64,000 nt of DNA, taken from the NCBI GenBank assembly GCA_937895435.1, contig CALAXT010000072.1:124001-188000 (forward strand). The letters run 5' to 3'. The stretch's first letter is position 1; each line of letters starts with the position of its first letter. The notes below the pieces were generated by a model that was not told where the DNA came from, did no database searches, and was given only the letters and a program-made list of their open reading frames with translations. This stretch comes from an uncultured Paracoccaceae bacterium (GTDB lineage: Bacteria > Pseudomonadota > Alphaproteobacteria > Rhodobacterales > Rhodobacteraceae). Shown piece by piece: positions 1 through 64,000 of this stretch. The position numbers were made by a program, and so were the translations under genes.

Positions 1-565
1 CGACCTCACCGTAGCCTGCCAGCAGATCGCGCGGCGGCAGGGTTTGCAGCACTTGGGTATCAGCCAAAACCAATACAGGTTGATGAAACGCCCCGATCAG
101 ATTTTTGCCGTGAACGCTGTTAATCCCGGTTTTGCCCCCGACCGAGCTATCAACCTGCGCCAAAAGACTGGTTGGAATTTGGACAAACCGCACACCACGG
201 CGCAAAACAGCCGCGGCAAAACCGACCAAATCGCCAATCACCCCACCGCCCAGGGCTACGATCAAATCGCGCCTTTCAACCTTTTCGGCCAAAAGCCACT
301 CAACCGTGCGGGTGAACTGCGGCCAGCCCTTGGTGCTTTCACCCGCAGGTAAAACCAATGCCGAAACAGTAACACCTGCGGCCTGCAAACCCGCCTGAAA
401 AGGGAGCAAATGCAGGGCTGCCACGTTTTCTTCTGTCACGACCCAAAGTTTTGGGCGGCGCAAAATCGGCACAATTTCTGCGCTGGCGGCCCCCAAAAGC
501 CCAGCACCGATCCGCACGGCATAAGAGCGCGCGCCCAAATCGACATCGACCTGATCAATCATCAT
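1..565 (-). CDS. aroB: 3-dehydroquinate synthase AroB (N-terminal part, cut by window edge)
   Basis: Second enzyme of the shikimate pathway, converting DAHP to 3-dehydroquinate with NAD+ and a divalent metal in the cytoplasm. The first 188 residues are visible; the gene runs off the left edge. Family motifs are clear: the glycine-rich NAD site GGGVIGDLVGF (about 107-117), PTSLLAQVDSSVGGKTGIN (about 131-149) and HGKNLIGAFHQP (about 152-163). The start is the ATG at 565, one base past the aroK stop, with a second in-frame ATG immediately after it. It sits directly downstream of aroK, so the two are surely cotranscribed. Nothing odd is seen in the visible part. Confidence 0.96.
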   Translation of the reverse strand, partial: MMIDQVDVDLGARSYAVRIGAGLLGAASAEIVPILRRPKLWVVTEENVAALHLLPFQAGLQAAGVTVSALVLPAGESTKGWPQFTRTVEWLLAEKVERRDLIVALGGGVIGDLVGFAAAVLRRGVRFVQIPTSLLAQVDSSVGGKTGINSVHGKNLIGAFHQPVLVLADTQVLQTLPPRDLLAGYGEV

Positions 566-566
566 T

Positions 567-1133
567 TCACTGCCCCGCTGCCTGGTCGGTTTCACCAGGC
601 TCAACCAGCCCTGCGGCAATCAACCGATCAATCAATGTTTGGGCCGTATCTTCCACTGAAAACTGCGCTTGCGCCTGAACCCGCAGACTGGCCATTTCAT
701 AGCAAGGGCGTCGTTGGTCGAGAAGTTTGCGCAGGGTTTCATAGGGGTTTTCTGTGCGCAAAAGGGGCCGATTGGCCTTTTGGCGCACGCGTTGCCACAA
801 AAGATCAAGATCGGCATCCAGCCACAGGGACACACCATAATGCGCAATCATCGCCCGATTTTCCGCTGATACAAACGCCCCACCCCCCGTCGACAGCACA
901 CAGGTTGGCCCCGACAGAAGCCGACGCAGAACTTGGGTTTCTTTTTGCCGAAAAAACGGCTCGCCGTCGCGTTCAAAAATTTCGGCAATAGACAAGCGTG
1001 CGGCTTTGACGATTTCATCATCACAATCGAGAAACGGCACCGCCAGACGGCGCGCCAAAGCGCCCCCCACCGCGGTCTTGCCCGCCCCCATCATGCCCAC
1101 CAGCACAACTGTCTTTTGTAAATGCAAAGCCAT
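567..1133 (-). CDS. aroK: shikimate kinase AroK
   Basis: ATP-dependent kinase that makes shikimate 3-phosphate in aromatic amino acid synthesis; 188 residues. It shows the P-loop GMMGAGKT (13-20), the substrate-binding acidic patch DCDDEIV, and the STGGGAF segment with the following Arg typical of shikimate kinases. The frame stays open upstream to about 1280, but the extra 49 residues lack family character. The ATG at 1133 (MALHLQKTVVLVG) fits the usual N-terminus, so I chose it. It is followed at once by aroB, and the first gene of the opposite strand starts about 180 bp upstream, so both promoters lie in 1134-1310. Confidence 0.95.
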   Translation of the reverse strand: MALHLQKTVVLVGMMGAGKTAVGGALARRLAVPFLDCDDEIVKAARLSIAEIFERDGEPFFRQKETQVLRRLLSGPTCVLSTGGGAFVSAENRAMIAHYGVSLWLDADLDLLWQRVRQKANRPLLRTENPYETLRKLLDQRRPCYEMASLRVQAQAQFSVEDTAQTLIDRLIAAGLVEPGETDQAAGQ

Positions 1134-1310
1134 TTGCTGCAAAACGATCCCAATTCCCGCGCCTAATCCACACCCGCCACGGCCAAAAACGGCAAGCTTG
1201 TATGTTTGTGATGACCAATTGGCGTGATCTTGCACAAAATGCCATATATAAAAACCAAAAGGTGGCGGATTGATACGCACTGTTCAAAGAAACGCAAAGG
1301 GGCCGATAAA

Positions 1311-1448
1311 ATGATGCGTCTGGTAAAGCTGATTGTTGTGCTGTCGGTTTTTGCATTTGCGGGTCTGGTGGGCTATGCCTATTTTGGCGATATGGCCCCG
1401 AACCGTACAGAAGTATCGCAGCCGGTCGTGCTCGATGTGCAAAACTAA
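1311..1448 (+). CDS. small single-pass membrane protein (45 aa)
   Basis: A 45-residue protein beginning MMRLVKLIVVLSVFAFAGL. The N-terminal half is one hydrophobic helix (about residues 5-25) preceded by Arg and Lys, and the rest is a short polar tail. It could be a membrane anchor with the tail outside, or a peptide processed after export. Its stop overlaps the start of the next gene (ATG at 1435, stop 1446-1448), indicating translational coupling. I do not recognise a named family. The overlap and the lack of in-frame stops make it a likely real gene, not noise. A longer in-frame start at 1224 is less likely. Confidence 0.7.
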   Translation: MMRLVKLIVVLSVFAFAGLVGYAYFGDMAPNRTEVSQPVVLDVQN

Positions 1449-3063
1449 CGCAAAACGCTTGTGGTGGATGCTGGCTGGACTGTGGCTGGCAGCTAACGCG
1501 GCTTTGGCCGCTGAACCGTCGGCCAGCCCTGCGCCCGTCGTGGGGCCATTGTCAGCAATTGAATGGCTTTCGCATTCGGTCAAATTACCGCTTGTGCGGC
1601 CAAGCCGAACGACACCCGATCTCGCCACCCAAGCGCTGCCCGATATTTCAGCCAAGGGTTCGGGCCAAGGTTTGGTTGAAACCACGCGGCTTGACGAAAG
1701 TATCGGCAGTGTTGTGGGGTTATTGTCCCCCGAGGTCACCGGCCTGCCCGCCGATCTTTGGGGGGCTATGCCCGCCCAAACCCCCAGCAATGAAACATTG
1801 CCCGCGCTGCTCTACCGCGCGCAAGAGACGTCATTGCCCGCATTGCGCGGGTTGTATCTGACACTGCTTTTGGCCGAGGCTCCTGCCCCTGTGGCCCATA
1901 TCAGCGCTGTCGATCTTTTTGCCGAACGGCTGGACCGATTGATTGATATTGGTGGGTTAGATCAGGCGGATGCGCTATTGAAAATAGCTGCGGGCGGGCA
2001 ATCACCATTAAGCGACCCACCCACTATTTTCCAACGCAGGCTGGAAGTTGCACTGTTGCTTGACACCCCCGACGACAGCTGCGCGGCCCTGCGTGCACGC
2101 CCAATGCTCAGCCCCGATTTGGCCGCGCGGATCTATTGTCTGGGGCGTGCGGGCGATTGGCGGGCGGCGGCCTTGGCACTGCAGGTCGGCAGTGCGCTGA
2201 GGCAGTTGCCCGATGAAACTGAGGCCATGTTGCGCCGCTATCTGGACCCTGATCTTTTTGAAGGCGCAGACCCACTGCCACCGCCACAAATCCCCACAGC
2301 CCTTGGCTGGCGGTTGTTGGAAGGCGCGGGCGAGCCGATTAGCTCAACCCTGTTGCCAGTGCGCTTTGCCGCCGCCGATCTGGGTGAAACCACCGGCTGG
2401 AAAGCCCGTATTGAAGCGGCTGAACGATTGGTGCGCGAAGGCGTTTTGGCGCCCAATATCTTGCTTGGGCTTTACGATGAACGTGCACCTGCCGCCTCGG
2501 GCGGCGTGTGGGAGCGGGTGCGTGCTGTTCAGGCGCTCGACCGGGCCTTAGCCTTGGGGGGCAACGACACAATCGCCCAAACTTTGCCCGAAGCGTGGCA
2601 ACAAATGTCAGCAGCAGACTTGGGCGTGGCCTTTGCCAATCTTTATGGCCCAATTCTAGCCACACAGAATTTAGTCGGCCCCAGTGGAGATCTGGCATTT
2701 CGCATCGGGCTTTTATCTGGCGCATTTGAACAGATCGCCCGCAATCATCGCCCACGCACCGTGCAACAGCGACTGTTGGTGGCGTTGGCCTTGGGCACAC
2801 CGCTGCCCGACGTCGCTTTAGGGGGGCAGACCGAGGCAATTGTACAGGGAATGACCCAAGCACCACCCGCTGATATGGTGGCCCTGCAACAGTCTGGACA
2901 GACAGGCCAGACAATTCTGCAGGCCATTATTCTGACTGATACCGGGTCTTGGGGCGCATATCCAAGTCTGTCCAAGGGGTTGTCCATGCTGCGCGCCCTG
3001 GGGCTTGAGCGCATTGCACGACGCTGCGCGTTAGAGCTGATGTTACTGGAACGGCGGATTTGA
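1435..3063 (+). CDS. secreted protein of unknown function (542 aa, helical)
   Basis: The chosen start is the ATG at 1435, because it gives a classic signal peptide (MCKTNAKRLWWMLAGLWLAANAALA, cleavage near residue 26), so the product should be periplasmic or outer-membrane facing. The mature part is rich in Ala and Leu with many short amphipathic helices, resembling an alpha-solenoid, but I see no catalytic motif or transmembrane segment. It overlaps the small membrane protein upstream and xerD downstream (stop 3061-3063), so all three form one operon. The position between aroK and xerD looks like conserved roseobacter synteny (from memory). No function can be assigned from the sequence alone. 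Confidence 0.75.
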   Translation: MCKTNAKRLWWMLAGLWLAANAALAAEPSASPAPVVGPLSAIEWLSHSVKLPLVRPSRTTPDLATQALPDISAKGSGQGLVETTRLDESIGSVVGLLSPEVTGLPADLWGAMPAQTPSNETLPALLYRAQETSLPALRGLYLTLLLAEAPAPVAHISAVDLFAERLDRLIDIGGLDQADALLKIAAGGQSPLSDPPTIFQRRLEVALLLDTPDDSCAALRARPMLSPDLAARIYCLGRAGDWRAAALALQVGSALRQLPDETEAMLRRYLDPDLFEGADPLPPPQIPTALGWRLLEGAGEPISSTLLPVRFAAADLGETTGWKARIEAAERLVREGVLAPNILLGLYDERAPAASGGVWERVRAVQALDRALALGGNDTIAQTLPEAWQQMSAADLGVAFANLYGPILATQNLVGPSGDLAFRIGLLSGAFEQIARNHRPRTVQQRLLVALALGTPLPDVALGGQTEAIVQGMTQAPPADMVALQQSGQTGQTILQAIILTDTGSWGAYPSLSKGLSMLRALGLERIARRCALELMLLERRI

Positions 3064-3065
3064 AA

Positions 3066-3998
3066 ATGGAGCGTTGGATTTCATCATTTTTACAGGCCCA
3101 AGCCGCTGAATTGGGTGCCGCACACAACACACAATTGGCCTATGGTCGAGATTTAATGGATTTCTCTGGTTTTCTTGCTGGACGGAATCTTGATTTTGCA
3201 ACAGCCACACGCGACGATATCGAAACCTACCTGGTTGGATGTGCCGCGCAGGGTCTGTCACAGGCGACACGGGCACGGCGGCTATCAGCCATTCGCCAGC
3301 TTTACCGTTTTGCCTATGATGAGGGCATGCGGCCAGAAAACCCGGCTGTGCAAATCCGTGGCCCGGGGCGCAGCAAGCGGCTGCCTAAAACGCTAAGTGA
3401 AGGCGATGTGGCCGCGCTGTTGGCCCAAGCTGAGCTGTGTGGCCGTGATCTTACAGAGCGGCTGCGCAACACCTGTTTGATGGAGGTGCTCTACGCAACA
3501 GGGATGCGCGTAAGCGAGCTGGTGGGCCTGCCCGTGACAGCTGCGCGCGGCAATCCGCAGATGCTGCTGGTCCGGGGCAAGGGTGGCAAGGAACGCATGG
3601 TGCCGCTGTCAGGGCCTGCACGCACGGCGTTGCAAAACTGGCTGACCGCGCGCGATGCGTCTGAAGAAACTGCACGCAAGAACGGTCACGCTCCCTCTGC
3701 CTTTTTGTTTCCTGCACGCGGCGTACAGGGCCATATTTCGCGGCAAAAATTCCATGGTCTGATCAAAGACTGGGCGCTTGGCGCGGGGTTAGACCCAAGT
3801 TTAGTCACCCCCCACACGTTACGCCACGCCTTTGCTACCCATTTACTGGCCAATGGTGCAGACCTGCGGGTGATACAAACATTGTTGGGCCATGCTGATA
3901 TTGCAACCACTGAAATCTACACACATGTGCTCGATGAACGACTAAAGGCGCTTGTTTTGCACCATCATCCATTGGCCGCACCACACACAAATAATTAA
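3066..3998 (+). CDS. xerD: tyrosine recombinase XerD
   Basis: Site-specific recombinase that, with XerC, resolves chromosome dimers at dif under FtsK control. At 310 residues it has the usual length. The N-terminal SAM-like core-binding domain occupies about 1-95. The catalytic set is complete: R148 in TGMRVSELVGL, K172 in RGKGGKERMVPL, H250 and R253 in HTLRHAF, H276 in LGHADI and the nucleophile Y285 in YTHV. A TTG at 3060 overlapping the previous stop is an alternative start; I prefer the ATG at 3066. The protein is a housekeeping recombinase, not a phage integrase, so it should not be linked to the GTA cluster at 11-26 kb. Confidence 0.93.
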   Translation: MERWISSFLQAQAAELGAAHNTQLAYGRDLMDFSGFLAGRNLDFATATRDDIETYLVGCAAQGLSQATRARRLSAIRQLYRFAYDEGMRPENPAVQIRGPGRSKRLPKTLSEGDVAALLAQAELCGRDLTERLRNTCLMEVLYATGMRVSELVGLPVTAARGNPQMLLVRGKGGKERMVPLSGPARTALQNWLTARDASEETARKNGHAPSAFLFPARGVQGHISRQKFHGLIKDWALGAGLDPSLVTPHTLRHAFATHLLANGADLRVIQTLLGHADIATTEIYTHVLDERLKALVLHHHPLAAPHTNN

Positions 3999-4068
3999 CC
4001 CATTCGGCGCAAAAGGGTGGAGCCAACCTGCAGTATTGCGGGTCGGATGACTTCCTCCCTGTCAGACT

Positions 4069-4100
4069 GGCCGTGCCCAATTCGGGTGCGGCCTTTTTTT
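4069..4100 (+). terminator. intrinsic terminator after xerD
   Basis: A ten-pair stem (GGCCGTGCCC with GGGTGCGGCC, including two G-T wobbles) closes on an AATTC loop and is followed by seven T residues. It lies about 70 bp after the xerD stop and should end the 1311-3998 operon. The sequence just before it (4050-4060) holds a CCTCCC pyrimidine run. Confidence 0.85.
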
Positions 4101-4137
4101 GTGTTCACGAAAATTTGTTACATTGTAAAAAAATCAA

Positions 4138-4240
4138 TTGACGCCTGAATTTTCAATGCGTAGCCTCGGGCAATAAGTCGGTCAGTCCGACAGGGGGATA
4201 ATGAAAAAGAGGAGCTTCGGCGCCTCTTTTTCTTTTTAAA
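4138..4240 (+). ncRNA. candidate small RNA ending in a TTCG-loop terminator
   Basis: A TTGACG box at 4138-4143 is followed after 17 bp by TAGCCT (4161-4166), a weak but plausible sigma-70 promoter. A transcript starting near 4173 would be about 65 nt. It would contain a perfect 5-bp hairpin (GTCGG/CCGAC, 4177-4191), a purine-rich AGGGGGATAATG segment, and a terminator stem (AAAAAGAGG..GC, loop TTCG, GC..CCTCTTTTT, 4203-4232). An ATG at 4201 after AGGGGG would give only 12 codons running through the terminator stem, so coding is doubtful. The compact promoter-hairpin-terminator layout is what suggests an RNA gene; no known family is recognised. Confidence 0.4.
4203..4237. terminator. bidirectional intrinsic terminator
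   Basis: The stem AAAAAGAGG with CCTCTTTTT is extended by an inner GC/GC pairing closed by TTCG. It has a T-rich tail on the plus strand and, because the outer stem is A/T, also on the minus strand. It could end the candidate small RNA on the plus strand and the short hydrophobic ORF (4236-4334) on the minus strand. Confidence 0.8.
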
Positions 4241-4334
4241 AAAACTGGAACACGGCTGACACGATGGCGTTGCGCAGAACTGCTATCAGCCCTGCCCCTG
4301 CAACGCCCGCCCCGATACAACGCAATGTGAGCAT
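4236..4334 (-). CDS. possible 32-residue hydrophobic peptide
   Basis: The minus strand reads M-L-T-L-R-C-I-G-A-G-V-A-G and on through one continuous small-residue/hydrophobic stretch to VFQFF and TAA. This would make a single membrane helix with GxxxG-like spacing and one central Arg. The stop abuts a strong terminator (4203-4237), as expected for a genuine short transcription unit. The ribosome-binding site is weak (AAGCGA before the ATG), and I recognise no family. It may be a chance ORF. A small membrane protein or type-I-toxin-like peptide paired with the opposite-strand RNA is the interesting alternative. Confidence 0.3.
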   Translation of the reverse strand: MLTLRCIGAGVAGAGLIAVLRNAIVSAVFQFF

Positions 4335-4417
4335 GTCGCTTGGCAGAATAGCCTGACATGGAGCATTTTGCGTGCTAGTGCTGGCGCAACAGGTTTGAAA
4401 TGCAGGAAAAGTTAGAA

Positions 4418-4981
4418 ATGTTTGTCAAAAATGCGCTTTGTTTCGCGGTGGTCTGCACACTGGCCAGCCCCATCTTTGCCCAAGAGGCCACACCCACCGA
4501 ACCCACAGCCCCTGAGGGTATTACTGTCGGAACACCCTATCTGCGCGAACAACAGGGCGATTGGGCAGTTGAATGTCTGCGCCGCGAAACCCCACCCGAA
4601 CCCTGCGAAATGACACAGCGTCTGACCGATATAAACGGAAACCCCGTGGCTGATGTCCGGCTGTTCACCACTCCTGCTGGCGGCCCCGCCGCCGCAGGGG
4701 CCAGCATCATGACACCGCTGATGACGCTTCTGACCGAAAACTTGCGGATGCAAATCGACAACGGGCCGATAAAAACCTATCCCTTTGCATGGTGTGAACC
4801 ACAGGGTTGCGTGGCGCGGATGGGCTTTACGCCCGAAGATCTGGCCTTAATGAAATCCGGAACAACCGCAAAGATCGTAATCGTGCCTGTCGCAGCGCAA
4901 GACCAAACGGTCGCCCTGACCCTGTCGCTCAAAGGGTTCACCGCCGGGTTTGCAGCTCTTACAGCCAATGGCACGCCCTAA
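4418..4981 (+). CDS. invasion-associated locus B (IalB) family secreted protein
   Basis: An IalB-like periplasmic or surface protein of 187 residues; the family is widespread in Alphaproteobacteria with no firm biochemical role. From the ATG at 4418 it has a signal peptide (MFVKNALCFAVVCTLASPIFA, then QEATP), a Pro/Thr-rich linker, and the IalB core: GDWAVEC near residue 45, a CEM segment, and a WCEPQGCVARMGF motif near residue 130, whose Cys pairs are probably disulphides. An ATG at 4400 is in frame, but the later start has the better AGGA site and a cleaner signal. It converges with the ketoacyl synthase gene, with only 12 bp between their ends. Confidence 0.85.
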   Translation: MFVKNALCFAVVCTLASPIFAQEATPTEPTAPEGITVGTPYLREQQGDWAVECLRRETPPEPCEMTQRLTDINGNPVADVRLFTTPAGGPAAAGASIMTPLMTLLTENLRMQIDNGPIKTYPFAWCEPQGCVARMGFTPEDLALMKSGTTAKIVIVPVAAQDQTVALTLSLKGFTAGFAALTANGTP

Positions 4982-4993
4982 GATTGGGGGGCG

Positions 4994-6202
4994 TCAAACC
5001 CGGCGCAACGCTATCACTGCGTTCAAACCACCAAAAGCAAAAGCGTTTGACATCACCACATCGACCTGCGCTTGCCGTGCAACATTTGGCACAACATCCA
5101 GCGCACATTCAGGGTCAGCCTCTTCATAGCCAATGGTGGGGGCGATAACGCCCTCACGCAAAGCCATAAGACAGGCCAAAAGCTCTACCGCGCCCGTGCC
5201 ACCGATCAAATGACCGTGCATTGATTTGGTCGAAGATATCATCAAACGATCAGCATGGCCGCCAAAAGCATGCGCCACCGCCGCACATTCTGTCTTGTCA
5301 TTCGCCGCGGTGCCTGTTCCGTGTGCGTTGATATATCCCACGTCTTCCCGATTCAGGCCTGCATCTTTCAAACAGCCGGTAATCGCCCGTTCGGCACCTT
5401 GGGCCGAAGGCATCACGATATCCGCCGCATCCGACGTCATGGCAAACCCAATCACCTCGGCCAAAATTTCCGCACCACGCGCCCGTGCATGCTCATATTC
5501 TTCAAAAACGAAAACGGCCGCCCCCTCACCTTGCACCATACCGTTGCGGTTCGCGCTGAACGGGCGGCAGGCATCCCGCGACATCACGCGCAAGCCCTCC
5601 CACGCTTTGATCCCACCAAAACACAACATCGCCTCAGACCCACCCGTCAACATGACCTGCGCCATTCCATGACGGATCATGTTAAAAGCCTGCCCCATCG
5701 CGTGGTTTGAACTGGCACATGCGGTGGCCACCGTGAAGCTTGGGCCACGCAAGTTATATTCCATACTGATATGGCTGGCGGCTGCGTTATTCATCAACTT
5801 TGGCACCACAAAAGGATGAACCCGGTTCTTGCCCTCTTCATAGACCGTGCGGTAATTCTCATCCCAAGTGTTCACCCCGCCACCCGCTGTGCCCAGCACA
5901 ACACCAGACGTCAGTGACAGTTGATCTTCGAAAATCAATCCCGAAGCTGCTACTGCCTGATGCGCGGCCTGTACGGCAAATTGGGTAAACCGGTCATAAA
6001 GCGCAATTTCTTGCCGATTAAAGACCCCCTCAGTTGGCCAATCACGGACCTGACCGCCGATCCTGATCGACAAACGCTCAAGATCCTGAATGTCCAGAAT
6101 ACCAATACCGCAGCGCCCCTGCGCAAAGGCTTCATAGGTCTGGGATACAGTCTGGCCAAGCGCGTTGATCGTGCCTGCCCCAGTGATAACCACCCGTCTC
6201 AT
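4994..6202 (-). CDS. beta-ketoacyl-ACP synthase, NodE/FabF-like
   Basis: A condensing enzyme of 402 residues that extends an acyl chain on an acyl carrier protein. The Cys-His-His triad is present: C162 in ATACASS, H294 in INAHGTGT and H331 in MHGHLIGGTGAVE, along with the C-terminal NAFAFGGLNA loop. It is distinct from the housekeeping fabF at 27.7 kb. Its start overlaps the stop of a dedicated acyl carrier protein gene, and lpxD lies just upstream. That context suggests it makes or extends the acyl chain destined for lipid A or another envelope lipid; this is inference. A role in polyunsaturated or secondary-metabolite lipid synthesis cannot be excluded. Confidence 0.9.
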   Translation of the reverse strand: MRRVVITGAGTINALGQTVSQTYEAFAQGRCGIGILDIQDLERLSIRIGGQVRDWPTEGVFNRQEIALYDRFTQFAVQAAHQAVAASGLIFEDQLSLTSGVVLGTAGGGVNTWDENYRTVYEEGKNRVHPFVVPKLMNNAAASHISMEYNLRGPSFTVATACASSNHAMGQAFNMIRHGMAQVMLTGGSEAMLCFGGIKAWEGLRVMSRDACRPFSANRNGMVQGEGAAVFVFEEYEHARARGAEILAEVIGFAMTSDAADIVMPSAQGAERAITGCLKDAGLNREDVGYINAHGTGTAANDKTECAAVAHAFGGHADRLMISSTKSMHGHLIGGTGAVELLACLMALREGVIAPTIGYEEADPECALDVVPNVARQAQVDVVMSNAFAFGGLNAVIALRRV

Positions 6203-6465
6203 GTCTGGCTCTGATCAACCAGCGTTTCAACAGCCGCAATAATCGCCCCAACTGAGCTGATATCAAAGCTAGACTTGCCCGGCTCATTCGCATTGAACGG
6301 CACCGAAACATCAAATGCCTCTTCAATAGCAAAGATGCTTTCCACCAAACCCAAACTATCAATGCCCAGGCTCTCCAGCGTGGCCTCAGGTGTGACATCC
6401 GACAGATCAAGCAGTGCCTGTTCGGCTATGATTTCCATCACACGACGTGCAATTTCTGAGGCCAT
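6199..6465 (-). CDS. specialised acyl carrier protein
   Basis: A phosphopantetheine-carrying protein of 88 residues with the attachment serine S37 in LGIDSLGL. It is slightly longer and less acidic than the housekeeping AcpP at 29.2 kb, and contains an unusual insert (NANEPGKSSFD) before the last helix. Its stop overlaps the ATG of the ketoacyl synthase (ATGA), so the pair is translationally coupled, and lpxD precedes it by about 40 bp. NodF or AcpXL-like specialised carriers are the nearest concept; which acyl chain it carries is unknown. An AAGGAAA ribosome site precedes the ATG at 6465. Confidence 0.88.
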   Translation of the reverse strand: MASEIARRVMEIIAEQALLDLSDVTPEATLESLGIDSLGLVESIFAIEEAFDVSVPFNANEPGKSSFDISSVGAIIAAVETLVDQSQT

Positions 6466-6507
6466 GACAAAGATTTTCCTTGAATGAAAGGGCGTTTGGC
6501 ACCCAAA

Positions 6508-7614
6508 TCAGGTGTCGGTTGAGCCCTTGTTCTGCATCAGTTTTGCAACAGTTTCTTGAAGCTGGGCCACCTGTGCCATCAAGCGCGGCAAACGGCGCAA
6601 CCCTTTATAGCTGTCAACATGGGTCTGCATCTTCACGGCCGGATAGCCCAGCAAAACCCGGCCCGCCGGTGCATTGGTAAATATCTTGCTCGCACCACCT
6701 GCCACGACATCGTCACCCACAAAGATATTGTCGTTCACACCGCATTGCCCAGCCAATACAACCCGGTTGCCAATGCGGGCTGACCCAGCAATACCAACCT
6801 GCCCACACAGCAAACAATCCATACCAATCTCAACATTGTGGCCAATATGGACCAGGTTATCAAGTTTGGTGCCTGACCCGATGCGGGTTGCACGAATAGT
6901 CCCGCGATCGATCGCACAATTGGCGCCCAACTCGACATCATCGCCAATCTCAACCACCCCCAGAGAATGGATCCGCGACCAGCTTTGCGCAACGATCTGT
7001 GCCCGCGCACCCAGCGTCTCACGCACCTCTTCAACTCCAGATTTTTCCGGGGTGACAAAGGAAAACCCGTCCGAGCCAACCACAGCCCCCGGCTGGGCGA
7101 TAAACCGATCACCAATATGCACCCGTGCGCCAATCCGCACGCCGTTCAGGATCAACGCATCATCACCAATTGTGGTCTCTTCGCTGATGGATACATGGGG
7201 TGCAATGCGCGCCCGCTCACCAATCCGCACGCCCCGCCCAATCACAACAAACGGGCCGATCGCTGCATTTGGACCAATCTGGGCGTCAGGGTGTACAATA
7301 GCTGTTGGGTGGCACCCCAACGCAATCTCTGGGCCTGGGTCAAAAAACTGGGTTAAACCCGACATTACGAACCGGGGCCGGGGCGCAAAAATAGCCCCCC
7401 GCAATCCAAGCGCCTGCCAATCAGCGCCTGGCCATAAAAGTGCCGCCTGCGCTTGGCCTTGCGAAAGGCCTTCGGCATAATGCGGGCTCATAGCCAACGC
7501 CAATTGGTCACTTTCTGCGCTGGACGGCTCTGACGCGCCTCGTAGTTTCATATCTCCATCACCCGCGAACTCAGCGCCAAGGGCCGCGGCGATTTGTCGA
7601 AGATTGTGGGTCAT
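6508..7614 (-). CDS. lpxD: UDP-3-O-(3-hydroxyacyl)glucosamine N-acyltransferase LpxD
   Basis: Transfers a 3-hydroxyacyl chain from ACP to the amino group of UDP-3-O-acylglucosamine, the third step of lipid A synthesis. From the ATG at 7614 it has 368 residues; a GTG at 7626 is the alternative. An N-terminal uridine-binding domain (about 1-100) is followed by a left-handed beta-helix of hexapeptide repeats (about 103-330). The expected catalytic His is H259 in HIGHNVEIG. A C-terminal helix ends the protein, as in the family. It lies between an L,D-transpeptidase and the ACP/ketoacyl synthase pair, away from any fabZ-lpxA-lpxB cluster in this window. Confidence 0.93.
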   Translation of the reverse strand: MTHNLRQIAAALGAEFAGDGDMKLRGASEPSSAESDQLALAMSPHYAEGLSQGQAQAALLWPGADWQALGLRGAIFAPRPRFVMSGLTQFFDPGPEIALGCHPTAIVHPDAQIGPNAAIGPFVVIGRGVRIGERARIAPHVSISEETTIGDDALILNGVRIGARVHIGDRFIAQPGAVVGSDGFSFVTPEKSGVEEVRETLGARAQIVAQSWSRIHSLGVVEIGDDVELGANCAIDRGTIRATRIGSGTKLDNLVHIGHNVEIGMDCLLCGQVGIAGSARIGNRVVLAGQCGVNDNIFVGDDVVAGGASKIFTNAPAGRVLLGYPAVKMQTHVDSYKGLRRLPRLMAQVAQLQETVAKLMQNKGSTDT

Positions 7615-7667
7615 GGCGGGCTCCACCCAAGGCTGAGGGGCGCGTACTGCGCCTCTTTGGCGACCTT

Positions 7668-9278
7668 TTAGCTCTGAACCACGGGCAACTCCACCCCGGC
7701 CGACTGTAATGCCTGCCAGATGAGAGCATCGCGCCCATAAACATCACGCCGAAAATTTGCCCGCCCCTTGGCTGGAACAAAGGCAGTGGCATAAACCAAA
7801 TGAACAGGAACCGGCTGCTGCAACATAACGGTGGCCTCAGCCCCTGCATTCAGCACCTTGGCAAAGGCCGCAACAGGGTCCGATTCTTGGCGTGCAAGCA
7901 AGGCATAGGCAAATTCAAAAGGTTCGGCCAAACGAATGCACCCATGGCTAAAGGCCCGGGTTTCGCGGGCAAAAAACGACTTTTGCGGGGTGTCATGCAG
8001 GTAGATATTCCAAGGATTGGGAAACATAAATTTCACCAACCCCAAGGCGTTTGCGTCAGACGGTCCTTGTTTCAAACTGTAGGGAAAGGTCTTTGCGGTA
8101 AATTCGGTAAAATTCAGCGTCTCACGCGGAATTTCGCGCCCCTGATCATCAATGACATTCAAATAAGACACCGCCGTAGGGTCTTCCTGCAATTTTGGCA
8201 GATATTCCGCAACCGTGATCGACCGTGGCACGTACCAACTGGGATTAATCACCATAAATTCCATCTGATCAGAAAATTCGGGGCTCCGCTGATCGTCAAC
8301 ATTACGTCCAACAACGGTACGTGTCTCAAAGGTCACCTGTCCATTATCGACAATTTTGGCGGTAAAATCCGCCTGATTAACCCAAACGTGGCGTGCACCA
8401 AGATCGCGCGGCAACCACCTCAGACGTTCCATCGCAACCACAACAGACTTCAGCCGGTCTTCGGCACTGCGGTTAATTTCGCCCAACGTACCCGGCCCAA
8501 CGATCCCATCGTCAAATAAACCATGTTCACGCTGAAACTCCTGCACAGCCTCAAGCATCGCTGCATCAAACTGCCCTGTTGACGATCGCCCCAAATAGGC
8601 CATCGCCATCAACCTATCCCGCAGCGCCACAACACCCGGGCCCGTCGCACCGACCTCCAGCCGATCAGCCTCAACCATGGGCCCCCATCCACCCTTGGAA
8701 ATCACGCGCTCCAAACGCAACTTTTCCGCCATTAATCGTTGATAATCGGGCAACTGCGGCGGCAACGATTGCAAAAATGCGTCCGGATCACTTTGGGCAA
8801 AGGCATTTAACAAGGCCAGAGGATCTGGCCGCGCAACTTTGCGCACCATGTCAGGCGTCACATCCGAAGGGCTGAGAACACCCGACGCCACATCACGGGC
8901 ATAGGCCAAAAATGCCCGGCTCATCGCAAGCTCTGCCTGGCCGCGATCTCGCTGGGTTCGTCCCAAGCCCAAACGCAAATCTGACAAATCATAGCGCTCA
9001 ACCGGCAATCCATGTGCGCCAGCACTATCCAATACGCGCGCCAAAGCCACCCGCCGCGCGCGATTGGCACCGCCTGTCCACAAAGGCGCAAAATCGCGTG
9101 CCTCATAAAAAGCCGAAATAGCCCGGTCTTTTGGGCCGACTTCTTCAATAGCCTGACGATAAGCAAATGGCTCTGCCGCAAAAACTGGGCCTTGCCCCAC
9201 CATTCCTAAAACGGCCGACAGCAGGATAGCCCCAAACCACAAAGGAAATGCGGGATGAAAACGACGAAACAGGTTCAT
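7668..9278 (-). CDS. L,D-transpeptidase, YcbB family
   Basis: A periplasmic enzyme that forms 3-3 (mDAP-mDAP) peptidoglycan cross-links; 536 residues. It shows a signal peptide (about 1-35, ending GPVFA), a helical N-terminal region, a PG_binding_1 domain (about 205-270), and a YkuD catalytic domain (about 295-450). The catalytic motif is SHGCIRL with nucleophile C447 and an upstream H428. This is the LdtD/YcbB architecture. It is the first gene of a minus-strand group that continues with lpxD 53 bp downstream. A DUF882/MepK-like peptidase gene diverges from it, the pairing seen as ycbB-ycbK in E. coli. Confidence 0.92.
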   Translation of the reverse strand: MNLFRRFHPAFPLWFGAILLSAVLGMVGQGPVFAAEPFAYRQAIEEVGPKDRAISAFYEARDFAPLWTGGANRARRVALARVLDSAGAHGLPVERYDLSDLRLGLGRTQRDRGQAELAMSRAFLAYARDVASGVLSPSDVTPDMVRKVARPDPLALLNAFAQSDPDAFLQSLPPQLPDYQRLMAEKLRLERVISKGGWGPMVEADRLEVGATGPGVVALRDRLMAMAYLGRSSTGQFDAAMLEAVQEFQREHGLFDDGIVGPGTLGEINRSAEDRLKSVVVAMERLRWLPRDLGARHVWVNQADFTAKIVDNGQVTFETRTVVGRNVDDQRSPEFSDQMEFMVINPSWYVPRSITVAEYLPKLQEDPTAVSYLNVIDDQGREIPRETLNFTEFTAKTFPYSLKQGPSDANALGLVKFMFPNPWNIYLHDTPQKSFFARETRAFSHGCIRLAEPFEFAYALLARQESDPVAAFAKVLNAGAEATVMLQQPVPVHLVYATAFVPAKGRANFRRDVYGRDALIWQALQSAGVELPVVQS

Positions 9279-9587
9279 GGGATTGCCTCGAGTTACAACC
9301 GTTTAAGGGTGTTCGAAAAGACGGGGCAGAGTCTACAAATAACCCAAACTTTCCAAAAAATTTTCGCCAACTGCATTTGTCACGCAACACAAATACCGAT
9401 GAACTCAAACCACCACGGCACTTTGGCCACCAAACTTAGGCAAAATTTCGCCTATGTCACACGCCTGACGTGTATCTCGGCCTTAAAAGACTTGGCCGAC
9501 GAATCAAGGCGTGCCATACCTTCGTTAAGAATAGATATCTCATAGCGGGCATCTGCTAAAAAAGCTGTGAAGTGAGGGACATACTGA
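9279..9587. promoter_or_regulatory. divergent intergenic region with an imperfect palindrome
   Basis: This 309-bp region is AT-richer than its surroundings and must hold the promoters of the L,D-transpeptidase (minus) and the DUF882 peptidase (plus). Near its middle is TAGGCAAAATTTCGCCTA (9437-9454), an 18-bp palindrome with one mismatched pair, placed where one regulator could act on both genes. I could not assign convincing -35/-10 boxes. Confidence 0.45.
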
Positions 9588-10157
9588 ATGAGTGATGGGC
9601 GTTCGCAGGGTGTAACCCGCCGGGGTTTGCTGGGTTTATTTGCCGCAACGGCTCTGATTGCAGCCCCGACTTATGGGAATGCCTTTGGCCTCTTGCGCGG
9701 TGCAGGTGATATCCGCCGCATCCGTATGTCATCTGCACATACGGGCGAGGCCATTGATCTGATCTATTGGATAGATGGGAATTATGTGCCTGAAGCGCTT
9801 GCAGAAATCAGTCATTTTGCACGCGACTACCATTCAAACGCCGTGAAAGCGATCGATCCACGCACCATCGATATCGCAGCGGCCGCCCATCGCATGATGG
9901 ATGCCGACGAAAGCTACACCTTGCTGTCTGGCTACCGCACGGCCAAGACCAACGCACAATTGCGTGCAAACACGCGGGGTGTCGCTCGCAATTCTTTGCA
10001 CATGGCGGGTCAAGCAACAGATCTGCGGCTCAAGTCACGCTCGGTCACGCAAATGGCAAAAGCCGCAACTGCTTGCGCTGCGGGTGGCGTGGGCCGTTAC
10101 TCAAAATCTAATTTTGTACACATGGATTGCGGCCCAGTGCGCCTTTGGGGCCGTTAA
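9588..10157 (+). CDS. DUF882 (YcbK/MepK-like) peptidoglycan peptidase, Tat-exported
   Basis: A probable zinc D,D/L,D-type murein peptidase of 189 residues. The N-terminus has a twin-arginine-like signal (TRRGLLGLFAATALIAAP). The M15-type metal ligands are visible: H138 and D145 in SLHMAGQATDL, and H178 in FVHMDCG. E. coli MepK (YcbK) of this family cleaves 3-3 cross-links; the same role here is inference supported by the divergent YcbB-type L,D-transpeptidase. Folding before export by Tat fits a cofactor-binding hydrolase. Confidence 0.88.
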   Translation: MSDGRSQGVTRRGLLGLFAATALIAAPTYGNAFGLLRGAGDIRRIRMSSAHTGEAIDLIYWIDGNYVPEALAEISHFARDYHSNAVKAIDPRTIDIAAAAHRMMDADESYTLLSGYRTAKTNAQLRANTRGVARNSLHMAGQATDLRLKSRSVTQMAKAATACAAGGVGRYSKSNFVHMDCGPVRLWGR

Positions 10158-10168
10158 AAACCTGATAC

Positions 10169-10188
10169 GGGCGCAGCGCGGCTGCCCC
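10169..10188 (+). terminator. short GC hairpin after the DUF882 gene
   Basis: GGG-(C)-GCAGC, loop GCG, GCTGC-CCC: eight pairs with one bulge, 12 bp past the stop. There is no T run, so termination would be weak. A perfect 14-bp AT palindrome, CAATAAATTTATTG (10202-10215), lies between it and the cysE stop and may also form a hairpin for convergent transcription. Confidence 0.35.
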
Positions 10189-10224
10189 TATCAACAAAGA
10201 TCAATAAATTTATTGGCCGCTATG

Positions 10225-11034
10225 TCAGCCCGCTTCATGCAACAGCTGGTCCATCATCATTGATGGCTGGTCGCAACCGGCTTTGCCAACCACACGCGCC
10301 GGAACGCCTGCAACCGTTGTGCAAGGTGGAACATCCTCCAGCACAACTGACCCAGCCGCGATACGACTGCACGATCCAACAGAGATATTTCCAAGCACCT
10401 TAGCCCCTGCGCCAATCAGCACATTATCGCCAATCTTGGGGTGCCGATCACCATCTGCTTTACCCGTGCCCCCAAGCGTCACAGAGTGCAACATAGACAC
10501 ATTGTCACCCACCACCGCCGTTTCACCAATCACAATAGAATGTGCATGGTCCACCATGATCCCGCGCCCCAGTGTGGCGGCCGGGTGAATATCCACACCA
10601 AACACCTCGGAAACGCGCATCTGAATGAAATAGGCCAAATCTTTACGCCCACTGCCCCAAAGCCAATGACCAATGCGATAGGCTTGGATCGCCTGATAAC
10701 CTTTGAAAAACAGCAACGGCTGGATAAAACGATGACAAGCCGGGTCACGTTCAAACACCGCTACCAAATCAGCACGCGCATCCATCACCAGATCATTTGA
10801 TAAGGCATAGGCTTCATCGGCAATTTCCCGCAGAATCTGCTCTGACATCTCGCCTGATGCCAATTTAAGTGAAAACCGATACGCCAGCGCCCGCTCCATC
10901 GTTGGATGATGCAAGAGGCTTGAATGGATCAATCCCCCCAAAAGCGGCTCAGCCTGAATGGCGTCGCGCGCCTCTTCCTGAATCCGGGTCCATATCGGGT
11001 CAAGCTTTGTCATTCTTGCAAGCGTCTTTGACAT
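10225..11034 (-). CDS. cysE: serine O-acetyltransferase CysE
   Basis: Makes O-acetylserine from serine and acetyl-CoA, the first step of cysteine synthesis, and binds CysK through its C-terminus. The protein has 269 residues from the ATG at 11034; a GTG six bases upstream is an alternative. It has the N-terminal helical SATase domain and a C-terminal hexapeptide beta-helix with DIHPAATLGRG, DHAHSIVIGETA and the SVTLGGTGK loop that binds CoA. It follows the last gene of the GTA cluster by about 100 bp on the same strand. A perfect 7-bp inverted repeat lies in that gap. The link to the GTA is probably only synteny. Confidence 0.95.
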   Translation of the reverse strand: MSKTLARMTKLDPIWTRIQEEARDAIQAEPLLGGLIHSSLLHHPTMERALAYRFSLKLASGEMSEQILREIADEAYALSNDLVMDARADLVAVFERDPACHRFIQPLLFFKGYQAIQAYRIGHWLWGSGRKDLAYFIQMRVSEVFGVDIHPAATLGRGIMVDHAHSIVIGETAVVGDNVSMLHSVTLGGTGKADGDRHPKIGDNVLIGAGAKVLGNISVGSCSRIAAGSVVLEDVPPCTTVAGVPARVVGKAGCDQPSMMMDQLLHEAG

Positions 11035-11079
11035 GTCCACCCTCGCTTATCAGCTCATATTCTGCGGGATCTTTACCCC

Positions 11080-11096
11080 AAACTAATGCTTAGTTT
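11080..11096 (-). promoter_or_regulatory. perfect inverted repeat upstream of cysE
   Basis: AAACTAA-TGC-TTAGTTT, a perfect 7-bp inverted repeat 46 bp upstream of the cysE start. On the minus strand it falls between weak -35 (TTAAAC) and -10 (TAAAGA) boxes spaced 17 bp. It is therefore well placed as an operator for a regulator of cysteine or sulphur supply; the regulator is unknown. Confidence 0.45.
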
Positions 11097-11130
11097 AACC
11101 CAAAAAGCGCAAGATTGCACCCCCTCGACT

Positions 11131-12459
11131 TTATGCGTTCTTTATCCAGATTGCAGCCGGTCTTGACGAGCTGAGTTGTTTGTTTTCAAATTCAAAAACC
11201 GTTGGCGCCGTGGTTGAATAATCCCAACTGACCCGCAGCACTTTGGCAGGCCAGCGCGTTGGCACGACCGAGGGCAAATCGGGCGTCGCGTTGGTTAACA
11301 ACGATGCAACGGACGCGTATGAATTGCTCCAAAAACCCAACCAATACCCCCGCCCCAGTTCAAACCGAAAAGAAAGATCTGTCGTCACCGTCCCTGCGGA
11401 TGATAAATCAAGGTCTGGCGATTCATACAAAAGCCCCGCCGGATAAAAATCCGCATCCGACCCATAGATTACGATGCGCCCCAGGGCTGCCGGCTTCTGT
11501 GTAATAATCACCAGGCCTAATTTGGTGGCATCGATATCGCGCAACGGGGCAAAGGGGAATAACTCGCACCGATCAGGCGCAGATGAGACACCCGGCAGGT
11601 TTTGCAACCCACTGGTTGTCGGCGTGATCCAAGTGCCACTTTTGGCCAACACCAGCGGCGGCGCAACCACGTCACCCCCAACCGCACCGCCACCCCCTGC
11701 ACCCAGCACTTGGTTATGGCCGTTGACCCGTGACTGAAAGCCCGGCAGCGCGGCGTCATACCAAATTGCACCATCTTGCACCCCCTCAGGCTCCGAGCCA
11801 CCTCCGCCCAAAACAAGCCCCTCGGGCAAACGCACCATCGCACTCTGGCCATCCAAAGCCAGCGCCGTCTTGTAATCTCCGTCATCAGTGCGGATTTTCA
11901 TAGAAAACTCGTCATTTCCCAATAATCCAAACATCGCCCGCAAAACATAATCTGACTTAAAAGACATTGACGCCTCAGCCTCGGCACCAGTCTTGTTCAT
12001 TGTCAAATCCAACGACCCATCTGAGGTCATGAGCGCATTGGTTCCCGAAAACACAAAACGATTAAGGTCGTCGGGTGCGGTACCAATCCCCAGCGCATCC
12101 GTTTGGCGTGTATCATCTTTAACAATGAGTGCGCGCCATGTGTCCCCGGTATAGACGAGGGCATGCTGCTGCGCAGCATCCCATACCAACCACCCTTCAG
12201 CCGGTTGATGAAACACCCAGCCGCCCGCAAAAAAGGCGGCAACACATCCCTCTTGCCCAAGCCAAGCATCGGTTGCAGGCGCTGCCACGATGTAGCGTAC
12301 CCCCTCAGTTGGAAAGGCCGGCGGCGTATGCAGCTGGGCCGAGGAAACGCTCATTTGCACCAGTTGGTCCAACAACGCCAAAGCTTCATTCACCGTCACA
12401 TGCTTTTGGGCCTGTGCGGGCTGCAAAAGCGGCAGTTTAAGCTGTGTTGTTTCATTCAT
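11131..12459 (-). CDS. DUF2793 protein, probable GTA tail fibre
   Basis: A 442-residue protein starting MNETTQLKLPLLQPAQAQKH, the typical DUF2793 opening, with the domain over about the first 90 residues (VNEALALLDQLVQMSV). A beta-rich, Gly-rich middle (VLGAGGGGAVGGDVV) and a C-terminal beta domain follow, an architecture seen in phage fibres. Its ATG overlaps the g15 stop, so it is coupled to the GTA. As I recall, the R. capsulatus GTA tail-fibre gene is a DUF2793-type gene at a remote locus; here the gene lies within the main operon. The frame opens further upstream (to 12615) inside g15, which I reject. Confidence 0.75.
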   Translation of the reverse strand: MNETTQLKLPLLQPAQAQKHVTVNEALALLDQLVQMSVSSAQLHTPPAFPTEGVRYIVAAPATDAWLGQEGCVAAFFAGGWVFHQPAEGWLVWDAAQQHALVYTGDTWRALIVKDDTRQTDALGIGTAPDDLNRFVFSGTNALMTSDGSLDLTMNKTGAEAEASMSFKSDYVLRAMFGLLGNDEFSMKIRTDDGDYKTALALDGQSAMVRLPEGLVLGGGGSEPEGVQDGAIWYDAALPGFQSRVNGHNQVLGAGGGGAVGGDVVAPPLVLAKSGTWITPTTSGLQNLPGVSSAPDRCELFPFAPLRDIDATKLGLVIITQKPAALGRIVIYGSDADFYPAGLLYESPDLDLSSAGTVTTDLSFRFELGRGYWLGFWSNSYASVASLLTNATPDLPSVVPTRWPAKVLRVSWDYSTTAPTVFEFENKQLSSSRPAAIWIKNA

Positions 12460-15400
12460 TGACGACAATCCTTTTAAATGGGCCCGCTCCAAAGCGGTCT
12501 GATATCTGGGCAACTTGCAGTTCAAATCCACCAAGCACGCCGTCTGAGGCCTGCGCGGCGGCAGAATAGCTCCATTGGGGGCGAGACACCGTTGCTTCAT
12601 GGCTAAGCGTGCCATTTGACATTACCTGCACCAGATATTGCTCAGACGCCTCTACCAACGGCACGTCTTGTTCTTGCCATAAATCACCATCGCGCCGCGC
12701 ACGTCGGATCCAGCTCGCCCAAACCCCACCATCAGCAGCACGCACCGCACGCAGATGTGCCGGGCTATAAGGCCGCAGCCCTATGCCGCGAAAACTGGCG
12801 ACTTTGTGCACAAATGCAGGGTCATCATAACCAAGTTGGGCTGGACCAATGCGGTAATGCCGCTCAACACCGCGTGCTGATGACGGCAAACTGATCTGTG
12901 CCACAGCACTGCTCATTAGAACGACGATACTGCCGATGGGCCAAGTCTCTGGCATAATCGCATCCGTGCCGCACTGCCCCCGCAATCGCATCGACAACGC
13001 ATACGTATTTGGCGCAACCAATGTGGCTGTCGCAAATTGAAACAGCTCCCAATTCTCGGCACTGCCATCGCCGATCGCCATCAAATTGTCACCACTTAAC
13101 ACCCCACCAAGGCTCGATGAACTGAGCAGACCACTGTTGGTCTTAACCACAAGCGGCGCACCCCGATCCCAAAGCCCGGGCATTGCTGATAACAGCGCAT
13201 TTTGGGTCACACCAAAAACCGCTGGTGCGTCCAGCAACTGACGCCACGTGTAGCCCTCATCAAAATTGGCATCATAAAGCGCAACAGAACCGGGCCAAGG
13301 CACCGCCGACACCGCCAAATGTGGCGCATGCGGATCTTCGTCGCCACTCATCAATGGCAGGTCCAGAAACTGTGGATAGGTCGGAACAGGGGCCACAAAC
13401 GGGCGCATCGCCACACGCTCTTCAGCAAAATCACTGGGCACATAAATACCGGGCTCAACCCGCACGGCCTCAAGTTCTAAATGGCCCGCCATTTCCACCC
13501 GATCAATCCGAAAAAGCCCCTCGGCCCCGCCATCGCGCAACGCCACCACTGCACCTGCACCAATTGCAAGCCGCGAGGGTGGCAACCGAAACCGCACTCG
13601 GTCCCGGGCCACATGCGCTTCGGCCAGCCAGCGCTCTGCGATGGCACGCCCCTCGGCTTGTGTCAGAACCAAAGGCAAATCACTTTGTGAAACGCTGGGC
13701 GCGGTGTCATCGGGCAAAACCGCTTCGGCTGATCGAATTTCATAGACACCATCTGCCTCGATAAATCCCAGTTGAACACGCCCTGCGGTCTCAGCCTCGG
13801 CCGAGCGTCCCAGTTCAAACACCGCAGCCCCGTCATCGGCAACTGCCAGATCATCGGGTCCCAGCGTCACCTCGGCCTCTCTCCCGCGCATCTGAAAGAC
13901 AACCTTGCCGTCCCGCTCCACCGCATCAAAGCCATAAGCCAGCATCAGCGTTTGCAGACTGGCACGGGCAGTCTGGGTCGACTCAAAACGATACCCCCGC
14001 ACCGCACCATAAAGCCCGCTGACATCAAATGTGGTTACACCACTCTTGCGGCAAATCTCGGCCACCACATTTGCCAAGGGCTGCAAAAGAGCACGCCCGG
14101 TCAACCAGTGGCCCCGGGCATGATTTTCGCCGTCGCTCCACAGCGATATCGCGTTTGGAAACGCAGGATATGGCCGCGCATCCCAGGCCCAAACATGCGC
14201 ATGGGCCCAATCCACCATCCGCCCGTCATAGTCAGACGCGGTGGGGTTGTTGTCTGGCATATTCCAGAATTGCGCCATGGCCCGATGATACTGCAGCAAC
14301 ATAAGATCATCACGCCGCCCATTTGAATAATGCGGCAACGCGGACTCTGATGATTTTGCATCCAGAAACTTATTGGGCTGGTTCGCCCCCTTATCAATCG
14401 CGGCGCAGCCCAATTCGGTGAACCATATGGGCTTTGATCCCGGAACCCAGGCCGTTGGCGTGGCACTGCGTTTGCCGTCAACACGCTCATGATGTGGGCC
14501 GTTCCACCAGCTTTTGATATCCTTGAACCGATAGATCCAAGCCTCGTCATGCGCGCCATCAGAGATCGGCGTGCGGATCTGCGCCTCTCGATGCGCATGT
14601 GAGGCATAATACCACGCAAACCCCTCGCCACCCATAATATTGGCCTTAAGGTAATCGAGATTATAGACAGAGCCCCAAGCCGCATCAGCATGTGCAGGCC
14701 CGTCGCGCCAATCGGCAAGCGGCATGTAATTATCAATACCGATGAAATCGATCGCCTCATCCGCCCATAGCGGGTCCAGATGAAAAAAGACATCACCGTT
14801 GCCAGGGTGACAGCCAAAGTATTCCGACCAATCCGCAGCATAAGAAATCCGCGTCTCAGCCCCCAGAATGGCCCGCACATCCCCCGCCAACCGCCGCAAC
14901 TCCGACACAGCGGGAAAGACATTCTGCGCCGCGCGGATCTGCGTCAAACCGCGCATTTCCGAGCCAATACAAAACGCATCCACCCCACCAGCCGCCTTTG
15001 CCAAATGCGCATAATGCAAAATAAACCGGCGAAACGAGAATTCATCAGGCCCACGATACTCCACGTCAGCCCCGCTGATCACAAAGTCTGACGCAGCCGC
15101 CTGCCCGAAAAATTCAGACACTTCCGCTGTGGCGGCGTCCGTGCCATCGGGTGACCCATCTTGGCCCGGCGCCCGTGATAACGTCACCCGCCCCCGCCAA
15201 GGCAGCACGGCTTGATCTGGCGCATCACTCCAAGGGTCCGCCCGCCCATTGCCCGCCAGCTGTTCCATCAGCACAAACGGGTAAAACATCACCTCTTGCC
15301 CGCGCTCTTTTATCGCTGCAATGGCCTCAATCACAGATTGGTCCGAGGGCGTGCCACCATAAACCGGTCGGCCATTCACTTGCGCAATTGTCTCAGCCTG

Positions 15401-16366
15401 CGCCCGCATCACACCGCAAACGCGCCAAGGCATGGGTGCCGCATCTTGCGCACGTTGTTCAACCTTCGGCTTGATCTGACACATCCCACAGCGCAAATCA
15501 TCGCCAAACCATGAAACAACCAGGGAAACCGAGCCACATCGGGGCAGCTCTTGTCGCATAGCATTCAGTGCAGTCGTAAAATCGGTCTTTCCGCTTGCGG
15601 TGTTGATATTCAATGACGTGTTGACGCCGGGGCCACTTTCGGCATGCACCCGACTGGTTGCCAAGGCATATTCCCCAGTCCCCGGCATCATCGCAACAGC
15701 CCGAACGGCGCCAGCCAAATCAGGCGCCACGTCCCCATCCAAGCCTTCAGCAGAGCGGAACACCTCAAAGGTAAATTGTGGCACACGATTGCCAAACCGG
15801 CTTAGATCCAGATCTTCAATCACCACATAAGCGGTGCCTCGATAGCCCGGCGCCTGCCCCACCCCCTCTACCGCCTCAATCTTCGGATCTGGCAGCTGAT
15901 CCACCCGACCCTCATAAACACGCAGGCTCATCAAATCAGCCGCCAGTTGCTGCCCATCTGCCCAAATTCGACCAATGCCCGAAATTTCACCGTCACAAAG
16001 TGCAATCGCAAGACTGACCGAATAGCTATATTGCGTCACAGATGCGCGTCGCGCGCTCCCCTTACCGCCGCTGCTGGTCGTAGAACTTTCAGCAAAACGC
16101 GAGGCCCAGATCACCTGGCCACTCAGGCGCATACGCCCAACAACCCGCGCAATTGCACGGCCCTCAGTGGCACCGGTCAGCCGCAGCCGATCCAACCGCC
16201 CAACCTCGACCGCCGCAGAACCACCGCCCAACAATGTCTGGTCGATCATCTGCCCAAGTGTCGCCCCAGCTGCCCGCCCAAGAACAGCCCCCGATAATCC
16301 CAAAACCGCACCACCAAAGCCCGCCCCAAAGGCCGCACCCGCCGCACCAAGAACCAGTGTTGCCAT
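12452..16366 (-). CDS. GTA g15, giant tail-tip protein with TIM-barrel-like domain
   Basis: The largest GTA protein, 1,304 residues, the tail-tip or megatron protein that closes the tail and contacts the recipient cell. It begins with a Gly/Ala-rich hydrophobic segment (MATLVLGAAGAAFGAGFGGA). A glycoside-hydrolase/TIM-barrel-like domain lies at about 430-740, and phage tail/fibronectin-like regions follow to about 1,100. The C-terminus contains a WSYSAAAQASDG-type end segment. The ATG at 16366 overlaps the g14 stop as TGATG, preferable to the GTG one codon upstream. Length matches the family, with no frameshift, so the tail tip appears functional. Confidence 0.93.
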   Translation of the reverse strand: MATLVLGAAGAAFGAGFGGAVLGLSGAVLGRAAGATLGQMIDQTLLGGGSAAVEVGRLDRLRLTGATEGRAIARVVGRMRLSGQVIWASRFAESSTTSSGGKGSARRASVTQYSYSVSLAIALCDGEISGIGRIWADGQQLAADLMSLRVYEGRVDQLPDPKIEAVEGVGQAPGYRGTAYVVIEDLDLSRFGNRVPQFTFEVFRSAEGLDGDVAPDLAGAVRAVAMMPGTGEYALATSRVHAESGPGVNTSLNINTASGKTDFTTALNAMRQELPRCGSVSLVVSWFGDDLRCGMCQIKPKVEQRAQDAAPMPWRVCGVMRAQAETIAQVNGRPVYGGTPSDQSVIEAIAAIKERGQEVMFYPFVLMEQLAGNGRADPWSDAPDQAVLPWRGRVTLSRAPGQDGSPDGTDAATAEVSEFFGQAAASDFVISGADVEYRGPDEFSFRRFILHYAHLAKAAGGVDAFCIGSEMRGLTQIRAAQNVFPAVSELRRLAGDVRAILGAETRISYAADWSEYFGCHPGNGDVFFHLDPLWADEAIDFIGIDNYMPLADWRDGPAHADAAWGSVYNLDYLKANIMGGEGFAWYYASHAHREAQIRTPISDGAHDEAWIYRFKDIKSWWNGPHHERVDGKRSATPTAWVPGSKPIWFTELGCAAIDKGANQPNKFLDAKSSESALPHYSNGRRDDLMLLQYHRAMAQFWNMPDNNPTASDYDGRMVDWAHAHVWAWDARPYPAFPNAISLWSDGENHARGHWLTGRALLQPLANVVAEICRKSGVTTFDVSGLYGAVRGYRFESTQTARASLQTLMLAYGFDAVERDGKVVFQMRGREAEVTLGPDDLAVADDGAAVFELGRSAEAETAGRVQLGFIEADGVYEIRSAEAVLPDDTAPSVSQSDLPLVLTQAEGRAIAERWLAEAHVARDRVRFRLPPSRLAIGAGAVVALRDGGAEGLFRIDRVEMAGHLELEAVRVEPGIYVPSDFAEERVAMRPFVAPVPTYPQFLDLPLMSGDEDPHAPHLAVSAVPWPGSVALYDANFDEGYTWRQLLDAPAVFGVTQNALLSAMPGLWDRGAPLVVKTNSGLLSSSSLGGVLSGDNLMAIGDGSAENWELFQFATATLVAPNTYALSMRLRGQCGTDAIMPETWPIGSIVVLMSSAVAQISLPSSARGVERHYRIGPAQLGYDDPAFVHKVASFRGIGLRPYSPAHLRAVRAADGGVWASWIRRARRDGDLWQEQDVPLVEASEQYLVQVMSNGTLSHEATVSRPQWSYSAAAQASDGVLGGFELQVAQISDRFGAGPFKRIVVNE

Positions 16367-16815
16367 CACAAAACCTCTTTAGGAAAGGCAAACCGCGCCA
16401 CCAATCGGCGCTGCCACGGCGCAGAAAAGGGACTTTCAACCACCCCGTGCCCACTGAAAGCATGGATGAAACTGGCGTTTGCTCCCACTTCAGTCACAAT
16501 ACCCAGATGTTTTGCAACACCAGCCTCACGCATGCGAAACAACACCACATCCCCAACATCCGCTGCCCATTTCGCCTTGCGCAGCAAATGCCGCTCGGCC
16601 GCGCGCCACAGCGCCTCATCACGGCTGGGTTCAGACCAATCGTGGGTATAGGGCGGCACCTGTTCCGGCTCAGTGCCATAAAGTGCGCGCCAAACACCGC
16701 GCAAAAGGCCCAGACAATCCGCCCCCGCCCCCAAGCTCGACGCTTGATGATGATAGGGCGTGCCAAGCCAACGCCGTGCCTCGGTAACAATCATCCTGCA
16801 TTGCTCTTGTATCAT
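16366..16815 (-). CDS. GTA g14, NlpC/P60-type tail peptidase
   Basis: A cell-wall peptidase of 149 residues associated with the tail tip, thought to open recipient peptidoglycan during DNA delivery. The NlpC/P60 fold is indicated by the catalytic Cys in GADCLGLLRG (near residue 34) and the His in AKHLGIV (near 105), with a further HAFSGHGV segment. It overlaps g13 by ATGA and g15 by TGATG. It matches the RcGTA g14 position and size. Intact catalytic residues support a functional particle. Confidence 0.9.
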   Translation of the reverse strand: MIQEQCRMIVTEARRWLGTPYHHQASSLGAGADCLGLLRGVWRALYGTEPEQVPPYTHDWSEPSRDEALWRAAERHLLRKAKWAADVGDVVLFRMREAGVAKHLGIVTEVGANASFIHAFSGHGVVESPFSAPWQRRLVARFAFPKEVL

Positions 16816-17687
16816 TGCAGACTGCCCCCATCATTGCGGCTGTCACGGCTGGGATAGGCCATAAGCCAATCTTCACCCGGCATGTGCGGAAAGCCGCGAA
16901 AATTCAAAAAGTTCGCAAATTTCAACCGGCAGCTGGTTGCGGTTTTGTCGCAACCAGCCTCGATCATCACTGTGTCACCCACAGCTGGCTCAACACTGAA
17001 CCTTTGCCAAAGCTCAATCGTTCGGGCGCTGCCAGAAACGCGGTCATTTTTGATCACGCCCGAAAGCCCAGCCCCAGCTCCACTCTGCACGCGAAAGCGT
17101 CCACCTTCAAACCAGCGATCCGAAAAGCTGTTAAAGACATCAAACCGAAAGATCCGACCGTCCTGTACATCCTCAATCATGCGCTCGGCATGAAAAAGCG
17201 GCTGCTGCAAATCAACCCTGCAAGACGCATCACCCAGAACCGCCGCACATTGCCGCTGATAAACCCGGCCCTGCGGCTGATTGAGCCGCTCGGCCAAGCC
17301 GCGCAACTCAGCCCGAAAACTGCCACCAGCGCGTTCAATCTCCCCCAAGGCGCCACGAAACTGCACGTATCTGACAGATGGATCAACCCAGTTCACCAAC
17401 CAAGCGATCACCTCAGCCCCATCATAACGGCCCGCCAAAATATCTGGCTCCGACAACGCTGTACTGCTTAACGCCCCAAAGGCCTCCGAATTGTCGACAG
17501 ACAAACCGGTTGATTGCTGCAATGCCTTTGCCGTCACGCCGGAACTGGCCTTGAAGGTGATACCCTCAAACGTCAAATCTTGATCATGGTCAGTAAACCC
17601 CAACCGCACACCATCGCGCCGCAAGATAGCCCAAGCGCGGCACAGCGTGGTTGGGCCTTGTGTCAAATGCGCCTCCAGCCCCGACAT
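16812..17687 (-). CDS. GTA g13, hub protein (DUF2163 / phage BR0599 family)
   Basis: A baseplate hub component of 291 residues. The N-terminal DUF2163 domain (LGFTDHDQDLTFEGITFKA) and the C-terminal BR0599-like domain with a conserved Cys set (C in VYQRQCAAVLGDASC, then EAGCDKTATSC) are visible; in the family these Cys residues bind an iron-sulphur cluster. The PHMPGEDWL C-terminal motif is characteristic. The ATG at 17687 overlaps the g12 stop; a TTG one codon upstream is less likely. Confidence 0.9.
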   Translation of the reverse strand: MSGLEAHLTQGPTTLCRAWAILRRDGVRLGFTDHDQDLTFEGITFKASSGVTAKALQQSTGLSVDNSEAFGALSSTALSEPDILAGRYDGAEVIAWLVNWVDPSVRYVQFRGALGEIERAGGSFRAELRGLAERLNQPQGRVYQRQCAAVLGDASCRVDLQQPLFHAERMIEDVQDGRIFRFDVFNSFSDRWFEGGRFRVQSGAGAGLSGVIKNDRVSGSARTIELWQRFSVEPAVGDTVMIEAGCDKTATSCRLKFANFLNFRGFPHMPGEDWLMAYPSRDSRNDGGSLQ

Positions 17688-18319
17688 CAAATCCGGACCT
17701 CCACCACCGGTACGCTCATCGCCTCGCCCGCGCGAAAACTTGAAACCGATGTCTGAATGCGATCAGTGTCAAACCGCGCTGGCACATCAAATTCAAACCC
17801 TGCCGTAATGCGCTCCTCGGGTCCTGGTGGCTCGGCAAACAGCACAATCCCAGTCGTGCTATCCACAGAATACTGCTCGCCCTCGGTCATCTCTCGGCCC
17901 AGCAGTCCCACACGGACGGATCCAGCAACCGGTTTACGGATTGGCCGTACATAATCATGCCCCCCCGAACGATAGGTTTTGGTCAATTGAAACACTCGGG
18001 TTTCGCCATCACCCAAAGCAATATTCTGATCTTCAAAACTGGGGCGCAGCGGTGCTGCACACGTTTGGTAATCGGCCCAATCCTTCCAGCGAAACCCATA
18101 AAGCTGGCCCTGCCGTGCTTCAAAAAACGCAATCAGCGTTTCGATATCCTTCAAACTGCGCAACCCGACACCCGCGTCATAGCGGCGCCGTGAATGGGCC
18201 CAGGGCGTGTTGCGCTCTTCAAATCCATTTGACAGCGTCACAATCTCTGTGCGCCGTTCAGGCCCACCAACTGAGCCAAAGCTCAGGTTTGCGGGAAACC
18301 GCACCTCATGAAATCCCAT
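17687..18319 (-). CDS. GTA g12, distal tail protein (DUF2460)
   Basis: A 210-residue DUF2460 protein, the distal tail component joining tail tube to baseplate. Recognised by the N-terminal FHEVRFPANLSFGSVGG segment, the RRRYDAG and LIAFFEARQG motifs and the GFRWKDWADY segment, all typical of the family. It ends in overlap with g13 and starts 8 bp after g11. No defect is visible. Confidence 0.92.
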   Translation of the reverse strand: MGFHEVRFPANLSFGSVGGPERRTEIVTLSNGFEERNTPWAHSRRRYDAGVGLRSLKDIETLIAFFEARQGQLYGFRWKDWADYQTCAAPLRPSFEDQNIALGDGETRVFQLTKTYRSGGHDYVRPIRKPVAGSVRVGLLGREMTEGEQYSVDSTTGIVLFAEPPGPEERITAGFEFDVPARFDTDRIQTSVSSFRAGEAMSVPVVEVRI

Positions 18320-18327
18320 GTTGCCTC

Positions 18328-18987
18328 CTAGCGATTGCGCTGACCGCGCGTCAAAAGACGCGCCAGTTCTGCCGAAATCTGACTTTGTGATCGCTGGAAC
18401 CCCTGAACATCGGGGGTTGAGACATGCATCACCACGCTTACCGGTTGGCCACCACCACCCGAATTGCGCACCCCTAATCGCCCATCCGCACCGCGCGTCA
18501 ACGGCATGATCGCCTCAGGGCCCGCCTCGCCCATTAAGCCGCGCTGCCCGCCTCGCATCGCAAAAGACGTGGGCCCAGTGACCACACCGCCTGCCGCAAA
18601 AGGCAGGACACGGCCTTGGGCAAAGCTGCCCCCCTTTGCAAAGGGCAACAGACCACTCATCGCAGAATTTAGCCCATTTGCGACAAAGCCGCCCAACGTG
18701 TTTTGCACCGGCTTCATGGCGGTTGAATACACATTATCCACCATTGAGCGTGCAACCGATTTCAACGCGTCAGACAGTTTCATGCCGTCAAAAACCAACC
18801 CGTCAAAGGCTCGTCGCAACCCCCCACCGATTGATGTGGTCAACGAACCGACCTCGCGGCTGGTAAACGCCATGCCCTGGCGCATCCGATCAAGCTCCCC
18901 TTGAAAAGCCCCAGCCATCGCCTGTGCACCTTGCAGGCTTTCCTCAAGCCGTGTGATCTGATCGCTCAGCTCATCCACATTTGCCAT
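18328..18987 (-). CDS. GTA g11, tape measure protein
   Basis: A 219-residue tape measure protein, short because the GTA tail is short. An N-terminal coiled-coil (residues 1-40, ELSDQITRLEESLQGAQ) is followed by a helical segment and a Gly-rich region with the family signature GLMGEAGPEAIMPLTRG near residue 150. The C-terminal part (VSTPDVQGFQRSQSQISAEL) is also family-like. It overlaps the small gene upstream by 17 bp. The length sets tail length in phages; conservation of size with RcGTA suggests the same tail. Confidence 0.9.
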   Translation of the reverse strand: MANVDELSDQITRLEESLQGAQAMAGAFQGELDRMRQGMAFTSREVGSLTTSIGGGLRRAFDGLVFDGMKLSDALKSVARSMVDNVYSTAMKPVQNTLGGFVANGLNSAMSGLLPFAKGGSFAQGRVLPFAAGGVVTGPTSFAMRGGQRGLMGEAGPEAIMPLTRGADGRLGVRNSGGGGQPVSVVMHVSTPDVQGFQRSQSQISAELARLLTRGQRNR

Positions 18988-19174
18988 CCGTTTGTCCTTT
19001 CGTCACATTACCGTACCGCCGGTCCAACTCGTGCAGACGGGCGCGCGTCAGTGGCACCGGCGCCTCTTCCATGCCCAGCATCACCAAAAGCTCTATTGGG
19101 GTCAGCGCCCAGAAGTCGCGCGGGCACAGGCCCAGATCGCGCAGCCCGCGCCGCATCAGCCCGTGCCAATCCAT
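18971..19174 (-). CDS. GTA g10.1, small tail assembly chaperone-like protein
   Basis: A 67-residue protein (MDWHGLMRRGLRDLGLCPRD) with the motif FWALTPIELLVMLG, which is the DUF2376/phage tail assembly chaperone signature found between g10 and g11 in GTA clusters. It sits 5 bp after g10 and overlaps g11. In siphoviruses the equivalent pair of small genes makes tail chaperones that coat the tape measure; the same role here is inferred from position. Confidence 0.85.
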   Translation of the reverse strand: MDWHGLMRRGLRDLGLCPRDFWALTPIELLVMLGMEEAPVPLTRARLHELDRRYGNVTKGQTDGKCG

Positions 19175-19179
19175 CCGTC

Positions 19180-19500
19180 TTATTCCGCCTGCGGCAAATG
19201 GAAGGCCCGGGCCAAAACCTCGGCGGCAAGACGCGCGGCCGTGACCGGGCCACCCTCAATCTCAACAGCCAGCAGATCAGCGGCTTGGCCTTGCCAACCG
19301 CCACCGCGCAACCCCGCCACAATCAAGGCCAGGACATCGCGGCTGGAAAACGCCCCAGCCTCAAACCGTGCCACCAAATCCATCAGCGACCCAACCTGCA
19401 GCGTTTGCTCCAACTCAGCCAACGCCCCCAGCGTAAGCCGCATGACATGGCGCTGACCATCCAGCCATATTGCCACCTCGCCTGCATAGGGATTGGCCAT
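19180..19500 (-). CDS. GTA g10, gene transfer agent family protein (tail chaperone)
   Basis: A 106-residue protein with the GTA gp10 signature GEVAIWLDGQRHVMRLTLGALAELE at its start. The family is described as GTA-specific and lies where phage tail assembly chaperones are found. Its ATG overlaps the g9 stop (TGATG). No catalytic residues are expected. Confidence 0.88.
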   Translation of the reverse strand: MANPYAGEVAIWLDGQRHVMRLTLGALAELEQTLQVGSLMDLVARFEAGAFSSRDVLALIVAGLRGGGWQGQAADLLAVEIEGGPVTAARLAAEVLARAFHLPQAE

Positions 19501-19913
19501 CACAGCGCCGTAAATGTCAGCGCCCCAGCTGAGGCCAGCGACAGCTCATAACTTGCCTCACCATTATGGCTGCCGGCATATTCAATTGCCGTAATCTGAA
19601 ACGGCCCCTGTACCACGCCGAAATCGGGGATAATCACTTGAAATTCGGGAACTTCCCCATCAAAAAAAATCTGCCGCGCACGCTCATCAGTCGCAGCATC
19701 GCGAAACACCCCCGAACCTGAAATAGAGGCCGATTTCACCCCCGCGCCCGACAACAGCTCACGCCAACCGCCTTGGCTTTCCAGGCTGGTCACATCCACT
19801 GTTTCCGCGTTGAAACTGATCCGCGTGGCACGCAGACCTGCGATGGTTTCAAACTGTGCGTCCCCGTTTAAATCCAGCTTGATCAACAGATCCTTGCCGT
19901 TTTGGGCTGCCAT
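19500..19913 (-). CDS. GTA g9, major tail tube protein
   Basis: A 137-residue TP901-1/HK97-type major tail protein that polymerises into the tail tube. Recognised by MAAQNGKDLLIKLDLNG at the start and the FETIAGLRATRISFNAETVDVTS region, typical of the family. The ATG at 19913 is chosen over an upstream in-frame ATG (19958) that would overlap g8. It is the most abundant tail protein in RcGTA particles (family knowledge). Confidence 0.92.
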   Translation of the reverse strand: MAAQNGKDLLIKLDLNGDAQFETIAGLRATRISFNAETVDVTSLESQGGWRELLSGAGVKSASISGSGVFRDAATDERARQIFFDGEVPEFQVIIPDFGVVQGPFQITAIEYAGSHNGEASYELSLASAGALTFTAL

Positions 19914-19935
19914 CTTCGTGTCTCCTGATAAAAGT

Positions 19936-20346
19936 TCAATTGTCCTCAACGCGCGCACGAAAGGTCAGATCAACCCGCCGCAACGCGCCTTTATCCGCCC
20001 GTCGCGCTGCCGCACGCAAAAACCACAGCCCAACCACACGGCCCCGGCTCAGGCTAAGCGGTGCGGATTGCAAACTGTCTGACACCTCTGCGGCCACAGA
20101 TTTTGCCAACTGAAATCCAGCCGCATCCGACACCACGGTAATCACAAAATCATGTTCCGCTCCCGCGCCCGACTTGTCAGACCGGTCACGAACATCTTCG
20201 GGGCCAAGCGTGACATAGGTGCCAGACACCGTGCCAATTGGCGCCGCATCAAAAATCCCTATTCCAACCAAAGCCCTCAGGGCCTCACTGGCCCAAAGCC
20301 GTTGGAAAACCGCCGCCTGCAACGCAGGCGAAACTGCATAGCTCAT
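19936..20346 (-). CDS. GTA g8, tail terminator (DUF3168)
   Basis: A 136-residue DUF3168 protein, equivalent to the tail terminator that caps the tube at the head side. It starts MSYAVSPALQAAVFQRL and contains the family segment GTYVTLGPEDVRDRSDKSG. It overlaps g7 by ATGA and lies 22 bp before g9. Confidence 0.9.
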   Translation of the reverse strand: MSYAVSPALQAAVFQRLWASEALRALVGIGIFDAAPIGTVSGTYVTLGPEDVRDRSDKSGAGAEHDFVITVVSDAAGFQLAKSVAAEVSDSLQSAPLSLSRGRVVGLWFLRAAARRADKGALRRVDLTFRARVEDN

Positions 20347-20681
20347 GCTCCAGCCTCCTCTTGCGTCAAACAGATCAAATAGCGGCCAAGGGCGTCACGC
20401 TCACTGACTGCCAAAATCTGAAACACACGGTTTCCATCACGAAAGCGCTGCGTGGCGCGCGGGCGTGACGGCGCATCAGACGGGGCCGCGCGCACTGTAA
20501 CGCGGTGCATGACTTGCGACACAGTCAGCGGGTCAGCATAGCGTTCGCGCCCCATTCCCATCTTGACCTCAGCCCATAACGCGCCCAATGCCACCCATTG
20601 CGTCGCATAGCCGCCCGCACCATCAGGCACAGTTTGCTGCTCTTCCAAGACCAGTTTTCGATTCAATAAAATGGGGCTCAT
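20343..20681 (-). CDS. GTA g7, head-tail stopper/adaptor
   Basis: A 112-residue head-tail joining protein of the SPP1 gp16-like group. The body contains LVLEEQQTVPDGAGGY and a WAEVKMGMGRERYADPLTVS segment typical of the family. The ATG at 20681 overlaps the g6 stop (ATGA); an upstream ATG in the same frame lies within g6 and is rejected. Confidence 0.88.
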   Translation of the reverse strand: MSPILLNRKLVLEEQQTVPDGAGGYATQWVALGALWAEVKMGMGRERYADPLTVSQVMHRVTVRAAPSDAPSRPRATQRFRDGNRVFQILAVSERDALGRYLICLTQEEAGA

Positions 20682-21262
20682 ACCGGCGCCCCCACCCCCA
20701 GCCGCACCGCGCGCCATCGCTCGGTCAGCGCCACAACTGCGGACGGCATCGCGGCACCGTCACGCTGGTCATGGTATTGCGCGGCCAGCATCAAAACCGC
20801 ATGCTGCAAATCTGATGGAATATCCAACCAACTGGCGCCAAAACCCGCCTGCAATCGCACCTCAGCCTGCCCGCCCTCTGGGATCAACGGTAACAACACC
20901 CCCGCCGCCCGCAGCAAAGGGCGATGCAAATCCGCCTCCAGCCGATAGCGATCAGAGGGCACCACACTTTGCACACCAGCCGCATCCACCAAGGTCACGC
21001 TGTCGATCTGCGGCACGGGTGCCAGCGGTATCGCCACAACCGACAGGTCACGCCACATCGCAACCGTCCACAAAAAGGACCGACGCACCAAAACCTTGCC
21101 CGTACGCCCCTCAATCGCTGCAACGGCAGCCCGCAACATGCCCAACAACGCCGGGTCCTGCGCTCCGTCATCGGCAAAACCACTGCTCAACCGCAACAGA
21201 TCTTTGAACCCCTGCAAAGGCAAATCAGTATCCGCCAGGCGGGATTGCTCTGTCATCATCAT
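20678..21262 (-). CDS. GTA g6, head-tail connector
   Basis: A 194-residue connector (phiE125 gp8/HK97 gp6-like) that sits below the portal. Features are AVAAIEGRTGKVLVRRSF and the beta segment VVAIPLAPVPQIDSVTLVD, both typical of this family. Three successive ATG codons (21262, 21259, 21256) are possible starts; the first has a GGAG site at good spacing. A 159-bp gap containing a strong hairpin separates it from the capsid gene, the largest gap in the cluster. Confidence 0.88.
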   Translation of the reverse strand: MMMTEQSRLADTDLPLQGFKDLLRLSSGFADDGAQDPALLGMLRAAVAAIEGRTGKVLVRRSFLWTVAMWRDLSVVAIPLAPVPQIDSVTLVDAAGVQSVVPSDRYRLEADLHRPLLRAAGVLLPLIPEGGQAEVRLQAGFGASWLDIPSDLQHAVLMLAAQYHDQRDGAAMPSAVVALTERWRAVRLGVGAPV

Positions 21263-21376
21263 AAGATTTCTCCGAAAAATTTCGCAGCCCCCGAATGGCG
21301 TGGACGCGCGCCCCCGCATTGCTCGGACGGAGGGGAACAGCTAGAAAACACGGGCCAGTCTGGCGCGCGCCCACGA

Positions 21377-21406
21377 CCTGGGCCGTGGCAAACACCACCG
21401 CCCAGG
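21377..21406 (-). promoter_or_regulatory. strong hairpin just after the GTA capsid gene
   Basis: On the minus strand CCTGGGC pairs with GCCCAGG, then after one mismatch GTGG pairs with CCAC around a TGTTTG loop: 11 pairs in 30 nt, 15 nt past the capsid stop. There is no T run, so it is more likely an mRNA-stabilising or partial-attenuation element separating the capsid from connector and tail genes than a full terminator. Confidence 0.55.
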
Positions 21407-21421
21407 CCCCTGCCCTCGATC

Positions 21422-22630
21422 TTAGCTGGCTGCGAATTTCAGCAGCTTGATCGCGGCAAAGTCAGTCACCTCGCCGCCGACACGTTTGCTCGCAAAAAAC
21501 AACACGTGTGGCTTGGCCGAAAACGGATCACGCAACACCCGCACATCAGGGCGTTCGGCAATTGTATAACCGGCGGTGAAATCACCAAAAGCAACGGCAA
21601 AGCTTGAATTGGCAATATCTGGCATGTCTTCAGCGATCAGCACCCGATACCCCATCAGACGCGCGGGTTCCCCTGCGGCCAAACCATCCGACCAAAGGAA
21701 ACGCCCGTCAGCATCCTTCATTTTGCGCACGGCGCCTGCCGTTTTCGAATTCATCACGAAAACCGCATTTGCACGATAATCAGCCGACAAGGCATAGACC
21801 AAATCAATGATCGCATCCGCCGAATTCAGCGCACTGAAATCGCCCGCCGTCCCAGTGGGAACATAGCCAAGCTTGCCCCAAGCCCAATTGGCATTTGTGG
21901 TCTTATCCGTCGTCAAAAACCCCTTGGGTTTGTCGATCCCATCACCACTGACAAACGCCGCAGCCTCAGCGCGAATAAACCGCCCCGCAATCTTGCCAGC
22001 CAACCAAGCTTCGACATCAAAGGCAGCATCGTCGAGCAAGCGCTGGCTGGCTTTGGGCATCGCTGACAGCTCGTGCAGCTTGATCGAAATGCGCTCAATC
22101 GCTGGGCTTGCGGTCTCGGAAATCGCGCCAGTTTCCGTGGCCCAGCCCGATCCTACCTCTGAGCGGTCGATCAATACATCAAAGCTGCTGGCTTCAACCG
22201 TCACAACATTCGCAATCGCCCGCAATGACGAGGTGCCAACCAGCATCGAACGAATGGTATCAGCTGTCTTTGGATCCACCAAATAGCCGCCATCCGCAGC
22301 AACAGCCGTGCTCATAGCCTTACCCTCAAGCACCAAACCGCGCAAACCGTCGTCGTCGCCCGAACGCAAATAGGCGTTAAACGCCTTGCCATGTGGCAAT
22401 TCGGTGTCCGCCTGCACAGCCAAAGCAGGGCGAGTATAGGTCATTGTTTTGCGGTCCAGCATGGTCAATCGCTCTTCATGATGTTGCAGCCTCGACATGA
22501 GGCCAGATTGAAATTCGTTGAAATCGTTTACAAACCCTGACAGCGCGGTCTTCACCTCTGCCGCCGGGTCCCCTCCATCGGGCACAGCCATATCGGCCCG
22601 GGCCCGTGCCTCGGTCTTTCTCATCTCCAT
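21422..22630 (-). CDS. GTA g5, major capsid protein (HK97 fold)
   Basis: A 402-residue major capsid precursor. The N-terminal about 100 residues form a helical scaffold (delta) domain (TALSGFVNDFNEFQSGLMSR) that the g4 protease should remove near GKAMSTAVAADGGYLVDP. The HK97-fold body follows, with VEASSFDVLIDRS, LHELSAMPKASQRLLDDAAFD and a C-terminal FASKRVGGEVTDFAAIKLLK segment. It is 15 bp downstream of g4. No frame defect is seen, which supports particle production. Confidence 0.95.
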   Translation of the reverse strand: MEMRKTEARARADMAVPDGGDPAAEVKTALSGFVNDFNEFQSGLMSRLQHHEERLTMLDRKTMTYTRPALAVQADTELPHGKAFNAYLRSGDDDGLRGLVLEGKAMSTAVAADGGYLVDPKTADTIRSMLVGTSSLRAIANVVTVEASSFDVLIDRSEVGSGWATETGAISETASPAIERISIKLHELSAMPKASQRLLDDAAFDVEAWLAGKIAGRFIRAEAAAFVSGDGIDKPKGFLTTDKTTNANWAWGKLGYVPTGTAGDFSALNSADAIIDLVYALSADYRANAVFVMNSKTAGAVRKMKDADGRFLWSDGLAAGEPARLMGYRVLIAEDMPDIANSSFAVAFGDFTAGYTIAERPDVRVLRDPFSAKPHVLFFASKRVGGEVTDFAAIKLLKFAAS

Positions 22631-22645
22631 ACCTTTCCCAAAGCG

Positions 22646-23206
22646 TCAAAGCGCAGGCGGAATGCCTGCCATTGCCTGCCGCGCCTCATTCAAGGCCGCA
22701 GTCAGTTCGCGCCAAAGGCCATAGGGCGCATCACCCTTGACCCCCACGCGCGCATCGGGAAGCATCGGAAACGTCACCAGCGATACCTCCCAAAGTTCTA
22801 CCTGTGACAACAGCCGCTGCCCCTTGGCGTTCCGTTCGGCCGTGACCGTGCGATAGCCGATGGACAAACCGTCGATCGCCCCAGCCCCAATCAGCGCCAC
22901 CGCCTCGCGGCCGCGCGCCACATCACGCAGCAACCGCCCCTTAACAAACAACCCACGCCCATCTTGTCGCACTTCATCCCAAATGCCGATTGGCTCTGCT
23001 GGATCATGCTGCCACAGCATTTTCACCCGGCCTTTGCGCGCCGCCAGCGCGGCAAGCGATGCCCCAAACGCCCCCGGCATCACGACATCGCCGCCCTGAT
23101 CACATTCCCCAAACAATGAGGCATAGCCCGAAATCTGATGACCATCGGTCACGCTAAAGGTCTCACTCAGCCCCACAAACTTGTGTTCCAGACCACTGCT
23201 ATTCAT
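22646..23206 (-). CDS. GTA g4, prohead protease
   Basis: An HK97-family (S78/U35) serine protease of 186 residues that trims the capsid scaffold domain. The catalytic His is in MLWQHDPAEPIG (near residue 66) and the Ser in DGLSIGYRT (near 114), followed by the ELWEVSLVTFPML motif. It starts MNSSGLEHKF and lies 17 bp after g3.5. Confidence 0.92.
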   Translation of the reverse strand: MNSSGLEHKFVGLSETFSVTDGHQISGYASLFGECDQGGDVVMPGAFGASLAALAARKGRVKMLWQHDPAEPIGIWDEVRQDGRGLFVKGRLLRDVARGREAVALIGAGAIDGLSIGYRTVTAERNAKGQRLLSQVELWEVSLVTFPMLPDARVGVKGDAPYGLWRELTAALNEARQAMAGIPPAL

Positions 23207-23223
23207 TACTTTTCCCTTTATTT

Positions 23224-23481
23224 TTAATGATTTGCTGCGGCCAACAAAGTGTTGGCGCCCTGTGCCAACAAAAACCCCGCCACCCCGTAAACCGCCAACC
23301 AGATGCGCTTTTCCATCCGCTCCAGCGTCGCCTCAATCTGTCCCAACCGATAGGCCAGCGCGCTCCAACGCTCTTCGGCCACACGTTCATTGGCCTCAAT
23401 CCGGGCGGCGGCGGCATCAAAACTGTCATAAAGATAGCGCGATCCCCCCACCGCAGGCCCCGCCTCACGGTGCAGGCTCAT
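23224..23481 (-). CDS. GTA g3.5, small protein with C-terminal membrane helix
   Basis: An 85-residue protein between portal and protease. It has a helical, Arg/Glu-rich middle (AAARIEANERVAEERW, likely coiled coil) and a C-terminal hydrophobic helix (IWLAVYGVAGFLLAQGANTL). It occupies the g3.5 position of RcGTA, whose role is unknown. It overlaps the portal gene by ATGA. A membrane helix in a head-gene block is unusual and might point to particle assembly at the membrane. Confidence 0.8.
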   Translation of the reverse strand: MSLHREAGPAVGGSRYLYDSFDAAAARIEANERVAEERWSALAYRLGQIEATLERMEKRIWLAVYGVAGFLLAQGANTLLAAANH

Positions 23482-24653
23482 GCGTCAGTCACCAAACGCG
23501 GCAGCCCCAACAAGGCCCGCTTTTCAGCATCACTCAAAAAAGTCGCAGCCCCAACGCGGGCCCATTGCTGATCGCGTTCTTGCGCGAGGGCCGGCACCTG
23601 ATCCAAATCAGGGCCCAACCCAACCACCACCCCCGCCAAGCCTGACAACCACTGCGAAACCGATCCCATAACCCGACTGACCAGCGGTACCACCGTCAGC
23701 CGATAAAACGCCCGATTGGCTTCTTGATAATTGGAATAGGTCGCATCACCCGTCAGCCCCAGCAGCATCGGTGGCACACCAAAGGCCACAGCAATTTCTC
23801 GCGCGGCGGCTTCTTTGGTCTTTTGAAATTCCATATCCGAGGGGCTGAACCCCATCGGCTTCCAATCCAAGCCCCCCTCCAACAGCATTGGGCGGCCCGC
23901 ATTGCGTGCGCCTTGGTGGTGGGCCTCCATTTCTTCAACCAGCCGTTCATATTGCTCGGTTGACATTACCCCCTGCCCCTCGCTGCCACGGTAAACAATC
24001 GCCCCTGATGGCCGCGCCGCATTGTCCAGCAACGCCTTTGACCAGCGCGAGGCCGAATTATGCACATCAATCGCCGTAGCGGCCGCCTGCATGGGCGACA
24101 GCCCATAGTGGTCGTCCTGGGGATGAAAGGTCTTGATATGGCAAATCTGCGCCACGCCACCTGTGACATCAAAGCGATGCTTGCGTCCCCCCACCGCATA
24201 GTCATAGGCCACAGGCCACCCATCCGCCCCGGGCACCAAACTCATCCGGTCCGAGCGCAGCACATGCAGTTCAATCGGCAAACCGGCATCCGCGCCAACA
24301 GCCTCCAAATAACCATTGCCCGAAAGCAAAAGCTGGCCATAAAGCGCTTCAAACAGCTCAGCCCGCCCCTGTGCCGCATTGGGCCGCCCAATCAGGTTTA
24401 AGATCGGGTGCGTCTCATAGCGCCGTTCGTGATCTTGACACACCAGCGGCAACGCCGCCGCCGCCTCAGCAATCAGACGTACGGCACGAAAACCGATTGG
24501 ATTGCCCTGAAACCCGGTTTTGGTCAGCGACACCGTATCGCGCGGGCTCCAAGCCACGCGGCCCGACGTGCCATAGGCAATCACCCGCCCCGTAGCCGAA
24601 GCCTTTTGCTCCGGTATCGCCCGTTGCGACCTGCGAATAAAATCGAACACCAT
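23478..24653 (-). CDS. GTA g3, portal protein (HK97 family)
   Basis: A 391-residue portal protein, forming the dodecameric ring through which DNA enters and leaves. Family signatures are NPIGFRAVRLIAEAAAALPL, the GNGYLEAVG segment and FGVPPMLLGL near residue 290. The C-terminus (SDAEKRALLGLPRL) is typical. A gap of about 100 bp with a small hairpin separates it from the terminase gene. Confidence 0.94.
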   Translation of the reverse strand: MVFDFIRRSQRAIPEQKASATGRVIAYGTSGRVAWSPRDTVSLTKTGFQGNPIGFRAVRLIAEAAAALPLVCQDHERRYETHPILNLIGRPNAAQGRAELFEALYGQLLLSGNGYLEAVGADAGLPIELHVLRSDRMSLVPGADGWPVAYDYAVGGRKHRFDVTGGVAQICHIKTFHPQDDHYGLSPMQAAATAIDVHNSASRWSKALLDNAARPSGAIVYRGSEGQGVMSTEQYERLVEEMEAHHQGARNAGRPMLLEGGLDWKPMGFSPSDMEFQKTKEAAAREIAVAFGVPPMLLGLTGDATYSNYQEANRAFYRLTVVPLVSRVMGSVSQWLSGLAGVVVGLGPDLDQVPALAQERDQQWARVGAATFLSDAEKRALLGLPRLVTDA

Positions 24654-24697
24654 GCAACAAAGCTCCTTTGATCCTCGAACAAAGCGCGACCAAGGCG

Positions 24698-24714
24698 CGG
24701 CACAAAATGTGCCG
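24698..24714 (-). promoter_or_regulatory. hairpin in the terminase-portal gap
   Basis: CGGCAC-AAAAT-GTGCCG, a perfect 6-bp stem within the 103-bp gap between g2 and g3. No T run follows on the minus strand, so it is not an obvious terminator; processing or RNA stability are possible roles. Confidence 0.4.
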
Positions 24715-24756
24715 AACCGTGCTCTTCACGCTGTCATTTTCGTGTGTTTCTGCGGC

Positions 24757-26100
24757 CTAAAGCACGCGCATCCGCGGGCGCTGCCATTGGCCCGCCGGCA
24801 AAATCATTAACTCACTCAACGCCCAAACCAGCGCATCCACCCGGTCAGGGCTCCCCTTCCCTTGATACCCACGCTGCGTCATACGGCACATCTGGTCTTC
24901 TAACCCCCCAAGCCCACGCAAATGCATAATTCGCCCCTGCTCATAGAGGGCCGCGATAGGTTCTGCCCGCACCACTTTGCCCCGCGCCGCCCGCACCGCA
25001 CGAAACGGCACCATCGGGTCAATCTGGCGAATGACATTTTCAACCAAATCCCCCCCCTGATTAACCTCAGCCACCAAACGTTCAGCCCCGTAGCGCGCCG
25101 CGGCCGACACCGCCGCCTCGGCCCATTCCAAAGGTGACGCGGCCGATACGCTGGCATCTTCTAACACAAAGGCCCGCCAGGTGTTTGGCGCGCCGTGGCT
25201 CACCACACCCGCCACCACAATACCGCATTCATCCGATCCACTGTGGCCCGTGACCGGCGGATCAACCGCCACCACAATCCGGCTCAATTCAGGGGCCTGA
25301 TCCACCCGGCATGCTTCCAATGCTGCCAAATTCCACAGGGCACCCTCGACATCTTCCAACAGCGCACCCTCCAACTCCTGCCGCCCCAAACGGGTGCCGG
25401 CATAGCGCGCCTGCATTTCCTGCAGAAAAGAAGCCGCCAGATAGGCCCGATTGGCATCGGTGGGCGCATGGGTGCGCACCGTGGATGGGTTGGCCAACAG
25501 CGCTTTCAAAACACCGACATTGCGCGGTGTCGTGGTCACAACCTGCCTTGGGTTTTCACCAATCCGCAGCGCAAACTGCAACATATCCCAAGCTTCTTCA
25601 GCCCGTTTCCATTTGGCCAGTTCATCCACCCAAGCTGCATCAAATTGCGGCCCCCGCAGGCGTTCAGGATCATGCGCTGAAAAGACCTGCGCCACCGCAC
25701 CATTGGGCCAAACCAACCGCTTGCGCCCCGCTTCCCACTCTGGGCGGCGGTCGGGCGGCGAACAGGCCAAAATCCCACTTTCACCAAACACCATCACCTC
25801 GCGGGCCTGATCAATTGTCTCGCCCACCAGGGCCACCCGCCGTGATCGCCCACGCTCAAGTGGCCGCGCCCCCTCGACCTCGGCACGCACCCATTCGGCC
25901 CCAGCGCGGGTCTTACCTGCACCGCGCCCGCCCAAAATCACCCAACTGCGCCAATCACCCTCAGGTGGCAGTTGATGGGGCAATGCCCAAAACTCAAACA
26001 GCCAAGGCAGCGCCACAAGGGCCGCATCGCTTAGGCTTGCAATAAACGCTTCAACCGTTTCCTGCGGCGCGCAAGCAAGCCAGGCGGCGCCCGATCTCAT
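24757..26100 (-). CDS. GTA g2, large terminase subunit
   Basis: The DNA-packaging motor and nuclease. From the ATG at 26100 it has 447 residues. The ATPase domain shows a Walker A of the terminase type, GGRGAGKT (57-64), and a Walker B, AAWVDELAKW (about 180). The RNase-H-like nuclease domain starts near VVAVDPPVTG and includes the later acidic SPDRVDALVWAL segment. An in-frame ATG at 26169 would overlap g1 by 119 bp; the chosen start still overlaps it by 50 bp. GTA packaging is by non-specific headful, so this enzyme does not need a pac site (family knowledge). Confidence 0.93.
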   Translation of the reverse strand: MRSGAAWLACAPQETVEAFIASLSDAALVALPWLFEFWALPHQLPPEGDWRSWVILGGRGAGKTRAGAEWVRAEVEGARPLERGRSRRVALVGETIDQAREVMVFGESGILACSPPDRRPEWEAGRKRLVWPNGAVAQVFSAHDPERLRGPQFDAAWVDELAKWKRAEEAWDMLQFALRIGENPRQVVTTTPRNVGVLKALLANPSTVRTHAPTDANRAYLAASFLQEMQARYAGTRLGRQELEGALLEDVEGALWNLAALEACRVDQAPELSRIVVAVDPPVTGHSGSDECGIVVAGVVSHGAPNTWRAFVLEDASVSAASPLEWAEAAVSAAARYGAERLVAEVNQGGDLVENVIRQIDPMVPFRAVRAARGKVVRAEPIAALYEQGRIMHLRGLGGLEDQMCRMTQRGYQGKGSPDRVDALVWALSELMILPAGQWQRPRMRVL

Positions 26101-26377
26101 CTCTTGCTGCTGCAAAATCAAGCGCCTGTCCCGCAGCGGCTCCGGTTTCTTGTCTGCGAAGTTTTTCAACCCGTGCCCTTTCTTCCAGCGCCGCCTGCAA
26201 TGCTTTGCTTAAATGGCGCAATTGCTCGGCCACATCCTTGGCCCGCCCCAGATCGCCTGCGCGGATCTGGTCTATGATGCCGTCCAGCACCATAACTGAG
26301 CGTGAAAAATGCCTATGCGTCACCAGAAGAAGATCCTCTGGCAACAAATCATCCCCGATGGTTTTCAACTCGGTCAT
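26051..26377 (-). CDS. GTA g1, small terminase subunit
   Basis: A 108-residue helical protein (MTELKTIGDDLLPEDLLLVT). It is the first gene of the cluster and matches RcGTA g1, which has been identified as the small terminase. There is no obvious helix-turn-helix DNA-binding domain, in keeping with non-specific packaging. The central coiled-coil region (LRHLSKALQAALEERARVEKL) would form the oligomer. A consensus-like promoter lies 100-128 bp upstream, and an inverted repeat flanks its ribosome site. Confidence 0.85.
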   Translation of the reverse strand: MTELKTIGDDLLPEDLLLVTHRHFSRSVMVLDGIIDQIRAGDLGRAKDVAEQLRHLSKALQAALEERARVEKLRRQETGAAAGQALDFAAARDEIGRRLACLRAAGNG

Positions 26378-26380
26378 TGT

Positions 26381-26443
26381 TGGGAAACCCGCCTCTCATG
26401 CTTGCCCGCACGAGCGAAATGAAAAAACGGCCAAGGTTTCCCA
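26381..26443 (-). promoter_or_regulatory. inverted repeat in the GTA leader
   Basis: TGGGAAACC (26381-26389) and GGTTTCCCA (26435-26443) are perfect 9-bp inverted copies 45 bp apart, in the 5' leader of g1. One arm lies 4 bp from the start codon next to the purine-rich GAGAGGCGGG. The transcript could fold and hide the g1 start region. The arms could alternatively be two half-sites for a regulator. Confidence 0.45.
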
Positions 26444-26476
26444 TGACCGCATGCCCACTTCTTCTAGCTTGCCTTT

Positions 26477-26505
26477 TTTATATCTAAGGCAGATCGCAAT
26501 GTCAA
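26477..26505 (-). promoter_or_regulatory. near-consensus sigma-70 promoter for the GTA cluster
   Basis: On the minus strand TTGACA (26500-26505) is followed by a 17-bp spacer and TATAAA (26477-26482). The -35 box is perfect and the -10 box matches 5 of 6, the strongest promoter-like sequence I found in the window. It would start transcription near 26470, about 93 nt upstream of the g1 ATG, in the gap after mltG. Confidence 0.7.
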
Positions 26506-26534
26506 TAACTATCTTTAAGGTTGTTTTTTTATAT

Positions 26535-27695
26535 TCACTGCGCCTGCTTTGATTTGGCGGCCTCGGCCTCAATCGCACGCCATTTTGCAACATTTTTCAG
26601 ATGCGCATCATAGCTTGCCGCAAACGCATGCCCACCCGTCCCATCAGCCACAAAATAAAGATCTTCGGTGCGGTCAGGGTTCAGGGCTGCCAGAATACTT
26701 GCACGCCCTGGATTGGCGATCGGCGTCGGCGGCAAACCCGCGATCTTATAAGTGTTATAGGGGGTCTCGCGGTCAAGCTCACTACGCCGCAACCCGCGCC
26801 CCAACGCACCCTTGCCCCCGGTCACACCATAAATCACCGTCGGATCGGTCTGCAGCGGCATGCCCTTTTCCAGCCGATTAACAAAGACCGAGGCCACACG
26901 TCCCCGTTCCTCGGCAACCGCAGTTTCTTTCTCGATAATCGATGCCAAAATCAGCGCTTCTTGTGGTGTTGAAATTGGCAAACCCTCAGCCCGATCGGCC
27001 CACAGGTCCTCCAACGTCCGGGTTTGGCGGGCCGCCATTTCGGCCAGCAAACGCGTCCGATCCGCACCACGCACAACCTCATATCCAACCGGCGCCAGTG
27101 TGCCCTCAGATGGCACTTGCCCAATCTCACCGCTCAGAAAATCAGCCGCACGCAGCGCCTCAACGACCTGCCAACTGGTCGCCCCCTCAGCCACCGTCAC
27201 CTGCAACCGCAGATCGGGGTCCTCCAGCATCACGCGGGCCGTTTCGGGCACAGACTCGGGGGAAAACCGCGCTAATTCCACATACAGCCCTGAGACTGGT
27301 TCAACCTCGCGCAGCACGATTTCACGCGCCAGCACCCCGATACGATAATTCATTTCAGCGCCACAGGTGCTACTGCCCCCTGCGGTGATCTGATCCAATA
27401 TCCCCACCATCGAGCTTTCCGGCGTGATCAGAAAACTGCCATATTTTAACAAACCGTCCCGGTTTGAATACCGCGCACCCAACCGAAAAATCACCGCGCT
27501 GCTGACTGCGCCGCGCTGCTCCAAGGTCCGCGACACAGCGCCCAGCGATCCCCCCCGCTCAACCTTCAGACAAATCGCCTGTGTCAGTGGCCCCGGGCCC
27601 GAAAATTGACGTTGCGCCCAGCCCAGCAAACCCGCACCAACGATCAGCGCCACGATAAGAAGCGTGACCGCGTTTGAGGCGATATTACGCCACAT
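26535..27695 (-). CDS. mltG: endolytic murein transglycosylase MltG
   Basis: An inner-membrane enzyme that cleaves nascent glycan strands and is thought to terminate them; 386 residues. One N-terminal transmembrane helix (about 8-27) is followed by LysM-like and YceG domains. The catalytic Glu is in LASIIEKETAVAEERG, followed by the family motifs VFVNRLEKGMPLQTDPTVIYG and NTYKIAGLPPTPIANPG. The ATG overlaps the fabF stop (TGATG), so it is the last gene of the fab operon. The GTA promoter follows. Confidence 0.95.
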   Translation of the reverse strand: MWRNIASNAVTLLIVALIVGAGLLGWAQRQFSGPGPLTQAICLKVERGGSLGAVSRTLEQRGAVSSAVIFRLGARYSNRDGLLKYGSFLITPESSMVGILDQITAGGSSTCGAEMNYRIGVLAREIVLREVEPVSGLYVELARFSPESVPETARVMLEDPDLRLQVTVAEGATSWQVVEALRAADFLSGEIGQVPSEGTLAPVGYEVVRGADRTRLLAEMAARQTRTLEDLWADRAEGLPISTPQEALILASIIEKETAVAEERGRVASVFVNRLEKGMPLQTDPTVIYGVTGGKGALGRGLRRSELDRETPYNTYKIAGLPPTPIANPGRASILAALNPDRTEDLYFVADGTGGHAFAASYDAHLKNVAKWRAIEAEAAKSKQAQ

Positions 27696-28969
27696 CAGCC
27701 TGCACCATTCTCCGCCACACGCCCCAACACGAGCGAGGCATTGGTGCCCCCAAACCCAAACGAATTCGATAACGCCACATCAATCCGCCGCGAAACGGCC
27801 GCATTCGGCGCCAGATCTAGCGCTGTCGTGACAGCAGGGTTGTCGAGGTTCAGCGTTGGTGGGGCAATTTGATCGCGCAGCGCCAACACACAAAAAATCG
27901 CTTCAACAGCCCCAGCGGCCCCCAGCAAATGCCCAATAGACGATTTGGTTGACGACATGGTCGCCCCACCAGCCGCGTCTCCCAACAGCCGCTCAACCGC
28001 CGCCAGTTCAATTGTATCTGCCATGGTCGAAGTGCCGTGGGCATTGATATAATCAATCTTGTCTGGGGTCAGCCCTGCTCGGTTTAGTGCGGCCTGCATC
28101 GACCGAAACGCCCCATCCCCATCCTCAGCCGGAGCTGTGATGTGATAGGCATCCCCCGAAAGGCCATAGCCCAGCACTTCGGCATATATCTTTGCACCAC
28201 GCGCCAGGGCATGTTCGTATTCTTCCAACACCACAACACCCGCACCCTCACCCATCACAAAGCCATCACGATCGGCATCATAAGGGCGGCTGGCCCGCTG
28301 TGGCTCTGCCCCGCGCTTGGTTGACAGCGCCTTGCATGCGTTAAAGCCGGCAATCCCAATCTCTGAAATTGGGCTTTCGGCGCCACCGGCCACCATCACG
28401 TCAGCGTCCCCCCACTGGATCAGCCGCGCCGCATCACCAATCGCATGCGCCCCTGTGGAACAGGCCGTCACAACGGCATGGTTGGGGCCCTTGAACCCAT
28501 AGCGGATCGACACATGGCCTGAAATCAGGTTGATCAATGCGCCGGGGATAAAGAACGGGCTAATACGCTTTGGCCCACGCTCTTTCAGCAAAACGGCCGT
28601 ATCAGCAATCGTGCTCAGCCCTCCGATACCCGAGCCAATCATCACACCCGTGCGCACACGGTCGGCCTCAGCCTCAGGCATCCACCCCGAATCCTGAACG
28701 GCCTGCACAGCGGCGGTCATGCCATACAGAATAAAATCGTCAACCTTGCGCTGCTCTTTCGGCTCCATCCAGGCATCGGGGTTGAATGTGCCATCGCTGC
28801 CATCGCCACGCGGAATTTCACAGGCATAGGTGGTGGCAAAATTGCTTGCGTCAAAACGGGTGATCGGCCCAGCCCCAGATTGCCCCGCCAGCAGCCGCGC
28901 CCATGTCGGTTCGACCCCACACGCCAAAGGGGTCACCATTCCCAAACCGGTTATCACCACACGCCGCAT
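27695..28969 (-). CDS. fabF: 3-oxoacyl-ACP synthase II FabF
   Basis: Housekeeping elongation enzyme of fatty acid synthesis, 424 residues from the ATG at 28969 (a GTG one codon earlier is possible). The condensing triad is visible: Cys in VTACSTGAHA, His in INAHGTSTMAD, and His in TKSSIGHLLGAAG, plus the C-terminal SNSFGFGGTNAS loop. It lies downstream of acpP behind a strong terminator-like hairpin, and is coupled to mltG. A second, divergent ketoacyl synthase is at 4994-6202. Confidence 0.96.
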   Translation of the reverse strand: MRRVVITGLGMVTPLACGVEPTWARLLAGQSGAGPITRFDASNFATTYACEIPRGDGSDGTFNPDAWMEPKEQRKVDDFILYGMTAAVQAVQDSGWMPEAEADRVRTGVMIGSGIGGLSTIADTAVLLKERGPKRISPFFIPGALINLISGHVSIRYGFKGPNHAVVTACSTGAHAIGDAARLIQWGDADVMVAGGAESPISEIGIAGFNACKALSTKRGAEPQRASRPYDADRDGFVMGEGAGVVVLEEYEHALARGAKIYAEVLGYGLSGDAYHITAPAEDGDGAFRSMQAALNRAGLTPDKIDYINAHGTSTMADTIELAAVERLLGDAAGGATMSSTKSSIGHLLGAAGAVEAIFCVLALRDQIAPPTLNLDNPAVTTALDLAPNAAVSRRIDVALSNSFGFGGTNASLVLGRVAENGAG

Positions 28970-29111
28970 CACAGACCTCCGTCACAGGCTATATTTGTCA
29001 AGCATCCGCCACTGCATTCAACGTGACGTTGATACACGTCCGCTCCAAGCCACGCAATAACGCCCATACCGGACAAATGCACATCAAAGCGCCAAACCCA
29101 GCACACAAATG

Positions 29112-29143
29112 AAAAACGGCGCAACAACCGTGCGCCGTTTTTA
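29112..29143 (-). terminator. intrinsic terminator after acpP
   Basis: AAAACGGCGCA pairs with TGCGCCGTTTT around a seven-base loop, with T runs on both sides. It lies 20 bp after the acpP stop. It should end many acpP transcripts, leaving fabF and mltG to partial read-through or to their own promoter, which fits the need for a high level of AcpP. Confidence 0.88.
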
Positions 29144-29163
29144 AAATCAAAGCGTCAGAAAGT

Positions 29164-29397
29164 TCAGGCAGCAGCGCTGATGAATTTCACGGCATCGCCA
29201 AAGGTCTGGATCGTTTCCGCCGCATCATCCGGGATCTCGATGCCAAACTCTTCTTCGAAAGCCATGACCAGTTCAACCGTGTCCAGGCTGTCTGCACCCA
29301 GATCATCGATAAAAGATGCGGTCTCGGTGACCTTGTCGCCCTCTACACCCAGGTGCTCGACCACAATCTTTTTCACGCGCTCAGCGATGTCGCTCAT
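29164..29397 (-). CDS. acpP: acyl carrier protein AcpP
   Basis: Housekeeping acyl carrier protein of 77 residues, acidic and four-helical. The 4'-phosphopantetheine site is the Ser in [18 protein letters not shown] (near residue 37). The start [12 protein letters not shown] is canonical and preceded by a GAGAGGAAAG ribosome site. A longer frame upstream is not coding-like. Its own terminator follows, and a 230-bp leader separates it from fabG, so it probably also has its own promoter. Confidence 0.97.
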
Positions 29398-29627
29398 TTT
29401 CTTTCCTCTCAGACGTTTCCGGGATGCACCCGATGTTTCCTGTCCCATGCTCGTTCGAGCTTTCGCCACCCCGGCGTCACACAACGCACAAGAGACCCGT
29501 TCGCGTCACCACGAAGAACCCCCTAGGCTTCCCGGCATCCTTTAGCACAGTCTTTGACGATGGCAAACGCTTTCAGCCGAACGTTGCGTTCATCACAGCA
29601 AAGGCCAGTTTTGCCCCTGCACGCAGC
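29398..29627 (-). promoter_or_regulatory. fabG-acpP gap, probable acpP promoter region
   Basis: A 230-bp gap without a gene. It probably contains the acpP promoter, but I see no strong -35/-10 pair. A short inverted repeat GCTCG-TT-CGAGC lies at 29449-29460, within the acpP leader. No known fatty-acid regulator site is recognised. Confidence 0.4.
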
Positions 29628-30365
29628 CTACAGCATCGCCATTCCACCATTCACATGCAAGGTCGCACCCGTCATGTAACCGGCCTCGGCGCTGGCCAGA
29701 TACACCACCGCGGCAGCAATCTCTTCGGGCGTGCCCATCCGCCCAGCGGGCACCTGCGTCAATATCTTTGATTTCTGATCATCGGTCAGCTTGTCGGTCA
29801 TCGCAGTGGTGATAAAGCCGGGTGCCACACAGTTGACGGTGATACCGCGACTGGCAACTTCATGCGCCAGACTTTTTGACATGCCCACGATGCCTGCCTT
29901 GGCCGCAGCATAGTTGGCCTGCCCCGGGTTCCCAGTTGCCCCAACCACCGACGTGATATTGACGATCCGCCCCCAGCGCGCTTTCATCATTGGGCGCAAA
30001 ACACCCCGGCACAGCCGAAATGTCGCCCCAAGGTTGACATCAATCACGCTTTGCCATTCGGAATCGCTCATACGCATGAATAGGTTATCTTGGGTGATAC
30101 CGGCATTGTTCACCAAAATATCCACCGCGCCCATCTCGGCCAGTGCTGATTTTGCCAGCGCCTCAATCGACTCTGGATCGCTGAGATTGGCCACAATCAC
30201 ATGCGCCCGCGCGCCCAGCTCTTCGGCCAAGGCCCGCAGCGGCGCCTCACGCGTGCCCGACAACGCAACCTGCGCACCTGCCGCGTGCAGCGCCCGCGCA
30301 ACCGCCCCGCCAATCCCACCCGAAGCGCCCGTGATCAACGCTGACTTTCCGCTCAGATCAAACAT
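29628..30365 (-). CDS. fabG: 3-oxoacyl-ACP reductase FabG
   Basis: NADPH-dependent reductase of the fatty acid cycle, 245 residues. It is a classical short-chain dehydrogenase: GASGGIGGA cofactor loop near residue 12, NNAGIT near 85, catalytic Ser in VNITSVVGA, and Tyr and Lys in NYAAAKAGIVG. The start MFDLSGKSALITG fits the family; the frame continues upstream into the fabD gap without coding character. It lies 46 bp after fabD. Confidence 0.97.
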   Translation of the reverse strand: MFDLSGKSALITGASGGIGGAVARALHAAGAQVALSGTREAPLRALAEELGARAHVIVANLSDPESIEALAKSALAEMGAVDILVNNAGITQDNLFMRMSDSEWQSVIDVNLGATFRLCRGVLRPMMKARWGRIVNITSVVGATGNPGQANYAAAKAGIVGMSKSLAHEVASRGITVNCVAPGFITTAMTDKLTDDQKSKILTQVPAGRMGTPEEIAAAVVYLASAEAGYMTGATLHVNGGMAML

Positions 30366-30411
30366 GACCGATACCTTTCTTATGTTTTTGTTGCGCCGAT
30401 GCGTTGCGCAC

Positions 30412-31353
30412 CTAGGCCTGTGTTTCCGCCAGAATGGCCGCCACATCCTCAGGCGTGCCCACGGCACGGCACTGCACCTCGGGCGCAATCCGTCGGATCA
30501 TCCCCGAAAGCGCCTTGCCCACACCAATTTCCCAAAATTCGGTCACACCTGCCGCTGCCATCCACGCAACCGATTCGCGCCAGCGCACCGCACCGGTGAC
30601 CTGCTCTACCAACAACCCACGAATCAGCTCAGGGTCCTGAATCGGCGCGGCCCGCACATTGGCCACCAACGGAACACGAGGGGCCGAAATCTTTACATCA
30701 GCCAGCGCTGCGGCCATCGCATCCGCGGCGGGTTGCATCAGCGCACAATGAAACGGCGCTGACACAGGCAACATCACGGCGCGCTTGGCGCCCTGCGCCT
30801 TGGCCAAAACAACTGCCCGTTCAACCGCGGCCAGATTACCTGACACCACCACTTGTGCCGGGTCGTTATCATTGGCGGCTTGGCACACTTCGCCCTCTGC
30901 CGCCGCAGCGGCCACAGCCGACACTGCGGCAAAATCCAGCCCCAAAATTGCCGCCATCGCCCCAATACCAACCGGAACCGCCTCTTGCATCGCACGCCCG
31001 CGCAAGCGCAACAGTTGCGCCGTATCCGCCAAACTCAGCGCACCAGCAGCACAAAGCGCCGAATATTCACCCAAAGAATGGCCCGCAACAAAGCCAACGG
31101 TGTCAAAGCCAATACCCTCGGCCTCCAACGCGCGCTGCGCTGCGATTGATGTCGCCATCAACGCAGGCTGGGCATTGGCTGTCAGGGTAAGTGCTGCGAT
31201 ATCACCCTCCCAAATCAGCGCTGACAGCGGCTCACCCAAAGCGGCATCCACTTCATCAAACACCGCCTGCGCCTCGGGATAGCGCGCAGCCAGCGCCCGC
31301 CCCATCCCAATGGTTTGGGCACCTTGGCCCGGAAATACGTATGCGCGGCTCAT
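30412..31353 (-). CDS. fabD: malonyl CoA-ACP transacylase FabD
   Basis: Loads malonyl groups onto ACP; 313 residues. The N-terminal AYVFPGQGAQTIGMG motif, the nucleophile Ser in GHSLGEYSAL (near residue 90), the Arg in LRLRGRAM and the His in VSAPFHCALM are all present. It is the first gene of the fabD-fabG-acpP-fabF-mltG group and diverges from rpsF, so its promoter lies within 31354-31595. Confidence 0.96.
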   Translation of the reverse strand: MSRAYVFPGQGAQTIGMGRALAARYPEAQAVFDEVDAALGEPLSALIWEGDIAALTLTANAQPALMATSIAAQRALEAEGIGFDTVGFVAGHSLGEYSALCAAGALSLADTAQLLRLRGRAMQEAVPVGIGAMAAILGLDFAAVSAVAAAAAEGEVCQAANDNDPAQVVVSGNLAAVERAVVLAKAQGAKRAVMLPVSAPFHCALMQPAADAMAAALADVKISAPRVPLVANVRAAPIQDPELIRGLLVEQVTGAVRWRESVAWMAAAGVTEFWEIGVGKALSGMIRRIAPEVQCRAVGTPEDVAAILAETQA

Positions 31354-31460
31354 CTTTTCCTCCGTCGTGTTTTCTCTCCCCTAGCCTGCCGCGCGCGCCC
31401 AGACAACTGCCACCCCCCAAAACCTGCCAACAAACTGCGCGCCTCCTTGGCCCATTGTGC

Positions 31461-31488
31461 TTGCATCATGGCGCATTTCTTCTATAAG
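31461..31488 (+). promoter_or_regulatory. candidate promoter of the rpsF operon
   Basis: TTGCAT (31461-31466), a 16-bp spacer, and TATAAG (31483-31488). The -10 matches 5 of 6; the -35 is weak. A start near 31495 would give a leader of about 100 nt that includes the hairpin at 31532-31563. Confidence 0.5.
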
Positions 31489-31531
31489 GCGGCTTCCTTT
31501 CCGCAGTCACGAAACCGGCGCAGCCTCTCGT

Positions 31532-31563
31532 GGACGGGTGGCGGAAAGGTTTTCTGCCCGTCC
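31532..31563 (+). promoter_or_regulatory. leader hairpin upstream of rpsF, possible autoregulatory site
   Basis: GGACGGG pairs with CCCGTCC, then a TGG bulge, then CGGAAA pairs with TTTCTG around a GGT loop: 13 pairs in 32 nt, ending 32 bp before the rpsF ATG. bS6:bS18 complexes are known to bind a structured rpsF leader in other bacteria. This element is in the right place, but its bulge does not obviously match the CCG-bulge motif I recall. Confidence 0.5.
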
Positions 31564-31595
31564 TATGAAATGCGCCCGCAAAGATTGGAGCACGC

Positions 31596-32066
31596 ATGCC
31601 GCTTTATGAGCATGTCTTTATCTCGCGTCAGGATCTGTCCAACACGCAGGCCGAAGGGCTAATCGAACATTTCACCACTGTCCTCAGCGATAACGGCGGC
31701 AAAGTCGTCGAGCATGAGTACTGGGGCGTCAAAACGATGGCCTACAAGATCAACAAAAACCGCAAGGGCCACTATGCCTTCCTGCGCACCGACGCACCGT
31801 CGGCTGCCGTTCAGGAAATGGAACGCCTGATGCGTTTGCACGACGATGTCATGCGCATTCTGACCATCAAGGTTGATGAACACGCAGAAGGCCCATCGGT
31901 TCAGATGCAAAAGCGCGATGACCGGGGTGACCGTCCAGACCGGGGTGACCGTCCAGAACGGGGCGACCGTCCTGATCGTGGCGACCGTCCAGATCGTGGC
32001 GATCGCGGTGACCGTGGCGATCGTGGTGGTGACCGCGGCGGCTTCGGCGCTGAGCGTCGTCGTTGA
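31596..32066 (+). CDS. rpsF: 30S ribosomal protein bS6 with repeat tail
   Basis: bS6 binds 16S rRNA together with bS18 on the 30S platform. Residues 1-105 are a normal bS6 fold ([34 protein letters not shown]). The remaining 50 residues are a low-complexity tail made of repeated RGDRPD units ending GGFGAERRR, giving 156 residues against about 100-135 in most bacteria. Its role is unknown; it is probably disordered and might bind RNA. It leads the rpsF-rpsR-rplI operon, preceded by a structured leader. Confidence 0.97.
31918..32038 (+). repeat. degenerate 18-bp tandem repeat encoding the bS6 tail
   Basis: About five copies of an 18-bp unit coding RGDRPD or RGDRPE, then shorter RGD units. Copies differ mainly at third positions, so the protein repeat is conserved better than the DNA. 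An in-frame unit gain or loss by slippage would change tail length without breaking the gene. Confidence 0.85.
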
Positions 32067-32095
32067 TCTCGGGCATCAGGAAAGGATCTTAACCC

Positions 32096-32323
32096 ATGGC
32101 TAACAAACCATTTTTCCGTCGCCGCAAAGTGTGCCCGTTCTCGGGCGACAATGCACCTGCGATCGACTATAAAGACACACGCCTGTTGCAGCGTTACATC
32201 TCGGAACGTGGCAAAATCGTGCCCTCGCGCATCACCGCCGTATCGGCAAAGAAGCAGCGTGAACTGGCCCGTGCGATCAAACGCGCCCGGTTCCTCGCCC
32301 TGCTTCCCTACGCCGTGAAATAA
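32096..32323 (+). CDS. rpsR: 30S ribosomal protein bS18
   Basis: 75 residues with the bS18 core: [57 protein letters not shown] in order (given as two overlapping conserved blocks), and the LLPY end. It partners bS6 on the small subunit. It begins 29 bp after rpsF and is followed by rplI at 12 bp, forming one operon. Confidence 0.97.
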
Positions 32324-32335
32324 GGAGCGACAGAA

Positions 32336-32914
32336 ATGAAAGTCATCCTTCTTGAACGTGTGGCCAAGCTTGGCCAAATGGGCGATGTTGTGAACGTCAA
32401 AGACGGTCACGGCCGCAACTTCCTTTTGCCGCAAGGCAAAGCGATGCGCGCAACCGAAGCCAACATCAAACAGTTTGAGGTCCGCAAGGCCCAGCTGGAA
32501 GCCACCAACCTGGAAACCCGCAAAGAAGCCGAGGCCGTTGCTGCAACGCTCGAAGGCCAAGTCTTTGTGATCATCCGGTCAGCCTCCGATTCGGGCGCGC
32601 TTTACGGCTCGGTCACCACACGCGACGCAGCCGATGCTGCCACCGCCGGTGGCTTTACCGTCAACCGCACCCAAGTCGTACTGGATCGCCCGATCAAAGA
32701 TCTGGGCATGCACTCGGTCAGCGTTGTCATGCACCCCGAAGTATCGGCCCGCATCACGCTGAACATCGCCCGGTCCGCCGAAGAGGCCGAACTGCAAGCA
32801 GCCGGTAAATCAATCCAGGAACTTGCCGCCGAAGCAGAAGCCGCCGCTGATTTCGAAGTGGCAGAACTGTTCGACGATCTGGGTGGTGCCGCAGGCGACG
32901 ACGACGATCGCTAA
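32336..32914 (+). CDS. rplI: 50S ribosomal protein bL9
   Basis: bL9 links the L1 stalk region to neighbouring ribosomes. The N-terminal domain is canonical ([19 protein letters not shown] and [16 protein letters not shown]), followed by the long connecting helix and C-terminal domain to about residue 150. It has 192 residues, longer than the E. coli protein (149) because of an acidic tail ([20 protein letters not shown] and an Asp run). Such acidic tails are common in Rhodobacterales as I recall. A strong terminator follows. Confidence 0.96.
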
Positions 32915-32956
32915 GATCTGTCGCACTAGTCCGCAAAACGTCCCAACAAAAAGAAA

Positions 32957-32984
32957 GGCCGCATCGAAAGATGCGGCCTTTTTT
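32957..32984 (+). terminator. intrinsic terminator of the rpsF-rpsR-rplI operon
   Basis: GGCCGCATC with GATGCGGCC, a 9-bp perfect stem closed by a GAAA tetraloop and followed by six T residues, 40 bp after the rplI stop. Confidence 0.95.
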
Positions 32985-33011
32985 GAATTGCGGGCGCATG
33001 TGCGCTGGTGC

Positions 33012-33926
33012 CTAACGCCCCATGCTTTCGCGCACACTGTCAATCAGCGCCTCTGCCTGTTTTTCTGACAGGTTAAAGGCCACGCGCAACTTATCCAAAT
33101 TTTGCAGCTCTGAGCCGTCCAGCACCCCATCGCGCAGCGCCTCACGCACTTGCTCTTCAAAAATAGCACGCCGCCGCGCAACTTGGTTGGCAAAGGCACT
33201 GGCAACAATACCCGTCAGCAATGCAACCAAACACACCCCCATGAATGAGGTCAGCAATGCCACAGCCTTTCCCACCGCCGTCATTGGTGTAACATCGCCA
33301 TAGCCCACCGTTGTCAGCGTGATAAACGACCAGTAAATAGCATCCGGAATAGAGGCGAATTTTTCTGGCTGCACCAGCCGCTCAGAAAAATACATCAAGC
33401 TTGATGTTATAATGACTGCAATCGCCAACAAATAAAGCGCGGCGATAAAGGCCTTACGCTCTTGATAGATCGCACTTACCAAGTCTTCGACCGCGGTGCT
33501 GTAATGTGACAATTTGAACAGCCGCAACAAGCGCACAGTCCGCAATACGCGCAAATCCAGCCCAGGAAACAGTGCCTGAGCAAAAAAAGGCAAAATAGAA
33601 ATCAGATCAACAAGCCCATGAAAACCAAATATATAACTGCGCCGACCACGCCATGTACCACCCGAAATTCCATCAAATCGCGCCCCGTTTGACCACAGAC
33701 GCACAAGATATTCAGTTGTGAAAAAGATCACGCTGCACAGCTCAAACCGGGCAAAGGCCACATGATATCGCGCCTCAATTTCATCCACCGATTCCAACAT
33801 AACGGCTGCAATATTCGCTAAAACCAACACCATGATCGACAGATCACAAATCTTGCTGGCCAAGTCAGACCTGACACCAGGGTCTAAAATTTCCATGACG
33901 CGTCGCCGCAGCGTAAAATAATCCAT
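33012..33926 (-). CDS. voltage-gated-type potassium channel
   Basis: A six-helix ion channel subunit of 304 residues, forming tetramers in the inner membrane. The selectivity filter TVGYGD is at 206-211. S4 carries regularly spaced Arg/Lys (RVLRTVRLLRLFK, 126-138), so voltage sensing is plausible. S5 and S6 flank the pore, and the C-terminus (about 250-304) is a charged cytosolic helix, possibly a coiled coil (NQVARRRAIFEEQVREAL). It stands alone, with a perfect inverted repeat just before its start. Confidence 0.92.
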   Translation of the reverse strand: MDYFTLRRRVMEILDPGVRSDLASKICDLSIMVLVLANIAAVMLESVDEIEARYHVAFARFELCSVIFFTTEYLVRLWSNGARFDGISGGTWRGRRSYIFGFHGLVDLISILPFFAQALFPGLDLRVLRTVRLLRLFKLSHYSTAVEDLVSAIYQERKAFIAALYLLAIAVIITSSLMYFSERLVQPEKFASIPDAIYWSFITLTTVGYGDVTPMTAVGKAVALLTSFMGVCLVALLTGIVASAFANQVARRRAIFEEQVREALRDGVLDGSELQNLDKLRVAFNLSEKQAEALIDSVRESMGR

Positions 33927-33934
33927 TCCATCCC

Positions 33935-33951
33935 CAAATTCGCTGAATTTG
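33935..33951 (-). promoter_or_regulatory. perfect inverted repeat before the K+ channel gene
   Basis: CAAATTC-GCT-GAATTTG, 7-bp arms, ending 8 bp upstream of the ATG at 33926. It could be an operator at the transcription start or a hairpin that masks the GGGGATGGA ribosome site. Confidence 0.4.
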
Positions 33952-33996
33952 CACTATTATTGAGAAATCTGCAATTTTAAGGCCAATATAAAATGC

Positions 33997-34026
33997 AAAA
34001 AACCGGGCCAGTTTCTGACCCGGTTT
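33997..34026 (-). terminator. intrinsic terminator of the PHP-domain gene
   Basis: AAAACCGGGTCAG pairs with CTGGCCCGGTTTT on the minus strand (one mismatch or wobble), followed by a T run. It lies 23 bp past the stop of the PHP gene and before the K+ channel. Confidence 0.85.
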
Positions 34027-34048
34027 TGCCCCATTAAAGACGTTGGGC

Positions 34049-34966
34049 TTAAAGCCAATAAGGGTTTGACCAGGCACGCCGCCCAGCCGCATCCACCACT
34101 GTCACCCGCACCCAATCTGAATTGGCGAACCGCTCAAGCGGCATGCTGGCGCGTGTCATCGACAATCCATGGATCGCCCGCGCAGCCGATCCGGCCCCCT
34201 GCACAATCACCGCCGCCGCTGCCGAACAGCTGACCTCAACCGATGTATCCGTAATTTCAACAGACCGAATTTCAGGACCCTGGGTGGAATAATGCAGACC
34301 GGCCTTCAGGGCCTCAACCAAAGCGTCGGGGTCATTTTCTTCTGCTTTCACCATGACCCAACCTCCGAAATGATCCGGCTCTGAGAAGTGCGCATCATCG
34401 GTGGCAATCAAATGCAACCGCCGCCCTTCCGTAAGCAACAGATCATTTATGGCAAACCCATCGGGACGGTCGCAGCCCGTCATGCAGCCATGGTTGTAAA
34501 TTTCAACCGCGTGGGCGGCTTCAATCAACCGGGCATCGGCAAGCGTCAGCCCTGACCACTGTGGATGGGCAATCGCCACAAAAGCCCCCGCCTTGCGGGC
34601 GCGTGCAGCCAGATCTGCGGCCGATTCAGCGCCCTCGACGGGGGCGAAATCAGGGGCATGCGGCGGCGTGAAATCGGCCGGCAAACCAACCCCCACCATA
34701 TGCCATAACTCACCATTCAGCATGGCACCGCTGTGCAGTTCAGCACCCAAAATCGTGGTAAAATCCCGGGTACGATAGCCGGTCGTATCCACAATCGGAT
34801 AATCGTAAAGCCCAACAAGATGATCGGTCAGCGCCAAAAAATCATAGCCCTCAGCGCGATAACGGCGGCAGACCTCTGCAGGCTCTAGGACCCCGTCAGA
34901 CCGCGTGGAATGGGTGTGAAGATTGCCGCGCCAAAAGCGGCCGGGGGCGGTAAAGGCATCTTGCAT
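34049..34966 (-). CDS. PHP-domain metal-dependent hydrolase
   Basis: A 305-residue protein of the PHP superfamily (CehA/McbA-like metallohydrolases, often phosphoesterases). Metal-ligand motifs are LHTHSTRSDG (about 16-25), FLALTDH (about 44-50), AIAHPQWSG (about 155) and ATDDAHFSE (about 212). A beta-rich C-terminal domain (about 240-305) follows. The substrate is unknown. It has its own terminator and no obvious operon partner; the ABC importer is 110 bp downstream of its start, transcribed the same way. Confidence 0.85.
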   Translation of the reverse strand: MQDAFTAPGRFWRGNLHTHSTRSDGVLEPAEVCRRYRAEGYDFLALTDHLVGLYDYPIVDTTGYRTRDFTTILGAELHSGAMLNGELWHMVGVGLPADFTPPHAPDFAPVEGAESAADLAARARKAGAFVAIAHPQWSGLTLADARLIEAAHAVEIYNHGCMTGCDRPDGFAINDLLLTEGRRLHLIATDDAHFSEPDHFGGWVMVKAEENDPDALVEALKAGLHYSTQGPEIRSVEITDTSVEVSCSAAAAVIVQGAGSAARAIHGLSMTRASMPLERFANSDWVRVTVVDAAGRRAWSNPYWL

Positions 34967-35006
34967 CTGGCACCTGTCATGGTTTGAAACATCTTTGAAA
35001 GAAATG

Positions 35007-35042
35007 GCGCAGCCCGCAGATCAAAGCAACTGTCCGCTGCGC
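35007..35042 (-). terminator. possible terminator of the ABC importer operon
   Basis: GCGCAGC pairs with GCTGCGC (7 bp), with three more pairs inside. It lies 35 bp after the ATPase stop; the following CATTTCTTTC is only moderately T-rich, so termination may be partial. Confidence 0.4.
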
Positions 35043-35076
35043 TTTTACAAAAATTTCACACCCCACCAAAACCCGA

Positions 35077-35736
35077 TCAAGCATCAGATGTCAGCTGCAA
35101 CACTGGCCCCTGCGCCGCCGTTGCGTCGCCCGCATCATGGGTGACCAGCATCACCGGCAGCCCCAAGGCGCGCGCTTGGTCAAAAACAAAACCACGCACC
35201 TGCGCCCGCAAGTCGCTGTCCAATCGCGAAAACGGCTCATCCAGCAACAGCGCCTGTGGTTCCGCCAACAGCGTACGCATCAGCGCCACCCGAGCCCGCT
35301 GCCCCCCCGACAGCGTCGCAGGGTCGCGGTCCTCAAACCCCGCAAGCCCGGCCTGCTCCAACGCCTGCGCCACACGGGCCTGCCGCACTGCACGCCCCCG
35401 CAGGCAGGCTGGCAGCCCAAAGGCCAGATTGCCGCCCACAGACAAATGTGGAAACAGCAAATCATCTTGAAACAAAATACCAATCCGGCGGGTCGCAATC
35501 GGGGCATCGGTCACATCGCGCCCATGCAAAATCACCCGACCTTGCATGCGAAACTCGGGTGCCAACGCACCGATCAGCGCCGAGAGCAGCGTTGATTTTC
35601 CAGCCCCCGATGGGCCCATCACGCTCGTGATCTGTCCTGGTGAGATCTGGTGATCCATCTCAACCAAACGCCGCGCCCCACACCAAATTTTCAGCGCGCA
35701 AATCTCTAGACCAGTCTTTTGTTGCCCCTGCACCAT
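35077..35736 (-). CDS. ynjD: ABC importer ATP-binding protein, YnjD-like
   Basis: The ATPase of an importer, 219 residues. It has Walker A GPSGAGKST (41-49), Q-loop near residue 90, signature LSGGQ (142-146), Walker B LLLDEP (163-168) and switch His200. The sequence resembles YnjD/ThiQ-type ATPases of small-molecule importers. It starts 1 bp before the permease stop region and is the last gene of the binding protein-permease-ATPase operon. The substrate is not known; thiamine-like compounds have been suggested for the family by its resemblance to ThiBPQ. Confidence 0.88.
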   Translation of the reverse strand: MVQGQQKTGLEICALKIWCGARRLVEMDHQISPGQITSVMGPSGAGKSTLLSALIGALAPEFRMQGRVILHGRDVTDAPIATRRIGILFQDDLLFPHLSVGGNLAFGLPACLRGRAVRQARVAQALEQAGLAGFEDRDPATLSGGQRARVALMRTLLAEPQALLLDEPFSRLDSDLRAQVRGFVFDQARALGLPVMLVTHDAGDATAAQGPVLQLTSDA

Positions 35737-37485
35737 TTACCCCCCAATGGCCACACGGCTCATCCCACGCCGATTGGCAAAGATGACACCCGGCAAGATC
35801 ACCGCCGCCGCAAACCCAATCACCGGCACAATAATCTGCGCCAAAGCATAGGCCCCAATCAATCGCCGGTTCCCCCCTGCGGCCAAGGCAACCGCCTCGG
35901 TCGTGAGGGTTTCGACCCGCCCCGCCCCCATCAAAAGCGTCGGCAAATACTGGCCCACCGATACAGCAAACCCGACCGCCGCTGCGGTCAGCAACGCCGC
36001 AAGCAGCATAGGCAACCGCAGGCTCCAGAAAATACGCACCCGCCCCGCACCAAGCGCCGCGGCCTGCAACGCCAGCCGCGGGTCCCAACTCTGCCACGGG
36101 CCACAGAGTGATAAAACCACATATGGAAAGACAAAAATCACATGCGTGGCCATCACCAAAACCACCCCACCCTGCATTCCCAAAGCCAGCGCTGCCGTCT
36201 GCAACCCCGGCACAAAAACCACCTGCGGCATGATCAGCGGCAAATAAATCAGCCACAACACCGGCGATGTCCCCGCCACTTTGGGCCGCGCCCCAAGCCA
36301 AGCCAGCGCCAAGATGGCCCCCACCAACGTCGCGCCCAGCGCAATCAAAATCGTTGTGCCCAGCGCCGAAAGAAGCCCACCACCACCGCGCCAAACATCC
36401 CGCCAGACCCCCAGTGACCATGTCTGTGGCAATGCATCTGGAAACCGCCAAATCCCAGCAAACGACCAAATCGTCAGCCCAAGCAGCCCGACAACCATTC
36501 CCACCACACCCAAAGCCACGACTGCCAGCATCCCCCCCCGCAGCCAGCCTTCGGCCCATAGCCCCCGCACACCCGAGAAATTCCAAGCTCGCGCCCAGTG
36601 CGCAACCATCCGCGCACCGAAATGCCACAAAATCAAAGCCCCCAGAACAGCGCCCAACAGAAAAAGCGCCGCCGCCGCCCCCTGCATCCGCAGCGCCAGA
36701 TCGGGCTGGCCCATCCAAATCACCACTTGCACCGCCAAGGGTGCCGGCCGGGTCGGCCCCAAGATCGCCGCCATCTCAACCGATGTCATCGCATAGGCCA
36801 ACACCGCATAAATGGGCAGCCGAATTTGCGGGTAAATCGCTGGAAAAACAGTCTTAAACCACCCCACAGTCCGGCCATACCCTAAGCTTTGCGCCAAAAG
36901 CACCCGCCCCCGCAGGGCTGGCTGTCCCAATGCGGCCAGTGTCACCAACAGCAAAAACGGCAGCTCTTTCGCCACCAAACCCGCCATCAGCGCCAGCCCC
37001 CATGGGTCTTGCAGCACCAAAAGATCGGGCGGGTCTTGCCAGCCCGTTGCCCAGGGTGACAGCAACCGCGCCAAAAATCCTGACGGCGCAATCAAAAAGG
37101 CCAAGCCCAGCGCTGCAGCAGCATGCGGCAACGCCAGCATTGGCGCTAAAAGCCGCATCACCAAACCAAAAACACGCCCCCCCTGCAGGGCTGCAACAAT
37201 CGCTTGGCTCAAAGCAAACGCAATCAGGGTAGAGCCCACTCCACTCAAAAACGCCAGCCACAGGGCTTCCCAAAGCCCCGGCCATTGCCAGACCGCCCGC
37301 CAGGGCGCAAGCGTCAGCGCAACAGATGCCCCCCCCGCAGCACGCAATCCCGGCACCACGCCAAAGGCCGGCAGGATCATACCCCACAGCCCCAGCGCAA
37401 TCGGCACCACCAGCACCATCACGCAAAAAAGTCGCACCGTTTTTGCCCAGGCGGCCGCATGGGGCCAGCCCAGCGCATGGTTCAT
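35737..37485 (-). CDS. ynjC: ABC importer permease, fused double domain, YnjC-like
   Basis: A 582-residue inner-membrane protein with about twelve hydrophobic helices, in two homologous halves each having a binding-protein-dependent permease domain. EAA-loop-like segments are near GYGRTVGWFKTVFPAIYPQIRLP in the first half (as two conserved blocks) and GAGRVRIFWSLRLPMLL in the second. Fused permeases of this type occur in ThiP and YnjC. The ATG at 37485 overlaps the stop of the binding-protein gene. An upstream in-frame start (37536) lies within that gene and is rejected. Confidence 0.9.
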   Translation of the reverse strand: MNHALGWPHAAAWAKTVRLFCVMVLVVPIALGLWGMILPAFGVVPGLRAAGGASVALTLAPWRAVWQWPGLWEALWLAFLSGVGSTLIAFALSQAIVAALQGGRVFGLVMRLLAPMLALPHAAAALGLAFLIAPSGFLARLLSPWATGWQDPPDLLVLQDPWGLALMAGLVAKELPFLLLVTLAALGQPALRGRVLLAQSLGYGRTVGWFKTVFPAIYPQIRLPIYAVLAYAMTSVEMAAILGPTRPAPLAVQVVIWMGQPDLALRMQGAAAALFLLGAVLGALILWHFGARMVAHWARAWNFSGVRGLWAEGWLRGGMLAVVALGVVGMVVGLLGLTIWSFAGIWRFPDALPQTWSLGVWRDVWRGGGGLLSALGTTILIALGATLVGAILALAWLGARPKVAGTSPVLWLIYLPLIMPQVVFVPGLQTAALALGMQGGVVLVMATHVIFVFPYVVLSLCGPWQSWDPRLALQAAALGAGRVRIFWSLRLPMLLAALLTAAAVGFAVSVGQYLPTLLMGAGRVETLTTEAVALAAGGNRRLIGAYALAQIIVPVIGFAAAVILPGVIFANRRGMSRVAIGG

Positions 37486-38708
37486 TGCGCAATCCCGTAG
37501 CGCAGGCTCCAATCTTTGGCGATTTGTTCCATCCAACTTGGGTGCGGTTCAAGCAACGATGGGCCAAGATCAGCGGGGGCCAGTGTGGCAATCCCCAAAT
37601 CCAATCGGTCAAACCGTGCGCGCGCCACCGGGTCAAGCGCATCCATGTTCAACACAGTCTGAAACCCCAGCACATTTGGGTCTGCAGCACGGGCCTGCAC
37701 CTCGGGGTCAAGCAACAAATTGGCCACAACCAAAGCCCCCGCTTGGTGTGCTGCGTTATACGGAATGGCCACAAAACTGGCGTTGCCAATCGTGCCACCC
37801 TGCCAAACAAAGCTGCGCACTGTGTCGGGCAATTGTCCATCCGCTATCGCCGCCGAGGCCCGCCCGGGGTTAAAGGCAAAAGACAGAGCAATTTCGCCAT
37901 CTGCCAGCAATTGTGCCAAAGCCGGCTCATTGGCCGGAAACGCCCGCCCTGAACGCCACAAATGTGGTGTCAGATCATCAAGATAGCGCCACAGTGGTGC
38001 CACTTGGGCAGTATATTGGGCCGGATCAACAGGCGCTTGCAACACACGCGCATCCCCAATCACGCCAATCAGAATTTGCTTCAAAAACGTGGTGCCCAAA
38101 TAGTCGGGCGGCTGCGGAAAGGTAAATCGGCCGGGGTTTGCGCGCGCCCATTCCAGCAGGGCAGCAGCAGATCTGGGTGGGTTTGGCAAACGCGCGCTAT
38201 CATGTTCAAACACCAATTGCGCCATCGCCCAAGGTGATTCCAACCCATCCGTTGGCACTGTAAAATCATTGGCCACCGCAGGTTTTCCCACGACGTCAAC
38301 ATAACGCCAATTGGGCAGCGCCTCAGCAAATGGCCCAAAAAGCAGATCAGCAGATTTCATGGCCGCGAAATTTCCACCGTTTATCCAAATCAGGTCCACC
38401 GCGCCCCCGCTGTCTTGACCTGCCGCCCGTTCCGACAACACGCGCGTCACCGCATCTGATGTCGATGCCAGCTTGACCTGTTGCACCCGCACACCATGCC
38501 GCGCTTCGGCGGTTTCGCCCAGCCATTCTATAAAATCATTGATCCGTGGGTCTCCCCCCCATGCGTGCCAATAAACCGTCTGCCCCCTCGCTTGGTCCAG
38601 CACGGCTGGCCAATTGGTAGGCTCGGGGGTCTGCGCCGCTACAGGGATCTGCACCCCCACGTTTATCGCCAAAGCCACAGCAATAATCTGTCCCAGTTTG
38701 GTAAACAT
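37482..38708 (-). CDS. ynjB: ABC importer periplasmic binding protein, YnjB-like
   Basis: A 408-residue solute-binding protein. It has a signal peptide (MFTKLGQIIAVALAINVGVQ, cleavage after VAAQ), then the YnjB core with QTVYWHAWGGDPRINDFIEW near residue 45, and VDLIWINGGNFAAMK near 110. It is first in the operon with ynjC and ynjD. The ligand is unknown. A CDP-alcohol phosphatidyltransferase diverges from it, as ynjF accompanies ynjBCD in E. coli. The ATG at 38708 follows a GGGAGAG ribosome site; the longer frame start is rejected. Confidence 0.9.
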   Translation of the reverse strand: MFTKLGQIIAVALAINVGVQIPVAAQTPEPTNWPAVLDQARGQTVYWHAWGGDPRINDFIEWLGETAEARHGVRVQQVKLASTSDAVTRVLSERAAGQDSGGAVDLIWINGGNFAAMKSADLLFGPFAEALPNWRYVDVVGKPAVANDFTVPTDGLESPWAMAQLVFEHDSARLPNPPRSAAALLEWARANPGRFTFPQPPDYLGTTFLKQILIGVIGDARVLQAPVDPAQYTAQVAPLWRYLDDLTPHLWRSGRAFPANEPALAQLLADGEIALSFAFNPGRASAAIADGQLPDTVRSFVWQGGTIGNASFVAIPYNAAHQAGALVVANLLLDPEVQARAADPNVLGFQTVLNMDALDPVARARFDRLDLGIATLAPADLGPSLLEPHPSWMEQIAKDWSLRYGIAQ

Positions 38709-38829
38709 CAGCTCTCCCTTATTTGTCCACGGCACACGTCCAATCGGGGCCAAAGCGGCGCCCCTTGGGTTGCATTGTATTTTTTACCCAGACGGGTCAC
38801 AAGATAGCGTGAAACAGGAAAGGCCCGCT
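38709..38829. promoter_or_regulatory. divergent promoter region, ynjB and the YnjF-like gene
   Basis: This 121-bp gap holds both promoters. I looked for a thiamine-pyrophosphate riboswitch because of the suspected substrate, and saw no THI-box core. A GC-rich partial inverted repeat (GGGGCC..GGCGCCCC) lies near 38745-38764, upstream of ynjB. Confidence 0.35.
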
Positions 38830-39450
38830 ATGCTAGATCGCTGGATGCGCCCGCTGATTGACCCTCCGTTGAACAGGCTGGGCCGCAGCTTGGCCAGGGC
38901 TGGCCTGCACGCGAACAGTATCACCCTCTTGGGACTGGCTTTGGGGCTGGTGGCGGCCGGTTTGATTGGTTTTGGCCAAATGACAGCCGCGCTTGTTTTG
39001 CTTTTGGCCAGCCGCGTGGCCGATGGGTTGGATGGCGCAGTGGCCCGCGCAACAACGCCCACAGATTTTGGTGGCTATCTCGATATTTGTGCTGACTTTT
39101 TGTTTTATGGTGCGATCCCGATGGGGTTTGCGTTGCTGGCACCCGACACCAACGCCGTTGCGGCGGCGTTCTTATTGCTCAGCTTTTATGTCAACGGTGC
39201 CAGCTTTCTCGGCTATGCGATCTTAGCCGAGAAGCATGGGCTAAAAACCAGTACACGAGGCAAAAAATCGCTTTATTTCACGGGCGGCTTGCTTGAAGGC
39301 ACTGAAACAATCGGATTTTTTTGTCTGATCTGTTTGTGGCCATCGGCCTTTGCACCGCTGGCATGGGGGTTTGGTACACTTTGTTTGGTTACAGCCACCA
39401 GCCGCATTGTGTTGGCCCGACAGGTCTTTGACGCACACCCCAAAGACTAA
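38830..39450 (+). CDS. CDP-alcohol phosphatidyltransferase, YnjF-like
   Basis: An integral membrane enzyme of 206 residues that would join a CMP-activated lipid and an alcohol. The family motif is present: D65-x2-DG-x2-AR, then G81-x3-D85-x3-D89, with a seven-residue spacer after AR. About six hydrophobic helices are visible. The residues TPTDFGGYLDI resemble YnjF and not PgsA or PssA. The ATG at 38830 has an AGGAAAGG ribosome site; earlier in-frame codons are rejected. The substrate is unknown. Confidence 0.85.
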   Translation: MLDRWMRPLIDPPLNRLGRSLARAGLHANSITLLGLALGLVAAGLIGFGQMTAALVLLLASRVADGLDGAVARATTPTDFGGYLDICADFLFYGAIPMGFALLAPDTNAVAAAFLLLSFYVNGASFLGYAILAEKHGLKTSTRGKKSLYFTGGLLEGTETIGFFCLICLWPSAFAPLAWGFGTLCLVTATSRIVLARQVFDAHPKD

Positions 39451-40601
39451 AGCAAAACACCACCGCGCCAAACCGCTTTCAGGCTTAGGTCCGCGCCCAG
39501 ATGCACCATATCCGCAGCCCCTCCGGGCTGCAGATGGCCCAGCCCCGCCGCCGCTTGGCCAATCAACGCTGCGGGCCGCGCTGTGGCCATCGCAAGCGCC
39601 GTTTCCAGCCCAGTCTCCGGGTCGTCCAGCGCCGTCATCATGACGGCTACTGCACAACGCAAATCACAATCAGCGCCAGCCAAAGTACCATCCGCCAATC
39701 GCAACTGCCCCCCCCTGCGCAAAATGCGCCGCCCCCCCAAGTCAAATCCGGTCAAATCAGTGCCCGCAACCGCCATCGCATCTGATACCAAAAACAACCC
39801 CGGTGCACGTTTGGCCGCAGCCGCAATGCGCAAGACCGCCGGTGCGACATGCACACCATCGGCAATCACCCCCGCATAAACCGCCGCCGCCAGCGCCGCA
39901 CCGGCCAAGCCCGGCGCCCGGTGACCAAGCGGTGCCATCGCGTTGAACACATGCGTGACCCCGCGCGCACCCGCCCCAAAGGCCGCCTGTGCGGTTTCAA
40001 AACTGCAATCACTGTGGCCCAGGCTGACAATCACCCCCGCTGCAACCAAAGCGGTGATTTGCTCTGGGGTGACGGCCTCAGGGGCCAGCGTCACCATCAG
40101 CACCGGCAACTGCGCAGCGGCCGCACACAACATGGCCAGATCTTGCGGCTGCATCGGGCGGATCAAATCAGCCGCATGTGCGCCCTTTCGCGCCGGATCC
40201 AAATGCGGTCCCTCCAGATGCAGGCCTAAAAAACCCGGCAGCCTTTGGCGCGCGGCCTGAACACCTGCCGCAAGCACAGCGCCCGTCACCTCTGGCGTGT
40301 CTGTGATCAGCGTGGGCAAAAGCGATGTCGTGCCCAAACGTCCATGCGCCCGAATGATGCAGGCTATTTCCGCCACACCGGGTGATTGGCCCAGCATCAC
40401 GCCGCCGCCCCCATTCACCTGCAAATCAACCAAACCAGGCGCCAAAATTCCCCCAGATAAGACATGCGCATGTGCCGGGGCCGGCCCCTTGGGCGGTTCG
40501 CCAATGGCCAGCACACGCCCATCACGCACCCACAGGGCTGCCCCCCGATGCAAGCGCGCGCCATCAAACACGTCTGCCCCTATGAAAATATGCTCAGCCA
40601 T
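39447..40601 (-). CDS. nagA: N-acetylglucosamine-6-phosphate deacetylase NagA
   Basis: Removes acetate from GlcNAc-6-P in amino sugar and cell-wall recycling; 384 residues, the usual length. Amidohydrolase fold motifs include LVDLQVNGGGGVML, GLHLEGPHLDPARKGAH (containing the metal-binding Glu), the His in SLGHSDC and THVFNAMAPLGHR. The catalytic Asp is in LFLVSDAMAVAG. The frame extends upstream to 40670, but MAEHIFIGADVFDG at 40601 is the family-like start. No nagB or transporter is adjacent. It converges with the YnjF-like gene, overlapping by 4 bp. Confidence 0.92.
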   Translation of the reverse strand: MAEHIFIGADVFDGARLHRGAALWVRDGRVLAIGEPPKGPAPAHAHVLSGGILAPGLVDLQVNGGGGVMLGQSPGVAEIACIIRAHGRLGTTSLLPTLITDTPEVTGAVLAAGVQAARQRLPGFLGLHLEGPHLDPARKGAHAADLIRPMQPQDLAMLCAAAAQLPVLMVTLAPEAVTPEQITALVAAGVIVSLGHSDCSFETAQAAFGAGARGVTHVFNAMAPLGHRAPGLAGAALAAAVYAGVIADGVHVAPAVLRIAAAAKRAPGLFLVSDAMAVAGTDLTGFDLGGRRILRRGGQLRLADGTLAGADCDLRCAVAVMMTALDDPETGLETALAMATARPAALIGQAAAGLGHLQPGGAADMVHLGADLSLKAVWRGGVLL

Positions 40602-40720
40602 CTTTGCCCCTTTGGCCCCAAACACCCACACACGCACCCGCCTGCATGCGGCCTGCTCTTGACCTGCCACGCGCGGCCTGCCATTTCCAGTGGATGATTT
40701 CTTAAAAATAGGACATGCCC

Positions 40721-42565
40721 ATGCCCGTCTATCGTTCCCGCACCACCACCCATGGCCGCAACATGGCCGGCGCCCGCGGACTTTGGCGCGCCACGGGCAT
40801 GAAAGATGACGATTTCGGCAAACCGATCATTGCCATCGTTAACTCATTCACACAATTCGTGCCGGGCCACGTGCATTTGAAAGATCTGGGCCAACTGGTC
40901 GCGCGCGAAGTAGAAGCCGCAGGGGGCGTGGCCAAAGAATTCAACACAATCGCCGTCGATGACGGCATTGCAATGGGCCACGATGGCATGCTTTATTCGC
41001 TGCCATCGCGCGAATTGATCGCCGATAGCGTTGAATATATGGTCAATGCGCATTGCGCAGATGCCATGGTGTGTATTTCAAACTGCGATAAAATCACCCC
41101 CGGCATGCTGATGGCGGCCATGCGGTTGAACATTCCGGTGGTCTTCGTCTCGGGCGGCCCGATGGAGGCCGGCAAAGTCGTGCTGAATGGTAAGGAACAG
41201 GCGCTGGATCTTGTGGATGCCATGGTTGCCGCCGCCGATGACAGCATCAGCGACAGCGATCTGGCCAAAATCGAACAAGCCGCCTGCCCCACCTGTGGGT
41301 CTTGCTCTGGGATGTTTACCGCCAATTCTATGAACTGCCTGACCGAGGCGCTTGGCTTGTCGCTGCCGGGCAACGGCTCCACCTTAGCCACACACGCTGA
41401 CCGCCGTGCGCTTTTTTTGCGCGCAGGTCAGCTGATCGTCGAGATCACCAAACGCCACTATGAACAAGATGACGCCTCTGTGCTGCCGCGCAACGTCGCG
41501 ACACGCGAAGCCTTTGAAAATGCGATGACACTGGATATCGCGATGGGGGGGTCCACCAACACCGTGCTGCACATTCTGGCGGCCGCCATTGAGGGTGGTG
41601 TTGATTTCACCATGGATGACATTGATGCGCTGTCACGCCGGGTGCCTGTTTTGTGCAAAGTGGCGCCGGCCAAGGCGGATGTGCACATGGAAGATGTGCA
41701 CCGCGCTGGCGGCATCATGGCGATCTTGGGCCAGTTGGATGCAGCGGGTCTGCTGCATCGCGATGTGCCGACCGTCCATGCCCCAAGCCTGGGCGCTGCG
41801 ATCGACCATTGGGATATCAGCCGCAGCGATGCGCCTGAGGCCCGTGCCTTATTTCTGGCAGCCCCAGGCGGCGTGCCAACCCAAGTGGCCTTTAGCCAAA
41901 ACCGTCGGTGGACTGACCTTGACACCGACCGCACCACAGGCGTGATCCGCAGCGCCGAAACCCCATTTTCCAAAGACGGTGGTCTGGCCGTACTGAAGGG
42001 CAACCTTGCACCCAAGGGCTGCATTGTAAAAACCGCAGGCGTTGACGACAGCATCCTGAAATTTTCCGGCCCAGCCCGGGTGTTTGAAAGCCAGAATGCC
42101 GCTGTTGAGGCGATTTTGTCCCAAAATCGCATCCAACCAGGCGACGTGCTGGTAATCCGCTATGAAGGCCCCAAGGGGGGCCCAGGCATGCAAGAAATGC
42201 TCTATCCGACCAGCTATCTGAAATCCAAAGGTCTGGGCAAAGCCTGCGCGCTGGTCACCGATGGCCGCTTTTCTGGCGGAACATCGGGCCTGTCGATCGG
42301 CCACGCCTCGCCCGAGGCCGCCGCTGGCGGAACGATCGGGCTGGTGCAAGATGGCGATATGATCGACATCGATATCCCAAACCGCAGCATTTCGCTGCGC
42401 GTCGATGAAAGCACATTGGCCACACGCCGCGCTGCCCAAGACAAACTGGGGTGGAAACCCGCCGCACCACGCAAACGCAAAGTGACCCCGGCGCTGCGTG
42501 CCTATGCGCTTTTTGCCAGCAGCGCTGACATGGGCGCAGTTCGGGTGCTGCCAGCAGACGAATAA
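40721..42565 (+). CDS. ilvD: dihydroxy-acid dehydratase IlvD
   Basis: Third enzyme of branched-chain amino acid synthesis, dehydrating 2,3-dihydroxy acids with an iron-sulphur cluster and Mg2+. It has 614 residues, the long bacterial form. Conserved segments are [20 protein letters not shown] at the start, [11 protein letters not shown] with a cluster Cys, [19 protein letters not shown] with two more, and [20 protein letters not shown] near the C-terminus. The ATG at 40721 matches the usual N-terminus and has AGGA at good spacing; the ATG at 40715 would be too close to it. Confidence 0.96.
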
Positions 42566-42572
42566 TGGCTTT

Positions 42573-42587
42573 GGGCCCAACGGGCCC
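42573..42587. terminator. short hairpin between convergent ilvD and ureG
   Basis: GGGCCC-AAC-GGGCCC, a perfect 6-bp stem immediately after ilvD and touching the ureG stop. It has no T tract, so it may slow or stop convergent transcription only weakly. Confidence 0.4.
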
Positions 42588-43207
42588 TAGCGCAGCAAAA
42601 GCCCGCCATGGTGTTGTAAAAATCCGATAATTTCGGCCAGCCCACCACCATGGCGCAGCTCTGCCATCACCAAGGGCCGCGGCCCGCGGGCCACACTCGC
42701 GTCATGGTGCAGCAGCGCCAAATCTACCCCAACATAGGGTGCCAAATCGGTCTTATTCACCACCAACAGATCTGACCGCGTCACCCCCGGGCCACGCTTG
42801 CGCGGAATATCCTGCCCTGCGGCCGTGTCTATGACATAGATCGACAGATCAGCCAGCTCAGGGCTAAAGGTCGCGGCCAGATTATCGCCCCCTGACTCAA
42901 TTAAAATCAGATCCAAATCGGGAAAGCTGCGGCAAAGATCAGCCACAGCCGCCAGGTTGATACTGGCATCTTCGCGAATGGCCGTATGCGGGCAGCCCCC
43001 CGTTTCAACCCCACGAATACGCGCAGCGGGCAACACCTGCGCCCGCGTCAGATAATCGGCGTCTTCGCGGGTGTAGATATCATTGGTGATCACAGCCATC
43101 GAGCACCGACCTGCAAGTGCCCCACACAGCTTTTCTGTCAATGTCGTTTTACCAGCCCCAACCGGCCCACCAATCCCAACTCTCAGCGGCCCATGTGTCG
43201 GGTTCAT
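42587..43207 (-). CDS. ureG: urease accessory GTPase UreG
   Basis: A SIMIBI GTPase of 206 residues that powers nickel delivery to apo-urease with UreE, UreF and UreD. It has a P-loop [10 protein letters not shown] (about 14-23), the metal-binding CPH in [17 protein letters not shown] (near residue 68), [15 protein letters not shown] and the guanine motif NKTD. Its ATG overlaps the ureF stop. It is the last gene of the operon and converges with ilvD. Confidence 0.97.
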
Positions 43208-43854
43208 GTGCGATAAATCCTTGGTTGCAGGGTTTCATGTGCCATCGCGGCCAGCTCACCACCAAAAGCACTGCTGGCCAAATCCTCAAAATCGGCAGTG
43301 ACGGCCTGTGCCGCGATACCGCCAATCACCGCGTGCAGCCCAGCCAAAATCTGCTGTCCCTCAGTTTGTCCCAGTGGCACAAACCGCACCGCCATCAGCA
43401 CAAGATTGGCAGCAAAAGCATGGACATAAGCGGCGATCACCACCGTATCATCCAGCCCCCCCCCGCGCACAGCACGGCCAAAGGCCAACACAAGCGGCAG
43501 CGATACCCCCGCAGCCCCCCCCGTTGCGGCCACCGTATCCCCAAAAGCCCTGCCCTGATCCTCGGCCTCGGACCAACGTTCGGCAGATCCTGCAAGCGCC
43601 CGCGCCATGTCATCAAGCGCAGTGAAATCTGCGTCATCTTTCAGGGCCTGCGCCAGTAAAACCGCATCTGACCAGCCCGCACCAAAACGCAAAATATCAC
43701 AAATCCACGCCGATACCCCTGGTCCATCGGTCACATCCCCCTGTGCCACTGCCCATTCCAACCCGTGCGAATAGGCAAAGCCCCCCGTCGGAAAAGCTGG
43801 GGAAAGCCATTGCATCAGCTGCAAGACATCCACAATTGCGGGTGGTTCAGTCAT
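43204..43854 (-). CDS. ureF: urease accessory protein UreF
   Basis: An all-helical protein of 216 residues that bridges UreG and UreD on the apo-urease. Family motifs are [20 protein letters not shown] near residue 15 and the C-terminal conserved [11 protein letters not shown] segment. The ATG at 43854 overlaps the ureE end by 8 bp; the frame continues upstream inside ureE, which I reject. The C-terminus ([11 protein letters not shown]) is normal for UreF. Confidence 0.94.
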
Positions 43855-44353
43855 GCTGGGCCTGCCAAAGGTCATCAGGATCAGGCGCGGCATGGCTGTG
43901 GCCCAGGGTCCGACCCAAACCATAAGCCCCCCCCTCGGGGTTGAATGGCGCAGACATCTGCGTCAGGGCCGCACCCAGACCTGCCAGCATCTCCTCAAGA
44001 ACCCGGTCAGCCCGGATCACCAGATGATCGGGGGCAATTTCACATGGTGTGTGACGATTGCCGATATGCCACGCCAACCGCGCCAAATCCCCCCGGATCA
44101 TCACCACATCCTCAGGCGCGGCCTGAATGGCAATCATTTGACCATCTGACAGTTCAAACGCATCCCCATCCGACAGACTGGCCACCTGCGCCAAATCCAC
44201 CAGAAATGACACGCCCGCAGCACCAACCAAACGCTTGCGGCGCAAAAACCGCGCATCATAGGCCAAGGCTACATGATCTGCGGCGGGTCCTTGCCATGCG
44301 CCCGCACGATGAAAACGTATGGCACAGGTCGCGGTTGGTTCTGATGGCTGCAT
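43847..44353 (-). CDS. ureE: urease accessory nickel chaperone UreE
   Basis: A nickel-binding metallochaperone of 168 residues. The N-terminal peptide-binding domain and the C-terminal domain with the metal-site segment AWHIGNRHTPCEI are present. The C-terminal tail (GHSHAAPDPDDLW) has only a few His residues, unlike the poly-His tail of some UreE proteins, so it probably binds few Ni2+ ions. The ATG at 44353 is preferred to an upstream frame start at 44416 inside ureC. Confidence 0.92.
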   Translation of the reverse strand: MQPSEPTATCAIRFHRAGAWQGPAADHVALAYDARFLRRKRLVGAAGVSFLVDLAQVASLSDGDAFELSDGQMIAIQAAPEDVVMIRGDLARLAWHIGNRHTPCEIAPDHLVIRADRVLEEMLAGLGAALTQMSAPFNPEGGAYGLGRTLGHSHAAPDPDDLWQAQHD

Positions 44354-44366
44354 ACGATTCCCTCGG

Positions 44367-46073
44367 CTAATACAAAAAATAGCGCTGCGCCAACGGCAGT
44401 TCGGTCGCCGGCTCACAGGTCAACAACACACCATCGGCGCGCACCTCATAGGTTTCCGGATTCACCTCAATGTGTGGGCGTGCGGCGTTCAACACCATAT
44501 CGGCTTTACCAATGCCACGGGTGTTCTGGACGGCCAGAGTAGCCTTGGCCAACCCCAGCCGCGCGCCCACGCCCGCCTCTTGCCCGGCCTGTGATACGAA
44601 CGTGACAGCACAAGCCGTGCGGGCACCACCAAAGGCACCAAACATCGGCCGCGAATAGATCGGCTGCACCGGGATCGACCCATTCGGATCGCCCATCTGC
44701 GCACAAACAATCATGCCCCCCATTAGCACCATATCGGGCTTTGCCCCAAAAAAGGCTGGTGACCACAACACCAAATCGGCCCGCTTGCCCTCGGCCACAC
44801 TGCCAATATGGCTCGACAACCCATGTGCAATCGCCGGATTGATCGTATACTTCGCAATATAACGGCGAACGCGAAAATTGTCGTTTTCACCACTTTCCTC
44901 GGATAAGCGGCCACGCTGCTGGCGCATCTTATGGGCGGTTTGCCAGGTGCGGGTGATGACCTCGCCCACGCGGCCCATCGCCTGACTGTCCGATGAAATC
45001 ACCGAAAATGCGCCCATATCATGCAACACATCCTCGGCCGCGATGGTCTCGCGGCGAATTCTGCTTTCGGCAAAGGCCACATCTTCTGGAATCGACCGAT
45101 CCAAGTGATGACAGACCATCAACATATCCAGATGCTCTTCGACCGTGTTGACCGTATAGGGCATTGTTGGGTTGGTCGATGATGGCAAAACATGCGCTGA
45201 AGAAACCACTTTGATAATATCAGGCGCATGCCCACCACCCGCACCCTCGGTGTGAAATGCATGGATCGTGCGCCCCGCAATTGCGGCCAGTGTGTTTTCG
45301 ACAAAGCCGGATTCGTTCAATGTATCGGTGTGAATCATCACCTGCACATCCATCCGTTCGGCAACCGTCAAACAGCAATCAATCGCGGCCGGGGTGGTGC
45401 CCCAATCTTCATGCAGCTTTAGCGCCGCCGCACCAGCCCACACCTGTTCTTCCAACGCTTCCGGCAGACTGGCATTGCCCTTGCCGGCAAAGGCCAAGTT
45501 CATCGGAAAGGCATCCGCAGCCTGCATCATCCGCCCCAAATGCCAAGGGCCAGGGGTGCAGGTGGTGGCCAATGTGCCATGCGCGGGCCCCGTGCCACCA
45601 CCCAACATACAGGTAATGCCGGAATGCAGTGCATCTTCGATCTGTTGCGGACAGATAAAATGGATATGCGCATCCATCCCACCCGCTGTCAAAATACGCC
45701 CCTCAGCCGCAATAATCTCGGTCCCGGGGCCGATGATGATATCAACGCCGGGCTGAGTGTCGGGGTTGCCGGCCTTACCGATCTTGTGAATGCGGCCATC
45801 GCGCAGGCCAACATCAGCTTTCCAGATCCCGGCATGGTCAACGATCAACGCATTTGTGATGACTGTATCCACAGCCCCCCCAGCACGGCTGATCTGGGAC
45901 TGGCCCATACCATCTCGGATCACCTTGCCCCCACCAAACTTGACCTCTTCGCCATAGGTTGTCAGATCACGCTCAACCTCGATGATCAGGTCCGTGTCAC
46001 CCAGCCGCACCCGGTCCCCGGTGGTGGGGCCAAACATCGCCGCATAGGCGCTGCGTGAAATTTCGGTTGCCAT
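44367..46073 (-). CDS. ureC: urease catalytic subunit alpha UreC
   Basis: The nickel-containing subunit that hydrolyses urea to ammonia and carbamate; 568 residues, the expected size. Active-site residues are complete: H136 and H138 in DAHIHFI, the carbamylated K219 in LKLHEDWG, H248, H274, the mobile-flap C321 and H322 in VCHHLD, and D362. It follows ureB by 8 bp. The intact set means the enzyme should be functional if nickel is supplied. Confidence 0.98.
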
Positions 46074-46081
46074 ATCGCCCC

Positions 46082-46408
46082 CTATTCGACGCAGCCGGGG
46101 GGATCGATCGGCCCCATCACCGCCGCATTAAAGCCAAAGACCACACGCCCACCCGCCAGCGGCACCAGCCGTACCTCGCGGGTTTGGCCCGGTTCGAACC
46201 GCACAGCAGTACCCGCCGCAATATCAAGCCGAAACCCGCGTGCCGCCACACGATCGAACTGCAAACCCGCATTCGTTTCTGCAAAATGATAGTGCGATCC
46301 GACCTGCACCGGTCGATCCCCTGTATTGGCCACACAAAGCACAATCGACGCGCGCCCAGCGTTCAAAACAATATGCCCTGCGGCAGGAAAAACCTGCCCA
46401 GGGATCAT
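46082..46408 (-). CDS. ureB: urease subunit beta UreB
   Basis: A 108-residue non-catalytic urease subunit. It starts [19 protein letters not shown] and has the family segments [20 protein letters not shown] and [16 protein letters not shown]. It lies between ureA and ureC, 24 bp after ureA. Confidence 0.97.
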
Positions 46409-46432
46409 AGCTGCACCGTTAGATAAATCAGA

Positions 46433-46756
46433 TTATTCATCATCATGGCCTTTGTCGCGAATGGGGTGATGCACCGTAACCAGCTTGGTGCCATCAGGAA
46501 ATGTTGCCTCAACCTGAACTGAATGGATCATATCTGAAATGCCCGGCATACATTGATCAGCAGTGATCACATGCGCCCCAGCCGCCATCAGATCGGCCAC
46601 GCTGCAGCCATCACGAGCGCCCTCCACCACGAAATCCGTGATCAGGGCGATGGCCTCTGGATGGTTCAGCTTAACCCCGCGCGCCAAGCGCCCCCGCGCA
46701 ACCATGGCGGCAAGGCTGATCATCAACTTTTCACGTTCGCGTGGGGTCAGGTTCAT
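46433..46756 (-). CDS. ureA: urease subunit gamma UreA
   Basis: A 107-residue structural subunit. It starts [19 protein letters not shown]; an in-frame start 27 bp upstream is possible but less family-like. The [20 protein letters not shown] segment is diagnostic. The C-terminal DKGHDDE tail is a few residues longer than usual. It is preceded by ureD. Confidence 0.97.
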
Positions 46757-46770
46757 GACATCCTCTTTGG

Positions 46771-47613
46771 TTACATCTGCCAAACGCGCGGCGGCGGCGC
46801 TTGGCGCAGCAGCGCAAGCACGCGCAAAATCTGACGGCGCAACGGCCAGCCATCGGCGGCCAAAAGCCGAACCACCAACCGCCCCTCAAAGACCGACGCC
46901 GCCGCCTGCACACCCGGCTCATCCAGCACAGCCCGCAACGGGCCCAGCACATCCCCCAGATTTGGACCAACCATGACCAAACTGGCCAGCGCCCGCGCCC
47001 CCGCCAACAACGCCGGACGGTCTGACCCTGCCAATACGGCATCATCCAACCGCAACGGCTCAATCCACATAACTCGCCCCTGACGGCGGATTATCCGCCG
47101 GTCGTGAAACTGCAACCGCGTCACCGTTTCACCCATTGCAGCACGGCCCAGAACAACCGCCTCAAGCAACAGACATCCCGCATCTTTGGCCAGATTGATT
47201 TCGCTGTGGCGCTGCAGGGCCGCACCTTGAAACAAAATTGTTTCCTGTGGCAACCAATCCAACCAGCCCCCCGCCCCCACCTGATGACTGACCTGCACAC
47301 GCGCTGGCAGCCCGCCCCCCGCGTCATAGGCGCGTTCGGCCGTTTGGGTCGTAGACACCACCCGACACCCAGCCCCAAGCGTTAGTGAAAAGGCCAGCTG
47401 ATCACCCGCTGTCAAACCACCAGAAGTATTTAAAAATACGACCTCGGGAACATCCGTATCAGGGCGCGGCAAAAGAACCTTGGCCGAACCCTCTTGCCTC
47501 AGATCGCGCAACCCCACCCGGCCACGCGCGCAGCCAAAGCGGGCATGCGCCCGACCATGGCTGCGCTGCATACCAAGCTCTGGTTGAAAGATTTTGGCAA
47601 CATCTGCCCCCAA
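46771..47613 (-). CDS. ureD: urease accessory protein UreD
   Basis: A scaffold protein (UreD/UreH) that binds apo-urease and forms the path for nickel; 280 residues. Conserved blocks are [32 protein letters not shown] and ERAYDAGGG. The start is probably the TTG at 47613, because AGGGGGG lies six bases before it; the first ATG (47571) is the alternative and would lose 14 residues. It is the first gene of the operon, preceded by a 162-bp gap with no recognisable promoter. Confidence 0.92.
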
Positions 47614-47775
47614 GGCTGCCCCCCTGACCTACCCCATGTTGATAGATCAGACTTGGGACCCAGCGACACAGCGCAGGCCACCACACGGCGTGCAACACAG
47701 CTACAAACCATCCAACGCACAGAAATCAGGCAAAATGCGAAAATATTAAGCACACTGACGAGCGCAACCGCCCCT
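47614..47775 (-). promoter_or_regulatory. gap upstream of the urease operon
   Basis: The urease promoter should lie here. I looked for a sigma-54 -24/-12 pair; a TGG and a TTGC are present but spaced 14 bases instead of the required distance, so I do not call it. An AT-rich segment (TTAATATTTTC on the minus strand) near 47740 could be part of a sigma-70 promoter. Confidence 0.3.
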
Positions 47776-49071
47776 TCAGGAACCCGAACCTTCCATTTTG
47801 TCCCGAATCCGCCGGATCGCCATAAACACCGCCACCACCACCAATGGGGTCAAAACGGCGGTGGCCGTGCCTTTTGCCACCCCAAGTGGCTCGGTCAGCG
47901 GATAGACCAGATAGGCCATCAGATTGACCGCATAATAGCTGATCGCCACCACCGATAGCCCCTCAACCGTGTGCTGCAGGCGCAGCTGCAAATCAGCGCG
48001 GCGATCCATACTTTGCAGCAATTTCTGGTTTTGGGCCGAGCGTTCGACATCAACACGGGTGCGCAGCAATTCCCCCGCACGCATCGCACGATCTGACATC
48101 GCCTGCAGCCGCTTTTCCGCAGATTTGACCGTGCGCATCGCCGGATCAAACCGCCGCATCATGAATTCAGCAAAGGTTTGCCGCCCCTCAAACCGTTCTT
48201 CGCGCAGAACGGTGATCCGTTGATTTACCAGCGCCTCATAGGCGCCAGTGGCCCCAAACCGAAAGGATGAGTTAACCAACAGCGTCTCAAGCTCGGCCGA
48301 CACCTCTAACAGATCGTTCAAACTGTCCTCTGATGGGCGGGCATCATGCGACATCGTGCCAATCAGCCCGGTCAATTGCTGATCAATCTCGCCCATGCGC
48401 GGGGCCAAGGCACGCGCACGCGCAAGCCCCAGCATCGACATGGATTTATACGTTTCAATTTCACAGAGCCGCTGCACAATACGCCCGATGCGGCGCGGAC
48501 TGGTGCCGGGCTGCACAAAGACCGCCATCCGCATATGCCCCGCCTCATCAATGCGGAAATCGCAGGCCGCGATCGCAGCACCATCCAACACCCGCGCACA
48601 AGCCATGCTTTCGGCCACGAACCAATCAGCCAGCATCGTTTTGATACTATCTTCGTTCTCGGGCATATGATCAACGCGGATCAGCACCGAGGTAAAGCGC
48701 GGGCCCGGCGCCTCGGCCAACCAGTCATCTGGAAAAACATCCGCCTTGGCCGGGTCAAAAGGCCGGGCCATCACGCCTTGGGTAAAGGCGGTATAGGTCA
48801 CGAATTCGGTATGACTTTCCCATTTGACAGAATGTCGCCCGATCTGGCCAAAGAAATGCGTGGCATCGGGTGCCGGATGTGCCGTGCCATGCCGGTTTAA
48901 CAGCGCCAAAAGATGCGCGCGGTCGGCTGCGCGATCACGATTGGCGGCATCATTGGGTTGTTTGATCGCCAGATAAACTGCGTGGCACGGTGCCTCAAGT
49001 GCCGGAAAGGGCCGGGCATGCAGTTCATTTGCCAGTGCATATCGCAGCGGGTGATCATCAATCGGGGGCAT
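47776..49071 (-). CDS. DUF3422 membrane-anchored protein
   Basis: A 431-residue DUF3422 protein. The N-terminal region (MPPIDDHPLRYALANELHAR) and FFGQIGRHSVKWESHTEFVTYT are characteristic. A coiled-coil helical part (about 225-375) is followed by two C-terminal membrane helices (VVAISYYAVNLMAYLVYPL and TATAVLTPLVVVAVFMAIR). The fold recalls CorA-type channels in having two terminal helices, but no GMN motif is seen. The function is unknown. Confidence 0.88.
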   Translation of the reverse strand: MPPIDDHPLRYALANELHARPFPALEAPCHAVYLAIKQPNDAANRDRAADRAHLLALLNRHGTAHPAPDATHFFGQIGRHSVKWESHTEFVTYTAFTQGVMARPFDPAKADVFPDDWLAEAPGPRFTSVLIRVDHMPENEDSIKTMLADWFVAESMACARVLDGAAIAACDFRIDEAGHMRMAVFVQPGTSPRRIGRIVQRLCEIETYKSMSMLGLARARALAPRMGEIDQQLTGLIGTMSHDARPSEDSLNDLLEVSAELETLLVNSSFRFGATGAYEALVNQRITVLREERFEGRQTFAEFMMRRFDPAMRTVKSAEKRLQAMSDRAMRAGELLRTRVDVERSAQNQKLLQSMDRRADLQLRLQHTVEGLSVVAISYYAVNLMAYLVYPLTEPLGVAKGTATAVLTPLVVVAVFMAIRRIRDKMEGSGS

Positions 49072-49160
49072 GGAACCTCGGGGAAACAGCTAAAACGTGG
49101 CCAGTATTGCAGACAAGCGCCAGCGCGGCCAGCGCGATCATTGCAGGGTAGCAAAATGAC

Positions 49161-49189
49161 ACATCCCCCGGCAAGACGCCGAGGGATGT
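49161..49189 (-). terminator. intrinsic terminator downstream of pntB
   Basis: ACATCCC with GGGATGT encloses CGGC with GCCG (one mismatch between) around a 5-base loop. On the minus strand it lies 49 bp after the pntB stop and is followed by GTCATTTTG, a moderate T-rich tail. Confidence 0.7.
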
Positions 49190-49237
49190 TTCATTTCAAT
49201 AGGGCCGAAAACCAAAACGGCCAAGAGCTGTCACGGA

Positions 49238-50671
49238 TCAATCGATCATTGGCAGCAGCGCATCCAATGACTTTTTGGCATCGCCATAGAACATCCGCGT
49301 GTTTTCTTTGAAGAACAGCGGGTTTTCGATGCCTGAATAACCGGTGCCCTGACCACGCTTGGACACGAACACCTGCTTTGCCTTCCAGCATTCCAATACC
49401 GGCATGCCGGCGATCGGGCTGTTGGGGTCTTCTTGTGCGGCAGGGTTCACGATGTCGTTTGAGCCGATGACAATCGCCACATCGGTATTGGGGAAATCTT
49501 CGTTGATTTCATCCATCTCCAAAACGATATCATAGGGCACTTTTGCCTCGGCCAGCAACACGTTCATATGGCCGGGCAAACGCCCCGCCACCGGGTGTAT
49601 GGCAAAGCGCACTGTCTTGCCACGCGCGCGCAGCTTGCGGGTCAACTCGCTAACAGACTGCTGCGCCTGCGCCACCGCCATACCATAGCCTGGGATGATG
49701 ATAACCGAATCCGCATCGTTCAGCGCAGCCGCTACACCTTCGGCATCAATCGCAATCTGCTCACCCGAGATTTCCATTGCCGGGCCTGTCGTGCCGCCAA
49801 AGCCGCCCAAGATCACGCTGATGAACGACCGGTTCATGGCTTTGCACATGATGTAGCTCAGGATCGCCCCTGACGAACCGACCAGCGCGCCAGTCACGAT
49901 CAAAAGATCATTGCCCAGCGTAAAGCCAATCGCCGCCGCCGCCCAGCCAGAATAGCTGTTCAGCATCGACACAACGACCGGCATGTCGGCGCCACCGATC
50001 CCCATAATCAGGTGATAACCGATGAAAAACGCCAGCAGCGTCATCACCATCAGCGTCCAAAGGCCCGCATCATTGAAATACATCACCCCAAGCACAGCCG
50101 AGGCCAAGGCCGCACCTGCGTTCAGGAAATGCCCGCCAGGCAATTTGACGGCTTTGCCATCCACCTTACCCGCCAGCTTTCCAAAGGCAATGATCGACCC
50201 GGTAAAGGTCACCGCACCAATGAACACGCCCAGAAACACCTCAACCCGCAAAATCGCCACTTCAACCGGGGTTTTGTGCGCCAAGATCGCCGCAAACCCA
50301 GCCAACGCTTCGCGTGCCTCGGCATCCAGCGCCACAACCCGCGCCAATTCCAGATCGGCATTATAACCGATGAACACGGCCGCCAAACCAACAAACGAAT
50401 GCAGTGCGGCCACCAGCTGCGGCATATCGGTCATTTCGACCGTTTTGGCCACATACCAGCCCAGAACAGACCCGCCCGCAACCATCAGCGCAATTACGGC
50501 CCAATTGCCCACGCCAGGCCCAAAGATCGTGGCAACCATCGCCAGCCCCATGCCAACGATGCCATACCAAACAGCACGCTTGGCGCTTTCTTGCCCCGAA
50601 AGCCCACCCAGCGACAAAATAAACAAAACAGCCGCGGCGATATAGGCGGCGGAAACGATACCGATGCTCAT
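49238..50671 (-). CDS. pntB: NAD(P) transhydrogenase subunit beta PntB
   Basis: The beta subunit of the proton-translocating transhydrogenase, 477 residues. Nine or so membrane helices form domain II, followed by the NADP(H)-binding domain III with [31 protein letters not shown] and [12 protein letters not shown] motifs. The ATG at 50671, after an AAGGAGG site, is chosen over an upstream in-frame codon. It follows pntA by 10 bp. The enzyme uses the proton gradient to make NADPH. Confidence 0.96.
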
Positions 50672-50681
50672 GCCGGCCTCC

Positions 50682-52253
50682 TTATGACTTTTGGAACATG
50701 GCAAGCATCCGGCGTGTCACCAGAAAGCCGCCCACGATGTTGACTGTGGCAATCAGAACCGAAATGGCCGCCAGTGTCACCACCAACCAAGACCCCGATC
50801 CCACCTGTAACAGCGCCCCCACAACAACGATGCCCGAAATGGCATTCGTCACCGCCATCAGTGGGGTGTGCAGGCTGTGACTGACGTTCCAGATAACCTG
50901 AAAGCCAATAAAGCACGCCAGAACGAACACGATGAAATGCGCCATAAAGCTGGCCGGGGCAACAGCACCCACCAGCAGCAACAGCGCCGTCGCACCGCCC
51001 AGCATAATCACCTGCTGCTTGGTTGCCGCCGCAAATGCCGCCGTTTCTGCCGCACGCTTTTCGTCTGGCGTCAGTTCTTTTACCTTTTCCTTTGGTTTAG
51101 CGGCTGCAATCGCGGCCACTTTCGGCGGGGGCGGCGGGAAGGTCACAGCCCCCTCAAAGGTAACGGTCGCACCACGGATAACATCATCTTCCATGTTATG
51201 GACGACAACACCGTCTTTGCCGGGTGTTAGATCCGCAATCATATGACGGATGTTATTGGAATAAAGTGTGCTGGATTGCGCGGCCATCCGGCTTGGGAAA
51301 TCGGTATACCCCACCACCGTCACACCATTGTCCGACACGATTTTTTGATCTGGCACCGTCAGATCACAATTGCCACCGCGCTCGGCAGCCAGATCGACAA
51401 TCACCGATCCAGGCTTCATCAGGTGAACCATGTCTTCGGTCCACAGCTTCGGCGCAGGCCGGCCCGGGATCAGGGCCGTGGTGATCACGATATCAACGTC
51501 TGGTGCAAGTTCGCGGAACTTTGCCAACTGCTTTTCACGAAATTCCGGGCTAGATGGGGCCGCATAGCCACCGGTGGCGGCACCATCTTGGGCCTCTTCA
51601 AATTCCAAAAACACAAAGCTTGCGCCCATGGATTCGATCTGTTCAGCCACTTCGGGACGCACGTCAAACGCGTAAACAATTGCTCCAAGCGACACAGATG
51701 TGCCGATGGCTGCAAGCCCCGCCACCCCTGCGCCCACAACCAGCACCTTGGCGGGCGGCACTTTGCCCGCTGCCGTTACCTGACCGGTGAAGAAGCGGCC
51801 AAAATTGTTGCCTGCTTCTATGACCGCGCGATAGCCGGCAATATTTGCCATCGACGAAAGCGCGTCCATCTTTTGGGCCCGGCTGATCCGCGGGACCATG
51901 TCCATCGCAATCACATTGGCACCCTTGGCCTTGCAGGTCTCGAGCAGATCAGCATTCTGGGCTGGCCAGAAAAACGAAATCAGGGTTTGCCCAGCGCGCA
52001 GGCGCTTGGCCTCGGACTCTTCTGGACCACGCACCTTGACCACGACATCGGCGGCTTTCCAAAGGGCGGCGGCAGTCTTCACCACCTCAACTCCAACGGC
52101 CGCATAACGGTCATCTGAAAAACCGGCCAGCGCACCCGCGCCCGATTCGATGACACATTCATGACCCAGCTTTTGCAGCAGCACAGCCGAATCAGGGGTC
52201 ATGGCAACCCGGGCTTCACCGGCAAAAATTTCTTTTGGCGCTCCAATCTTCAA
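50682..52253 (-). CDS. pntA: NAD(P) transhydrogenase subunit alpha PntA
   Basis: The alpha subunit, 523 residues, with the NAD(H)-binding domain I fused to the first four or so membrane helices of domain II, as in E. coli and unlike the split PntAA/PntAB. Features are [19 protein letters not shown] at the start, [22 protein letters not shown], and hydrophobic helices after about residue 415. The start is the TTG at 52253, supported by a GGAGGAG site seven bases upstream and by the match to known N-termini. A longer frame to 52322 lacks family character. Confidence 0.95.
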
Positions 52254-52493
52254 CGCTGTCTCCTCCGTCGTTGCGCGGGCGTGGCGCGTTTGGTCGCAAA
52301 ATCCACGGCTGCACGGATGCAACCCTGACCGCCCCGCATATCATCATCTTGTGGCGCTTCACAAGTCAGTGATGGCGCGTTCCACGACAGAAGCGTCGGT
52401 TCTGCGCCCGCAGCCACCGCCATTTGGCCCCCAAGGCTTGACCACCACGCCTGCACCCGGCACTGCTGGACAACCCCAGACCAAAGGCATGTC
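52254..52493. promoter_or_regulatory. divergent gap between pntA and kynU
   Basis: This 240-bp gap must carry the pntAB and kynU promoters. No strong -35/-10 pair or palindrome was found. An open frame crosses it on the minus strand (52250-52531) but has no family resemblance or plausible start, and I treat it as noise. Confidence 0.3.
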
Positions 52494-53702
52494 ATGACCC
52501 TGCTCGCTCCTTTAGATTTCGCCGCCACCAAGGCACTGTTTCACCTGCCCGAGGGGGTGATTTATCTTGATGGCAATTCGCTAGGCCCGCTGCCGCGCGC
52601 CACGCCAGCACGTGTGGCAGACTGTGTGCAGGCCGAATGGGGCGATATGCTGATCGGTGGTTGGAACAAGGCCGGCTGGATGGATCAGCCTGCCCGACTG
52701 GGCGCCCGTATCGCGCGGCTAATTGGGGCCGAACCTGAGGCCGTTGTTTTGGGGGATACGCTGTCGATCAAGATCTATCAGGCGCTGGCCGCCGCACTGC
52801 AATTAAACCCCACCAGACGGGTTATTTTATCTGATTCTGGTAATTTTCCATCAGATCTTTATATGGCCGAGGGCTTGGTAAAGATGCTTGGGCAGGGCTA
52901 CAGCCTGCGGATCGTTGCGCCCGACGATATCGCCGACGCGTTGGATGAAAACGTCGCGGTGATGATGCTGACACAGGTCGATTACCGCACGGGACGGCTG
53001 CATGACATGGCAGATTTGACCCGCCACGCACATCAAAAAGGCGCGCTGACACTGTGGGATTTGGCGCATTCAGCCGGGGCATTGCCAATAGATTTGTCGG
53101 GATGTGGCGTCGATTTTGCTGCCGGCTGCACCTACAAATACCTCAATGGTGGGCCGGGTGCGCCAGCGTTCATCTATGTCGCTCCGCGCCATGCCGCGCA
53201 TGTGGCACCTGCGCTGTCGGGCTGGCTTGGACATGCGGCACCGTTTGATTTTAGCCCAACATACCAGCCCGGCCAAGGCGTCTCACGGTTGCGGGTCGGA
53301 ACACCAGCGGTGCTTCAAATGGCCGCACTTGAGGCCGCATTGGATATTTGGGATCGCGTCGACATTGCCGCCCTACGCGCAGCCTCGATCACCTTGTCCG
53401 AAATGTTCTTAACTGGTGTGCAAGATCTCTGCCCCGAATTGCGTCTGGCCTCACCCCGTGCAGCCGCTCACCGCGGATCACAAGTCAGTTTTCACCACCC
53501 ACAGGGCTATGCGATCATGCAGGCATTAATTGCCAAAGGCGTGATTGGCGATTTTCGTGCACCCGATATTCTGCGCTTTGGATTTACACCCCTCTACATC
53601 GGCGCGGATGAGGTGCGGGGGGCTGTCGATATTTTGGCGCAGATCATGGGGGATCGGTCTTGGGATCGGCCCCAATTTCACCGTCGCGCAGCGGTCACCT
53701 GA
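52494..53702 (+). CDS. kynU: kynureninase KynU
   Basis: A PLP enzyme of 402 residues cleaving kynurenine to anthranilate and alanine in tryptophan breakdown. It has IYLDGNSLGPLP near residue 23, LSDSGNFPSD near 113, and the PLP-binding Lys215 in TYKYLNGGPG. RFGFTPLYIGADEV closes the C-terminal domain. No other kynurenine-pathway gene (kynA, kynB) is in the window. It is divergent from pntA, and the next gene is convergent. Confidence 0.94.
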   Translation: MTLLAPLDFAATKALFHLPEGVIYLDGNSLGPLPRATPARVADCVQAEWGDMLIGGWNKAGWMDQPARLGARIARLIGAEPEAVVLGDTLSIKIYQALAAALQLNPTRRVILSDSGNFPSDLYMAEGLVKMLGQGYSLRIVAPDDIADALDENVAVMMLTQVDYRTGRLHDMADLTRHAHQKGALTLWDLAHSAGALPIDLSGCGVDFAAGCTYKYLNGGPGAPAFIYVAPRHAAHVAPALSGWLGHAAPFDFSPTYQPGQGVSRLRVGTPAVLQMAALEAALDIWDRVDIAALRAASITLSEMFLTGVQDLCPELRLASPRAAAHRGSQVSFHHPQGYAIMQALIAKGVIGDFRAPDILRFGFTPLYIGADEVRGAVDILAQIMGDRSWDRPQFHRRAAVT

Positions 53703-53717
53703 AAATCCCCAAAAACT

Positions 53718-54494
53718 CTAGGCCCAGCGCCGTGCCTGCCCCGCACGCCCCGCGGCCCAATCGGCCACCGCCTGACCGAAGGCTGCAAAAAGCGCCCGCG
53801 ATACCGGATCAGCGGCGGCATTCCATTCCGGGTGCCACTGCACCGACAAACTAAACCCCGGCGCGCCCGCAATATAAATCGCCTCAGGCGTGCCGTCTGG
53901 GGCATGGCCATCAATAACAACCCGCGCACCAGCCGTTTTGATACCCTGCCCATGCAGCGTGTTGGTCAACACCTCTTGCGCACCAAACAGCTGATGAAAG
54001 ACCCCACCTTGGGTCAGTTTCACCATGTGACGCAGCGCAAACTTTTCTTCCAACGTGCCATCAGGGGGCATGCGGTGGTTCATCCGGCCTGGCAGATCGC
54101 GAATTTCCGGGTGCAGCGTGCCCCCCATCGCCACGTTTACTTCCTGAAAGCCACGACAAATACCCAAAAATGGCATGCCCGCCTCAACGCAAGCGCGCAC
54201 CAGCGGCAGCGTCACTGCATCGCGCGCCCGATCAAAGGCACCATGGGCATCGGTTTCATCTTCACCATATTCAGCCGGATGGACATTTGGGCGCCCACCC
54301 GTCAGCACAAAGCCATCACAGCTGGCCATCAGCTCAGCCACACTGACCAATCGCGGGTCTGCCGGGATCAGCAGAGGCATCGCCCCGGCCACATCGGCGA
54401 CCGCATGCGATGTCATGGTGCCCCCGGCATGCGCCGGATACTCTCCGTTCAGAAGATGACTGTTTCCGATAATGCCGACGATTGGCCGCGACAT
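53718..54494 (-). CDS. gamma-glutamyl-gamma-aminobutyrate hydrolase family protein (peptidase C26)
   Basis: A class-I glutamine amidotransferase-like hydrolase of 258 residues. The nucleophile Cys is in LGICRGFQEVNVAMGG (near residue 112), and the His is in SVQWHPEWNA near the C-terminus. FVLTGGRPNVHPAEYG is the C26-type start of the active-site region. PuuD, which releases GABA from its glutamyl conjugate, is the best-known member; the actual substrate here is not fixed. The ATG at 54494 (MSRPIVGIIGNSH) is family-like. Confidence 0.88.
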   Translation of the reverse strand: MSRPIVGIIGNSHLLNGEYPAHAGGTMTSHAVADVAGAMPLLIPADPRLVSVAELMASCDGFVLTGGRPNVHPAEYGEDETDAHGAFDRARDAVTLPLVRACVEAGMPFLGICRGFQEVNVAMGGTLHPEIRDLPGRMNHRMPPDGTLEEKFALRHMVKLTQGGVFHQLFGAQEVLTNTLHGQGIKTAGARVVIDGHAPDGTPEAIYIAGAPGFSLSVQWHPEWNAAADPVSRALFAAFGQAVADWAAGRAGQARRWA

Positions 54495-54624
54495 GAGGAT
54501 CCCCTGTTTTTTCTTTGACGATAGGCCGATGTCAAAAGAAGGTCGAGGGGGAAACCTGCGACGCACACCAGATTTCCATGCAAACTGCACGGCTTTTGAT
54601 CAAAGCCACCCAAATGCACAGCCA

Positions 54625-54807
54625 TTAACCAGATTTACCATCCAGCGGCTTTGGCGCGCCCACAGGCCGACGGGCCCTTTTGCATCGTTCCGAACAAAAC
54701 CGCACCTCATCCCAGATGCGGGCCCATTTTTTGCGCCATGCGAATGGTCGGCCGCATTGGGCACAGATCTTTTGTGGCAAATCTGCCTTGGATATCGCCT
54801 TTGCCAT
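54625..54807 (-). CDS. DUF2256 small zinc-binding-type protein
   Basis: A 60-residue DUF2256 protein, MAKAISKADLPQKICAQCGR onward. Two Cys pairs, C-x2-C (ICAQCGRPF) and C-x3-C (RFCSERCKR), form a probable zinc ribbon, with the family WRKKWARIWDEV segment between them. Function unknown. The ATG at 54807 is preferred to a longer frame that runs into the pepN leader. It diverges from pepN, with 79 bp between the starts. Confidence 0.88.
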   Translation of the reverse strand: MAKAISKADLPQKICAQCGRPFAWRKKWARIWDEVRFCSERCKRARRPVGAPKPLDGKSG

Positions 54808-54886
54808 GCGCGCCCCGCCTTTCTTGCACCTTGAACCTGATGCCCCACTGGCCATAGCTAGGGCAGACCCTGACAGGAGCCACCCC

Positions 54887-57451
54887 ATGCCCGCATCCAA
54901 CCCCGCCCAAATCCATCTTGCCGATTATATGCCGCCCGCGTGGTTGGTGGAAAGCGTGCATCTGACGTTTGACCTTTCGCCAAACGCCACCCGCGTGCGC
55001 GCCAGCATTCGGTTTTTTCCCAACCCCAAGCGCCCCGGCAAACACGATTTGTGGCTGGATGGTGAAAACCTACGCCTGATTTCAGCCCAGATTGATGGTC
55101 AGATCCTGCCGGGGCTGGCCCCAACACCCACGGGGCTGAACCTTGCCGCAGCCCTGTTGCCCGATGGCCCGTTTGACTGGCAGGCCGAGGTTGAAATTGC
55201 CCCCGCTGAGAACACAGCACTTGAGGGGCTTTACATGTCGCAAGGCATGTATTGCACACAATGCGAGGCCGAGGGTTTTCGCAAAATTACGTTTTATCCC
55301 GATCGGCCCGATGTGATGGCACCGTTTCATGTGCGCATCAACGCCGATCTGCCAGTGCTTTTGTCAAACGGGAACCCCCGTGCCTCAGGGCCGGGTTGGG
55401 CCGAATGGCACGACCCTTGGCCCAAACCGGCCTATTTGTTTGCGCTGGTGGCGGGCGATTTGGTGGCGCTGTCTGATCGGTTTGTCACCCATTCAAACCG
55501 TCCCGTCGATCTGAATATTTGGGTGCGTGCAGGGGATCTGGATCGCTGCGATTTTGCAATGGATGCCCTGAAACGGTCGATGACTTGGGATGAAACCGCC
55601 TATGGCCGTGAATATGATTTAGATGTGTTCAACATTGTTGCGGTCGATGATTTCAACATGGGCGCGATGGAAAACAAAGGGCTGAACATTTTCAATTCAA
55701 AATATGTGCTGGCCAGCCCAAAAACAGCGACTGATACTGATTTCGAACGGATTGAGGGCATCATTGCCCATGAATATTTCCACAATTGGACAGGAAACCG
55801 TATTACCTGCCGCGATTGGTTTCAGCTTTGCCTTAAAGAGGGGCTCACCGTCTTTCGCGATCAGCAGTTTAGCGGCGATACCCGCGGCCATGCCGTGAAG
55901 CGAATCGATGATGTGTTGACATTGCGCGCCCGCCAATTTCGGGAAGACCAAGGGCCGCTGGCGCATCCCGTGCGCCCGGAAAGCTATTCAGAAATCAATA
56001 ATTTCTACACCGCCACCGTCTATGAAAAAGGCGCTGAGATCATCGGGATGTTGAAAACCTTGGTGGGCGATGATGGCTATGCCCGCGCGCTTGATCTGTA
56101 TTTCCAACGCCATGATGGCGATGCGGCAACAATTGAAGATTGGTTGGCGGTGTTTGAAGATGCCACCGGGCGTGATCTGGGCCAGTTCAAACGCTGGTAC
56201 ACCCAGCCCGGAACGCCGCGCCTGTCTGTTGACGAAACCTATCAAGGCACGACCTTCACCCTGACATTTCGGCAAACCAAGCCCCCAACCCCTGGCACGT
56301 CCAAACTGCATCCGCACGTCATTCCGATTGCGGTGGGGCTTTTAAACCCGAACGGCGATGAAGTCTTGCCGACGACTGTTTTGGAAATGACCCAAACGCA
56401 ACAGAGCTTTTCGTTTGAAAACATGCCCACCCGGCCCGTTGCATCGATCTTACGCGGATTTTCTGCACCGGTGGTTTTGGCGCGCGACATCTCAGACAAG
56501 GACCAAGCTCTGCTGTTGGCCCATGACACAGATCCGTTTAACAAATGGGAAGCAGGCCGGGCCCTTGCCAAAGGCGCGTTGACCAAGATGATTGCGCAAG
56601 GCCACGCCCCTGACCCTGCGTTCTTGGCCGGGATGGGGGCTGTTTTGGTCGATCCGGCATTAGATCCGGGCTTTCGCGCGCTGGTGCTGCGGCTGCCCTC
56701 GGAAGATGACATGGCGCAAACCCTGTGCGATGCTGGTCACACCCCCGATCCGCTGGCGATTTTTCAGGCACGCCGCACGCTTTCGCTGGCAGTCGCACAA
56801 GCGTTGCACGCACCGCTGGCGCAGATTTATGACGCGATGCAGGTGCCCGGCCCCTATCGCCCCGATGCCAACGATGCGGGCAAACGCGCGCTGGCGCAGG
56901 CCGCGCTGGCCTTGTTAACCCGGCTGGACGGTGGCGCGCGGGCATCCGCGCTTTACCAAAGTGCCGACAATATGACCCAGCAACTGGGTACGTTGGCTGC
57001 GCTGCTGGATATTGACGCGGGCCAGAGTGAGTTGGCAGCATTTTATCGGCAATGGGCGCATGATCGTTTGGTGATCGATAAATGGTTTGCGTTGCAAGTG
57101 TCTTTTGCCGCACCCGAGCACACTGCCAAAATCACTGAAACCCTGACCCACCACAAAGATTTTGATTGGAAAAACCCCAATCGCTTTCGCGCGGTATTTG
57201 GCGCGCTGGCGGGCAATGCGGCCGGATTTCATGATGCCAGCGGCGCCAGCTATTGCCTGCTGGCAGATTGGTTGCTGCGGCTGGACCCACTCAACCCACA
57301 GACAGCGGCGCGCATGTCGGGCGCTTTTGAAACATGGGCGCGTTATGATGCGGGACGACAGGCTTTGATACGCGCCGAATTGGCGCGGATCAAAGCAACC
57401 CCGGCACTTAGCCGCGATTTGGCCGAAATGGTTGGGCGGATGCTGGGCTAA
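54887..57451 (+). CDS. pepN: aminopeptidase N PepN
   Basis: A zinc M1 aminopeptidase of 854 residues, of the E. coli PepN type, acting in cytoplasmic peptide turnover. The exopeptidase motif GAMEN is at 259-263 and the zinc site HEYFH at 295-299 with NWTGNR and the downstream Glu (LKEGLTVFRD). A beta domain and a C-terminal helical domain (DUF3458) follow. The frame is open upstream to 54680, but the ATG at 54887 with AGGAGC before it gives the normal start. Confidence 0.95.
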   Translation: MPASNPAQIHLADYMPPAWLVESVHLTFDLSPNATRVRASIRFFPNPKRPGKHDLWLDGENLRLISAQIDGQILPGLAPTPTGLNLAAALLPDGPFDWQAEVEIAPAENTALEGLYMSQGMYCTQCEAEGFRKITFYPDRPDVMAPFHVRINADLPVLLSNGNPRASGPGWAEWHDPWPKPAYLFALVAGDLVALSDRFVTHSNRPVDLNIWVRAGDLDRCDFAMDALKRSMTWDETAYGREYDLDVFNIVAVDDFNMGAMENKGLNIFNSKYVLASPKTATDTDFERIEGIIAHEYFHNWTGNRITCRDWFQLCLKEGLTVFRDQQFSGDTRGHAVKRIDDVLTLRARQFREDQGPLAHPVRPESYSEINNFYTATVYEKGAEIIGMLKTLVGDDGYARALDLYFQRHDGDAATIEDWLAVFEDATGRDLGQFKRWYTQPGTPRLSVDETYQGTTFTLTFRQTKPPTPGTSKLHPHVIPIAVGLLNPNGDEVLPTTVLEMTQTQQSFSFENMPTRPVASILRGFSAPVVLARDISDKDQALLLAHDTDPFNKWEAGRALAKGALTKMIAQGHAPDPAFLAGMGAVLVDPALDPGFRALVLRLPSEDDMAQTLCDAGHTPDPLAIFQARRTLSLAVAQALHAPLAQIYDAMQVPGPYRPDANDAGKRALAQAALALLTRLDGGARASALYQSADNMTQQLGTLAALLDIDAGQSELAAFYRQWAHDRLVIDKWFALQVSFAAPEHTAKITETLTHHKDFDWKNPNRFRAVFGALAGNAAGFHDASGASYCLLADWLLRLDPLNPQTAARMSGAFETWARYDAGRQALIRAELARIKATPALSRDLAEMVGRMLG

Positions 57452-57473
57452 GCCCTGCACCGTCTCTTGCCCC

Positions 57474-57505
57474 GCGCGCCCCTTGCCCCTATGACAGGGG
57501 CGCGC
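57474..57505 (+). promoter_or_regulatory. strong GC hairpin in the gatB leader
   Basis: GCGCGCCCCT pairs perfectly with AGGGGCGCGC (10 bp) around a 12-base loop, between pepN and gatB and 18 bp before the gatB ATG. No T run follows. It may act as a weak pause or structured leader, or stabilise the ends of a processed mRNA. Confidence 0.5.
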
Positions 57506-57523
57506 TGACTGTTGGAGAAAACG

Positions 57524-59035
57524 ATGCTCGATCTGGCCTATACCACGCCCAAGCCCAAGGTGATTTCTGGGGCGCAAGAAGATTGGGAATTGGTGATTGG
57601 CATGGAAATCCATGCCCAAGTCGCCTCAAACGCCAAATTGTTTTCTGGCGCATCGACAACTTTTGGTGCTGAGCCAAACGCGAATGTGTCTTTTGTTGAT
57701 GCCGCAATGCCGGGGATGTTGCCGGTGATCAATGAATACTGCGTGGCGCAGGCTGTGCGCACCGGGCTGGCCCTGAATGCAGAAATTCACTTGTTTTCAG
57801 CATTTGACCGTAAAAATTATTTCTATCCTGATCTGCCACAGGGCTATCAGATCAGCCAGCTTTATCACCCGATCGTGGGCGAGGGTGAGGTGCTGGTGGA
57901 TATGGCCCCCGGCATCGCACGACTGGTGCGCATTGAGCGTATTCATTTGGAACAAGATGCTGGCAAATCGATCCATGACATGGACCCCAGCATGTCATTT
58001 GTTGATCTGAACCGCACGGGTGTGGCGCTGATGGAAATTGTCAGCCGCCCAGATATTCGCGGCCCCGAAGAGGCCGCCGCCTATGTGGTAAAACTGCGCC
58101 AGATCCTGCGGTACTTGGGCACCTGCGATGGCAACATGCAAAACGGCAATTTGCGCGCTGATGTCAACGTATCGGTATGCCGCATTGGCCAATATGAAAA
58201 ATTTGCAGCAACCGGCGATTTCAGCCACCTTGGGACCCGCTGCGAGATCAAAAACATGAACTCAATGCGCTTTATCCAACAGGCGATTGATTATGAGGCC
58301 CGCCGCCAAATTGCACTTTTGGAAGACGGTGGCACGGTCTTGCAGGAAACCCGGCTTTATGATCCTGATCGCGGCGAAACCCGGTCGATGCGCTCTAAGG
58401 AAGAGGCGCAGGATTACCGCTATTTCCCCTGCCCCGATCTGCTACCGCTGGAGATTGAGCAAGCTTGGGTTGATGATATCAAAGCCAGCCTGCCCGAGTT
58501 GCCCGATGCCAAAAAGGCCCGCTTTGTCTTGCATTATGGCATGACCGAATATGATGCCGCCGTTTTAACGGCTGAAACCGAAAATGCCGCCTTTTTTGAA
58601 GCGGTGGCCGAAGGCCGCGACGGCAAACAGGCGGCCAATTGGGTGATCAATGAGCTGTTCGGCCGTCTGAACAAACAGGGTTTGGGCATTGCTGAAAGCC
58701 CGGTATCTGCAGCGCAATTGGGCGGTGTGCTAGATTTGATCGCCTCAGATGCGATTTCGGGCAAGATCGCCAAAGATTTGTTTGAAATCCTGTGGACTGA
58801 GGGCGGCAACCCGGCCGAAATCGTCGAAGCCCGTGGAATGCGCCAGGTCACCGATACGGGCGCGATTGAGGCTGCCGTTGATGAAATCATCGCCGCCAAC
58901 CCCGCTCAGGTCGAAAAGGCCCGCGCCAACCCCAAACTGGCAGGCTGGTTTGTGGGTCAGGTGATCAAGGCAACAGGTGGCAAGGCAAACCCTGCCGCCG
59001 TCAATGCGCTCGTCGCACAAAAACTGGGGCTTTAA
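57524..59035 (+). CDS. gatB: Asp/Glu-tRNA amidotransferase subunit B GatB
   Basis: The kinase/transfer subunit of GatCAB, which amidates misacylated Glu-tRNA(Gln) and Asp-tRNA(Asn). It has 503 residues. Conserved parts are [21 protein letters not shown] (as two blocks), [17 protein letters not shown], and the [19 protein letters not shown] segment. A C-terminal YqeY-like tail binds tRNA ([20 protein letters not shown]). The ATG at 57524 has GGAG upstream; a TTG at 57512 is the other option. gatA and gatC are not adjacent, which is common. Confidence 0.96.
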
Positions 59036-59065
59036 GTCCGCCAACCGATCTTTAAGGGGGCCGTT

Positions 59066-59518
59066 ATGCAGCGCTTTGAATACAAGATCGTGCCAGCGCC
59101 CACCCGTGCCACCAAAAGCGCACGCAAAGCACAGAGCGCCGCGGACCGTCTGTCAATTGTTTTGGCCGATGTGATGAACACCCACGGCCAAGATGGATGG
59201 GAATATCTGCGCAGCGAATATCTGCCACTGGAAGAACGGCGTGGCATTTTTGCTCGTCAAAGCGTCAGCCAGCACCATGTTTTGGTGTTTCGCCGCGCGT
59301 TGCCCGTCTTGGGTGATCTGACAGGCCCATTGGTGCCATCCTCCGCGCGCAACGCAGAATCATCCCCCCCTCGATCGCTCAGCCCTGCGCCAATCGCCCC
59401 CGGCCAACAAGATATGACTGTCGGGCGCACCCCAACACTGGGGGCTGCCCCCGCCTTGGGCCCCGCTGCGGCGCCAGCCCTGGGCCCCGCCCCCGAACGT
59501 GGTGTGACAAAACCCTAA
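59066..59518 (+). CDS. DUF4177 protein with Pro/Ala-rich tail
   Basis: A 150-residue protein. The N-terminal 75 residues are a DUF4177-type domain (MQRFEYKIVPAPTRATK, QDGWEYLRSEYLPLEERRG, VLVFRR). The rest is a low-complexity Pro/Ala/Gly tail with repeats of APALGPA. It lies 30 bp after gatB, so probably in the same transcript, with GGGGG before the ATG. The function of the domain is unknown. Confidence 0.85.
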   Translation: MQRFEYKIVPAPTRATKSARKAQSAADRLSIVLADVMNTHGQDGWEYLRSEYLPLEERRGIFARQSVSQHHVLVFRRALPVLGDLTGPLVPSSARNAESSPPRSLSPAPIAPGQQDMTVGRTPTLGAAPALGPAAAPALGPAPERGVTKP

Positions 59519-59535
59519 AGTTTGCCAAGCGCGGG

Positions 59536-59796
59536 CTATTGTGCCCGCACATCAATCCCCAAAGCATGGATACGCCCCATGATATCAGGGCCAATTGCCG
59601 CATGAATCGCCCGATGCCGCGCGATCCTGGTCATTGGGCCAAACGCCGCCGCGGTGATCGACACCTGAAAATGGCTCTCACCCGCCTCGGTATGGCCCGC
59701 ATGGCCACGATGTTTTTCGCTTTCATCCACCACATCCAAGGCGGTTGGGGCAAAAGCCGCACGCAGGCGGGTCTCAATTTCGGTCACAATCGGCAT
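59536..59796 (-). CDS. bolA: BolA family protein
   Basis: An 86-residue BolA-like protein, a partner of monothiol glutaredoxins in iron-sulphur handling and stress. It has the HAGHTEAGESHFQVSI segment and the RHRAIHAAI motif typical of BolA; the histidines are possible cluster ligands. It diverges from the J-domain gene and converges with the DUF4177 gene. BolA2/IbaG-type paralogues exist, so the exact subfamily is uncertain. Confidence 0.92.
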   Translation of the reverse strand: MPIVTEIETRLRAAFAPTALDVVDESEKHRGHAGHTEAGESHFQVSITAAAFGPMTRIARHRAIHAAIGPDIMGRIHALGIDVRAQ

Positions 59797-59896
59797 TTTT
59801 CTCGCTCAACCCTTTCTGTCGGTCACAAAAAACTCTAAGGTCTGGCCTCCGAGTCGAACAGGCCAAATCGTGCCCCCCTGACCAGAGAGTGAAGCC

Positions 59897-60529
59897 ATGA
59901 CAACGCGCCCACCTTTTGAATTTGATCTGCGCGTGTCGTCAGACAAAAAGCGCCGCACCAAGGGCAAGCGCGGTATGTCGGGCGCGTTTGAAACATCCAG
60001 CCGGCAATGTGACCACCCCGAGTGCGCCGAGGCCGGCCAATATCGCGCCCCAAAATCACCCGATCTGCTGGATCAGTATTTTTGGTTTTGCAAAGATCAT
60101 GTGCGCGAATACAATCTAAAGTGGAACTTCTTTTCAGGTCAGACTGAGGATGAATTTGCAAAAATGCTGGAAAGCGACCGCGTTTGGGGCCGGGAAACCA
60201 AACCTTTTGCCCAACGCAGCGAAGAGGCGCGCGCCTGGCAGCGGTTAGGTGTCGAAAATCCAAGCGAGATCTTGGGCGAAAAGGCCACACAAAACCCAGG
60301 CCGCTCGATCACAGGTACCCGTCGTCTGCCCCCCACCGAACGCCGTGCGCTGGAAATTCTGGAAGCCCGCGATCATTGGAGCCGGGCAGAGATTCGCAAA
60401 CAATACAAAAGCCTGATCAAAGATCTGCACCCCGATATGAACGCCGGAAACCGCGATGACGAAGACCGCCTGCAAGAGGTCGTCTGGGCGTGGGATCAGA
60501 TTAAAGACAGCCGGAATTTTCGCGACTAG
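59897..60529 (+). CDS. J-domain protein linked to cobST
   Basis: A 210-residue DnaJ-domain protein. Residues 1-145 form a specific N-terminal region with a CDHPECAEAGQYRAP metal-ligand-like segment and FCKDHVREYN. The J domain is at the C-terminus with HPD in LIKDLHPDMNAGNRDDE. It would stimulate DnaK ATPase on a specific client. It lies just before cobS and cobT, an order I recall from other Alphaproteobacteria, hinting at a role in folding the large cobaltochelatase. That link is inference. Confidence 0.9.
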   Translation: MTTRPPFEFDLRVSSDKKRRTKGKRGMSGAFETSSRQCDHPECAEAGQYRAPKSPDLLDQYFWFCKDHVREYNLKWNFFSGQTEDEFAKMLESDRVWGRETKPFAQRSEEARAWQRLGVENPSEILGEKATQNPGRSITGTRRLPPTERRALEILEARDHWSRAEIRKQYKSLIKDLHPDMNAGNRDDEDRLQEVVWAWDQIKDSRNFRD

Positions 60530-60627
60530 ATGGCGGCACCTTTGGCGCGCCTTTCCCTTGCGCAGCCGCGCGTTATGTTCCAAACCAAATCAAACGGGCC
60601 AAGCGCCCATAAGGCATGAGGATAGTG

Positions 60628-61614
60628 ATGGCTGACGGGATGATCGACGCAGGCGCAAAACCCACCGAAGAGATTTCCGTGCGCGAGGTCTTTGGGATTG
60701 ATACCGACATGAAGGTCAAAGGCTTTGCCGAGCCGACCGACCGCGTGCCCGAAATTGACCCCACCTATAAGTTTGATCCCGACACCACTTTGGCCATTTT
60801 GGCAGGCTATGCCTATAACCGCCGGGTGATGGTGCAAGGGTATCACGGCACGGGCAAATCCACCCACATTGAACAAGTCGGCGCACGGCTGAACTGGCCT
60901 ACCGTGCGTGTCAATCTTGACAGCCATATCAGCCGGATTGATTTGATCGGCAAAGATGCCATCAAACTGCGCGATGGCAAGCAAGTGACCGAATTTCACG
61001 AGGGCATTTTGCCTTGGGCGCTGCGCAACCCCGTGGCGATTGTGTTTGATGAATATGATGCCGGTCGGCCTGATGTGATGTTTGTGATCCAGCGTGTGCT
61101 GGAACATGACGGCAAACTGACACTGCTTGATCAAAACGAAATCATCACACCCAACCGCAACTTCCGCCTGTTTGCCACGGCGAACACCGTGGGCTTGGGG
61201 GACACCACCGGGCTTTATCATGGCGTGCAGCAGATCAACCAAGCCCAGATGGATCGTTGGAGCTTGGTCGCGACGCTGAATTATCTGAGCCATGATGCCG
61301 AAACCGCCATCGTTTTGGCCAAAAACCCGCATTACAATACGGAAAAAGGTCGCCAGACCATCGGACAGATGGTGACTGTCGCGCAAATGACCCGCACCGC
61401 CTTTATGAACGGTGATCTTTCAACGGTCATGAGCCCGCGCACGGTTATCAACTGGGCGCAAAATGCGGAAATTTTCCGCAATGTGGGCTATGCGTTCCGG
61501 CTGACATTCCTGAACAAATGCGATGAATTGGAACGCCAGACCGTGGCCGAATTCTTTCAGCGCTGCTTTGCCGAAGAACTGCCCGAAAGCGCCGCCAGTA
61601 CCGCGATGGCCTAA
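60628..61614 (+). CDS. cobS: cobaltochelatase subunit CobS
   Basis: An AAA+ ATPase of 328 residues, part of the CobN-CobS-CobT complex that inserts cobalt into hydrogenobyrinic acid diamide in aerobic cobalamin synthesis. The Walker A is GYHGTGKST (71-79), Walker B is IVFDEYDAG, and the sensor segment is [13 protein letters not shown]. The ATG at 60628 has GAGGA upstream; an ATG 12 bp earlier is in frame. It is 60 bp before cobT. cobN is elsewhere. Confidence 0.96.
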
Positions 61615-61674
61615 GTCAAAACGGGTGAAAGGGACCCCCAAGGCCCCTCCCCCAACCCCGCGTGGTGGACCCAG

Positions 61675-63552
61675 ATGACAAAACCAAGTGAAAACCCAGC
61701 CGATCCGTTCAAAAAAGCACTGGCAGATGCTGCGCGCACGATGGCCCAAGACCGCGATTTGACGGTCAGCTATTCGGTCGACCCTGCGGGGTTGAGCGGG
61801 GCACAAATGCGCCTGCCCCAAGTCAGCCGTCGCATGACACGCGATGAAGTGCTGTTGGCACGTGGCACTGCTGACGCGCTGGCACTGCATCGCCGCTATC
61901 ACGATGACACAACCCATGCCCGCTATCTGCCGCAAGGCCAAATGGCGCGCGAGCTTTACGAAGCAATGGAAACTGCCCGATGCGAGGCGATGGGCGCCCG
62001 CGTCATGCCCGGCACCGCTGGCAATATTGATGCAAAAATTAGCCAAGAAGCCGATCGTAAAGGCTATGCCCAAATTACACAATCGGCCGATGCACCGCTA
62101 TCGACCGCTGCGGGCTATCTGATCCGGCATCTGGCCACGGGGCGCGATTTGCCGCCCGGCGCGCAAAATGTGATGGAACTTTGGCGCGGCTTTATTGAAG
62201 AGCAGGCGGCAGGCACGCTTGATAATCTAGACGGCGTTTTAGACAATCAGGCGGCTTTTGCAAAATTCGCCCGTCAGATGATTTCTGACTTGGGCTATGG
62301 CGATCAGCTGGGCGATGACCCAGATCAAGATGACCCCTCATCGGATGAAAACGAACCCACTGAGGAAGATCAAGACAGCCCCGACAGCCAAGGCCAAGAC
62401 GACGACAGCACAGAAGAAACTGACGCCGAGGCCGATCAAAGCCAAGACGAACAAGACAGCGCTCAGGCCGAGGCCAGTCTGGATGAAATGGGCGATCTGC
62501 AAGAGGTCGATGAGACCGACATGCCCGAGGCCGACGCCCCGCTTGAACCGCCGCCCCCCGCGCCCTCTTCTGCTGCAGACCCGAATTATCAGATTTATTG
62601 CAAAGAATTCGACGAAGAGATCGACGCCCATGATCTGGCCGATCCTGCAGAATTGGAACGCCTGCGCGACTATCTTGACCAACAGCTTGACCCGCTAAAA
62701 GGTGCGGTCAGCCGGCTGGCCAACAAACTGCAGCGCCGGCTGCAAGCCCAGCAGAACCGCAGCTGGGAATTCGATTTAGAAGAAGGCGTGTTAGATGCCG
62801 GACGGTTGGCGCGTGTGGTGGCCAACCCGACAACCCCGCTCAGCTTTAAAATTGAAAAAGATACCGAATTTCGCGACACGGTCGTCACCCTGCTGATCGA
62901 CAACTCTGGCTCGATGCGGGGTCGCCCTATCAGTATTGCAGCCATTTGTGCTGATGTCCTAGCCCGCACTCTCGAACGCTGCCAAGTCAAAGTGGAGATT
63001 TTGGGCTTTACCACCCGCGCCTGGAAGGGTGGCCAATCGCGCGAACGCTGGCTGGCACAAGGCCGCCCACAGGCCCCAGGCCGCCTGAATGATCTGCGCC
63101 ACATCGTCTATAAATCCGCCGATGCACCATGGCGGCGCGTGCGTGACAATCTGGGCCTGATGATGAAAGAGGGTTTGCTTAAGGAAAACATTGATGGCGA
63201 GGCCCTAGAGTGGGCACATCAGCGCATGTTGGCCCGGCGTGAAGCGCGCAAGATATTGATGGTCATTTCTGACGGTGCGCCGGTGGATGACAGCACGCTG
63301 TCGGTCAACCCAGCAAATTTTTTGGAAAAGCATTTGCGCGATGTTATCGCGATGGTTGAGCGGCGCAAGATGGTCGAATTGCTGGCAATTGGCATTGGGC
63401 ATGATGTCACCCGCTACTACAGCCGCGCCGTGACCATCACCGATGTCGAACAGCTGGCAGGTGCCATGACCGAACAGCTGGCCGCGCTTTTTGATCCCGA
63501 TAAACGCGCCCGCGCTCGGATATCAGGGATCAATTCTGCCGTGGGGCGGTGA
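61675..63552 (+). CDS. cobT: cobaltochelatase subunit CobT
   Basis: The second ATPase-complex subunit, 625 residues. The N-terminal helical part is followed by a very acidic linker (about residues 205-300, rich in Asp, Glu and Gln). The C-terminal von Willebrand A domain has a MIDAS motif in [11 protein letters not shown] (about 406-416). In the complex it carries metal-binding sites and pairs with the CobS ring. The TGA overlaps the next start (TGATG), so the following peptidase gene is translationally coupled. Confidence 0.96.
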
Positions 63553-64000
63553 TGCTGCAAAGTTTTACCACCGAGACCCGCCCAACCGATGGCCCCCCCC
63601 GGCTGGCCCGTCTGCGCGCACATCTGACAAGCCAGGGGCTAGATGGGTTCATCGTGCCACGCGCCGATGCCCATCAGGGCGAATATGTCGCCGCCTGTGA
63701 TGCCCGTCTGCAATGGCTGACAGGGTTCAGCGGATCAGCTGGGATGTGCATCGTTTTGCCCGACGTTGCGGGGGTTTTCATTGATGGCCGTTATCGTTTG
63801 CAGGTGCGCACCCAAGTAGACTTGGCGCATTTTACCCCGGTGCCATGGCCCGAGATCACACCGGGCGGCTGGTTGAAAGCGGAACTGCCTGCAGGTGGTA
63901 TTGTGGGCTATGATCCATGGTTGCACACCAAAGAAGAGCTTGATCGATTGCACGCGGCGCTGGCAGGCACGACCATTCGCTTGCGCGCCTGTGCCAATAT
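63552..64000 (+). CDS. Xaa-Pro aminopeptidase, M24 family (N-terminal part, cut by window edge)
   Basis: The first 149 residues of an aminopeptidase P-type protein, which removes the N-terminal residue before a proline. Visible is the creatinase N-terminal domain: LRAHLTSQGLDGFIVPRADA, GEYVAACDARLQWLTGFSGS, and FIDGRYRLQVRTQVD. The metal-binding catalytic domain lies beyond the window. Its ATG overlaps the cobT stop (TGATG). The coupling to cobT is likely only positional. Confidence 0.92.
   Translation, partial: MLQSFTTETRPTDGPPRLARLRAHLTSQGLDGFIVPRADAHQGEYVAACDARLQWLTGFSGSAGMCIVLPDVAGVFIDGRYRLQVRTQVDLAHFTPVPWPEITPGGWLKAELPAGGIVGYDPWLHTKEELDRLHAALAGTTIRLRACAN

Follow-up and report, generated by a model that had tools for sequence, protein, structure and literature searches.

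The late-gene switch of phage lambda combines a promoter that is able to fire, pR', an early terminator, tR', and the antiterminator Q, which is loaded via a site between the -35 and -10 elements. Antitermination has reportedly been found for a Bartonella GTA as well, to judge by the title of that work. The CcGTA system of Caulobacter crescentus comprises the sigma-70-type promoter PgtaT, the factors GafY, GafZ and IHF, and a terminator, terGTA, that precedes most of the cluster (PMC11150451). According to that report, RNA polymerase with GafZ passes terGTA and also an E. coli terminator, and PgtaT fires independently of GafYZ once a near-consensus -35 element has been put in. GafY and GafZ are counterparts of the two ends of GafA, GafZ being homologous to its C-terminal part, and the authors raised the possibility that GafA might have an unrecognised antitermination activity (PMC11150451).

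In R. capsulatus, GafA binds a 50-bp probe covering the stretch 76-125 bp upstream of g1, which contains the -10 element and the start site of RcGTA (PMC6363796). It binds both the promoter and the omega subunit of RNA polymerase, and has been published as an activator that recruits polymerase. Its C-terminal part binds the stretch from the -35 and -10 elements to the start site, with specific binding of the N-terminal part to either flank (PMC9638019). The accessible text of these two accounts treats GafA as an activator of initiation and mentions no leader terminator (PMC6363796; PMC9638019). Within the same family, a Rho-independent terminator in a 5' leader, yielding a short RNA, is known from UpsM in the dcw cluster of R. 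sphaeroides (PMC5089854). No account of a leader terminator in a Rhodobacteraceae GTA was found in the literature consulted, mostly freely readable text without figures or supplements.

The stretch of DNA analysed here, called the window, is 64 kb long and carries on its minus strand a GTA cluster of the RcGTA type, with genes for the terminase, portal, prohead protease, HK97 capsid and megatron baseplate proteins. The first gene, g1 (26051..26377, minus), has tblastn matches in most relatives and no Pfam or NCBIfam match. It is followed by g2, the large terminase gene (24757..26169, minus; Terminase_6N and Terminase_6C), and near the far end of the cluster by the gene for the GTA baseplate megatron protein (12452..16369, minus; NF048004 GTA_megatron, 1833 bits). 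The upstream neighbour, mltG (26535..27695, minus; TIGR00247), is read in the same direction.

Between the stop codon of mltG (26535) and the ATG of g1 (26377) lies a 157-bp gap (26378-26534). Inside it, at 26505-26477 of the minus strand, is TTGACA-17-TATAAA, composed of a -35 element (TTGACA, 26500..26505), a 17-nt spacer (26483..26499) and a -10 element (TATAAA, 26477..26482). The predicted transcription start, an A at 26470, is 7 nt past the -10 element and opens the initially transcribed stretch AAGCTAGAAGAAGTGGGC (26453..26470, minus), which is near-invariant in columns 41-58 of the family alignment, A1. With a spacing of 15-19 the exact pattern occurs only once in the window and in none of 100 shuffles, and TTGACA-N16-18-TATAAA has a single match in the 2,659,221-base genome. 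The reversed pattern likewise occurs once, so that about one chance match per genome is to be expected, and position therefore outweighs uniqueness. The full consensus, TTGACA-N16-18-TATAAT, has no match in the same 2,659,221 bases. A promoter scan of the window omitted the site because it demands T as the last base of the -10 element.

The conservation of this region was followed across the family. A terminase search gave a match in 263 of 295 family genomes, all of different genera, and stretches upstream of the terminase were fetched for 80 of the 263, from the upper part of the list, some being skipped, mainly near contig ends. After g1 and mltG had been located in the fetched stretches, 72 promoters and leaders were aligned, namely the window copy and 71 from other genera. 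Nine of the 81 loci (own included) were left out for want of the automatic anchor (L003, L034, L048, L050, L060, L069, L072, L078 and L079); L048, L050, L003, L079 and L069 were recovered at ≥25 bits by a covariance model with filters off.

The columns of TTGAC are conserved in 72, 71, 72, 71 and 70 of the 72 promoters, and the sixth -35 base is A in 9/72. The -10 element begins with T in 71 and A in 72 of them, the -35/-10 alignment is free of gaps, and the start-site base is A in 72/72. Chance origin is ruled out by this family-wide conservation, and TTGACA-17-TATAAA forms the GTA operon's core promoter. The sigma-70-like promoter that the initial annotation had proposed in the gap is borne out by the sequence and by 72 promoters, and the predicted start near 26470 agrees with the invariant A and with the published RcGTA map (PMC6363796). 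Promoter, start and the stretch bound by GafA lie at the same distance from g1 as in RcGTA (76-125 bp upstream), in a cluster with the same type of regulator (PMC6363796; PMC9638019). In the CcGTA promoter, by contrast, the -35 element is degenerate (AATCAT), where the family has TTGAC (PMC11150451). The comparison with relatives from 71 other genera reveals a deeply conserved promoter, of which the window holds one copy of a shared element.

Two descriptions of the promoter as exceptional have to be qualified. As a match to the E. coli consensus TTGACA/TATAAT it is indeed near-perfect, scoring 11/12, the top of 71 scored promoters, 16 of which score 10, and its hexamers are conserved at a sigma-70 spacing of 16-18 bp. 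The T at -7 of the -10 element is missing; the window copy has A there, and only 5/71 promoters have T. Most sigma-70 promoters of Alphaproteobacteria that have been analysed are also without -7T (PMC8407463). Because this base is missing, promoter strength cannot be read from the consensus. Nor is the promoter unusual for a GTA in having a TTGAC -35 element, which is the rule among the GTAs of the family; it stands apart in being the best consensus match of 71.

A perfect CtrA-like TTAA-N7-TTAA occurs within 90 bp before the -35 element of 14/71 GTA promoters (for example L005, L007, L027 and L031), most often at -26 or -56, the mean in shuffles being 0.2 of 71. Published gel shifts detected no CtrA binding at the RcGTA promoter (PMC6363796).

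The leader that begins at 26470 runs into a hairpin, GCGGTCATGG-GAAA-CCTTGGCCGT (26427..26450, minus; -13.2 kcal/mol), with one internal T.T mismatch, and then into TTTTTC. The T-tract, TTTTTT, occupies 26422..26427 (minus) and corresponds to conserved alignment columns 93-97. Together with its lower stem, the hairpin has a folding energy of -26.1 kcal/mol (z -3.19), and 0/200 shuffles are equally stable. A simple terminator scan had omitted it because of the internal mismatch. A stable, G+C-rich hairpin directly followed by a T-tract is the hallmark of an intrinsic terminator, and the leader hairpin with its tract is, as read from its sequence, an intrinsic (Rho-independent) terminator between the start site and g1, at which transcription would end.

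In a strict test, which required a hairpin of ≥6 pairs and ≤-8 kcal/mol with ≥5 T in 7, a terminator was found in 62/72 leaders, compared with 4/72 upstream stretches, 0/72 flank stretches and 8/72 shuffled leaders. The tract columns, 93-97, are T in 62, 70, 69, 71 and 55 of the 72 leaders. Since the first loci had been selected for terminase similarity and their anchor was made up of leader letters, the test was repeated on leaders picked independently, only via TTGAC and the first transcribed bases, with no regard to a terminator; these second sets partly share genomes with the first 72 loci. One set came from named genomes (Ruegeria, Jannaschia, Sulfitobacter, Roseovarius, Actibacterium and others), in which 80 of 118 stretches gave 77 distinct leaders. 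Among the matches listed, 70/77 of these have a strict terminator, and the controls gave 2/76 upstream, 0/69 downstream and 10/77 shuffled. For leaders from IMG/VR the result was 34/39, with controls of 2/32 upstream, 0/39 downstream and 6/39 shuffled. The test was failed by 10/72, 7/77 (again among the matches listed) and 5/39 leaders in the three sets.

A second hairpin, CTCGTGC...GCATGAG (26395..26414, minus), lies just 5' of the ribosome-binding stretch of g1, in columns 126-158 of A1. It is kept in most relatives, not all, and 79.6% and 87.6% of the cells in its two parts are paired. For both leader hairpins together, 87.6% of cells pair, compared with 81.3% in shuffles, 48 cells have changed on both sides, compared with 13.5, and the covariation score is 0.200, compared with 0.118; none of 500 shuffles was as high in any of the three, figures that lean towards the tested structure because it was read from the same alignment. 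Ten pairs have changed on both sides (9/500 shuffles as high) and 27 further pair types occur (11/500 as high). In the terminator stem, 6/7 pairs have changed on both sides in some relative. This pattern of substitution argues that the leader structure is selected.

The terminator stem can be extended below the T-tract, at 26461-26416 (minus), where GAAGTGGG pairs around CATTTC and the tract then falls inside a longer hairpin. Alternating purines opposite T in relatives are consistent with such an enclosing hairpin. In the window, the terminator loop and the part of the leader nearest g1 also share an inverted repeat, TGGGAAACC/GGTTTCCCA; by eye it is absent from relatives, and it was given no weight for this reason. 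Rfam gave no match at E≤1 over 26000-27000, and hence no known structured leader RNA in that interval.

A covariance model of the promoter-leader element has one strong match in its own genome (1.3e-24), the next being at 0.096. In the family, 221/295 genomes have a match at E≤0.01 and, by our own count of the listed values, 205/295 at E≤1e-4. Extra matches in 16 family genomes that were searched again are mostly confined to the hairpin part (model 58-118 or nearby) and resemble ordinary terminators. Outside the family, where stricter filters were used, only two of 380 genomes of the class, G346 and G404, have matches at E≤1e-4, and that in G404 is far from its terminase; 93 of the 380 have a terminase match at E≤1e-60. 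With 205/295 inside the family and 2/380 outside, the element is essentially a family trait. By eye, L060, L089, L090, L092, L094 and L095 have no such leader, some of them still with TTGAC. A leader pattern derived from published R. capsulatus primers had no match in IMG/VR, nor in the 295 family genomes (≤3 mismatches).

Several individual loci are of interest in their own right. The match in G346 (L096), outside the family, is full-length and leader-like (5.2e-7) and about 630 bp upstream of the terminase match. In three family genomes, at L105 (G141), L106 (G095) and L107 (G203), a complete promoter-leader element (model 1-130) follows mltG, and the 4-5 kb fetched contain no tblastn match to g1, g2, g3 or g5; the element there looks like a scar of GTA loss. 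By eye, L107 has kept the start of g1 and apparently also the end of the final GTA gene, and an insertion sequence appears to have inserted at L106. Two other loci, from two genera, have an internal GTA deletion with the same junction (L290 in G055, 428-1681; L291 in G104, 285-2765 minus). At this junction the terminase, at about residue 184, is fused in frame to the GTA_TIM part of the megatron protein (profile position 204), and the promoter and leader upstream are intact.

The genome to which the window belongs encodes one GafA-type protein, a full-length protein of 376 aa with an N-terminal HTH and DUF6456 (E 7.4e-64 to 6.1e-63). Its gene shares a contig with the GTA cluster (L002; G000 contig C72) and lies about 25 kb ahead of the window. 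GafA-type proteins are present in 269/295 family genomes, and at least three genomes with a leader match at ≤1e-4 are without one (G114, G160 and G196), all of them in many contigs or incomplete. Upstream of the own gafA, 73 bp before the start codon, is the CtrA-like site TTAAC-N6-GTAAC, the sequence reported as the CtrA site in R. capsulatus (PMC6363796). A CtrA-like site agreeing at 9 or 10 of 10 positions was found in 18/21 gafA promoters read, own included.

A possible site for GafA in the GTA promoter was sought in the spacer. The motif CGNNCG occurs there at one fixed offset in 60/71 promoters, the mean in shuffled spacers being 18.0 and the maximum 24. In Caulobacter the GafZ site also lies between the -35 and -10 elements, and its left half-site, GCGCCCG, contains CGNNCG, as these 60 promoters do (PMC11150451). 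Upstream of the -35 element, CGNNCG[G/C] is found in 47/71 promoters, in 31 places at 34-37 bp before the element; shuffles have a mean of 16.6, but a coding stretch has it in 33/71. The window promoter is among the 11/71 without the spacer motif at the fixed offset, having CGATCT there, and no CGNNCG[G/C] occurs in the 70 bp before its -35 element. Because the motif is short, its distribution is only a hint that it may be a GafA site. A GafA box shared between GTA and gafA promoters was also considered: the own gafA promoter has CGAACGG inside its CtrA-like site. This was dropped, since the same six bases were found in only one of 20 other gafA upstream stretches (L234).

Two features of an antitermination switch of the Q/GafZ type are present, a terminator between the promoter and the structural genes and a homologous regulator encoded in the genome. 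The promoter, the terminator, their conservation, the covariation and the gafA gene were all observed here; we infer that the terminator is active in cells and is overcome by GafA. In the reading that we favour, to which we assign a probability of about 0.6, a promoter capable of firing is gated by a promoter-proximal terminator, from which it would be released by GafA acting partly as an antiterminator. RNA polymerase with sigma-70 would be able to start at 26470, and the intrinsic terminator, at +21 to +49, would stop most transcripts at about 49 nt, as a leader RNA, and so keep the whole cluster from g1 onwards off. GafA, made when CtrA and quorum signals permit, would bind between and around the -35 and -10 elements, load onto polymerase at the promoter and allow read-through; it probably aids initiation too. 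The pairing of promoter and terminator, kept across the family, points to early stopping as what silences the cluster, not only to a failure to start. Of the two possibilities raised in the initial annotation, one was strong expression in the absence of repression, the other control downstream through leader folding or attenuation. No conserved repressor site was seen, and the second possibility is well supported by the conserved leader terminator.

The lambda terminator tR' is farther from its start site than the leader terminator is here, and GafA is not Q. The lambda switch, which is also discussed in the Caulobacter report, nevertheless resembles this locus in its layout of promoter and early terminator and in the promoter-loaded factor that is proposed (PMC11150451). 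A precedent for antitermination by GafA may be seen in GafZ of Caulobacter, for which it has been demonstrated; for GafA it is proposed by analogy. The Caulobacter terminator differs in consisting of three 150-bp repeats after the first gene, whereas here it is small, in the leader and within 50 nt of the start (PMC11150451). UpsM differs in belonging to a housekeeping operon with a 268-nt leader, for which the accessible text describes no phage-type regulator (PMC5089854).

Several points tell against gating by antitermination: some leaders fail the strict test, some GTA loci of the family show no such leader by eye, the known Caulobacter terminator is not in the leader, the window promoter lacks CGNNCG, the candidate GafA motif, and GafA has been published as an activator of initiation via omega, for which the weak -10 element leaves room. 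Control might accordingly lie in initiation alone, the promoter being weak without GafA for lack of -7T, GafA recruiting polymerase, and the hairpin having a minor role, for example in RNA stability or translation of g1. The base is T in only 5/71 promoters here and is missing at most alphaproteobacterial sigma-70 promoters analysed (PMC8407463), and GafA binds the promoter and omega (PMC9638019). Such control leaves unexplained why the hairpin and T-tract are kept while the loop sequence varies freely, and why 62/72, 70/77 (among the matches listed) and 34/39 leaders fit a terminator; the missing -7T makes it a possibility, if a rather unlikely one. A change peculiar to this species is unlikely too, namely drift to constitutive initiation, with consensus -35 and -10 elements gained and the spacer motif lost, so that silence would rest wholly on the terminator or the GTA would be decaying. 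The promoter is the best sigma-70 match of 71 (11/12) and one of the 11/71 without CGNNCG at the fixed offset, but ten other GTA promoters are likewise without it, the large GTA genes checked are open frames with good family matches, and the basis is one genome, the single representative of its genus in the set compared.

The hairpin might also be an insulator that blocks read-through from a fabF-mltG operon into the GTA. In 51/72 aligned loci mltG precedes the GTA and is read in the same direction, a scan of the window lists no terminator-like site in the gap between mltG and the GTA, and L105, L106 and L107 keep the leader after mltG with no detectable g1, g2, g3 or g5. In those three genomes, however, the whole element including the promoter is kept, as in a scar, and since the GTA start is 5' of the hairpin, the GTA's own transcript must cross it. 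The strict terminator is also found in 17/21 aligned loci whose fetched stretch has no mltG, and a leader terminator is still present in 12/13 loci with another terminator-like hairpin after mltG; the predicted terminator travels with the GTA, not with mltG. A hairpin that is inside the GTA transcript, and is present without mltG or with another hairpin after it, makes insulation quite improbable. A classical attenuator, in which a leader peptide, a small molecule or temperature would toggle terminator and antiterminator folds, could draw on the second conserved hairpin after the terminator and on an ATG at +1 in 33/71 leaders. Against it, the hairpin is preceded by only about 19 nt, in which no space for alternative pairing was seen, and Rfam has no match at E≤1 in 26000-27000. 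The frame from +1 is not conserved; AAG stands at +1 in 32/71, open lengths range from 4 to 64 codons and 13/71 have no stop in 300 nt. A conserved leader peptide is ruled out by the varying frame and start codon of the 71 promoters, and with a hairpin that opens some 20 nt from the start there is little room for a switch made of RNA only; an attenuator is highly improbable.

Gating by a leader terminator that GafA releases can be carried further, to a family-wide scheme that we put forward tentatively, as possible more than probable. Low-level transcription of the GTA would start in every cell and be cut at about 49 nt, and GafA, as a promoter-loaded processive antiterminator, would set the rare producers apart at elongation as well as at initiation, a conserved short leader RNA being made in the other cells. 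Initiation in this species, with its best consensus match of 71 and without the spacer motif, would also have been freed from GafA, and the terminator would be the main lock.

The presence of a conserved terminator directly after the promoter makes early termination as a lock, and GafA as an antiterminator, directly testable. A leader terminator of known position provides an assay for the antitermination activity of GafA raised by the Caulobacter authors (PMC11150451). As a caution, transcripts that begin at the GTA promoter are no proof that the GTA is expressed. These findings bear on how GTAs stay silent in most cells, though their genes sit in nearly every genome of the family.
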